Origin: a virus
DNA length: 34,943 nucleotides
Reading direction: 5' to 3' (one strand)
IMG/VR virus record: IMGVR_UViG_3300017963_000161
Location: 1-34,943 of that record
The translations under genes and the position numbers were made by a program. A model generated the notes under the pieces. That model ran no database searches. It was not told where the DNA came from and saw only the letters and a program-made list of their open reading frames with translations. Below, one piece after another: positions 1 to 34,943 of this stretch (position 1 is its first letter; every line of letters begins with the position of its first letter).

Positions 1-123
1 CAGTAACTGATTGCGCTGTACCAGAACTCGTTCCTGTTACAGTATTAATATAACGATCACCAACAGACGGGCTTCCAGGTTCTGCTGTTGTAAAATCTAC
101 TTCATCTATAACAGCTTTTTGCC
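1..123. repeat. Terminal direct repeat, left copy (circular closure overlap)
   Basis: Positions 1-123 are identical to 34821-34943. The tail-fibre gene reads in frame across the join: 1918 nt on this side plus 2357 nt down to 32464 gives 4275 nt, exactly 1425 codons. This is what a circular (or circularly permuted, headful-packaged) genome assembled with an end overlap looks like. A physical 123-bp terminal redundancy lying inside a structural gene is less likely. The unique genome length is 34,820 bp. Confidence 0.93.
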
Positions 124-1918
124 AATGAATTCCGGCAGCTATATTATCAGTATAAGTCTTAGCGGCATGCTGAGTAACGCCTAATGTAGTTGAATCAGCA
201 GCCATCGTCACATCATCTGAAAATCCTGTAACAGCATTACCTGTAGCCCCTTCAAATGATGCTGCTTTAATATCCCCATTAAAAGAACTGTCTCCTGAAG
301 GATTTACTATATTCACAGTTCCTGAAGTAATAGTTTCAGTACCATATAGTTTAGTTACGGATAGATTTAATTCAGCACCTGAAGAATTAACAACATAAGC
401 ACTATTTCCGCTCACTTCAACAGCATTTATATTTACTTTAGCGTTTGAAGTTAAAGAAATAGCTGCTGCATTATCAGATCTTAATCTGCCAAAACTCATA
501 CCAAATCCAAGAACGTTTAGGCCTGATACATCAACACAATTTCCACCGCTATCACAAACTATAGAGTTAATATATCCCGAGGTATATGTCATACTTGTAC
601 CGGTAATCTGCAAACCATTTCCGTTATTAACTTCTACTCTATCAATATCTAGTTCTAATCTTCCGGTTGCATTTTCTATTGCATCACCGGTTGAGGTACA
701 TGAGATTAATTCAGCCGCTGCAAATCCTGCATCTGTACCACCACCACTTCTAGTCAAAGCAACACCGGTTCCAGAATATTTCAAATTCTTTAATACTATA
801 GACGCATTTCCTTCAACTGTAATTTGACCATTAATTGTCACGTTCGGTGCATATATATGAATATAAGAATCTATAGTAGCGTCTTCCGTGAAATCTCCAC
901 CTTCAAGACAAACAACAGCAATCTCATTTCCAGCTGCTGGAGTTAATAATCCTGCTTCAGTTAATGCTTTACCAAATGTTGCAAAAGGACTATTCTCACT
1001 TTTACCGTTATTTAAAGTATCACTACCATTACCGCTTACCCAATAGATTTGATCTCCATCAAAAGCAACACATGTATTATCGACATAAGTTTTAACTGCA
1101 TGCTGAGTAATACTTTTAGTACTTGAATCATCAGCTAAAGTTGTATCATCTGAAAATTCAGTTACAGTTGCTCCGGTTGCTCCTTTTAATGAACCAGCAT
1201 CGACAAGACCTGGAGTTGTAACATTTGCAAAAGTAGGAGATGAAGTAGTTGCTATATCTTGAGGTGTAGATAATATTGGATTTCCACTTACGCCATCACC
1301 ATCATTAACATTAACTTGATTTAATGTTCCGGTAATAGTTCTAGTTGCATAAGTTGCAGTTCCTGTTCTAGCCATAACACCATCAGTGCTTAGAGCAGCT
1401 AATGCTGTTAAATCAGCATCTAACGGCTGTCTATTATCTGCAACATCTTTTACTACATGTTCAGTAACGATAGCTGTTGCTTTATCTTCTAAAGTCGTAT
1501 CATTAGATATTTCATTCACGACTGATCCAAGACTGAGTTCAGCAGATACTACTTTTAATGCTCCTGCACTACTTAAAGTTCCACCGCCTTCAACTAACCC
1601 ATCAGGAGTACTATTGTTGGTAACAATTGCATCTGCTACCGTATAAAAAACAGGATCTACATCATCAAGATCTGTAAAAGATTCAGTATGCTCATCAATG
1701 TTAGCATCTGTCATTCTAAGCCATCGACCAGGACCTGCTGAAGGTTGAACAACTTTATCATCATCAGGTGTTGCTGAAGATGTTGGATCATAACGATATA
1801 TACCTTTTGCTTTTACTATAATTATTTCTCCATCAGCATAAAGGGTTACATCTAGTGCTTTTAAAGTTGTCACATCCGCAACTGGTCTTTGAATAATTTG
1901 ATGCTGTAAAATAGCCAT
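1..1918 (-). CDS. Giant tail fibre/tailspike, N-terminal part (gene continues through the circle junction to 32464)
   Basis: This is the first ~639 residues of a 1,424-aa fibre, which probably binds or degrades host surface glycan. The start is ATG at 1916-1918 with AGGAGA upstream. Residues 1-90 are a likely particle-attachment head. Three diverged copies of one module (consensus around SDDTTLADDST then TQHAVKTYVDN) sit near residues 125-158, 239-279 and 551-591. Between the second and third lies a right-handed beta-helix that opens with WVSGNGSDTLNNG (about residue 285), the usual entry motif of pectate-lyase-like repeats. The gene follows two small tail genes in one operon. No catalytic residues were assigned, so adhesin or depolymerase are both possible. 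Confidence 0.9.
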   Translation of the reverse strand, partial: MAILQHQIIQRPVADVTTLKALDVTLYADGEIIIVKAKGIYRYDPTSSATPDDDKVVQPSAGPGRWLRMTDANIDEHTESFTDLDDVDPVFYTVADAIVTNNSTPDGLVEGGGTLSSAGALKVVSAELSLGSVVNEISNDTTLEDKATAIVTEHVVKDVADNRQPLDADLTALAALSTDGVMARTGTATYATRTITGTLNQVNVNDGDGVSGNPILSTPQDIATTSSPTFANVTTPGLVDAGSLKGATGATVTEFSDDTTLADDSSTKSITQHAVKTYVDNTCVAFDGDQIYWVSGNGSDTLNNGKSENSPFATFGKALTEAGLLTPAAGNEIAVVCLEGGDFTEDATIDSYIHIYAPNVTINGQITVEGNASIVLKNLKYSGTGVALTRSGGGTDAGFAAAELISCTSTGDAIENATGRLELDIDRVEVNNGNGLQITGTSMTYTSGYINSIVCDSGGNCVDVSGLNVLGFGMSFGRLRSDNAAAISLTSNAKVNINAVEVSGNSAYVVNSSGAELNLSVTKLYGTETITSGTVNIVNPSGDSSFNGDIKAASFEGATGNAVTGFSDDVTMAADSTTLGVTQHAAKTYTDNIAAGIHWQKAVIDEVDFTTAEPGSPSVGDRYINTVTGTSSGTAQSVT

Positions 1919-1939
1919 TTTAAATTCTCCTATCTTTAT

Positions 1940-2110
1940 TTACTCTGTTGTCCACTTTTCTCCGAACTCGTCTTCCCATATGTCATAACCTTCATCCTGA
2001 GTTGAAGTCCAATAATGATCATATACAGGAGATGACCCACTTTTCTCTAAACAAGTCTGCCAAAAAATATTTTCTTGTTGCAAAATATTTTTACGTTTTT
2101 TAGCTTCCAT
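1940..2110 (-). CDS. Small 56-aa protein between spike-base and fibre genes
   Basis: This is a 56-aa acidic, Trp/Tyr-rich protein (MEAKKRKNILQQENIFW at the start). Its ATG overlaps the stop of the preceding 106-aa gene as TAATG, which implies translational coupling, and the fibre gene follows 21 bp later. No family was recognised. Its position suggests a tail-associated or fibre-chaperone role, which is inference only. Confidence 0.7.
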   Translation of the reverse strand: MEAKKRKNILQQENIFWQTCLEKSGSSPVYDHYWTSTQDEGYDIWEDEFGEKWTTE

Positions 2111-2430
2111 TATTGCCCTCCGTGAGCGGTAACGTAAGTTACTGTTGTAGTTCTTAACGTTCCTTTTATAACGGCTTGATATAATACTTTTTTGCTTTTT
2201 TCTATTACATAATCACCATCTAATAATTTATAATATGGATTTGGCTCTCCATTATCTCCTTCTAAAATTAAATCTCCCCCACCACCAATATGAAATTTAC
2301 AGGCATAATTAGGAAGCTCTACATCTGCCGTTAATGCAGTATCATAGTTAACTTCCCATCCTCTATTTGTAACTATAGAAATCTCATTGCTTGGCGCATC
2401 TGGATTTACGTGATTATCATCGTGTCTCAT
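2110..2430 (-). CDS. Spike-base-like small tail protein
   Basis: This is a 106-aa beta-rich protein with a Gly-rich turn (HIGGGGDLILEGDNG) and the layout ANYDTALTADVELPNYACKF then DGDYVIEKSKKV. It resembles the small spike-base proteins of the gene transfer agent of Rhodobacter (RCAP_Rcc01079 family) and related phage proteins, which form a ring or trimer beneath a receptor-binding spike. It sits between the collar-domain tail protein and the fibre gene, as expected for a connector. The start has a good AAGGAGA site. The family call rests on pattern recall. Confidence 0.6.
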   Translation of the reverse strand: MRHDDNHVNPDAPSNEISIVTNRGWEVNYDTALTADVELPNYACKFHIGGGGDLILEGDNGEPNPYYKLLDGDYVIEKSKKVLYQAVIKGTLRTTTVTYVTAHGGQ

Positions 2431-2441
2431 TTTCTATCTCC

Positions 2442-4787
2442 TTAATATTTAATAAAGTAATAAACATATATATTTTCAGGCCTGGTTTCATCTCCACCTG
2501 TATCTGCAACATCAATAATTTGCTGCCCACTTCTTGCAAAAGTAGTTCTCCAACCTTGACCGCCCGTCTGATCAATACCTCCAACAACAGAAGCTCCATC
2601 TGAAGTACTAAGCCCAATTGAAAAACAATGATCCGTATGTGCAACATTGCCTACCCATAAACTTGCCGAATGATCATGGCTTTCGAATTTTTCATGCTGT
2701 CTAGTTCCAACAGCAGATCCGTATCCAAAAGCATGATTAGGTGTACGTCCAGATTTATTAGGATCTATGCTTCCATCAAAATCAGCAGCCCTTAAAAAGA
2801 GTCCATTATATTTCGGAACATTAAAATATATGGAATTAATCATATCAACAGTCTTATCAGCAACTTGTGCTGCGGTTTCAGTTCCGTCAAGTTCGATTTT
2901 AGAACCTATCTGACCACCAGGCGCTGGATCTGTACCACTACCTGCAACTTCGTACCACATATATCTATTTTCTAAACGTCCATAAAAATTAAAATATTCA
3001 CCACCACTTAATGTAGATGCTGCATTACATGTTATTTGTGTAATTTCAGCACCTTTCAATACTTCTAAAATTTGATATGCTATTGCATTTTTAGCGTTAT
3101 ATTTTGAAGAAAGATCACATCTTAAACCAGTTCCACCAGGTGCTGGATCAGAACCTACACCATCAACACGAAACCATACATAAAATGAAGTAGAAGTACC
3201 ATGAATTGTAAAATATTCACCACCGCTCCATCCTGTAACAGTTTGAGTAACTGTAATATCTGTTATTTCTGGTAAAGAAGCAGTTCCTTGTTGATGAATC
3301 GAAATAGATACATGAGCGGTCCCTGCAGTTGCATCAGTAACATTTCCATTTGAAGTATTTGTTACTCTTATTTTAAATGATCCTTCCCATGCAGGACTCA
3401 TTTCGGGTGAATCAACACCATTTCTAACAGTAGAAAAAGAAAATCCCGTATCATTATCACTCCAATTAGTAACATCTCCAGAATTAGCATTTCTACATAT
3501 ACATTGATCTGTTGCTGAGCCTGCTAAAGTATAACAAAAGAACCCATCAGATCCGCTTCCATAAATATTTCCTATTTTATTAAATAATCTTCTATATGTA
3601 AGTTTATCATCAGTCCCAGGAATATAATCTTCAGCTTGATAAGTAGTTCCATCACAAAGTAGATATCCTTTTATAGTTGTATCAGGAGTTGCAAATGCTT
3701 TAATATGTCCTACCTCATGTTGTGCAACTTCATATGAATGGTCAGTCTCAACCCATATAGGAAGATGTATATCATCATTAGTAATATCTGGAAGTTCTAT
3801 AGCTTTCTTCTCAACTTCAGCCATTTCATATGTTTTATAATTAAATTCTAATAATTCATCTCCCTTATTTAATTGCATATTAGTTATATCAACTTCACTA
3901 ATAACGTTTAGTGGTAAACGTATACCAATTTCAAGATGATCATTATCATTAGTTCCTAATGTCTTTCCGCTTATACTTGGAATTACTAATGTTACTGTAT
4001 ATTCTTCCCATTCAGTAGTTAATTGCTCTAAAGTTAATGTCTCTACAGCCGTACTTGGTGTTCCACCAGATCCAAAACTTTGTCTAACTAAAATCTGAAT
4101 TTGAGAACTTGTAGAACTTTTAGCTCTCATATTTATTGTAACTGTCTCACCAGATAAAGTTTCAACTCCTCTTATTCTGAAAACAATATCTTTTCGTGTT
4201 TCACCAGCAGCACCAATTGCTGTACATGCATATCTTAAGTAATATTTAGGATTTTCAGGAACGTCAGTCTGACCCAAAACAAATTCATTAAATGTTAATG
4301 TATTTGTTGCATTAGTATTATTTCTTATAAAATTCCAATTATCAGCAGCTATAAGAACATAAGATGTGCTATCAAGATCATCATTTGTATATTCTTCTTG
4401 ATAATGAAATCTAAATTGTGGATTTAATATGTAATTAGTAGGATCAAATTCAGTAACTACTGGTGGTCCTTCTCCAGCTGAAGATGGATAATTATCAAAA
4501 CTTTTGATTAATGTCGTATCAGAAGCTCGTACTTCAATATAATAAGGCTCATCATCTGCATAATATGGAGCTGACATTGATCCTGCTGAATCTAAAGTAT
4601 GAGGATTATCATATGCAGGTGGTGTTGTAGCAGGTGGCGTAATAACATCTGTTTTATATACTGCTTTGCGTGTATCATGATCTGTTGCTTTTGACCATTC
4701 TACAGTTCCGGCAATTAAAGGAAGACCATTTTGATCACAATAATAATCTATACATTTTGGTTCTAAACTGTAACTTATAGTTGCCAT
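2442..4787 (-). CDS. Tail protein with carbohydrate-binding-like and tail-collar domains
   Basis: This 781-aa virion protein starts MATISYSLEPK after GGAAATAAA. The N-terminus (1-115) is probably the tail-attachment region. Residues ~117-310 look like a galactose-binding/CBM-type jelly roll, starting NYILNPQF. A phage tail collar domain begins at ~360 (GHIKAFA..., GYLLCDGTTY) and ends near 650-720 (RTPNHAFGYGSAVGTRQHE, SHDHSA). Two tandem ~73-aa repeats (508-580 and 581-653, each with SGGEYF and SDPAPGG or TDPAPGG) are inserted inside it. It overlaps the previous gene by 1 bp (TAATG). It is probably a receptor-contacting fibre or knob; which receptor cannot be told. Confidence 0.83.
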   Translation of the reverse strand: MATISYSLEPKCIDYYCDQNGLPLIAGTVEWSKATDHDTRKAVYKTDVITPPATTPPAYDNPHTLDSAGSMSAPYYADDEPYYIEVRASDTTLIKSFDNYPSSAGEGPPVVTEFDPTNYILNPQFRFHYQEEYTNDDLDSTSYVLIAADNWNFIRNNTNATNTLTFNEFVLGQTDVPENPKYYLRYACTAIGAAGETRKDIVFRIRGVETLSGETVTINMRAKSSTSSQIQILVRQSFGSGGTPSTAVETLTLEQLTTEWEEYTVTLVIPSISGKTLGTNDNDHLEIGIRLPLNVISEVDITNMQLNKGDELLEFNYKTYEMAEVEKKAIELPDITNDDIHLPIWVETDHSYEVAQHEVGHIKAFATPDTTIKGYLLCDGTTYQAEDYIPGTDDKLTYRRLFNKIGNIYGSGSDGFFCYTLAGSATDQCICRNANSGDVTNWSDNDTGFSFSTVRNGVDSPEMSPAWEGSFKIRVTNTSNGNVTDATAGTAHVSISIHQQGTASLPEITDITVTQTVTGWSGGEYFTIHGTSTSFYVWFRVDGVGSDPAPGGTGLRCDLSSKYNAKNAIAYQILEVLKGAEITQITCNAASTLSGGEYFNFYGRLENRYMWYEVAGSGTDPAPGGQIGSKIELDGTETAAQVADKTVDMINSIYFNVPKYNGLFLRAADFDGSIDPNKSGRTPNHAFGYGSAVGTRQHEKFESHDHSASLWVGNVAHTDHCFSIGLSTSDGASVVGGIDQTGGQGWRTTFARSGQQIIDVADTGGDETRPENIYVYYFIKY

Positions 4788-6592
4788 TATTTATTTCCTC
4801 TTTCTTTTAATACCTGACTCATAATGAGCGCTCTTGTTGCTGGTGATAATGCAGTTACTGCACCAGTTTCTGCCATTCGGCCTACGGCCCCTAATCCTAA
4901 TCTTTTTAAAAGCGGATATCCTAAAATAGCCGCTCCAGCTGCTGGATGACCTCCTATAATTCCACCTGCTCCTAAAGCTTGTCTACCAGTTCCAAAAATA
5001 TCCCTTAGTCCACCTTTTCTAGCAGGTTCTTTAAATAAATCAGGATTTTGCTTATACATTTTAGAATAAGTATCTAAAAGACCTTTATCTTGTTCGCTAA
5101 ACATTACTCCTTTTTGTTTCTCACCTAACTTCATGTATTTTCTTAGAAATGCAGCAGGATCACCTTCTTCATTTCTAAAATGATGATAGGCAATAAGATT
5201 TCTAGATTCTTCATCAGGCATCATGTGTGATAAGTTTTCTAATAATTCTGATTGATCTTTTTGAGCACCAGGCTTTACATATTCTTCAACCATTCCCGAA
5301 ACGGGTTTACCTTTTGCATATCGCATATAAAATGGTGAAGTATTTACCTTTTTTCCCGGTGTTTTCTTAAATGGTAGAAGTTCTTCTTTATATCTTCTAT
5401 CTGCCTCTTCCCATAATTTAGATATAGATTCCTTTTTATTTTTAAGGGACTCAATCTCTTCTGCATTTGCTTCTTTATTTTCAGATGTAAGTTTTCTTAT
5501 GTTTTCATCTATGTAGTCGGTCGTTGATTTTCTAACTGAGTCCCTTAAACCCTCTTTCGCTTCTAAGACCAAATGTCGTCTAGGGTCATCTGGCTTAAAG
5601 CGCCCAAATTCATCATTTAAATTCTGTTTAGCAAGATCTGCTTCTTCAAATGTCGTGATTTTAGGCTTTAATAATCTTTCTTCTAAATATTCTTTAACAT
5701 CTGCAGGTAAGATTTCTTCACCAAATCTAGCGTATTTAGCTGCTTCAGCACCCTTATATTTATTCATTCTGTCTAAATAAGGCCTCATATCAATTGTAAC
5801 ACCTAATTCTCTGCTTATTTCTTTAGGTTTTTCATAAGCTGCTCTAATACTATCTTCAGGTTGTATCCATCGTCCTACACCTGTAATATCACCTTCTTGA
5901 TCACTACCTTTTAATTCTTCAAAATGTCGCGCTGCTCGATCATAAATATCTTGTGCAGATGTTTCTTTACTACTAGCTCCTCTAAATCTTGTTAACATAT
6001 TATCTAGTGAAGCACGTGCCTGTGGATAAACAACTTCTGCTCTTTTAGCAGCAGCCTGTGCTAGCTTTCCTGCACCTACTCCACCTAAATGTAAACCAGC
6101 ACCAGCAAGTCCTCCTACAATAGCACCTCTTTCAGGCGCTGTAGGAGCCTGTGTTGCGCCGTATACTCCGCCTATTGCTGCCTGTTCACCTAATGGAGTT
6201 AACGTCTCTGCGAGGCCGAGAGGACCCATAGCAGCCGCTGTTCCACCATAACCAAGAATATCTCCGAGCACTCCACCAACACGTCCTGGCAATGTCCTAC
6301 GTCCGGGTGCTTCTGGGACTTGATATCGCTCTAAAGGTTGTGCCCCTACTACTCGCCTAGGAATATTGGCCGCACCTGTAACTAAATTCATTAATTGTTG
6401 AGCTAATTCCTGTCCTGCAGCCGCAGGCATTGCAACAGCAGCTCTACCAACACCTCCTAAAGCTTGTAATAAAGGATGCTGAGCAGGCAATGCAGCACCA
6501 GGAGCTGTTTGTTCAGCTAATAAATTAATAGGTCCAGCTTCTGTTGGTTCAGGCTGTTTTAAATCTTCTTCTGTTAATAACATTTTTGGCAT
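4787..6592 (-). CDS. Large ejection (internal virion) protein, P22 gp16-position
   Basis: This 601-aa protein is Ala/Gly-rich and hydrophobic at both ends (60-190, and the last ~75 residues with GLGAVGRM) and charged and helical in the middle (200-500). That is typical of pilot proteins stored in the head and injected into the envelope with the DNA. It is third in a run of three such genes (225, 403 and 601 aa), matching the gp7-gp20-gp16 order of P22. Start and stop overlap the neighbours as TAATG. The assignment is by composition and synteny, not by a sequence motif. Confidence 0.7.
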   Translation of the reverse strand: MPKMLLTEEDLKQPEPTEAGPINLLAEQTAPGAALPAQHPLLQALGGVGRAAVAMPAAAGQELAQQLMNLVTGAANIPRRVVGAQPLERYQVPEAPGRRTLPGRVGGVLGDILGYGGTAAAMGPLGLAETLTPLGEQAAIGGVYGATQAPTAPERGAIVGGLAGAGLHLGGVGAGKLAQAAAKRAEVVYPQARASLDNMLTRFRGASSKETSAQDIYDRAARHFEELKGSDQEGDITGVGRWIQPEDSIRAAYEKPKEISRELGVTIDMRPYLDRMNKYKGAEAAKYARFGEEILPADVKEYLEERLLKPKITTFEEADLAKQNLNDEFGRFKPDDPRRHLVLEAKEGLRDSVRKSTTDYIDENIRKLTSENKEANAEEIESLKNKKESISKLWEEADRRYKEELLPFKKTPGKKVNTSPFYMRYAKGKPVSGMVEEYVKPGAQKDQSELLENLSHMMPDEESRNLIAYHHFRNEEGDPAAFLRKYMKLGEKQKGVMFSEQDKGLLDTYSKMYKQNPDLFKEPARKGGLRDIFGTGRQALGAGGIIGGHPAAGAAILGYPLLKRLGLGAVGRMAETGAVTALSPATRALIMSQVLKERGNK

Positions 6593-7803
6593 TATGCTAC
6601 CCCATGTTTTTGTCTTAATCTTCGAATTACTTCATCCGTAGATATTCCAAGTTGTTTAGCCGTATGATCTATATTTTCTTGTGTAGAATTAGGAACGCCA
6701 GGAATTAACAAATTATCTTGGCCTTTTACAATTCTAGGTGAAGGATAAATCTTACCTTTTCTATAAATTTCAGGTATACCTAGTGCATCTTGCCATGTCT
6801 TCAATTCAGCCCGAACAGTATCTTTCATAGCATTAAATCGCTCTAAAGCCGCTCCTCCAGCTAGAAATATAGATGTTGGATTAGCAAGTTCTTCAATTCT
6901 TTTCATTCCTTCAGGTGTTACTGAATCTCCATAAAATTGTCTTAATTGTGATGACAATAATTTGGAATCAGCAACAAACTGCTGATATCTTTGATAATCT
7001 GGAGTTATAGTACCTGCTTGAGCTAAAGCAGAATCTTTTAAAAGCTTAGCTTGCCCTTTTACTCCTGAATAAATAGGGATAACACTAGAATCCATTCTGG
7101 CTAAAGTATTTTCAACATTATTAGCATACAATACTTTTTGTCGTACTATTGGATCAGTTACTGTTTTCTGCCTTAATAGCTCATATTGTGCTGGCAATTC
7201 TTTTGCAAATTCAGGTGCTTGTTCTCCAGGAACTGCTTGCTGAGCAACAACAGCAGGGGCTTGAGGCTGGCCAGCTGGTTGGGTTGGCAATTGCTGTCCG
7301 GATTGTACTAAAGCTTGTTGAGCAGGCTGTGCGCCAACGGTAGGCAGCATTCCTTGTGGTTGACCTTGCAATGCTCCAGCTAAAGCCCCAACAGTAGGTC
7401 TTATAGCCTGAGCCCATGGTTCTCCAGTTGGAGCTATTTGTTGTTGAGTACGTGCTTCTTCAAGGCCTGATTTACCTGTTTGAGTAAGAAATCTAGCTGG
7501 CAAATACTTTGCTAACTGTTCTTTATAAACCATCTGTGCATTATATTGCCTTAAAGCGTTCTGATATACATCGCTTTGCTCTCCGTATTGAGTCTTTAAT
7601 GCATTTAATTTGAGAGCTTGGGCAGCTGGATCATTTCCAGAAATCAAAGAAATAGGGTCTTGTGCTCTAGCTTGAGCCAATTGTGTTTGTGCTTGTAATT
7701 GAGCTAAATTAGCTCGAGCCATAGGAACAGTATATGGTGATGTTAATAAGCTGCGGGCTGCTTGCCCACCTATTGCTGCTGCTCTTGGATCAAATGCTAC
7801 CAT
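6592..7803 (-). CDS. Ejection (internal virion) protein, P22 gp20-position
   Basis: This 403-aa protein is Ala/Gln/Pro-rich. It has a helical N-terminus (QAARSLL, then LAQLQAQTQLAQARAQ), a Pro/Gln-rich low-complexity linker at ~130-195 and a helical C-terminal half. No TM segment or enzymatic motif is visible. By composition and by lying between the gp7-like and gp16-like genes it is the middle DNA-ejection protein. It ends in a TAATG overlap with the next gene, and its own start follows an AGGAGAAAGG-type site. Confidence 0.68.
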   Translation of the reverse strand: MVAFDPRAAAIGGQAARSLLTSPYTVPMARANLAQLQAQTQLAQARAQDPISLISGNDPAAQALKLNALKTQYGEQSDVYQNALRQYNAQMVYKEQLAKYLPARFLTQTGKSGLEEARTQQQIAPTGEPWAQAIRPTVGALAGALQGQPQGMLPTVGAQPAQQALVQSGQQLPTQPAGQPQAPAVVAQQAVPGEQAPEFAKELPAQYELLRQKTVTDPIVRQKVLYANNVENTLARMDSSVIPIYSGVKGQAKLLKDSALAQAGTITPDYQRYQQFVADSKLLSSQLRQFYGDSVTPEGMKRIEELANPTSIFLAGGAALERFNAMKDTVRAELKTWQDALGIPEIYRKGKIYPSPRIVKGQDNLLIPGVPNSTQENIDHTAKQLGISTDEVIRRLRQKHGVA

Positions 7804-7815
7804 AACCTTTCTCCT

Positions 7816-8493
7816 TTATAAAAATGTGCTCGCAATATCGCCAGCAAGACCACCACCAAATTCACCTAAGTATTGACCAATTCCACTAGCTGATGCGGCT
7901 TTTTGAGCTTCAGCTTGTGCTTGAACTTGTGCTAATTGTGCAGCTAGATTTCCATATTGACCTGCGGATGTGAGCCCAAATTGGCCCATCTGACCTGCAG
8001 CACCTAAGCCCATCTGGCCTAATCCAGCTGTACCACCTAGATATGTCTGACCCATACCTAAAATATTTTGTAAATATTGTTGCATATCTTGCGATGCTAA
8101 TCCTTGAGAATAGCCTAAAATATCTTTCATTTCCTGACCGGATCCTGCCATACCTCTAGCTTCCATAGCGTTTTGCAATTGTTTCAATCCTTCTTGTTGT
8201 TGAAATTGAGCAGCTGGAGATAATTGATATCCGCTCATAATCTGTGAGTACATTTGAGAAGGATCACCATAGGGCTGTAACGCTTGAGCATATTTTTGTA
8301 AGCCACCATAACCCATCTGCTGATATGGTGCTAATTGACCTATTGCTTGCTGACCCATTTGTTTAATATAATCTTGTGCTTGTTGTAGAGTTTTTTCTCC
8401 TCCTCCAGTAAAATCATCTCCTCTACCACCTAAATACTGACCAAGTATGCCTCCACCAAGTTCGGCTATATATGGTAATGCTGCTGCAAACAT
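7816..8493 (-). CDS. Ejection protein, P22 gp7-like (DNA transfer protein)
   Basis: This 225-aa Gly/Ala/Gln-rich protein starts MFAAALPYIAELGGGILG. It has amphipathic Gln-rich helices (QQAQDYIKQMGQQAIGQL) and a Gly-Met-Gln-rich stretch at ~150-185. P22 gp7 and related small injection proteins share this composition and this position, first of three injection genes after the tail-completion genes. The RBS is AAAGGAGAATAGAT. It probably resides in the capsid and passes into the host envelope with the DNA. Confidence 0.72.
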   Translation of the reverse strand: MFAAALPYIAELGGGILGQYLGGRGDDFTGGGEKTLQQAQDYIKQMGQQAIGQLAPYQQMGYGGLQKYAQALQPYGDPSQMYSQIMSGYQLSPAAQFQQQEGLKQLQNAMEARGMAGSGQEMKDILGYSQGLASQDMQQYLQNILGMGQTYLGGTAGLGQMGLGAAGQMGQFGLTSAGQYGNLAAQLAQVQAQAEAQKAASASGIGQYLGEFGGGLAGDIASTFL

Positions 8494-8505
8494 ATCTATT
8501 CTCCT

Positions 8506-8916
8506 TTAATTATTACTTCTACTATTTTCAATCCACAATTTACGCAGTTCATTATAATGGAATGATATTACATCTCCTTCGCCCATCTCATAATCAGCTC
8601 CTCCAGCTAACTGAAGCCCATTTCCATCAACAAGTTTGATCTTATGTGTATCACTCATACATTCAACCGTTAATGATTGGCCATCTTCTCCTACTGTAAT
8701 CTGCGGATATCCTAAAGTTGTAGTTCCCACACTAGAGCCTTTAATCCTCATAATTCCTGTAGTAACTCTAATCTGATCAGATGCTGCCAAAACAAGCGTA
8801 TCTGACGGTGTAGTAGAGAAATTAATAGCATGTGTAGCCCGTTCGAACCATCTGCTCCATTTCTGATTAATAAAATAACTTCCTGCTATATTGTCAAAAG
8901 GTTGTTTTTCAAGCAT
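8506..8916 (-). CDS. Putative virion protein of 136 aa after the gp10-like gene
   Basis: This beta-rich protein starts MLEKQPFDNIAGSYF and contains QKWSRWFERATHAINF and an Asp/Gly-rich C-terminal half ending ELRKLWIENS. Its first 8 bp overlap the end of the gp10-like gene, so the two are probably co-translated. P22 carries the tail needle gene (gp26) around here, but this protein has no coiled-coil heptads and does not look like a needle. Small head-fibre or tail proteins of similar layout occur in other podoviruses. The function is not recognised beyond a likely structural role. Confidence 0.65.
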   Translation of the reverse strand: MLEKQPFDNIAGSYFINQKWSRWFERATHAINFSTTPSDTLVLAASDQIRVTTGIMRIKGSSVGTTTLGYPQITVGEDGQSLTVECMSDTHKIKLVDGNGLQLAGGADYEMGEGDVISFHYNELRKLWIENSRSNN

Positions 8917-10351
8917 TAGGTACTCCTACTGTCATTGAACACCCCAACAAAACGAGAGGTAAATCATTGTAATTTTCTATTCTTAAAACTGTATCTGCAC
9001 TAATTCCTAAATTAAAAAACCGTACTTCAGTTTTTCTTTTACCTATCTTTCCAATTTTCTGACTTAATTGATTTCCATATGTAATACCACCATCTCGAGA
9101 TATTTCTAATCTCAATAATGGATCTTCATTTTTCCCATATTCAGTACCTGTACCTGTTTTTAAATCAAACCATATTTCATGAATATTATGATTTTTATAA
9201 TTAGGTAATGAAAAGACACCAACTTCACGCATTTTTCTTATAGCAATACCATTATCATCATAAATTTGATCAGATAATTCTAAAATAGAATTTGCGTTAT
9301 AAGGCAAGACATAATGCTTATCATTATAATAAAAATACGCTTCTGGTAACCATCTATCCTCATCTTTATGTGATAATTGAGACCAGCTTTGTGTATTCAA
9401 GCAATACATCCACGTCCTATTATCTTCAGTAAAATTAATGACATAGAAGATATACCCAATCCTATTCTTGAAGATGTATGCGCTTGCATCTTCTGGGTTT
9501 TCATATAATGCTAATTCTTCTTCTATAGCAGCTGTACTTATTCTTGTAGGCTCTCCACCTGTCGTCATAACTATCGCGACTTGACCGTTGTAATATCTTG
9601 CAAGCCAAATCGCATGTTCGAAATTTATAGCTATACTTCCAGCTGAAGCACACCCATAATCCAATGTCTGTACAGATTGCTGGCTAAACGGAAATGCCTG
9701 ACCAGAATCGTACCAAACCTCAACAGAACGCTGTCCAAAGAGGTATAACAGACCTCTTAGACGCCCCAATCCTGTAAATACATCAGGATATGCTGTTAAT
9801 TTAGCCCTATCTAATGTATCCCATGAATTAGCATCATTTATTCCTGAAATTCCCCATGAATCACTTTCAGCCTGACATACAATAAATCTTTGTGCTAGAA
9901 CCGTCACATCTACAGGATTATCTAGGAAACCAGGGGCTGTTATTTCAGTTAATAAGCCAGTATCTTTACTATAAACCCAGCCCCCTTTCCCGTCCACAAA
10001 GACACACTCTGTCCCATTGTCTTCGATCCCTACATACCCTCTATCCGTTAGAATTTCTCCGAGATAAACAATATTTAATGATGTATCTAAAAAATATATT
10101 CTATCGTCAATTACAATAAATACTTTGTTATCAAAGACATGCGCTGCCCTTCCTCGTCCTGATCCTCGCCCTCTTCGAACTAAAGTCTTAACTTCTTTTA
10201 AGCCGGGGCGCGTGAACAAAGATTTTTTATTCTTTCCTTGAGGATCAACAGCAGCGTACATATTTAGAGTTCGTTTGGGATCAAATTCGTCATAACCATG
10301 ACGAGCATAATCTCCTATGATATCTAAATTCACTGTCTTTAAAATACTCAT
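8909..10351 (-). CDS. Packaged-DNA stabilisation/tail hub protein, P22 gp10-like
   Basis: This 480-aa protein is close to the length of P22 gp10 (~470 aa). It has the family layout: an N-terminal segment with YDEFDPKRTLNMYA and RPGLKEV, then repeated beta-propeller-like strands such as VFDNKVFIVIDDRIYFLD and LAQRFIVCQ, the central GLRGLLYLFGQRSVEVWYDSG block and a beta C-terminus. gp10 seals the portal after packaging and joins gp4 to the tail. It follows the gp4-like gene after a 3-bp gap. The low-GC genes around it fit one operon. Confidence 0.85.
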   Translation of the reverse strand: MSILKTVNLDIIGDYARHGYDEFDPKRTLNMYAAVDPQGKNKKSLFTRPGLKEVKTLVRRGRGSGRGRAAHVFDNKVFIVIDDRIYFLDTSLNIVYLGEILTDRGYVGIEDNGTECVFVDGKGGWVYSKDTGLLTEITAPGFLDNPVDVTVLAQRFIVCQAESDSWGISGINDANSWDTLDRAKLTAYPDVFTGLGRLRGLLYLFGQRSVEVWYDSGQAFPFSQQSVQTLDYGCASAGSIAINFEHAIWLARYYNGQVAIVMTTGGEPTRISTAAIEEELALYENPEDASAYIFKNRIGYIFYVINFTEDNRTWMYCLNTQSWSQLSHKDEDRWLPEAYFYYNDKHYVLPYNANSILELSDQIYDDNGIAIRKMREVGVFSLPNYKNHNIHEIWFDLKTGTGTEYGKNEDPLLRLEISRDGGITYGNQLSQKIGKIGKRKTEVRFFNLGISADTVLRIENYNDLPLVLLGCSMTVGVPNA

Positions 10352-10354
10352 AAA

Positions 10355-11095
10355 TTAACTCAATGATGCTAAATTAGTTATATAATTATCTTTTCTAAAC
10401 ATGGAAATATCATTAATATCCAAATTTCTTGCATTACTTGCAATCATGTCATCTCTGCTCTGTTTATAATATGCTTCATCTACTTCATCCCATTTACTTG
10501 CAGGATAATTACGATGTAACATTCTCGCTAAGGCATTTTCTAAATAAAATATCATGTATGGTGGAATACCATCAATCTCAGTATTTAAAGCTTGAGTTGT
10601 AATACATGTTTTTGCCTTAATTGAACATGTATATGCTTTATCAGGTGTTTTATAAAATGTAATAACTGATTCCATTAAACGATGTGGAGTTAATGTTGGC
10701 TCCATTCTATTTGTAAAATAGCATTTCGTAGGACGACCTGTAGCTGTAAGAGAATTTCCTTCAAAATATAAAGTATCACTTAAAATTTCAACTGGATACA
10801 AAGTCCCATCTTCAATTATTGAAACATGTGAAAGCTTCGTAATATTAATTGCAGTTGCTGGATAATGCTTTGAAAAAACTACTTCTCTTTCTCCTGGAGT
10901 TAAAGAAATTTCAATTTCATTAAATAATGGAATATATGAACCATTTCCAGAAAGTTCATCAAGCAAAACATTAAGAGAATACAATCCTTCTGTTACTTGA
11001 TCTCCAGTTAAATTTCGATCATCAGATTTAACATTTATTATTCTGTATGCTTTTTCTATTATATCGTTAACAGTCCGATATGTCGGTGTAGCCAT
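10355..11095 (-). CDS. Head-completion/tail accessory factor, P22 gp4-like
   Basis: This 246-aa helical protein opens with TYRTVNDIIEKAYRIINV, then LTGDQVTEGLYSLNVLLDEL and YIPLFNEI, the typical start of P22 tail accessory factor gp4 and its relatives, which form the dodecamer beneath the portal. P22 gp4 (166 aa) is shorter; many relatives have a longer C-terminus such as this. It has a strong RBS (TAGGAGGATAAA) and lies between coat and gp10-like genes, in P22 order. A stem-loop separates it from the coat gene. Confidence 0.83.
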   Translation of the reverse strand: MATPTYRTVNDIIEKAYRIINVKSDDRNLTGDQVTEGLYSLNVLLDELSGNGSYIPLFNEIEISLTPGEREVVFSKHYPATAINITKLSHVSIIEDGTLYPVEILSDTLYFEGNSLTATGRPTKCYFTNRMEPTLTPHRLMESVITFYKTPDKAYTCSIKAKTCITTQALNTEIDGIPPYMIFYLENALARMLHRNYPASKWDEVDEAYYKQSRDDMIASNARNLDINDISMFRKDNYITNLASLS

Positions 11096-11122
11096 TTTAT
11101 CCTCCTAAAATAATACAAATGA

Positions 11123-11147
11123 AAGGAGGGAGAATAACCCCCTCCTT
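11123..11147 (-). terminator. GC-rich stem-loop between coat and gp4-like genes
   Basis: A perfect 8-bp inverted repeat (AAGGAGGG at 11123-11130, CCCTCCTT at 11140-11147) with a 9-nt loop lies just downstream of the coat stop codon on the transcribed minus strand. It is followed by a short T-rich stretch (TTTC). It could be a leaky terminator or processing site that lowers downstream expression relative to coat. There is no long T-run, so termination is not certain. Confidence 0.5.
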
Positions 11148-11156
11148 AACAATTAT

Positions 11157-12404
11157 TTAGGATACGACCCTAACAGCTTGTGATGGAATCCATAGGTATC
11201 CACAAAGTACGTCAATACGTAATTGATTGACGTTATTAGCTATATCGCTACCTTTAGATACACGAAGTGACCATCCTGTTTCAGGATCTGTAAATGTTGA
11301 ACTATCTTGACCATCTAATTTTTCTAGAGGTGGACATACAGCATATAATCCAGAAGAAGAATATGCTAAGTTCACATTTTGTAATCCATCAAGACCATCA
11401 GCAACTGTTCCTTTTCGGATAACAGTAATAGTTGCACCATCAGGAATCGCACCTGATAAGTTCTGATTAGGATCAGATGTATCAATGTTGATGGTTGGGC
11501 TTACAGGAATAGTAACCGCACCACCAGCACTAGAATCAGCATCAGCTGTAACTACAAATTGTGCGTATTGACCAGTATTTACTTTATTTACCCTATTTAC
11601 AAAATAAGGTTGTAAAGTGTCATGAGTAATTTCAATTACATCTCCTTGTTTTAATATTCCAGTAATGGAACCAGTAAAACCAGAAGCTACAATACTATTT
11701 CCAGAAGAAACCGCACCATTGACTACAGGAGTACCATAATCTCCAGTATAAGATTGATGTCGAGCAATACTTTGATCATAGTAAAAATCAAAATATGATA
11801 ATTTACCCATTCTTGAACCAAAACTAATTTCTTTATTTAAGGTTGTATTAAATGAGTTTTGTAATGCTGTTTTCAATGCTGAACCATCACGATGATTTAT
11901 AGCAAAAAACCAATCTTTACCCTGATCAACACCTTGTTCTGCCAATATTGCACCTGCAATATCAACTTCAGCAAAAGTATTAATTGAAGATCCTGGAGTT
12001 CCAGTTGTTAAATAAATGCTGTTAGCAGCAGCTGCTGCAATATCTTTATTAATATCAGCAATAATATTCTGAACAGCAGGAAGTAATACACGTTCTTTCC
12101 ATGTGTTGTATCGTAATGTTGTAGATAAATCTACAGTCGAATAATTTACATATACAGTATATAAATCCTGTAAAGTAAGTGGTAAATATGTTTCTTTTAT
12201 ATCACTTGCAGTTACTGCATCACCACGTTGTACGATATGTTGATTATCAAGTCTAATATTAATTGTTTGACCAGCATCATATGTATTATCACTAAACATA
12301 CCATCGTATTGACGATTAGCAGTAGCAATGAAAGTGTTGTTTAGTTTGAAGTACGCAGCAGCTTGTTTGGATAACAGCGTACTATTAATAAGAGTATTAG
12401 CCAT
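11157..12404 (-). CDS. Major capsid protein, P22 coat (gp5)-like
   Basis: This 415-aa protein is close to the 430 aa of P22 coat. It opens MANTLINSTLLSKQAAAYF and carries IVQRGDAVTASDIKETYLPLTL and STVDLSTTLRYNTWKERVLLPA, a layout typical of P22-type HK97-fold coats, with a Gly/Ser/Thr-rich inserted domain around 220-330. I chose ATG at 12404 rather than one 24 nt upstream because GGAGACATTAAA gives a well-spaced RBS. Scaffold lies directly upstream, gp4-like downstream. It assembles with scaffold into the procapsid. Confidence 0.9.
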   Translation of the reverse strand: MANTLINSTLLSKQAAAYFKLNNTFIATANRQYDGMFSDNTYDAGQTINIRLDNQHIVQRGDAVTASDIKETYLPLTLQDLYTVYVNYSTVDLSTTLRYNTWKERVLLPAVQNIIADINKDIAAAAANSIYLTTGTPGSSINTFAEVDIAGAILAEQGVDQGKDWFFAINHRDGSALKTALQNSFNTTLNKEISFGSRMGKLSYFDFYYDQSIARHQSYTGDYGTPVVNGAVSSGNSIVASGFTGSITGILKQGDVIEITHDTLQPYFVNRVNKVNTGQYAQFVVTADADSSAGGAVTIPVSPTINIDTSDPNQNLSGAIPDGATITVIRKGTVADGLDGLQNVNLAYSSSGLYAVCPPLEKLDGQDSSTFTDPETGWSLRVSKGSDIANNVNQLRIDVLCGYLWIPSQAVRVVS

Positions 12405-12471
12405 TTTAATGTCTCCATAATAAATCAAAAAAATTAAATAATTTCAGAGACTTATTGTAAAGACCCTAAAA

Positions 12472-13290
12472 TTATTGTCCGTATTTATTTTTTTCAGCTT
12501 CTACCATTTGAGCAAAACTCATTTCGGTAGGATCAGCTGTTTTTGATTTAGGGACTGCCTTTGTTGAATCGATAGGAGGGGGTGCAGATGATTTTATTGG
12601 CTTTGTACGATTTAACATATCAGCCTCAACCATATACATCTCTCTTACCTGTTGTTCAAGCGGCAATCTGGAGATACGTGCAGCTTCTCTTTGATTTTTT
12701 GATAGATGATAGATGACATCCGGACCATTAGGAGAATTTTTAGCAGCTAAAAGCATTGTTTCAGTAAATGCACCGTTTTTTTCTAAATTAAGGACACTAT
12801 CACTAAAATCCTCAATATTAACGGCTTTTTCTCGCATTTTTTCAGCAAATCTTTGCTCTTTAGCAAGCTCATTTAACTGAAACTGTTGATTCTGCGCCTC
12901 TATTTCACGACGTTGAATCTCTTGTTTCTGCTCTTCGGTCAAAACTTCATTAAATTGAGCCTTTTCTTGACTCGTTTTAACTTCAGCTGCCCGAGCGAGC
13001 TCTTCTAGCTCTCTTTTATGCTTACGGTCTTGCCTAGCAAGGCGATCTTTTAACCATTTCTCTTTCTTAGCCCAATCAGGAGCATCTTTAAGAGCCTCTA
13101 GCTCCTCAGATTCTTCTGATGCTTTTTCTTCGTCTTTCTTTTCATCTTCAGCCGGAGTTTCAATCTCCGTGTTTTCGTCATCAGATACAGCTTCCTCAGT
13201 AACTTCTTCAGTCTCTGGGAAAACACTATCTAAATCCTCAGTTATAACTTCTTCTTGCCCTTCTGGGGCCGCTTCTGTTACTTCTGACAT
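12472..13290 (-). CDS. Scaffolding protein
   Basis: This 272-aa protein is very acidic in its first ~75 residues (Glu/Asp-rich), then a long charged helix/coiled coil (~85-160 with many KR/E and Q), and ends in a Lys-rich tail (SFAQMVEAEKNKYGQ). This acidic-coil-basic plan, the size (P22 gp8 is 303 aa) and the position directly before coat make it the internal scaffold. The basic C-terminus would bind coat. It has AAGGAGATATA before the ATG. It is the first gene after the recombinase island, so it probably has a promoter in 13291-13600. Confidence 0.82.
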   Translation of the reverse strand: MSEVTEAAPEGQEEVITEDLDSVFPETEEVTEEAVSDDENTEIETPAEDEKKDEEKASEESEELEALKDAPDWAKKEKWLKDRLARQDRKHKRELEELARAAEVKTSQEKAQFNEVLTEEQKQEIQRREIEAQNQQFQLNELAKEQRFAEKMREKAVNIEDFSDSVLNLEKNGAFTETMLLAAKNSPNGPDVIYHLSKNQREAARISRLPLEQQVREMYMVEADMLNRTKPIKSSAPPPIDSTKAVPKSKTADPTEMSFAQMVEAEKNKYGQ

Positions 13291-13499
13291 TATATCTCCT
13301 TTTCCTACTATGCGTTTTATGGCTACATATTCGCCTCACCAGCCAATACCTCTGCTGTAAAAGGCCTCTTATTTAAATATGGTTTCATATCTTATATAAG
13401 AGTATACAAATGCAAGTTTAGGATTTTATTGGGACAATGTCAACTAAATATTATATGTTTTTTCATATTTATTACATGATAAATATTATATGCGCCTAA

Positions 13500-13513
13500 A
13501 AAACGATCGTTTT
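13500..13513. promoter_or_regulatory. 14-bp perfect palindrome AAAACGATCGTTTT
   Basis: This is a perfect inverted repeat centred on CGATCG in an otherwise AT-rich divergent spacer, ~145 bp before the serine recombinase start. It may be an operator or one dinucleotide-centred crossover site for the recombinase. No partner copy was seen. Confidence 0.4.
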
Positions 13514-13600
13514 CTTTACTTTAACAAATAGATTAAAAATATCATTATATCTTGCTTATTTTGAGTGAATAAAGCCGTCTAATAAACAAAGTCAATTAAC

Positions 13601-13629
13601 TTGAAATAATTATTGAGTTATTGTACGAT
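13601..13629 (+). promoter_or_regulatory. Promoter for the serine recombinase
   Basis: TTGAAA (13601-13606), a 17-bp spacer and TACGAT (13624-13629) match the sigma70 layout. The RBS AAAGGAG follows at about 13645 and the ATG at 13658. It gives the island its own expression, opposite to the surrounding late operon. Confidence 0.5.
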
Positions 13630-13657
13630 CCGCTCTTTTCAACAAAGGAGATATACT

Positions 13658-14212
13658 ATGAAAATAGGATACGCAAGAGTTTCTACAAGTGATCAAAGTC
13701 TAAATCTACAAATAGATGCTCTAAAAAAAGATGGTTGCGAAAAAATATATAGTGATGTCGCTAATGGTAAAAAAGCAGAAAGATTAGGTCTTGATAAAGC
13801 TATAAATTATGTACGTAAAAATGACGTTATTGTTGTATGGAAACTTGATAGATTAGGGCGTTCAATTACACATCTAATAAAAACTATCCAATTATTAAAT
13901 GATAAACAAATCGGATTTAAAAGCTTACAAGAAAATATCGATACGACAACAAGTTCTGGAAAATTAATATTTCACATTTTTGGAGCATTAGCAGAATTTG
14001 AGCATGATATAATCGTCGAAAGAACACAAGCAGGATTAAAAGCCGCACGTAAAAGAGGTCTTTATGGAGGTAGACCTAGATTACTAAATGATAAACAAAT
14101 AGAGAGATTAATAGAATTATATGAAAAGAAATCAAGCACAATTAAAGAAATTTGTAAAATATATAATATAAGTAAACCAACTTTATATAATTATTTAAGA
14201 CTTAAAGAATAA
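13658..14212 (+). CDS. Serine recombinase, DNA invertase/resolvase family
   Basis: This is a 184-aa site-specific recombinase of Hin/Gin/Tn3-resolvase size. The N-terminal catalytic domain has IGYARVSTSDQ with nucleophile Ser9 (and Arg7), then WKLDRLGRS with Arg65 and Arg68. A long helix E (FGALAEFEHDIIVERTQ) follows, then a GGRPRLL hinge and a C-terminal HTH (~145-180, IKEICKIYNISKPTLYNYL). All key residues seem intact. It lies on the opposite strand to the late genes around it, with its own promoter. It could invert a DNA segment (such as fibre genes), resolve multimers, or be a passenger. No large serine-integrase domain is present. Confidence 0.93.
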   Translation: MKIGYARVSTSDQSLNLQIDALKKDGCEKIYSDVANGKKAERLGLDKAINYVRKNDVIVVWKLDRLGRSITHLIKTIQLLNDKQIGFKSLQENIDTTTSSGKLIFHIFGALAEFEHDIIVERTQAGLKAARKRGLYGGRPRLLNDKQIERLIELYEKKSSTIKEICKIYNISKPTLYNYLRLKE

Positions 14213-14236
14213 AATCCTCCCGAGTGGCACCCACCT

Positions 14237-14336
14237 TTATTCAAGCTTATACCTGTTTGTGCACAAAACCACAAAAAACACCAAAGCGTACACTCAAAAA
14301 TATTTATAGAATCAGTATGTTATTCAAGCTTATACC
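14237..14336. repeat. Two 17-bp direct repeats TTATTCAAGCTTATACC downstream of recombinase
   Basis: Exact copies are at 14237-14253 and 14320-14336, start-to-start 83 bp. Each is centred on the palindromic AAGCTT. They lie 25-125 bp after the recombinase stop, where resolvase recognition subsites are often found. No function is proven. Confidence 0.7.
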
Positions 14337-14430
14337 CAGGTATACCTAGAACCCCTAACCCCTTGTGGGTTCCTTTAAATAAAAAAAACCCATCACCTCA
14401 TAAAATTGTTAGAAATCAATTACTTAAAAA

Positions 14431-14477
14431 CCCCGCGCCTGCCCCCTCCCCCCAGGCAACCCCGAACCCCCTGCCTG
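14431..14477. other. C-rich block (G-rich on the minus strand)
   Basis: Five runs of 4-6 C (14431-14434, 14442-14446, 14448-14453, 14460-14463, 14467-14471) occur within 41 bp. The minus strand, which is the late-transcript strand, therefore has five G-runs able to form a G-quadruplex. A CAGGCA/TGCCTG inverted repeat (14453-14458, 14472-14477) encloses the last two runs. Confidence 0.75.
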
Positions 14478-14561
14478 TTGTAAAGTATAAAAAAAACCAT
14501 ATTATTGCCGTCGTTCCAGCAAATAAATGCTAATTAGAAACTTTTAATAACGGAGGGCACA

Positions 14562-14762
14562 ATGACAGGTACAGAAAAACTATATATAGACGAAAAGGAG
14601 GCAGCAACTCGCTACTCTTACAGTAGGGCGTGGTTTCAGAGGGCAAGATGGGATGGTTCAAGCCCACCATATATTAAGGTGCGTGGACATATCTTATATC
14701 CCATTAAAGAGGTTGATGCTTGGTTTGCCAATCACGGTTTACGTACATCAACGTCAGAATAA
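14562..14762 (+). CDS. AlpA/excisionase-type helix-turn-helix protein
   Basis: This 66-aa protein reads IDEKEAATRYSYSRAWFQRARWDGSSPPYIK, then VRGHILYPIKEVDAWF. That is the helix-turn-helix plus wing of the AlpA/MerR-like (HTH_17) group, used as excisionases and prophage regulators. A good RBS (CGGAGGGCAC) precedes it. It stands on the plus strand with the serine recombinase and faces the late genes. It may be a recombination directionality factor or a regulator. No tyrosine integrase is present, so a classical Xis role would need the serine recombinase as partner, which is inference. Confidence 0.82.
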   Translation: MTGTEKLYIDEKEAATRYSYSRAWFQRARWDGSSPPYIKVRGHILYPIKEVDAWFANHGLRTSTSE

Positions 14763-14765
14763 ACA

Positions 14766-14839
14766 GATAGAAGAGCAAAAGATCATTGTTTATTTATTGT
14801 TATTTACAATAGATTGGGTGATTATTGCTCTAATCTATC
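14766..14839. terminator. Long hairpin at convergent gene ends
   Basis: GATAGA+AGAGCAA (14766-14778) pairs with TTGCTCT+TCTATC (14825-14831, 14834-14839) with a 2-nt bulge, enclosing an AT-rich loop that can form a smaller ATTGT/ACAAT stem. It spans the end of the plus-strand HTH gene and the last codons of the minus-strand 45-aa gene, so a bidirectional terminator is likely. There is no strong T-run. Confidence 0.45.
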
Positions 14840-14959
14840 AAGACGATCAAGATCATATTGTGCTTTAGCTTTCATTTGCTCATCATCTCCTGCAAGAAGT
14901 TCTTCAAGCTCTTCACGAGTGATATCATCCTTTCCGTACCAGTGTTTTTTTCTACTCAT
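14822..14959 (-). CDS. Small 45-aa acidic protein
   Basis: This is a 45-aa protein starting MSRKKHWYGKDDITREELEEL with a charged helical C-terminus. The start has AAGAAGGAAATAGGATT upstream, and it lies 4 bp after the stop of the 62-aa gene in the same operon. Its family is not recognised. It is the last portal-proximal gene before the recombinase island and may be a scaffold or portal accessory, which is inference. Confidence 0.68.
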   Translation of the reverse strand: MSRKKHWYGKDDITREELEELLAGDDEQMKAKAQYDLDRLDRLEQ

Positions 14960-14963
14960 AATC

Positions 14964-15152
14964 CTATTTCCTTCTTAATACTTTTAATAGCCTATCTATA
15001 ACAACCTTAATTCTAATGTTTAATGGAGGCGTTGCGCTCCAACCGTCAGATTGAAAAGTCCTGCTCCAGCCATTATACTTTTTAACAGCTTCATATTCTT
15101 CAGATGTGGCGCTCCATTTCTCGCCTTTCTTGTTATAGAGTAATATATTCAT
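14964..15152 (-). CDS. Small 62-aa protein coupled to portal
   Basis: This 62-aa protein (MNILLYNKKGEKWSATSEEY..., ending RLLKVLRRK) overlaps the portal stop by 4 bp (ATGA), so it is translationally coupled. It repeats the short word WSAT twice (residues 13-16 and 38-41). It has a basic C-terminal helix. No family was recognised. Confidence 0.65.
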   Translation of the reverse strand: MNILLYNKKGEKWSATSEEYEAVKKYNGWSRTFQSDGWSATPPLNIRIKVVIDRLLKVLRRK

Positions 15153-17188
15153 TGAACTCCTTTTTCTGTAGTAGTTATCATCTTATCTATAAGCTCAGTT
15201 TGAGCTTTATACATCTCAGCATCAATCTTTCTGTTCTGCATATCTAATCTAGCATTCTCATGTGTGCGATCCATATGTGAATTCATAAGATTATCTATAG
15301 TTGCAATACCCTCAATTTGAGTATCTGCCTGATTTTTCATGGCTGTAGATTGATTTTTGACCGCTTCTGATTGCTTTTTCTGTGTATCAGCATGAAGATT
15401 CTGCATCTGAGCTATCATCATAGGATTAGGAGGTTGAGGAGCTGGTTGTCGTCCTTCACGTTTGGCTTTTACAACTTCTGGAACTAATGCATCGTCAAGC
15501 TCTCGAGACAATTGAACAGCATTATTCAAATCTAGATTCTTCACGTATTCACCAACTAAATAAGGTCTAGAATCTGGATATACTTGCATTAGATCTTTCA
15601 TAGAAGTTCTGTTTTCAACTTTCTGCATTGCAAATGATGAACCAGCTTTAACTTTAATATTAAATTTGGCCTTAGATATGTTATTTTGGCCATCATTGAT
15701 CTTGACACTCTTTTGTTGATTATCAGCATCAGTAATAAATATTGTTCTTTCAGTATCATAAATATGAGGAATTAATGATACGACAATTCTGCCTATCTGT
15801 TCCATAGCTCTATTACGATTATCTATATAAACATAAGCACTACTATGACCTTGTCTAATTTTATTTGCTATAGCAACTCCACTGATTTCATTTCCTATAT
15901 CTCCTCTAGTAGATTGAAATATGCCTAAAATAGTATGAATTTCAGTATCGACATAAGCTTGTTGAGCCATTAATGAATTAGGAATTTCAATAGGATTTGT
16001 TCTAGATGGAGGTTGTTTACCAGGAACAGTTTTGAAAGGAAGCAAGCCTTGTACTCTATCTGGATTTTTCCACACATCTTCATATCCAGCTATACAATCA
16101 GCATCACCATACCATTGCTCTTTACGACCACTCTTAACATATTGACATATATCACTTTTTAGGAAATTATAATATTTTTGCGCATCATGAGTAAACTGAG
16201 TAAATGATCTTGTAATCTGCTGACCATCTGTAGTGAACGAATTGCCATCCATAAATACTATAGGTAAAAGCTTAGAAGACCACTTCGTTTTCTCTAAGAC
16301 TTCAACTCCACTGATTTTGTAATGCCATATATCATAATCTTTAGTCCATCTTTCATCGATAATCTCTAACGGTACAAAATTATCAACATAATTTCCATAC
16401 TGATCAGTTGCGTATTGAGCGTAATATGCACTTATAATTTCATCTGCATCTTTTGCGTCTACTACTTCGCCATTACTTAATAATGCAATCTTTTTCCTCT
16501 TCCATTTCTTTTTATAAACATCAGCAACAGCAACATCATCTTTAGTCATCCAATCAAATATACCTGAAACATTATTTTCGACAAGAGGTAAGCCTGTTGT
16601 GATTTCTTTGTTAGGCCACATAGCTTTGAATTCATCATGACTTAATATATTCCAAATCCCACAAAAATCACCGTCTGCTTTAGTTACATCTTTAGCAGCA
16701 GGATCAAAAAAAACAGTTATTGGATCTTTAACTGTCTCTATCTTTATTCGTTGATTAAAACTATTAGGATCTTCATATTCTGTACCGACAGCCATTGCAC
16801 CATAACCTAAAAGAGCACATTCAAAACCTGTTTGTGCTGCGATCTCACCTTTAGAATCATAAGCAATATCTCGTACTAAACCTTCATGTATATCTATTAT
16901 TTTTTTATCTACATTTTCATCTGTGCTAAGCTCGATATCAGCAGTATTTGCTCTTTGTTCTCCAACTATTTGCTGGATATAAGAATAAAGCTTATTGACG
17001 GTGAGCATTGGTTTTCGGCGCTCTTCATATTCAGCTTTATCATTTTCATTCCATTGATCTCCAAGAACAGTAAATCTTACTTCCTCTTTATATCTATTAA
17101 TATTATCCATAAAATAATCAAACCACGAATTAATGTCTTTTTTTATTTCAGCTAACATATCTTTATCGGTTTTACTTTCATAACTCAT
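15149..17188 (-). CDS. Portal protein, P22 gp1-like
   Basis: This 679-aa protein fits the long P22-type portals (725 aa). It begins MSYESKTDKDMLAEIKKDI and has FTVLGDQWNENDKAEYEERRKPMLTVNKLYSYI (portal clip/wing start) and EQRANTADIELS, as in the family. The C-terminal ~110 residues are Gln/Lys-rich and helical with repeats of KNQ and AQ, like the P22 barrel. It forms the dodecameric DNA channel. I prefer the ATG at 17188 (GAGGAAAGAAAG just upstream) over one 24 nt earlier. It follows TerL by 14 bp. Confidence 0.9.
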   Translation of the reverse strand: MSYESKTDKDMLAEIKKDINSWFDYFMDNINRYKEEVRFTVLGDQWNENDKAEYEERRKPMLTVNKLYSYIQQIVGEQRANTADIELSTDENVDKKIIDIHEGLVRDIAYDSKGEIAAQTGFECALLGYGAMAVGTEYEDPNSFNQRIKIETVKDPITVFFDPAAKDVTKADGDFCGIWNILSHDEFKAMWPNKEITTGLPLVENNVSGIFDWMTKDDVAVADVYKKKWKRKKIALLSNGEVVDAKDADEIISAYYAQYATDQYGNYVDNFVPLEIIDERWTKDYDIWHYKISGVEVLEKTKWSSKLLPIVFMDGNSFTTDGQQITRSFTQFTHDAQKYYNFLKSDICQYVKSGRKEQWYGDADCIAGYEDVWKNPDRVQGLLPFKTVPGKQPPSRTNPIEIPNSLMAQQAYVDTEIHTILGIFQSTRGDIGNEISGVAIANKIRQGHSSAYVYIDNRNRAMEQIGRIVVSLIPHIYDTERTIFITDADNQQKSVKINDGQNNISKAKFNIKVKAGSSFAMQKVENRTSMKDLMQVYPDSRPYLVGEYVKNLDLNNAVQLSRELDDALVPEVVKAKREGRQPAPQPPNPMMIAQMQNLHADTQKKQSEAVKNQSTAMKNQADTQIEGIATIDNLMNSHMDRTHENARLDMQNRKIDAEMYKAQTELIDKMITTTEKGVQ

Positions 17189-17202
17189 CTTTCTTTCCTC
17201 AT

Positions 17203-18759
17203 TTAAATCCAAGAACTCTCTGGTTGATAGTAAGGCTTATTTTCAGATACAGGAGGTGCTTTATTCACCTGATAACCTTCCATCGCTCCGTATTGTAAAC
17301 AATCGGCAATATCACTAAATGGATGATTCTTATTGGGAACATCCCTATAAGATTCATCGCCTATCACACGCATACGCTTATAATAGTAATATCCATTCAT
17401 ACTTTTGCGAAGTATAGGACAATGTGCACGAGAAAGCAACAATGCTGGTTCACCAGAAATCAATCTTGTCAAGAAATATTTAACAGATTCCAATCTGGGT
17501 AATAAAACATTTGTTCGTGCTTGATTAGTTTCTATACCTTCCTCTCTTAAGATCTCCATCGCACTTATTGCTGCTTCTGAAACTCCACCACCAGCATCAC
17601 CAGAAGGATCACCAACAGAAATGACAGGACATCCAGCATAATTCATATCTATAAATGGTTTGACCACATCTCGAGCAAGTTCTCTTATAAACATACGTTC
17701 GGTTGTAAACTCTTTAATACATCTTAATTGTCCATCATCTCTAAACTGCATAATAAGACAAGCAGGAGTAAGGCCAAAATCCCAACACAAATAAATAGTT
17801 TCATTCTTAAGCAATGGAACTTCATCTATACTATGAACATCATCATTATACTCATCAAAGACATGCTTACCTTTAACAACAATGCCCCACTCACCTCGAC
17901 AATATACTTTTATAATCTCTTCTCTAAACTTATTCTGTCTAGCATAATCTAAATAATACCCTTCTTTGAGATTCTCTATATTGTCTGCTTCTGGATTGTC
18001 TTTCCATTGATTATTTTCATTCTTAATCAATCCTGGCGGCTGCCTGAATAAAGTCGTACCTTCAATCTTATCTACTTCGAAATAATTATATAACCAATGA
18101 TCAGTATCAGGAGGGTTTGTATCAGATATAATCCCACCCCAGAAAGGCTCATCTATTTGCCACTTAGCAGGATATTGACCAACACGAGCAGTCATATGCG
18201 AAAATATACCGTACGGAATATGTTGGACCTCATTAAAATATGCACCTGTTACTTCTAATGATTCAAGAGCATCTCTTTGATCTTCACGATCCAAACCCAT
18301 AAATAATATCTCGAGCTCTATTATTCCATTACCATCATTAAATCTATATGTATAAGTTAGAACTGGTTTCTTGCGTCTAGAAACGCATGGAAGCCTAGAA
18401 AACCATTGAAGCCATGTATTAACAGTCGTTGTCTCTAAACGTCCAATAGTATTTCGAACGATAATCCACCTGCTTCTTCGAACACCATCATGACATTTAG
18501 GCATTCGACAAGTTCGATAGATTATCTCATGACAGCTCATAACCGATTTACCGGACCTGAAAGGCCCTAGAATCGTTTTAATTAGATCATTTGATGCATG
18601 GAATGCCTGAGCTGTTTTATTGGGCTTGTAGGCCTTAGAACGGCCCAAAACAGACGATGAATAATCATCATTAAGTGTGAAATGAATTTCTTTTTCGTTG
18701 GAATAGTATTTTTCTAAGGATTTGGTATTGATTTGTAATTGAGATAATGTTTTAGTCAT
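17203..18759 (-). CDS. terL: Terminase large subunit
   Basis: This 518-aa packaging motor and nuclease has a Walker-A-like GPFRSGKS (65-72), a Walker-B-like strand ending AYFNE (173-177), and nuclease acids in WDFG (Asp327), GDPSG (Asp384) and FSDIADCLQYG (Asp483/Asp486). It probably packages by headful, as P22-type phages do. It starts in a 4-bp ATGA overlap with the upstream 58-aa gene and runs straight into portal. Its length is normal for the family, and all motifs seem intact. Confidence 0.93.
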   Translation of the reverse strand: MTKTLSQLQINTKSLEKYYSNEKEIHFTLNDDYSSSVLGRSKAYKPNKTAQAFHASNDLIKTILGPFRSGKSVMSCHEIIYRTCRMPKCHDGVRRSRWIIVRNTIGRLETTTVNTWLQWFSRLPCVSRRKKPVLTYTYRFNDGNGIIELEILFMGLDREDQRDALESLEVTGAYFNEVQHIPYGIFSHMTARVGQYPAKWQIDEPFWGGIISDTNPPDTDHWLYNYFEVDKIEGTTLFRQPPGLIKNENNQWKDNPEADNIENLKEGYYLDYARQNKFREEIIKVYCRGEWGIVVKGKHVFDEYNDDVHSIDEVPLLKNETIYLCWDFGLTPACLIMQFRDDGQLRCIKEFTTERMFIRELARDVVKPFIDMNYAGCPVISVGDPSGDAGGGVSEAAISAMEILREEGIETNQARTNVLLPRLESVKYFLTRLISGEPALLLSRAHCPILRKSMNGYYYYKRMRVIGDESYRDVPNKNHPFSDIADCLQYGAMEGYQVNKAPPVSENKPYYQPESSWI

Positions 18760-18932
18760 GTTTTAGTTTGACACCATTTGTCAGGTCTTTTTTCACTACA
18801 TTTAAACATATCTTTAAATTGCTTTAATTCTTCAATGTCTCTGTGTAACTGATATAGACGTTTGTGTATATCGTCTATAACTTTTGAAAAATAACGATGC
18901 TCTTCAACAATATCTAAATTATTTGTTCTCAT
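18756..18932 (-). CDS. Small 58-aa coiled-coil protein before TerL
   Basis: This protein reads MRTNNLDIVEEHRYFSKVID, then a heptad-rich helix (YQLHRDIEELKQFKDMFKC). It overlaps terL by 4 bp (ATGA). AGGAAATAAATTT precedes the ATG. Its NLDI...YF...ELK..F pattern resembles the end of the next upstream small protein, suggesting duplication. Function is unknown; its location may point to packaging. Confidence 0.66.
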   Translation of the reverse strand: MRTNNLDIVEEHRYFSKVIDDIHKRLYQLHRDIEELKQFKDMFKCSEKRPDKWCQTKT

Positions 18933-18956
18933 ATAAATTTATTTCCTATATTTTAT

Positions 18957-19145
18957 TCATATTATACGCTTTTTATTTCTTATTTTTCTTTCTAATTTAT
19001 CGAAAATAGATTTTAAATCTGTCAATTCCTGACCTGTCTTTTTGTATCTTTCGTCATCGTATTCACCAAAGTAATTCGTTGCTATGTCTAGATTAACATT
19101 TTTCCAAAATGCATTTTCTTCTCCAATACATTTTAATCTCTTCAT
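18957..19145 (-). CDS. Small 62-aa protein (start uncertain)
   Basis: This is a helical charged protein: NLDIATNYFGEYDDERYKK, then ELTDLKSIFDKLERKIRNKKR. Two ATGs (19169, 19145) are in frame, both with weak RBS and both overlapping the preceding gene by more than 50 bp in another frame. The part similar to the downstream 58-aa protein begins only at NLDI, just after an out-of-frame ATG (ATGTTAATCTAG). A single-base loss near the original start would explain both oddities. It may be a damaged gene. Confidence 0.45.
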   Translation of the reverse strand: MKRLKCIGEENAFWKNVNLDIATNYFGEYDDERYKKTGQELTDLKSIFDKLERKIRNKKRII

Positions 19146-19341
19146 CCAATATATCCATATAGCTCTCATAAGAATTCTTCATGCTTCTAATTTTCTTTTT
19201 AGTAGATTCTATTCCTTTTTGATATTTTTCAACAGAGTCCCATTCTTCTGAACGATTTAATGTATCTAACACAAAAGAAAGAACTGATATATGTTCTTCA
19301 ACACGTATTATTTCCTGTTCAAGCCATTCTTTTTTTTTCAT
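19093..19341 (-). CDS. Small 82-aa coiled-coil protein
   Basis: This protein starts MKKKEWLEQEIIRVEEHISVL and is an almost continuous amphipathic helix to the C-terminus (DEEIKMYWRRKCILEKC). It starts inside the last 23 bp of the upstream 104-aa gene in another frame, with AAGGACAACAATA upstream. No family is recognised. It belongs to the run of small pre-terminase genes. Confidence 0.6.
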   Translation of the reverse strand: MKKKEWLEQEIIRVEEHISVLSFVLDTLNRSEEWDSVEKYQKGIESTKKKIRSMKNSYESYMDILDEEIKMYWRRKCILEKC

Positions 19342-19633
19342 TATTGTTGTCCTTTTTTCCTTTCATGCTGGCTGGCTTACGTTCATCGTAAGTCTCATTA
19401 AGTTGTCTTATCGCTGCGGTCATTCCTCTACATTCAGCTACAACACGGTCAGTTTGCCGCTGCTTTTTCTTTAAAATATCTATTTCACTTTGTGCTAAAG
19501 TAGCAATTAAAAAGGTACGCAAATTGTCGTTCTCATCTTTTCTACCATAATCAGTTAACGCTTCATCAATAGTTTTAATAGCTCTTTCTATGGCTTTCTT
19601 TATTTTTTCATCATATTCATCACACATTTTCAC
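19319..19633 (-). CDS. 104-aa helical protein upstream of terminase
   Basis: This helical protein contains DEYDEKIKKAIERAIKTIDEAL and a Lys/Gln-rich centre (LKKKQRQTDRVVAECRGMTAA) with a Lys/Asn-rich tail. A very strong GGAGG lies at 19638-19642. It is 4 nt from a GTG (19633) and 10 nt from an ATG (19627), so either start is possible. It overlaps the TerS-candidate stop. Function is not recognised; some terminase small subunits have a similar helical plan. Confidence 0.62.
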   Translation of the reverse strand: MKMCDEYDEKIKKAIERAIKTIDEALTDYGRKDENDNLRTFLIATLAQSEIDILKKKQRQTDRVVAECRGMTAAIRQLNETYDERKPASMKGKKDNNNEKKRMA

Positions 19634-20090
19634 TTTCCCTCCTTTCTTTTTCTTCTATTAGAGAATCAATCTTATTAGATAGCTCCACCATCTCTACACT
19701 TCGAGTATACTTGTCTACGATATTAGATAAACGTTCGCCTTCTAATGGCGTAATAACTCCAGCATTAACATGATCTATTATAGCTTGTAATCTTTCCTGC
19801 GTTGTCCCTTTATCCCATCCGTCACAATAGATAGTAGCATCAACACGATTAGGAATCAGCGGCTCTAGAAATAGCTTCATCATCTTTTGATCACCTGCTT
19901 TAGCCATTTCTATCGCTTTAGCATTGATCTCTAAGAAATCATCCATCGTCATGAACTGTTTAAGAATAAGCGTTTGTTTACGAGCCTCAACAGTTCTGAC
20001 TGCGCAATTATTTCCCTTCGCAAATCTTCCTTTACTGTCTCTATTATCTATAATCGTTACTGCGTTCTCTGTTTTATCTTTATTTATCAT
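19620..20090 (-). CDS. DUF5681-like protein, candidate terminase small subunit
   Basis: This 156-aa protein has an N-terminal DSKGRFAKGN motif typical of the DUF5681/HTH-like phage proteins found just before large terminases, then a helical region (FLEINAKAIEMAKAGDQKMMKLFLE, LERL-type VNAGVITPLEGERLSNIVD) and a charged C-terminal helix. No other gene upstream of terL looks like TerS, so it is the best candidate for DNA recognition (pac). The start ATG at 20090 has only a weak AGATA-type RBS. Confidence 0.6.
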   Translation of the reverse strand: MINKDKTENAVTIIDNRDSKGRFAKGNNCAVRTVEARKQTLILKQFMTMDDFLEINAKAIEMAKAGDQKMMKLFLEPLIPNRVDATIYCDGWDKGTTQERLQAIIDHVNAGVITPLEGERLSNIVDKYTRSVEMVELSNKIDSLIEEKERRESENV

Positions 20091-20159
20091 TATCTAATAT
20101 TTCCGTTTTTTTTCCGCACAAACGGCCTATTCTTTAGTGTATATCTGTCGTAGTTTTAT

Positions 20160-20322
20160 TCATCTTTTAAATCCAAAATCTTTTTTCTTTATTTTGCACA
20201 TAACATTATCAGCTTCATTCATATGTTTATAAAAAACTATTCCTTCAATATCTTTATTTTTCAAATATTCTCTTAATCCTTCAAAAGATATGTCTTTTAC
20301 ATCCAGTTGATATCTTTTTCAT
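20160..20322 (-). pseudogene. Frameshifted small gene with nucleotidyltransferase/ligase motifs IV-V
   Basis: ATG at 20322 follows a textbook AAGGAGGAG site, but its frame stops after 13 codons. Dropping one A from the A5 run after ATG (ATGAAAAAG to ATGAAAAG) opens 53 codons to TGA at 20160. That protein reads MKRYQLDVKDISFEGLREYL..., then IEGIVFYKH and KIKKKDFG. EGIV and KIK resemble motifs IV and V of the ligase/nucleotidyltransferase fold, as in DUF5565-type RNA-ligase-like proteins. It lacks motif I (KxDG). It could be a sequencing slip, a real frameshift or slippage. Confidence 0.5.
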
Positions 20323-20370
20323 TATTACTCCTCCTTAACCTTGAATCTATTACATTTTTCTGGGCATTTG

Positions 20371-20508
20371 TCAAGTTTTTTTAATAACATAAAGCACTTT
20401 ATATAAATTATTTTCTGCTTCAGCTTCTTGTACATGAGATTTTTCAGCACAGAAACTATTATTCTTCTCAGCTGTAAGAAGATATAAGCAACCTTTACAT
20501 TTTTCCAT
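20371..20508 (-). CDS. Small Cys-rich 45-aa protein
   Basis: This 45-aa protein begins MEKCKGCLYLLTAEKNNSFC with a CxxC pair and third Cys, suggesting metal binding, then a helical Glu/Ala stretch (QEAEAENNLYKVLYVIKKT). A perfect GGAGGAGAA lies immediately upstream of ATG at 20508. A longer reading in another frame (starting 20549) has no such site and looks like a shadow. It belongs to the small-gene cluster preceding the terminase genes. Confidence 0.68.
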   Translation of the reverse strand: MEKCKGCLYLLTAEKNNSFCAEKSHVQEAEAENNLYKVLYVIKKT

Positions 20509-20535
20509 TTCTCCTCCAAATGTCCCACGTGGAAC

Positions 20536-20748
20536 TTAACTATATTCATCCAGCGTCACATTATAATCTTCTAATATTTCCAGGAAATATTCATATAATT
20601 TCTCAGCATAATCGCAATCTCCATTTTTGATCAGATTTCTTAAATATCCATCAATAGCATCTAAACAAAGCCAAAAATCTGAGGCCTTTCGCGCACCATC
20701 AAATTCCTCTTTATCTTCTGGAAGATCAAATTCAATTATAGCCTTCAT
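20536..20748 (-). CDS. 70-aa acidic protein
   Basis: This protein reads MKAIIEFDLPEDKEEFDGAR, then ASDFWLCLDAIDGYLRNLI and acidic helices. Small phage and plasmid proteins with an EFDLPED opening are common and mostly uncharacterised; I recognise the pattern but not a function. It is coupled to the upstream membrane protein by a 4-bp ATGA overlap. Confidence 0.72.
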   Translation of the reverse strand: MKAIIEFDLPEDKEEFDGARKASDFWLCLDAIDGYLRNLIKNGDCDYAEKLYEYFLEILEDYNVTLDEYS

Positions 20749-21146
20749 GTTTTACCTTCTAAATTTTTGTCAAGCCATTGTTTTAATTGCACATTTACCA
20801 CTTTTGCAGCATTAGGTCCTATATTCTGCATGTCTTCATTATTCAACATAACAGGCAAAACTTTCATCGCTACTAAATCAGGTGTTTTAGGTATAAATAC
20901 AAGAGAAAAAGTAAATATTATCGTTAAAAAAGAAAGAAAGATAAAAACTTTAAAAAGATGATCACTGTTTAAAGTTTTTTTCGAGCTATTAGAAATTATT
21001 TCCATAATTTTCTCTTTATTATATTCTTCTGTAAAAGCCAGCATCGTTAAAATCGTTAACACAACCAAAATGGCAGTAAAAATTAAGACTACATTCCAAA
21101 TCGACGTAGCCCTCGTAATCCAGTATATCTCAGACGATGTTATCAT
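20745..21146 (-). CDS. 133-aa membrane protein, first gene of the late strand
   Basis: Two TM segments are visible (VVLIFTAILVVLTILTMLAF at ~18-38; FKVFIFLSFLTIIFTFSLVFI at ~65-85). A charged loop lies between them, and a ~50-residue tail ends NAAKVVNVQLKQWLDKNLEGK. It is likely an inner-membrane protein. It is the first gene after the divergent promoter region at 21147-21377, with TTGAGGAGAAATAA upstream. Family not recognised; possible roles include host takeover or superinfection exclusion, which is inference. Confidence 0.72.
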   Translation of the reverse strand: MITSSEIYWITRATSIWNVVLIFTAILVVLTILTMLAFTEEYNKEKIMEIISNSSKKTLNSDHLFKVFIFLSFLTIIFTFSLVFIPKTPDLVAMKVLPVMLNNEDMQNIGPNAAKVVNVQLKQWLDKNLEGKT

Positions 21147-21211
21147 TTATTTCTCCTCAAATTAAACGCCATAACGAACTAAATATAAAATTCAACCTGT
21201 TCACAAAGGCT

Positions 21212-21240
21212 AGTATAAAATATTGTATATAATTAAGCAA
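21212..21240 (-). promoter_or_regulatory. Candidate promoter for the minus-strand (late/middle) operon
   Basis: On the minus strand TTGCTT (21240-21235), a 17-bp spacer and TATACT (21217-21212) form a sigma70-type promoter. It would start transcription ~60 nt upstream of the 133-aa membrane protein, at the head of the long minus-strand gene run. Confidence 0.5.
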
Positions 21241-21275
21241 TTATTATTTTTTTGTAAATTTATTTAAAAAAAGAC

Positions 21276-21303
21276 TTGACATATGACGTTATGACGCTAT
21301 AAT
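21276..21303 (+). promoter_or_regulatory. Strong sigma70-type promoter for the left plus-strand block
   Basis: Perfect TTGACA (21276-21281) and TATAAT (21298-21303) with a 16-bp spacer, preceded by an A-tract (AAAAAAAGAC). Two other promoters in the window share the A-tract and 16-bp spacing (24740, 27868). It directs the pentapeptide-repeat gene and its operon. Confidence 0.88.
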
Positions 21304-21336
21304 GTGTATATAAGATATAAAAATATAGTGTTGTTG

Positions 21337-21357
21337 TTGATAATATTTTATTATCAA
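21337..21357 (+). terminator. Leader hairpin followed by T-run before the first pentapeptide gene
   Basis: TTGATAATA (21337-21345), TTT loop, TATTATCAA (21349-21357) is a perfect 9-bp stem, followed by five Ts. It lies in the ~70-nt leader between the promoter and the RBS AAAAGGAG. It may be an attenuator or simply a 5' stabilising hairpin; the stem is AT-rich, so termination would be weak. Confidence 0.5.
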
Positions 21358-21377
21358 TTTTTAAAAGGAGAACGAAA

Positions 21378-21704
21378 ATGACTAATTTAAAAAAGGCTAT
21401 TTCAGAAAAAGAACTATTTGAAATGTATAATAAAGGCATCACAAACTTCAGTAATCTTGATCTAAGCGATCTTGATCTAAGCGATCTTGATTTTGAAAAT
21501 GTTAATTTTAGTAACTCAAACTTAAAAAATTGTGATATGCGCATGTCTTCTTTTGACGGAGCCAATTTTGAAAATGCTAATCTCGAAAATGCTAATCTAT
21601 TTTACACTAGTTTAATAAATACTAATTTTAACAGAGCTAATTTAAGAAATGCTAATCTAAAAAAGGCTATTTCAGAAAAAGCCAATTTCACAAAGGAGAA
21701 ATAA
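21378..21704 (+). CDS. Pentapeptide-repeat protein 1
   Basis: This 108-aa protein carries a short N-terminal cap (ELFEMYNKGITNF), then about 13 pentapeptide units of the A(N/D)LXX type (for example ANFENANLENANLF and ANLRNANLKK). This makes a right-handed quadrilateral beta-helix. Family members such as Qnr and MfpA mimic B-DNA and bind gyrase; others are structural or of unknown role. It is the first gene after the strongest promoter, which fits an early host-takeover protein. LKKAISEK appears both at residues 4-11 and near the end, encoded by a 24-bp DNA repeat. Confidence 0.88.
   Translation: MTNLKKAISEKELFEMYNKGITNFSNLDLSDLDLSDLDFENVNFSNSNLKNCDMRMSSFDGANFENANLENANLFYTSLINTNFNRANLRNANLKKAISEKANFTKEK
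21388..21681 (+). repeat. 24-bp direct repeat at both ends of the pentapeptide gene
   Basis: TAAAAAAGGCTATTTCAGAA plus AAAG occurs exactly at 21388-21411 and 21658-21681, encoding the same LKKAISEK peptide near each end of the protein. Shorter 15-bp tandem repeats (CTTGATCTAAGCGAT, two copies) lie between them at ~21456-21485. The identity at DNA level suggests recent copying or potential for deletion by recombination. Confidence 0.8.
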
Positions 21705-21705
21705 A

Positions 21706-21849
21706 ATGTTTAATTTATCTGCATTATATCCCGTTTATTCATTGATAGGAGCGCTATTACTCGCTATAGTGAGCAGTTGGATAATAGGAATTATTCTATC
21801 ACTTTATATAACAGCAAAAATTGAGAAAAACGAAAATGAATTTATTTAA
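21706..21849 (+). CDS. Small 47-aa single-pass membrane protein
   Basis: This protein reads MFNLSALYPVYSLIGALLLA, then IVSSWIIGIILSLYI. It has one long or two short TM segments (~10-36) and a charged tail AKIEKNENEF. An AAAGGAGAAATAAA site precedes it, 1 bp after the pentapeptide gene. The next gene begins inside its 3' end. Unknown function. Confidence 0.68.
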   Translation: MFNLSALYPVYSLIGALLLAIVSSWIIGIILSLYITAKIEKNENEFI

Positions 21850-22054
21850 AAGAAAACCTAAACAAAGAGACTGTAAAACCTGTTGTTTTGCAGAGATTCA
21901 AACTGAATGCAATTATCATCCAGAAGAAAAACTAATATACTTTTATGAATTATATGAATGCTCATATGATTGGAATGATATGGCTGGATTTACTAAAGCA
22001 ATGACGCATATTAAAAAGGGAGAATGCCCACAATATAAAAGGAAGAGAAAATGA
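21836..22054 (+). CDS. 72-aa Cys-rich protein
   Basis: This protein opens MNLFKRKPKQRDCKTCCF, then C at ECNYH, YECSYDW, GECPQY: six or seven Cys with His, suggesting a zinc-binding fold. It starts 14 bp before the previous gene's stop, and a weak GAGAAAAACG may serve as RBS. Basic at both ends. It ends in an ATGA overlap with the next gene. Function unknown. Confidence 0.66.
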   Translation: MNLFKRKPKQRDCKTCCFAEIQTECNYHPEEKLIYFYELYECSYDWNDMAGFTKAMTHIKKGECPQYKRKRK

Positions 22055-22239
22055 AGACATATAATTTTTTACTACAAGAAGCGCTAGATGCTTATTTATT
22101 AAATGGTAACGACATAAAAAAAGCATGCAATCTAGTAACACAAATAAATGCGAAAATATGGGAGAGTAGACTTGTTGAAGGATTACAAGCCTTACTAAAA
22201 GAAGGGCCTTATACTCCTAGGCAAGCTTTGCTTAATTAG
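22051..22239 (+). CDS. 62-aa small protein
   Basis: This protein starts MKTYNFLLQEALDAYLLNGN, mostly helical, ending PYTPRQALLN. It is coupled to the Cys-rich gene by a 4-bp overlap with AAAAGGAAGAG upstream. It is followed by 125 bp without a gene that holds an 8-bp GGAGAGAT/ATCTCTCC inverted repeat (22250-22257, 22325-22332). Family not recognised. Confidence 0.65.
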   Translation: MKTYNFLLQEALDAYLLNGNDIKKACNLVTQINAKIWESRLVEGLQALLKEGPYTPRQALLN

Positions 22240-22364
22240 AGTTTTTAATGGAGAGATGATTTTATCAAGAAGAATAACAAGACATAAGAACAAAAATATA
22301 CTTCTAAATAAAAAAAACTAACGTATCTCTCCGCCCTCCCATTTTTAATTAAAGGAGAAAGACA

Positions 22365-22604
22365 ATGAATGAATTTATTACAATAACAATTTGCACATTA
22401 CTTGGATTCGCAATAGTTTTTAATATAATCAACTATATTTGCATAAGCAATCTTAAAAACTATTTTTACGAATACACCGAAAATGACCTAAAGTTTTTAA
22501 CTGAAACTCATCGACATAATAGGAATACTTTTGATCATTTATATAGATCTATACAAGAAATGGAAGATCGGCTTAATAGAATGGAGGAGGACAGCGATGA
22601 ATGA
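22365..22604 (+). CDS. 79-aa TM plus coiled-coil protein (paralogue 1 of 3)
   Basis: N-terminal TM (FITITICTLLGFAIVFNIINYI, ~4-25) is followed by a charged helix (LKNYFYEYTENDLKFLTE...EMEDRLNRMEEDSDE). The next gene has the same plan and matching words (MNE start, INYICIS vs INWIRIT, NLKNYFYEY vs KLNNYLIRY, LKFLTET vs VRFWIEI). The RBS is AAAGGAGAAAGACA. Likely an inner-membrane-anchored coil; function unknown. Confidence 0.72.
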   Translation: MNEFITITICTLLGFAIVFNIINYICISNLKNYFYEYTENDLKFLTETHRHNRNTFDHLYRSIQEMEDRLNRMEEDSDE

Positions 22605-22812
22605 ACTTACTTTACTAGAAATATTCCTTGGATTATTATTTGGATTATCTTTAAGTATTATTTTAATTAATTGGATACGTATAACTAAACTTAATAATTA
22701 TCTTATACGGTATGTTAATCATCAAGTTAGATTCTGGATAGAAATTACTAACTCAATAGCAGTGATAAAATCTAGGCTTAACATCACCGAGGAGTGGGAA
22801 GACAATGAATAA
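22597..22812 (+). CDS. 71-aa TM plus coiled-coil protein (paralogue 2 of 3)
   Basis: MNELTLLEIFLGLLFGLSLS begins a TM segment, followed by INWIRITKLNNYLIRY and a helical acidic tail. The ATG at 22597 follows ATGGAGGAGGACAGC; a longer reading from 22531 has no RBS and adds an unlikely basic leader. It overlaps paralogues on both sides by 8 bp each. Same design as its neighbours. Confidence 0.72.
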   Translation: MNELTLLEIFLGLLFGLSLSIILINWIRITKLNNYLIRYVNHQVRFWIEITNSIAVIKSRLNITEEWEDNE

Positions 22813-23035
22813 TCTTATACAATTTACACCTTGCGGAGCATTAATAGTATGTATTTTAGCATGGATACGGATAGTAATGTTAAGTCATAAAATAGATCAA
22901 CTGGAAAAAACTATTTCACTATTAAATTCTGAAGTAGATAATCAATTACTTAAGCTATGGCACGAAACATCACGGAATCAACTCAATATTGAAGATCTTA
23001 TATTAAAAAAGGAGGACAAATCATGTGTATTTTAA
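22805..23035 (+). CDS. 76-aa TM plus coiled-coil protein (paralogue 3 of 3)
   Basis: MNNLIQFTPCGALIVCILAW is an N-terminal TM segment, then IRIVMLSHKIDQLEKTISLL is a heptad-rich helix. AWIRIVML aligns with NWIRITKL of the second copy. RBS GAGGAGTGGGAAGACA. The three genes form a staggered tandem set. Possibly hetero-oligomers in the membrane, which is inference. Confidence 0.68.
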   Translation: MNNLIQFTPCGALIVCILAWIRIVMLSHKIDQLEKTISLLNSEVDNQLLKLWHETSRNQLNIEDLILKKEDKSCVF

Positions 23036-23208
23036 GCACAAAAGAAACAAAAGAAATTATAGACATATTAAATGGTAAAAATGGGCAAGCTAAAACTTTT
23101 TCAGACGAAGAATTAAAATTATTGAAGGTACAGCTTAACGAGTCTTTCAATAAAGAATTATCAGATATAATGGTTAAATATGAAGTTACTATTGAAGATC
23201 TAATTTAA
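23023..23208 (+). CDS. 61-aa small acidic protein
   Basis: This protein starts MCILSTKETKEIIDILNGKN and has two or three helices with an acidic C-terminus (KYEVTIEDLI). AAAGGAGGACAAATC precedes the ATG, and it overlaps the preceding gene by 13 bp. Not recognised. Confidence 0.65.
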   Translation: MCILSTKETKEIIDILNGKNGQAKTFSDEELKLLKVQLNESFNKELSDIMVKYEVTIEDLI

Positions 23209-23219
23209 GGAGGCTCGAT

Positions 23220-23423
23220 ATGTATTTTTTAATAACATCATTAATAGCAATAGTTATAGTTATATATCCATATTTATATAATAAATATAAGAACATTCCA
23301 GAATACAAAAGACAAACGATAATAAATAAATTAGAAGGAACCGCTTGTTGGACATTAGCAGCAACACTTTTTGGATTAGCTTTCATCGGTGGTTTTTTTA
23401 TATTTTTAGTTTTCAAAGGGTAA
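23220..23423 (+). CDS. 67-aa two-TM membrane protein
   Basis: MYFLITSLIAIVIVIYPYLY is the first TM, and WTLAATLFGLAFIGGFFIFL the second, separated by a basic ~22-residue loop. AAGGAGGCTCGAT lies upstream. The design (two TMs, 67 aa) would also fit a small holin, but it lies in the early block far from the endolysin. Function unknown. Confidence 0.66.
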   Translation: MYFLITSLIAIVIVIYPYLYNKYKNIPEYKRQTIINKLEGTACWTLAATLFGLAFIGGFFIFLVFKG

Positions 23424-23427
23424 AATC

Positions 23428-23940
23428 ATGTGTGAATCAAATAAATTTGACAATGAATTAAAAGAATCTATATCTATTACAATAAAAGATTATATAAATG
23501 GAGGAGGATTCATTAAAATGATATGTGATAGAATCGAAAAAGATGCAGCCGATGAAATAGAATCCTTTGAACCTGTAGAAGATCTTATAAATTATATATT
23601 AACAACTATAGTTATGCATTATATTTATGAAACAGATTTTCAAAGCAAAATACTTGAAATTATTAAAAATTACATCGACAGTCAAGCAACATATATTCTG
23701 CAAGAATCTGTAGAAAAACTTTTTATTGAAAATAAATATTTAAGTAAATATCTGGCTAATAGAGAAAAAGAAGCGAATAGATTAATAAGATTGACACTTG
23801 AAGAAAAAATGAAAAAATATATTAAAAAATTATTAGAGCCTAATATAAATGAAATTTTTGAAAAAAAAGCTGATGGCATTATTGATACTATAAGAGATGA
23901 AATGGAATTTTTTATACTTGGCGATCACAAAAAAAAATAA
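23428..23940 (+). CDS. 170-aa helical protein of unknown function
   Basis: This all-helical, highly charged protein starts MCESNKFDNELKESISITIK and contains FIKMICDRIEKDAADEIESF and a Lys-rich C-terminal third (RLTLEEKMKKYIKKLLEPNI). There is no TM and no catalytic motif. A weak RBS (CAAAGGGTAAAATC) lies 4 bp after the preceding gene. Not recognised. Confidence 0.65.
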   Translation: MCESNKFDNELKESISITIKDYINGGGFIKMICDRIEKDAADEIESFEPVEDLINYILTTIVMHYIYETDFQSKILEIIKNYIDSQATYILQESVEKLFIENKYLSKYLANREKEANRLIRLTLEEKMKKYIKKLLEPNINEIFEKKADGIIDTIRDEMEFFILGDHKKK

Positions 23941-23950
23941 GGAGGAAATT

Positions 23951-24223
23951 ATGTATTATTCAATCATAGATAAGGACATTACGGATTTTGAAAATCCTAT
24001 ACCCAGTTTAAGTTCTTGCGGACTTAATTCACGTAGTCCAGAAGAACTTAAAAATCATATCTTACGATATATCAGAACTGATATTGAAGATCTATCTGAT
24101 TATAGAGTATTAAAGAATAGCTCAGTAGATGAATTATTAGCTCTATTTCATCTTGATATATACAAGCATGAATATCCATTAACAGAATTTACATATCTAA
24201 TGAATTTTGAGGAGAAATTATAA
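23951..24223 (+). CDS. 90-aa protein upstream of the second pentapeptide gene
   Basis: The start is ATG at 23951 with AAGGAGGAAATT upstream; a longer reading from 23897 lies inside the preceding gene and lacks a site. The protein starts MYYSIIDKDITDFENPIPSL and has SRSPEELKNHILRYIRTDIE. It ends TAATG with the pentapeptide gene, so the two are coupled and may act together. Family not recognised. Confidence 0.68.
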   Translation: MYYSIIDKDITDFENPIPSLSSCGLNSRSPEELKNHILRYIRTDIEDLSDYRVLKNSSVDELLALFHLDIYKHEYPLTEFTYLMNFEEKL

Positions 24224-24630
24224 TGAAAGCAGAAGAACTATTAGAGAGATATGCGAAAGGCGAAAGAGATTTTAGTCGTTCTAATTTAAGATGGGCTGAT
24301 TTATCAGAGGATAATTTAAGATATGCTAATTTAAGATGGGCTGATTTAGCAGAAGCTAATTTAAGAGGAGCTGATTTAAGCCGAACTGATTTAAGCCATG
24401 CTAATTTAAGAACAGCTGATTTAGCAGAATCTAATCTAAGATATGCTGATTTAAAAGGAGCTGATCTAAGATATGCTAATTTATTAGAAGCTGATTTATT
24501 AGAAGCTAATTTAAGAGGAGCTGATTTAAGATGGACTAATTTAAGAGAAGCTGATTTAAAAGGAGCTAATTTGGAAGGGGCCATAATCTTTCCAGGATTT
24601 AAAATCGTAAGAGATGAAAACAATGAATGA
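24223..24630 (+). CDS. Pentapeptide-repeat protein 2
   Basis: This 135-aa protein has the cap EELLERYAKGERDFSR (similar to protein 1), then about 18 regular units such as ANLRWADLAE and ANLRGADLSR (pattern A-D/N-L-x-x), then a non-repeat tail FPGFKIVRDENNE. It is more regular and Arg/Asp-rich than protein 1. The coiled four-sided beta-helix may mimic DNA and target a DNA-binding host protein such as gyrase, but targets differ in this family and none can be deduced. Overlaps its upstream neighbour by 1 bp and the next gene by 8 bp. Confidence 0.9.
   Translation: MKAEELLERYAKGERDFSRSNLRWADLSEDNLRYANLRWADLAEANLRGADLSRTDLSHANLRTADLAESNLRYADLKGADLRYANLLEADLLEANLRGADLRWTNLREADLKGANLEGAIIFPGFKIVRDENNE
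24261..24575 (+). repeat. Tandem 15-bp repeats encoding pentapeptides
   Basis: Repeated units of about 15 bp built on GCTGATTTAAGA and GCTAATTTAAGA run through the gene. They encode the ADLR/ANLR pentapeptides and are not a CRISPR array, having no spacers. Confidence 0.85.
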
Positions 24631-24769
24631 TCTAATAGAAATGGATAATACAGAACAACAATGGGCTGAACAAAGTTCAGATGAATATTTCTATGGCCTT
24701 TTTTTTCCTCAATTTTTTCGTCAAGACGAAAAAAAAGACTTGACATTAGGGTGGGATATTGTAGAATAA
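24623..24769 (+). CDS. 48-aa acidic protein
   Basis: This protein starts MNDLIEMDNTEQQWAEQSSD and continues EYFYGLFFPQFFRQDEKKDL. It starts 8 bp before the pentapeptide stop and is acidic with an aromatic middle. Its 3' end includes a 22-bp near-palindrome (TTTTTTCGTC AA GACGAAAAAA, 24713-24734) and the whole promoter at 24740-24767. Function unknown; small size leaves some doubt. Confidence 0.55.
   Translation: MNDLIEMDNTEQQWAEQSSDEYFYGLFFPQFFRQDEKKDLTLGWDIVE
24740..24767 (+). promoter_or_regulatory. Promoter driving the hairpin RNA region
   Basis: TTGACA (24740-24745), 16-bp spacer and TAGAAT (24762-24767), with an A-rich upstream tract (AAAAAAAAGAC) as in the promoter at 21276. Predicted start near 24773, right at the first hairpin. 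It lies in the end of a gene and just after a 22-bp inverted repeat that could hold an operator. Confidence 0.75.
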
Positions 24770-24770
24770 T

Positions 24771-24920
24771 CAAGTTAGTAGGTGAATTGTAATGAAAAAA
24801 CAACACAACTTTCATTAAATGTTCCTTTTAAAGATAGCTGTTCATCTACTAACTTGTTTTAATCGGTTTGTGGTTTTATTCACATTCCCTGAAAATCTCA
24901 ACACTTTCCACAAGCCGATT
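24771..24920 (+). ncRNA. Candidate structured RNA: two consecutive long hairpins
   Basis: Hairpin 1: a 16-bp stem, 24771-24786 with 24841-24856 (one G-U pair), enclosing a perfect 8-bp inner stem (24790-24797 with 24810-24817) capped by an A/C-rich 12-nt loop. TTTT follows. Hairpin 2: a 13-bp stem, 24861-24873 with 24908-24920 (one G-U pair), with a 34-nt loop. The G-U pairs are consistent with selection for RNA pairing, though other causes exist. The promoter ends 3 bp upstream. It could be a small RNA, a leader for the HTH gene, or DNA binding sites. No known family was recognised. Confidence 0.6.
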
Positions 24921-24947
24921 ATTTTAAGAAGATAATAGAGGTTATAA

Positions 24948-25136
24948 ATGTCTTATAAGAATTATTTAACAACAACAGAAGTTGCCAAAGAAATGGGCAA
25001 ATCACAAAGAAGAATACAATCTTTATGTCAAAAAGGATTCATACCATCCCGTAAATTTGGCAGAGATTGGCTTATAGATAAAAATTTTCTAGACGTTTTT
25101 AAAAGAAGTTGGAGACAAAGCGAAAGATGGAAATAG
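24948..25136 (+). CDS. Excisionase-type helix-turn-helix protein
   Basis: This 62-aa protein reads YLTTTEVAKEMGKSQRRIQSL, then CQKGFIPSRKFGRDWLIDKNFL: an HTH_17/Xis-like fold with recognition helix and wing. Basic C-terminus (RSWRQSERWK). It lies right after the double hairpin with a moderate RBS (AGAGG). It probably regulates early transcription. It is the second such protein in the genome; no integrase is seen. DNA target unknown. Confidence 0.82.
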   Translation: MSYKNYLTTTEVAKEMGKSQRRIQSLCQKGFIPSRKFGRDWLIDKNFLDVFKRSWRQSERWK

Positions 25137-25167
25137 ACAAAAACTTAAACAAATCAGGAGAAAGAAA

Positions 25168-25308
25168 ATGCCATTAAAGAAAGGTAAATCAAAAAAAGTA
25201 ATAGGCCAAAATATTCGAACTGAAATTAGAGCTGGTAAGAAGCCTAAACAAGCTGTAGCTATAGCATATAAAAAAGCTGGTTTAGCTCGTAAAAAAAATA
25301 GGAGATAA
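25168..25308 (+). CDS. Small basic protein, DUF6496-like
   Basis: This 46-aa protein starts MPLKKGKSKKVIGQNIRTEI, then KKPKQAVAIAYKKAGLARKK. Small phage proteins with a K(N/K)PKQA(I/V)AIA..KAG pattern are grouped as DUF6496, and this fits well from memory. Strongly basic, so nucleic-acid binding is plausible. AGGAGAAAGAAA precedes the ATG. It ends in TAATG with the next gene. Confidence 0.7.
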   Translation: MPLKKGKSKKVIGQNIRTEIRAGKKPKQAVAIAYKKAGLARKKNRR

Positions 25309-25496
25309 TGATGTTTAGATCATTAATGCTCATGTTTTCATTAATTTTTAGCTGCGTTATAACGTCATCACATGCTGATGTCATGGATGTTCAAAATTAT
25401 ATGATAGATGTGGACGGAAGCTTGTATAGTGTGACCATTCCAGGCCAAATGCTTCCAGATGTTCAGCCCCCTGTTTTTGTGAACAGGATTGGTTAA
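25308..25496 (+). CDS. Small predicted secreted protein
   Basis: This 62-aa protein starts MMFRSLMLMFSLIFSCVITS, a basic-hydrophobic signal peptide, with likely cleavage after SSHA, leaving ~38 residues (VQNYMIDVDGSLYSVTIPGQ). A lipobox is not convincing. Two ATGs (25308, 25311) follow AGGAGATA. Secretion to the periplasm would suit exclusion or envelope modification, but nothing proves it. Confidence 0.66.
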   Translation: MMFRSLMLMFSLIFSCVITSSHADVMDVQNYMIDVDGSLYSVTIPGQMLPDVQPPVFVNRIG

Positions 25497-25497
25497 T

Positions 25498-25797
25498 ATG
25501 GACAATATGGACAATGATGAATTTTTAACAATTCATGCCAGAAAAAAAGCTGAAGACTATTGGTTTGAAACAAAAGCAATAGACAATGATAATGCCCCTA
25601 CTGTTTGCTGTTTATACTTGGAAAATGGAAAAATTTTAGAATACCGTAAGTGCACTATTAATCCCAAAGGCCGCATGGTAACTAGAGGTGAACCAGACCG
25701 TTTAGAAACAACTGTCTTACTTGAGTTTGATCTCGATGAGGTAATTGAGGAAAAATTGTACCAAGCTAATTTGGTTAAAAATTTACCACCCATTTAA
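25498..25797 (+). CDS. 99-aa protein of unknown function
   Basis: This protein starts MDNMDNDEFLTIHARKKAED and contains TVCCLYLENGKILEYRKC and an acidic C-terminus (EFDLDEVIEEKLYQANL). The start is ATG at 25498; an earlier TTG at 25489 lacks a site. It is the last gene of the left plus-strand block and converges on the replication operon. Not recognised. Confidence 0.64.
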   Translation: MDNMDNDEFLTIHARKKAEDYWFETKAIDNDNAPTVCCLYLENGKILEYRKCTINPKGRMVTRGEPDRLETTVLLEFDLDEVIEEKLYQANLVKNLPPI

Positions 25798-25902
25798 ACG
25801 CTTCTAAAAAGCCCGTCATTGAATTATTTTTTCAACCCACCCAATCGTATTCCTAAAAAAAGATCGCAGCGTGTACCCCCATAGGATTGCCGAGAATCAT
25901 TA

Positions 25903-26328
25903 TCAATGAAACGTATTTCGTTTCTTAGCTTCACTTTCTAGCTTTTCAATCATATAATTTTTATATTGCTCAGGATTTAATCGTTTCAGGTCTTCCTGGA
26001 AAGACAATTCTGCATGATATTCCCTGCTTTCTTCGGCTTCAATCGTTTTACGTTTTGCTATTTCTTGCCTCCTACGAAACAGTTCTTCTTCGCATAATTT
26101 AATTAATCTTGCAGGTTTAGGCCAGAACGTATCTTGTTGTAAACATTCAGAAATCGCTATCATAACGACATCAAGTTCGTACGTCACTAGAAAATTCCAG
26201 TACTCACGATAAACCTGCAATTTTTCCTCATCTCCACTGGCTGAATTGCTGAAATTTTTACCCAACAGCATTGTCAAACGATCCATTTGCCTGGTAAATT
26301 CTTTTGCTGTTTCGATATCCCTTTTCAT
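25903..26328 (-). CDS. Helicase-loader-like replication protein
   Basis: This 141-aa protein reads VYREYWNFLVTYELDVVMIAISECLQ, then FWPKPARLIKLCEEELFRR and a charged coil to the C-terminus. The pattern of helices followed by a W/F-P-x-P-x-L turn is typical of phage replisome organisers and helicase loaders (lambda P position, G39P-like). It starts 1 bp after the O-like gene, giving the O-P gene order. The family assignment rests on pattern and position. Confidence 0.6.
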   Translation of the reverse strand: MKRDIETAKEFTRQMDRLTMLLGKNFSNSASGDEEKLQVYREYWNFLVTYELDVVMIAISECLQQDTFWPKPARLIKLCEEELFRRRQEIAKRKTIEAEESREYHAELSFQEDLKRLNPEQYKNYMIEKLESEAKKRNTFH

Positions 26329-26329
26329 C

Positions 26330-27241
26330 CTAAGTCCCTGTTATTTCATTAATAAATATATCAGCAACTGACTTTGAATTTTTTTGATCTTCAGGATGAT
26401 CGGCAATATGCATGAATTTTTCAATGTGGCTAGCATCACGCAAAATCAACTCGATATCATCATATTTTTTACCGTCTGGATTGTCTCCCATGTGCCACTT
26501 AGACCTTGAGCAGCCTAGGATTGCGTGCTTGAGAGGTTCAGAATTTCCGCTATGAAGTTTTAAAGCCCTTTCGATAAGCCGCTTGCGTTTGTTGTCCAAC
26601 TTGGCTCGCGGATGGTGTAAGACCTCTTGCCAATATTCGAAAATTATTTTGATTTCCTTGGTGGTCGTTGAGCAACTTGTTTGCTCAACAATGATGGAAG
26701 ATTTTTTGGCATCTGGGATGGCATGGATTTTTCTTTTTACAATTTCTTTTTCCTTCTCCTGATACTGTTCCTGTTCCTGTTCCTGGATCGGGGGTCCCAT
26801 CCCCGATGGTATCGAGATGGCATCCTTGATGGCATACCAGATGCCATCTGAGATGCCATATTTATTTGCTTTAAAGTCTTGATACCATTGGGTTTTTAAT
26901 TTGCACTCTGGAAGAGACTTTAGCATCGCGTTCCATTTTTTGTAAGATTTCGGCGAAGTTGGTGGATTGTACTTTAGGAAGTTTTTTATGTAGACCATTT
27001 GATGCTTCTCGCAGGCATCGAGGATGCCATACGAGATGGCATCCCGGATGGCATCCTCGTACCTTTTTCTCTTCCATCGAATTTCATCTGACAATGCACC
27101 CATTGATGCCTTAAAAAGACCAAGAGGATTTCCATAGTAAGTAGTAAATAAATGAAGAACAACTATTTGTGTATCTGTATTTAGAAATGGGAACTTATCA
27201 TCATTCCAAATAGTTCTATGCAAACAAATATATCTAGACAT
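26330..27241 (-). CDS. Replication initiator, lambda-O-like, with internal origin
   Basis: This 303-aa protein has an N-terminal winged-helix region (IWNDDKFPFLNTDTQIVVLH ... YIKNFLKYNPPTSPKSYKKW), a variable middle with a Glu/Gln repeat (~150-170) and a C-terminal domain (EYWQEVLHHPRAKLDNKRKR ... SKWHMGDNPDGKKYDDIELI) typical of phage replication proteins. The middle part codes for tetrapeptide repeats (DAIR-DAIS-YGIL-DACE; YGIS-DGIW-YAIK-DAIS), because the DNA beneath carries 12-bp-spaced iterons. As in lambda O, the gene seems to contain its own origin. Confidence 0.8.
   Translation of the reverse strand: MSRYICLHRTIWNDDKFPFLNTDTQIVVLHLFTTYYGNPLGLFKASMGALSDEIRWKRKRYEDAIRDAISYGILDACEKHQMVYIKNFLKYNPPTSPKSYKKWNAMLKSLPECKLKTQWYQDFKANKYGISDGIWYAIKDAISIPSGMGPPIQEQEQEQYQEKEKEIVKRKIHAIPDAKKSSIIVEQTSCSTTTKEIKIIFEYWQEVLHHPRAKLDNKRKRLIERALKLHSGNSEPLKHAILGCSRSKWHMGDNPDGKKYDDIELILRDASHIEKFMHIADHPEDQKNSKSVADIFINEITGT
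26705..27054. repeat. Iteron arrays: probable replication origin inside the initiator gene
   Basis: GATGSYAT 8-mers start at 26805, 26816, 26828, 26840 and 26852 (spacing 11-12-12-12), and at 27023, 27035 and 27047 (12-12), with a weaker copy at 27012. A single copy lies at 26717 with a degenerate one 12 bp before. Some copies read GATGGCAT, others GATGCCAT. The regular near-helical spacing on one face of the DNA, in the initiator gene, is typical of origin iterons. Confidence 0.8.
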
Positions 27242-27473
27242 TGTAACCTCCTGTTTTTATTATTGCAGTTTTAATTAATTTTATTACAGCATCATAATCC
27301 GTATGTTCTTCTAATTCAATTTTTATCACTGGCTCCTTCTGTACCTCATCTGGTTCATCTAGTTCTGGATCATATTCCCAGAAATAATCATCAATAAACA
27401 GCTCATCAGAGATTTCGTCTAAGTCAAGTAAATGATAACGGCCACCTATCCAACAATTAACTTTATCGCCCAT
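27234..27473 (-). CDS. 79-aa acidic protein
   Basis: This very acidic protein starts MGDKVNCWIGGRYHLLDLDE, then FWEYDPELDEPDEVQKEPVI and an amphipathic helix (DYDAVIKLIKTAIIKTGGYN). GGAGGTTAATAAA precedes the ATG; it overlaps the initiator start by 8 bp. It lies between the XRE regulator and the initiator. Function unknown; acidity may mean DNA mimicry or protein binding, which is inference. Confidence 0.68.
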   Translation of the reverse strand: MGDKVNCWIGGRYHLLDLDEISDELFIDDYFWEYDPELDEPDEVQKEPVIKIELEEHTDYDAVIKLIKTAIIKTGGYNV

Positions 27474-27491
27474 TTTATTAACCTCCTGTTT

Positions 27492-27776
27492 TTACTGATC
27501 TTTAAGATCAGTATTTTTTTTAATTTCCCAAATACTATCTAAAGTTAAATCTGGTTTAACAGAAAATCCAGCGGCTTTCATTTTACATAATATTTCATTA
27601 AGAGTGTCAATAATAACAATAGCATTATGCATATTAGGAAATCTAGATCCTCTTTCCCATTGGCTTAAGCTAGTTGATGTAAAACCAGTTAATTCAGCTA
27701 ATTGCATTAATGTTAAACCAGTTAACTTTCTGTATTTACGTAAATTTGAAATAATATTATATTGATTCTGTGACAT
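27492..27776 (-). CDS. XRE-family transcriptional regulator
   Basis: This 94-aa protein has an HTH at ~10-60: ISNLRKYRKLTGLTLMQLAE, then LTGFTSTSLSQWERGSRFPN, a standard Cro/CI-type fold, followed by a short C-terminal helix. It is too short for a CI-like dimerisation domain with a protease site. It is transcribed divergently from the recombination operon and first in the replication operon. It probably represses one or both promoters in 27777-27931. RBS GAGGTGGGAAA. Confidence 0.85.
   Translation of the reverse strand: MSQNQYNIISNLRKYRKLTGLTLMQLAELTGFTSTSLSQWERGSRFPNMHNAIVIIDTLNEILCKMKAAGFSVKPDLTLDSIWEIKKNTDLKDQ
27494..27521 (+). terminator. Intrinsic terminator facing plus, in the end of the XRE gene
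   Basis: ACTGATC (27494-27500), TTTAA loop, GATCAGT (27506-27512) then A and eight Ts on the plus strand. In the plus direction this is a complete terminator. It lies antisense to the replication operon and could stop readthrough from the left plus-strand block. It may also act as a hairpin before the 79-aa gene in minus transcripts. Confidence 0.55.
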
Positions 27777-27931
27777 TTTCCCACCTCAATTGACAAAAAC
27801 TGCAGATTGGCCTACCATGCTATCATAAAAAAATAATAAAAAAAGTAAAAAAAATTAAAAAAAATACTTGACGTCTAAACGAAATAAACTATAATGGTCG
27901 TCGAGATTAAATAAAAAATCAGGAGGAAGAA
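27777..27931. promoter_or_regulatory. Divergent control region between XRE regulator and recombination operon
   Basis: This 155-bp region is AT-rich, with long A tracts at 27826-27864. On the plus strand it has TTGACA (27791-27796), 17 bp, TACCAT, and the stronger promoter at 27868. On the minus strand TATGAT near 27825 may be the -10 of the XRE gene. It is the likely early switch where the XRE protein acts. Confidence 0.6.
27868..27895 (+). promoter_or_regulatory. Strong promoter for the recombination operon
   Basis: TTGACG (27868-27873), 16-bp spacer, TATAAT (27890-27895), A-tract upstream. GACGTC overlaps the -35 and GTCGTCGAG follows the -10; either could be an operator. Same spacing as the promoters at 21276 and 24740. 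Confidence 0.85.
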
Positions 27932-28132
27932 ATGGAAAATTTAACAGAATCAATTACTAATATTGGCAAAGAATATGAAAAACGTATGCATGAAACAATA
28001 CATACATTATCTCAATTTTATCCAGAATCGATGGTTGTTGCAATTGCAATGAGAAAAACACCATCGATATTAAATTCATATTATAAAAGTACGCAGATTA
28101 ATAAGGAAAACAACAATGAAATGTTACAATGA
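27932..28132 (+). CDS. 66-aa protein, first of the recombination operon
   Basis: This protein starts MENLTESITNIGKEYEKRMH and is helical, with FYPESMVVAIAMRKTPSILN. A strong site (CAGGAGGAAGAA) lies just after the promoter at 27868. Not recognised. It overlaps the next gene by 17 bp. Confidence 0.66.
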   Translation: MENLTESITNIGKEYEKRMHETIHTLSQFYPESMVVAIAMRKTPSILNSYYKSTQINKENNNEMLQ

Positions 28133-28358
28133 ATACTACAAGGAAATTTGCGAACGTTGTCAAGATCCAGAAATATTTGATGGCAGTATAATACAATTAG
28201 ATAATTCTATAAGCAATCTACTGAATATACTTAGAGAAATTACTGATAAAGGATTATTAAAAAAATACAATAAAATATTATATGATTTGGAATATGAAAT
28301 CCATAGGCTTTGTGCAGAATGGAATAGAATTATAGGTTATGTAAAAAAGGAGGAGTAA
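28116..28358 (+). CDS. 80-aa protein
   Basis: This protein starts MKCYNEYYKEICERCQDPEI with three Cys early (CxxC-like ICERC), then a helical region (LRE-type ITDKGLLKKYNKILYDLEYE) and LCAEWNRIIGYVKKEE. AAGGAAAACAACA serves as RBS. It ends in TAATG with the next gene. Family unknown. Confidence 0.65.
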   Translation: MKCYNEYYKEICERCQDPEIFDGSIIQLDNSISNLLNILREITDKGLLKKYNKILYDLEYEIHRLCAEWNRIIGYVKKEE

Positions 28359-28630
28359 TGGCTAATAAACTTATAGATTCACGAATAGTAATAGAGGAAC
28401 ACTTAAGTAAAGTGCATACTTTTTCGTTTATAAAAAAACAAATTACAGACATAAAATCGTATACTGATCAGATAGATCTAATTATAAAAAACATGCCTGA
28501 AGATAAGAAAAATTTAATTCAACAATTAGTTAAGTCTATACAAGATAGTCTAAATAATCTAGATGTTGAAAATATAGTAGAAGTTTTGGCAGAACGATCA
28601 AAAGAAGTTTTACGCATGCTAGAAAAATAG
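28358..28630 (+). CDS. 90-aa helical protein
   Basis: This all-helical protein starts MANKLIDSRIVIEEHLSKVH and contains KSIQDSLNNLDVENIVEVL and an Arg/Lys-rich end. AAAAAAGGAGGAGTA precedes it. It overlaps its upstream neighbour by 1 bp. It lies just ahead of the RecT-like gene; no exonuclease signature is present. Not recognised. Confidence 0.65.
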   Translation: MANKLIDSRIVIEEHLSKVHTFSFIKKQITDIKSYTDQIDLIIKNMPEDKKNLIQQLVKSIQDSLNNLDVENIVEVLAERSKEVLRMLEK

Positions 28631-28666
28631 CTAACTGATAAATGGTGGCAATAAGGAGGAAACAAA

Positions 28667-29398
28667 ATGAGTACTAAAATAGTAAAAAAAAAAACTGGCA
28701 ATTCTATGGCTGGAATAAATAATTTTACTCCAGAACAGATAGAATTAGTAAAGAAAACTGTTGCAAAAAATTCTACGGATGATGAATTGCAAATGTTTTT
28801 ACATCTAGCAAAAAAATACGATCTTGATCCATTAGCTAAACAGATATGGTTTATAAAATATAGATCAAATGATGCTCCCCTTATGTTTACTAGTCGTGAT
28901 GGCTATTTAAAAATAGCACATGATAGCGGTCAGTTTGACGGCATCAATAGTTACACTCTTGATGATGATAATGGTAATCCTGTTAAAGCTATTTGCGAGG
29001 TTTGGAGAAAAGATATGTCACATAGTTTTAAAGCTGAAGTAAAATTCAAAGAATATGGAGCGAAAAAATCTAATCCTATTTGGCGAGAATATCCAAGTGC
29101 TATGTTAATAAAAGTAGCTGAAGTTTTTGCTTTAAAACGAGCTTTTAGTATTTCAGGGCTTGTTACTTCGGAAGAAATGGAGCAGGAAACAATACCAGCC
29201 GAAAAAAACACTGAAGAACTTAAAATAAAAATATTAAAAGCTCTTGAAAATAGTTGTTTTAGCAATGAAGAAAAAAATAAATGGAACAGTTATCTTGAAA
29301 AACATAATAATAATGAGGAAATTTATATCGAAGCATTAAACAGGATAACTAAAGAAACTATGAACAGAAAAAATAATTTATTAAAGGAGGCCGCATAA
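28667..29398 (+). CDS. recT: RecT/Bet-family single-strand annealing protein
   Basis: This 243-aa protein is near the lambda Bet length (261 aa). The core matches the family: FLHLAKKYDLDPLAKQIWFI, then SRDGYLKIAHDSGQFDGI, a beta stretch, WREYPSAMLIKVAEVFALKR and AFSISGLVTSEEM. It anneals complementary single strands in phage recombination and repair. A lambda-Exo or RecE-type nuclease partner is not seen nearby. AAGGAGGAAACAAA precedes the ATG. The C-terminal ~60 residues are a charged tail. Confidence 0.9.
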   Translation: MSTKIVKKKTGNSMAGINNFTPEQIELVKKTVAKNSTDDELQMFLHLAKKYDLDPLAKQIWFIKYRSNDAPLMFTSRDGYLKIAHDSGQFDGINSYTLDDDNGNPVKAICEVWRKDMSHSFKAEVKFKEYGAKKSNPIWREYPSAMLIKVAEVFALKRAFSISGLVTSEEMEQETIPAEKNTEELKIKILKALENSCFSNEEKNKWNSYLEKHNNNEEIYIEALNRITKETMNRKNNLLKEAA

Positions 29399-29757
29399 TG
29401 AAAAAAATACCAGAAATGTTTGATAACTTACCTGAAAAAGAGAAGGCAGCAATAGAAAATATTTATAAATATTATGACACACTTGATCTTGCTACTCATA
29501 GTGAAGAAATGTTAAAAATTATATGTTCTGAATTAAAGCCTAATCAAGCATTGGCAATATCATTATTAATAAATGATTTATTAAATTTAAGAAATATTAA
29601 ACCATTATATAGCAAACTAGTTGATATAGCATATATTGATCGTAATATAGAAAACTATATTGATTGTAATATAGAAAACTATCTAGATAATTTACATAAG
29701 GAGGAAAAAGAAATAGAAAACTATCTAGATAATTTACATAAGGAGGAAAAAGAATGA
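29398..29757 (+). CDS. 119-aa helical protein with duplicated tail
   Basis: This protein starts MKKIPEMFDNLPEKEKAAIE and contains LKPNQALAISLLINDLLNLR. Its C-terminus repeats ENYLDNLHKEEKE twice because a 42-bp block is duplicated exactly (29671-29754). An older degenerate copy (ENYIDCN) lies before it. It overlaps recT and the next gene by short TAATG/ATGA junctions. Function not recognised. Confidence 0.68.
   Translation: MKKIPEMFDNLPEKEKAAIENIYKYYDTLDLATHSEEMLKIICSELKPNQALAISLLINDLLNLRNIKPLYSKLVDIAYIDRNIENYIDCNIENYLDNLHKEEKEIENYLDNLHKEEKE
29671..29754 (+). repeat. Perfect 42-bp tandem duplication carrying the next gene's RBS
   Basis: 29671-29712 equals 29713-29754. Each copy has ATAAGGAGGAAAAAGAA. 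In the second copy the next base makes ATG, starting the SSB-like gene; in the first it is ATA. The length (14 codons) keeps frame. Confidence 0.92.
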
Positions 29758-30257
29758 GCATTATAAATTTAGGATTCGATATGAAAGATATCGAAAGTGA
29801 TTTCAAACCGATAGAGCCAGGCGAATATATCGCCTCTATAGATTCAATTGAAGCAGTTGAAGCAAGAGGCGGTCATATTATGGTTAAGATAGAATACACT
29901 ATAATGGAAGGACCATATTCCAGACGTAAGATCTTTAAGAATTATTGTGTAAATCATCCTAATCAAGTAGCTACAGAAATTGCTAGAAAACAATTAACTA
30001 ATGTAGCATATCTAACAGGAGTTTATAAAGAAGGTTCATCTTATAAAGAATTAAATACAGATGATCTTATCAATAAAACTATTGTTCTTAAGATTGATAT
30101 TGATGAAAAAAATCCAAAATATAATACAATAACTGGATATAAACCATCAGGACCGCTTAATGATAATACTGCTGAAAGAATTTTAGAAGAAATTGATAGC
30201 AATAAACTTCCTGATCCAACAAAGCCATTAGAGGTTGATGATGATATTCCGTTTTAG
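29754..30257 (+). CDS. ssDNA-binding protein, DUF669-type
   Basis: This 167-aa protein reads FKPIEPGEYIASIDSIEAVE, then HIMVKIEYTIMEGPYSRRKI, an OB-like beta core as in the DUF669 family of phage replication proteins. It ends in EVDDDIPF, matching the acidic C-terminal tip of bacterial SSB that recruits repair proteins. Close to recT and probably co-expressed. ATAAGGAGGAAAAAGA precedes the ATG at 29754. Confidence 0.85.
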   Translation: MSIINLGFDMKDIESDFKPIEPGEYIASIDSIEAVEARGGHIMVKIEYTIMEGPYSRRKIFKNYCVNHPNQVATEIARKQLTNVAYLTGVYKEGSSYKELNTDDLINKTIVLKIDIDEKNPKYNTITGYKPSGPLNDNTAERILEEIDSNKLPDPTKPLEVDDDIPF

Positions 30258-30303
30258 AAGATAAATTATGACAATTGATGAATTTTTATATTGGAGGTTT
30301 AAA

Positions 30304-30570
30304 ATGGAAACTGCGAGTGCAACGGTATTATTAACAAAGGATGAAATGGAAACAATAGTTGATTCATTATTAGATAGTATAAGAAGATATTGTGCTACTT
30401 CGTCTGAATCCGATCCTTCTCAGGTTGAAATTTATAATAGAGAAAAAATTTCACTTTTAGAAGATATTGCACCTCTATGTCAACATCCGATTCAATATTC
30501 TTTAATGGATAGAAATGATAAAGATGAATTATTATTTATTAAAAATTTTATCAATGCTGAAAAGGATTAA
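30304..30570 (+). CDS. 88-aa small protein
   Basis: This protein starts METASATVLLTKDEMETIVD and contains ESDPSQVEIYNREKISLLED. I chose the ATG at 30304 because TTGGAGGTTTAAA lies just upstream; an earlier ATG at 30268 has only AGAAGATAAATT. Helical, mixed charge. Not recognised. Confidence 0.66.
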   Translation: METASATVLLTKDEMETIVDSLLDSIRRYCATSSESDPSQVEIYNREKISLLEDIAPLCQHPIQYSLMDRNDKDELLFIKNFINAEKD

Positions 30571-30572
30571 TA

Positions 30573-30752
30573 ATGATAGCTACTTTTGAAGAAAAACAAC
30601 AGAATGATATAAAAGCTGTCTTGCGACATCTTTTCGAAAAGGCGATTATTATATCACAAACTAAAGAACATCAACAGGAAAAAAGAACAGTTTTAAGATT
30701 GGCTTTTAAACAGATAGTTCGCATAATGAATAAAAAACAGGCGGTAGTATAA
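30573..30752 (+). CDS. 59-aa small helical protein
   Basis: This protein starts MIATFEEKQQNDIKAVLRHL, mostly one or two basic helices (ending VRIMNKKQAVV). It begins 2 bp after the previous stop with AAAAGGATTAATA upstream. It is the last plus-strand gene before the convergent late operon. Function unknown. Confidence 0.6.
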   Translation: MIATFEEKQQNDIKAVLRHLFEKAIIISQTKEHQQEKRTVLRLAFKQIVRIMNKKQAVV

Positions 30753-30873
30753 AAATTAATACAGTATTTATTTTGCGCGAGTTATTTACATTTAGTGGCA
30801 ACAAGCTACAAGGAGTAAATAAAAAATAAATAAAGATATAGGTGAAAATCCTATCCACCTGAACCTGAATCTT
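30753..30873. other. Convergent intergenic region
   Basis: This 121-bp noncoding stretch lies between the recombination operon (plus) and the holin-like gene (minus). It has short hairpins (ATAGG/CCTAT around 30839-30855; AATAC/GTATT near 30760) that could terminate either side weakly. Nothing else is seen. Confidence 0.5.
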
Positions 30874-31083
30874 TTATCTATTTCTTAAATCATTTTTAAT
30901 TTCTCTAACATCTTCTTTTAGGGATTCTACTTCAGTAGTTAATTCAATTATTTTTTCTAATTTAGATTCAATATAATCAATTTTCACGAAATATCTTTTA
31001 ACGAGAACTGAGACAAGCCCTCCAGCTAATAAAATTCCGGATAAGATTCCAGTTATCTCTCTTATAACAACTTCTGCGCTCAC
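30874..31083 (-). CDS. Holin-like TM plus coiled-coil protein
   Basis: This 69-aa protein starts at GTG (31083); no in-frame ATG is nearby. One TM at ~10-30 (ITGILSGILLAGGLVSVLVK), then a heptad-rich helix (ESKLEKIIELTTEVESLKED). Small proteins with this plan occur in lysis cassettes as holins or holin regulators. It follows the YiiX-like and endolysin genes. The last gene on the late strand. Confidence 0.58.
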   Translation of the reverse strand: MSAEVVIREITGILSGILLAGGLVSVLVKRYFVKIDYIESKLEKIIELTTEVESLKEDVREIKNDLRNR

Positions 31084-31089
31084 AGCTCA

Positions 31090-31590
31090 TCACCGAAGTC
31101 TATCGATGTAAATTGAACGTCCAGAACCTTTTCTTAAAATTTCTTTTACAAGACCTCCAGGAGTGATAGCAGTCTCATCTAATTCAATGCCATTCATACG
31201 TATAACTGCATTTGCAAATTCAGCGCATTGCCATTTATCATCTTTTTTAGGTCGTAAACCTAATGCAGCTCTTGCACAATCATACCAAGAATATTTTTCT
31301 CCTAATTTACTTTCGATAAAATAACGAGCATCTTTAGATAAGTTCTTATCTATCCCAAAAATATGTGCAGGAAGTAATTTATTGATAGGTAAAAGACGTA
31401 CGCCCTTCCCTTCAAATGATTCTGCTATTGTAACAATATCATCTTTGATTTTATAAATGATTGCAACATGACTATAAGTTTCTTTCGTCCACAACCTAAT
31501 CATTCTGGAAAAAAAACTATTGCGAGATACTGCTAGAAGATCACCTTCTGAAATGAGATTTAATCTTATACTTTCTTTTAATGAGGCCAT
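31090..31590 (-). CDS. YiiX/NlpC-P60-like cysteine hydrolase
   Basis: This 166-aa protein has YSHVAIIY with His41 and KWQCAEFANAVI with Cys122, in the His-then-Cys order of circularly permuted NlpC/P60 (YaeF/YiiX) enzymes, plus GEKYSWYD between. These are amidases or peptidases of peptide or lipid substrates. Sited in the lysis cassette after a strong AAGGAGGATAT. It may cleave cell wall or modify the envelope; substrate unknown. Confidence 0.75.
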   Translation of the reverse strand: MASLKESIRLNLISEGDLLAVSRNSFFSRMIRLWTKETYSHVAIIYKIKDDIVTIAESFEGKGVRLLPINKLLPAHIFGIDKNLSKDARYFIESKLGEKYSWYDCARAALGLRPKKDDKWQCAEFANAVIRMNGIELDETAITPGGLVKEILRKGSGRSIYIDRLR

Positions 31591-31603
31591 ATATCCTCCT
31601 TGT

Positions 31604-32062
31604 TTATTTTATTAATTCTTCCAATATTTTATTATAATCTATTTCTTCAGCTTTTTCTACTAATATATGCACACTAGGAATTTGAGAATATTGTTTAGAT
31701 ACAATAGCTTGGCATACTAATTTATCGTCTTCATAAACAATACCGTTAAGAGCATCTTTCACAGCTTTTAACAGATTATCTACATCTGGTTTAACTGCAT
31801 GAAAAGAATGATTAGTAATTACTTCTTCTTTTTTCTTTCTAGACCAACTTTTAGGAGGACTAAAATTAAAAATAACAACAATAATAACAGCAACATCAAA
31901 AGGTACTCTGTTGCCCATTTCTTTTATAGCATGCCATTTTATTATTTCCTCATATTGAGCTGTTTTTTTAGGTGTATAAGTTACATGTTTTCCATTATTT
32001 ATTACACTTCGATGTCTTAATTTAGATATTGGTATTAAATTATCAATACTTAATCTAAACAT
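31604..32062 (-). CDS. rusA: RusA-family Holliday junction resolvase
   Basis: This 152-aa endonuclease has HAVKPDVDNLLKAVKDALNG, then IVYEDDKLV: the RusA signature with Asp93, Asp95 and Asp103 plus an acidic pair near 112. It probably resolves branched DNA before packaging. It overlaps the endolysin by 8 bp. Unusually, it is placed in the lysis region and not with the recombination operon. Length is typical (RusA 120 aa, phage forms longer). Confidence 0.9.
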   Translation of the reverse strand: MFRLSIDNLIPISKLRHRSVINNGKHVTYTPKKTAQYEEIIKWHAIKEMGNRVPFDVAVIIVVIFNFSPPKSWSRKKKEEVITNHSFHAVKPDVDNLLKAVKDALNGIVYEDDKLVCQAIVSKQYSQIPSVHILVEKAEEIDYNKILEELIK

Positions 32063-32453
32063 CTTTATATAATTCCCAATGCCCTAAATCACCTTTAAAT
32101 TCTTTCCATTCACTTGCTGATCTAATAGGGATTCCGCGAAGAGCAGCAATCGCTTGACCAAATCCTATGAATCTATTAATCAAAATATCATCACCATCTT
32201 GATCACCATTTACCATGCGTCCATCTACATAAGGATATACATCAACAGCTAATGATGGATCTTTATTATGTTTGCTATCAGGAAATTTGCATTTACTTAA
32301 TCCATCTGCATACATTTCATTTTGATCGCTTTCTCCTCTATATCCCCATGCAACCGTACAATCTCTCCATTTAATAAGCTCATTAAGCCAATCTTGAATA
32401 AGTGGATGACAAGTATCTCGCCGCACTCTTGATGATTTACTAAAATAATACAT
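32055..32453 (-). CDS. Endolysin, M15-family D-Ala/L-Ala-D-Glu peptidase
   Basis: This 132-aa protein has SKHNKDPSLAVDVYPYV, the SxHxxxxxAxD zinc motif (His62, Asp71), and C-terminal GDLGHWEL (His125). These three are the expected metal ligands. Also WGYRGESDQNEMYADG (substrate cleft). Compact like T5-type endolysin. No signal peptide or TM, so release would need a holin such as the 69-aa protein. It starts AAAGGATAGTATATG directly after the fibre gene. Confidence 0.9.
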   Translation of the reverse strand: MYYFSKSSRVRRDTCHPLIQDWLNELIKWRDCTVAWGYRGESDQNEMYADGLSKCKFPDSKHNKDPSLAVDVYPYVDGRMVNGDQDGDDILINRFIGFGQAIAALRGIPIRSASEWKEFKGDLGHWELYKDV

Positions 32454-32463
32454 ATACTATCCT

Positions 32464-34943
32464 TTATTGATAAGGTTTGGGGTGAACTACAACATGCATT
32501 TTGAAGTTATAAGTCCAGCCATCATCAGGTTCTTCTCGTATAGAAATAGAATGCTGACTTATAGAATCAATTGTTTCTATAGTTCCGTTAGTGCCATCTA
32601 GTTCACGAACTTGACCTGCAGTACCAGTTTGAGGATTGTATGAATTAGCATCTGCTGCAACTGGTATATCAATTAAAGTAGTATTATAATTAAAATGTGC
32701 TATGTGCATTACATCTGGCTCAACCTCATAACCAAAACAACTATAAATTGCAGAACTCATTTGTCCAGTAGTTCCTATAACAATATTATTATTATACGTA
32801 CAAGCTATTCTAGTTTCGGTCTTAGTTATTTCATCACGATCCTCAAAGCCCATAAACTTATATCCTCTATGCATTGCAAGTTTTTTAATAATTAAAGCAT
32901 CGCCACTTGATTCACTACCAGTAGTTCTTATCAATAAACCTAATCTAGTAGCTGAAGTATTAAATGATGCTAAACTTATATCATTCCAAGTCATTAATGA
33001 ATTACTTCCACTTATTGTAATATTTGAAGAACTTGCAACATAAGACCACGTTCCTGTTGCGTCAGAATCTAGTGTAGGTGTTGAACCCCACGTATCAATA
33101 GGATCCTGCAAACAATAATCATCTGTTGATGGAACCCATTGAATAATATCTATTTTAATAGATATTATTCCAGTGGCGCGACCATATAATCCAACAGATA
33201 ATGTCTCACCAGCAGCTTTCAAGTCTGTAAGAACAGTTGAAAATTCATCTAAATATAAAGGTTCATATCCACCTAAATATCCAGTTCCTGTAAGTTGTAA
33301 TACTAATTCATTTTCATTACTAGTGTTACGTTGAACATCAACAGTTGTACTACTTAATACTAAAAATGATGGTGTAACAGGGTCACCATCACTAAATGAA
33401 GAAAGTCCTACTCCTTTAATCCATAAAGGTATTTTTGAAAAATCACCAGAAACTAATAAATTCTTTGGTGGATTAAAGTTTAATACTGCAGTATCTAGTC
33501 TATAATAAGTAACATCTCCGCTTGATACATCTATTAAGGCATTTGTTATATCTTTTCCGTTAAAATAAACTACTCCAGTACTAGAAATACCAAATAGATC
33601 ATAAGTACTGGAAACACCAACTACTTCATCAACTTCTAAATAAAGAGTTGAACCAGAAACTACAAAAGCAGGTGTGGAACTATTCATACCAGAAGCATCT
33701 AATTTTTTAATATGTACATATGTATGCGTAGTTAAACCACCACTACAATTAAAAACATTACCAGTTGCAGTTCCACTAGTTCGAACTTCATCTATATCAA
33801 AATATGCACTTCCTAATTGATGCGTAACACAAGAATTACTAGAGCTATGTAATAAAAGTCCTATATTATAGTATTGAATATTATCATCATTTCCTATATG
33901 TACTATTGCACGTCCACTACCACTATTACTTATAATATTTGCATTAAAATATGCTGGATCATCGTCTGCAGCAGAAAAATGTTCCATTCCATCGCCAGAA
34001 GTTACAAGAAATTTATGACAAGAAAATGATGCTCCTGCTTTTAAGAAAATATTTGAATTACTGAACGTAGCAGCTCTACAGTCATACACACTATCTGCTA
34101 TTGTTATAAAACTGTCACTTGTATAGGTTCCATTATCTGTTATATAGAATTTAGATGCTGTTGATCCAGCAGCAGTATTAGCACTTGTTAAAGTTAATTT
34201 AGGAACTGATAGGTTTAAACCATCATTAGAGTCATTACCATTCTTACCTACATAATAAACATTAACTTGATCTGGCAGATCTGCACCACCAGCTGCTTGC
34301 CATGCTGCCGCAGTTGGTCCAGTTAGTGTAAGTACATAGCCTGTAGTTGAACCTGCAGCAGGCCATGTTACAGTATTAATAGATGCAACAGAACTTAAGG
34401 CTTTACTATTAACATCTAGATCTTTGCCAAGCTTAATAACACCAGTGCCATCTGGGATTAAATCAATATCATCATTGCTACCACTACCTGTACTTACAGT
34501 AATACTTCCGCTAGTAGTTGTAATCGTACCACCAGTAGGGAAAGTAATCCCTGTGAATCCACTTACAGCTCCACCATTAGCGGTAATAGTGCTTTCAATT
34601 AATCCATCTGGTGTGGCATTATTCTGCACAAAAGCATTAGCCGTCGAATAAGAAGCATAAGTATCCTGCAATCCTGTAAAAGTTTGCACGGAATTAAGAT
34701 CAATCCATGAAGTGCCATTATAAACTTTATAAGTATCTTCATCATCTACATAACAAGCATATCCTTCTTCTGTAACTGTTTCAGTCCAATCAGTTCCATT
34801 CCATTCATATATATAATCTTCAGTAACTGATTGCGCTGTACCAGAACTCGTTCCTGTTACAGTATTAATATAACGATCACCAACAGACGGGCTTCCAGGT
34901 TCTGCTGTTGTAAAATCTACTTCATCTATAACAGCTTTTTGCC
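32464..34943 (-). CDS. Giant tail fibre/tailspike, C-terminal part (continues from 1918)
   Basis: This is the same gene as 1-1918; the junction residues read through. The portion has a DUF2793-like YNGTSWIDL region, a second copy of the FTGL/FTDL...NNATPDGLIE module (cf. NNSTPDGLVE in the N-half), then a second beta-helix from ~826 (YYVGKNGNDSNDGL, the entry motif again). A lectin-like C-terminal part follows (GYKFMGFEDRDEITKTETRI to the end, VVVHPKPYQ). The ATG-like start at 34689 is internal. Ends TAA at 32464. Positions 34821-34943 duplicate 1-123. Confidence 0.88.
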   Translation of the reverse strand, partial: QKAVIDEVDFTTAEPGSPSVGDRYINTVTGTSSGTAQSVTEDYIYEWNGTDWTETVTEEGYACYVDDEDTYKVYNGTSWIDLNSVQTFTGLQDTYASYSTANAFVQNNATPDGLIESTITANGGAVSGFTGITFPTGGTITTTSGSITVSTGSGSNDDIDLIPDGTGVIKLGKDLDVNSKALSSVASINTVTWPAAGSTTGYVLTLTGPTAAAWQAAGGADLPDQVNVYYVGKNGNDSNDGLNLSVPKLTLTSANTAAGSTASKFYITDNGTYTSDSFITIADSVYDCRAATFSNSNIFLKAGASFSCHKFLVTSGDGMEHFSAADDDPAYFNANIISNSGSGRAIVHIGNDDNIQYYNIGLLLHSSSNSCVTHQLGSAYFDIDEVRTSGTATGNVFNCSGGLTTHTYVHIKKLDASGMNSSTPAFVVSGSTLYLEVDEVVGVSSTYDLFGISSTGVVYFNGKDITNALIDVSSGDVTYYRLDTAVLNFNPPKNLLVSGDFSKIPLWIKGVGLSSFSDGDPVTPSFLVLSSTTVDVQRNTSNENELVLQLTGTGYLGGYEPLYLDEFSTVLTDLKAAGETLSVGLYGRATGIISIKIDIIQWVPSTDDYCLQDPIDTWGSTPTLDSDATGTWSYVASSSNITISGSNSLMTWNDISLASFNTSATRLGLLIRTTGSESSGDALIIKKLAMHRGYKFMGFEDRDEITKTETRIACTYNNNIVIGTTGQMSSAIYSCFGYEVEPDVMHIAHFNYNTTLIDIPVAADANSYNPQTGTAGQVRELDGTNGTIETIDSISQHSISIREEPDDGWTYNFKMHVVVHPKPYQ
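34821..34943. repeat. Terminal direct repeat, right copy
   Basis: This is an exact copy of positions 1-123. It marks the point where the circular genome was opened. It lies inside the tail-fibre gene and should be counted once. Confidence 0.93.

Follow-up and report, generated by a model that had tools for sequence, protein, structure and literature searches.

The phage initiator gene described here probably carries its own replication origin within its coding sequence, comprising two arrays of short words that the initiator would bind and an adjoining trinucleotide tract that would be melted before helicase loading. The gene encodes a protein of 303 residues and lies in a 34.9-kb viral record (IMG/VR; 34,943 nucleotides, hereafter the window) that also encodes a P22-like portal, a terminase, and RecT. 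The arrays, the word common to arrays A and B, constraint at the DNA level, the conserved array positions, and the retention of the tract in different reading frames are established from the sequence. Binding of the words by the initiator, melting of the tract or capture of a single strand, and the start of replication at this site are what these features suggest, and the role as a replication origin is read from the identity of the gene and its neighborhood. The coordinates of all features are listed in Table 1.

Table 1. Features of the candidate origin region and flanking genes, in window coordinates
Feature	Position	Strand	Description
Possible helicase loader gene, 141 aa (position of lambda P)	25903..26328	-	Adjoins initiator gene
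Initiator gene, 303 aa	26330..27241	-	PHROG replication initiation protein (4e-18), DnaD-like (3e-11), O-like (8e-10)
Remnant array C	26707..26724	-	Pair of words with 11-bp spacing, on the far side of the tract; also in L007
Trinucleotide tract	26744..26785	-	CAGGAA hexamer run, one break (TAT), then CAGGAGAAGGAAAAAGAA
Array B	26805..26859	-	Four ATGSCAT words and ATACCAT; pitch 12, 12, 12, 11
Array A	27012..27054	-	ATGSCAT at 27024, 27036, and 27048, degenerate word at 27012; 12-bp pitch
Upstream HTH_3 regulator gene	27492..27776	-	Pfam HTH_3 (6e-8)

The initiator gene and its repeated words

The window initiator matched profiles of the DnaD-like/O-like phage initiator family (PHROG 16167, 1701, and 18020), and phrog_1701 and 25711 were common to its relatives. 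A Pfam search with the 303-residue protein gave no match, and a profile search of solved structures returned only chance-like matches. The protein has an N-terminal winged helix (residues ~8–92), a disordered linker (~145–192), and a C-terminal helical domain. When modeled using AlphaFold (pLDDT 79), the winged helix consisted of helices at residues 22–33, 47–53, and 58–70 and a wing with strands at 74–77 and 82–85. Residues 58–70 of the window protein, and 59–72 of the homologue L033, form the third helix of the modeled domain, next to the wing hairpin, and this helix is predicted to be the DNA-recognition helix. The N-domain of the initiator from a staphylococcal multiresistance plasmid (4pt7, 4pql, and 5kbj) is also a winged helix (VIA Z 7.4–7.8 over 83–87 residues), but the match was weak, tied with unrelated winged helices, and gives no evidence of kinship.

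The adjoining 141-residue protein had a weak PHROG match to P-like helicase loaders (E = 0.024). Among named relatives, the initiator gene usually follows a cII/cro-type regulator, and several have a DnaC-like or P-like loader gene directly downstream. GC skew in the window did not mark the initiator gene as the origin, but skew follows gene strand here and is therefore uninformative. The DnaA box TTATNCACA, with one mismatch allowed, was absent between 24.9 and 27.6 kb. Elsewhere in the window, a 741-residue ORF (32464–34689) had no Pfam or PHROG match.

The word GATGSYAT gave 18 strand-hits in the window compared with 6.1 expected, a count that none of 100 shuffles reached. These represent nine distinct sites (26717, 26805, 26816, 26828, 26840, 26852, 27023, 27035, and 27047), all inside the initiator gene, and the pitch within arrays is 12 bp except for the 11-bp step from 26805 to 26816. 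A sequence-only reading of this DNA had described two regular arrays of the word in the initiator gene with tetrapeptide repeats in the protein beneath them. The nine sites confirm the arrays (27023–27054 and 26805–26859), and the tetrapeptides are as described; they arise because words spaced 12 bp apart keep the same codon phase. The third, degenerate array of that reading exists as a remnant (array C), although it amounts to only two words. Most words contain a near-symmetric 7-mer core, ATG-S-CAT; because this core is near-palindromic, the mixture of GATGGCAT and GATGCCAT is one site read on either strand.

Array A, lengthened by the degenerate CAGGCAT as its fourth word, overlies the codons of the putative recognition helix (58–70) and the first wing strand. 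Array B occupies codons ~128–146, between the winged-helix domain and the linker. In the window itself, array B exceeded synonymous-codon shuffles modestly (P = 0.03), since the underlying peptide is repetitive; the case therefore rests on relatives.

Between array B and remnant C, we found a CAGGAA hexamer run (26765–26785) that the sequence-only reading had missed. The tract to which it belongs consists of NAR triplets on the coding strand, with T at every third base on the other strand. It is not AT-rich (48% GC at 26740–26799), and A-rich DNA (35% GC) follows.

Words and tract across the initiator family

Relatives L007 (82% identical) and L009 (51%) keep ATGSCAT at both array positions, so that the words persist while the protein varies, an outcome in favor of the sequence-only reading. 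More distant homologues carry other near-palindromes at the same two positions: AACSGTT in L008, AAGGGTT in L010, AATSATT in L015, AAGSCTT in L013, L016, and L019, and AAGGGGCTT in L033 and in phages of Acinetobacter, Klebsiella, and E. coli. Word type follows initiator clade on the N-domain tree, which implies a minimum of 14 changes of word and eight changes of tract frame (QE to GT), both counts being rough because many branches are weak. The word occurs in both orientations in 35 of 42 genes, which fits the earlier suggestion of a single binding rule read either way.

Tested against synonymous-codon shuffles, the array-B chain was significant (P ≤ 0.05) in 39 of 51 non-redundant homologues and not in the other 12. 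The same test was positive in 3 of 100 control ORFs from the homologue contigs. The pitch is 12 or 11 bp, the latter in a large part of the family. An 11-bp pitch puts the word in several codon phases (two or three in 18 of 19 such genes), and as the peptide then does not repeat, protein repeats cannot explain the arrays. Some sister E. coli prophages carry array B as an inverted block, reading GAAGGGGCTT in L330 and GAAGCCCCTT in L331, and the inversion changes EGAFKGL to EAPSEPL, a Gly/Pro change. Words in several frames, beyond synonymous shuffles and inverted with such a change, support the earlier proposal that DNA function has shaped this coding sequence. The longest perfect array that we observed, in L064:3939-5012, has nine consecutive AATCATT words spaced exactly 12 bp apart.

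The word of array B also recurs upstream in the same genes. We counted 79 exact copies in the upstream parts of 42 genes, with at least one copy in 39. Synonymous shuffles gave a mean of 15.2 copies (maximum 24 in 200 shuffles), and permuting words among genes gave a mean of 19.8 (maximum 40 in 5,000). The word had a density of 4.68/kb upstream, whereas the remaining ORFs on these contigs gave 0.14/kb. Among the 60 upstream words mapped onto the window protein, 53 fell at residues 56–78, mostly at 60, 64, 68, and 72, a cluster that both AlphaFold models (window and L033) place on the putative recognition helix. Exact counting was used, as the residues of the helix come close to spelling the word and one-mismatch counts in region A (169, compared with 117 in synonymous shuffles) were therefore barely elevated.

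Scanning the DNA of IMG/VR for the tract without regard to frame yielded at least 120 stretches. Hexamer counts were restricted to the BLAST-connected initiator family because GT-rich proteins outside the family can contain CAGGAA runs as well. In two such cases, L051 and L118, the CAGGAA/GT-repeat runs belong to long GT-rich proteins that seem to have no part in replication, making the hexamer alone an unsafe marker. Within the family, the run is read as QEQE in 41 and as GTGT in 10 non-redundant initiator genes. The NAR run equaled or exceeded the largest of 200 synonymous shuffles in all 10 GT-frame genes; since the run itself led to most of these genes, this result bears on its frame and not on its presence. 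Codon usage inside the QE run is nearly uniform (CAG 65/66), which we did not count as selection because slippage can produce it, and protein choice or slippage of the repeat may account in part for the tract of QE-frame genes. In L014:2975-3075, L158, and L160, a run of CCTAAT, GTTCCC, or CCCTTC takes the place of CAGGAA; the GTTCCC and CCCTTC runs fall outside the strict three-base rule.

Homologues were detected by tblastn in 334 actinophage records of INPHARED. Among 42 actinophage homologues sampled from IMG/VR through the N-terminus only, word arrays exceeded shuffles in 19 and trinucleotide tracts, mostly YTN, in 19. These tracts include CTACTCCTACTCCTGCTCC, with T at wobble positions, and CTACTCCTA-type tracts. 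The rule common to them and to the window group is an A (or T) at every third base. Relative to the arrays, the tract has the polarity of oriC in many actinophage homologues and the reverse polarity in the window group.

We also scanned IMG/VR for three GATGSCAT words at 12-bp pitch. Most matches (L024, L025, and L028) were unrelated PS- or GD-rich proteins and were rejected; L007/L027, a close relative, was recovered as well, together with a single distant initiator, L026. The latter, an actinophage-type initiator (L026:5465-6655, minus strand), has GATGSCAT words at 12-bp pitch too, along with an A-every-third-base tract (GCACCAACACCAGAACCACAA). A scan of genome contigs gave a single match, L161, with part of the architecture only. 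L012 shares the C-terminal domain of the window protein (58% over residues 200–277) but has a different N-domain, and this O-like initiator carries different intragenic repeats, TGACACAGTGTCA, at ~22-bp pitch (L012:3909-3967). Since both differ in L012, the N-domain and the word behave as one module.

Proposed mechanism and alternative explanations

In the mechanism that we propose, the 303-residue protein would bind near-palindromic words (ATG-S-CAT in the window) through its winged helix, in two in-phase arrays. The loaded arrays would form a nucleoprotein filament and open the adjacent trinucleotide-periodic tract. The exposed strand, NAR or its YTN complement, may then be captured through its three-base rhythm by the initiator or by a loader, and a putative helicase loader from the adjacent gene would bring in the helicase. 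Being symmetric, the word would work in either direction, and with sites and reader in one gene, the specificity of both could change together. On balance, we lean toward a broader reading, in which this is a widespread class of phage origins whose recognition-helix codons are the binding sites of the helix itself, forming a self-consistent unit able to switch words repeatedly, with a DnaA-trio-like melting tract shared with or convergent to that of bacterial oriC.

Instead of forming the origin itself, the arrays might serve the initiator in autoregulation or incompatibility (handcuffing). Copy control in plasmids often involves extra iterons to which the initiator binds, and two spatially separate arrays within one gene would suit such a role. 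Control sites would have no need, however, of the conserved tract that follows array B, the arrays are intragenic and away from the promoter, and several named relatives have the lambda cII-O-P gene order; we regard this explanation as unlikely. We give still less weight to the idea that a different phage protein (a repressor or a partition protein) uses the words as operators that happen to lie in the initiator gene. Any HTH dimer could read near-palindromes, and binding by the initiator is itself a prediction. Against this, word type tracks initiator clade, L012 differs in repeats as well as in N-domain, and the arrays stay in the initiator gene across phages of many hosts and gene contexts.

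Equally improbable is that the repetition belongs to the protein, as tetrapeptides of an amphipathic helix and a charged QE linker selected at the protein level, with the DNA repeats a by-product of duplication or slippage. The codon-phased 12-bp pitch, the resemblance of the QE stretch to a typical disordered linker, and the codon uniformity within the run, which could stem from slippage, agree with such an origin. Yet 11-bp arrays cross codon phases, exact words are fivefold above synonymous shuffles, the tract is read as QE or GT, actinophage tracts keep their periodicity at wobble positions, and word inversion replaces Gly with Pro in sister prophages. Protein-level repetition is thus already contradicted for the initiator family.

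Comparison with known origins

The sequence-only reading had likened the arrays to the lambda ori. The candidate origin appears to be of that kind, but with a distinct anatomy of short symmetric words, 11/12-bp pitch, a second array in the codons of the recognition helix, changing words, and a trio-like tract. The lambda iterons lie inside O, between the DNA-binding and C-terminal domains, and adjoin an unwinding region; binding, opening, and origin activity have been demonstrated there by experiment (PMC5043065, PMC7466680), with O binding and bending the iterons and opening the AT-rich tract. Intragenic near-palindromic repeats are shared with the lambda ori and the Stx-phage ori, as is the cII-initiator-loader order in several named relatives. 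Lambda has a single array of four 18-bp iterons (18–19 bp type) at 20–24 bp pitch after the DNA-binding domain, whereas the window family has two arrays of 7–9 bp words at 11–12 bp pitch, strongly divergent between relatives. Where the window family has a trinucleotide tract, lambda has only an AT-rich block. A search of the N-terminal part of the lambda O gene for a second iteron array found none, the best match having 7 of 18 positions mismatched.

At B. subtilis oriC, DnaA-trios (3'-GAT-5') and an opposing DnaD recognition element (5'-TnnT-3' pairs) lie beside DnaA boxes (PMC10201434). At 26744–26785 in the window, 3'-RAN-5' trinucleotides, with TnnT on the opposite strand, similarly form a run beside the arrays. 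The candidate origin thus shares with the basal unwinding system of oriC a series of double-strand boxes followed by a three-base-periodic element, for which a single-strand role is predicted here, and actinophage tracts resemble 5'-CTA-3', the complement of DnaA-trios. In contrast to the DnaA boxes of the chromosomal oriC, the words here lie in a phage gene, with no DnaA box within 0.3 kb of it. The oriC polarity, in which the TnnT strand runs 5' to 3' away from the boxes, is reversed in the window group.

Iteron plasmids (P1, RK2, and R6K) share helical-phase direct repeats with the window family but differ in initiator fold and in having longer iterons, located either outside rep or beside it. 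Their repeats are bound by the cognate initiator beside an opening region (PMC5043065). In mycobacteriophages Miko, Rachaly, and Jeeves, repA and flanking DNA suffice for replication; the authors suspected an origin upstream of or inside repA and found no repeats in the region that they examined (PMC7157519). The HTH of this RepA, which is related to plasmid RepA, is at residues 95–132. Full-text searches limited to open-access papers found no description of the origin anatomy proposed here, so its priority is uncertain.

The initiator family offers a natural series of known sequences and predicted sites that is useful for reading winged-helix DNA specificity, and it poses an evolutionary puzzle, in that the codons for a helix have to spell out the very site bound by that helix. 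The family further suggests that trinucleotide single-strand elements extend beyond chromosomal origins. A sequence rule follows by which candidate origins could be located in many temperate phages and prophages: near-palindromic words are repeated every 11–12 bp, first in the codons of the recognition helix and a second time past the winged helix, and a three-base-periodic tract comes next. Of 5,426 complete E. coli genomes, 540 contain DNA resembling one homologue.
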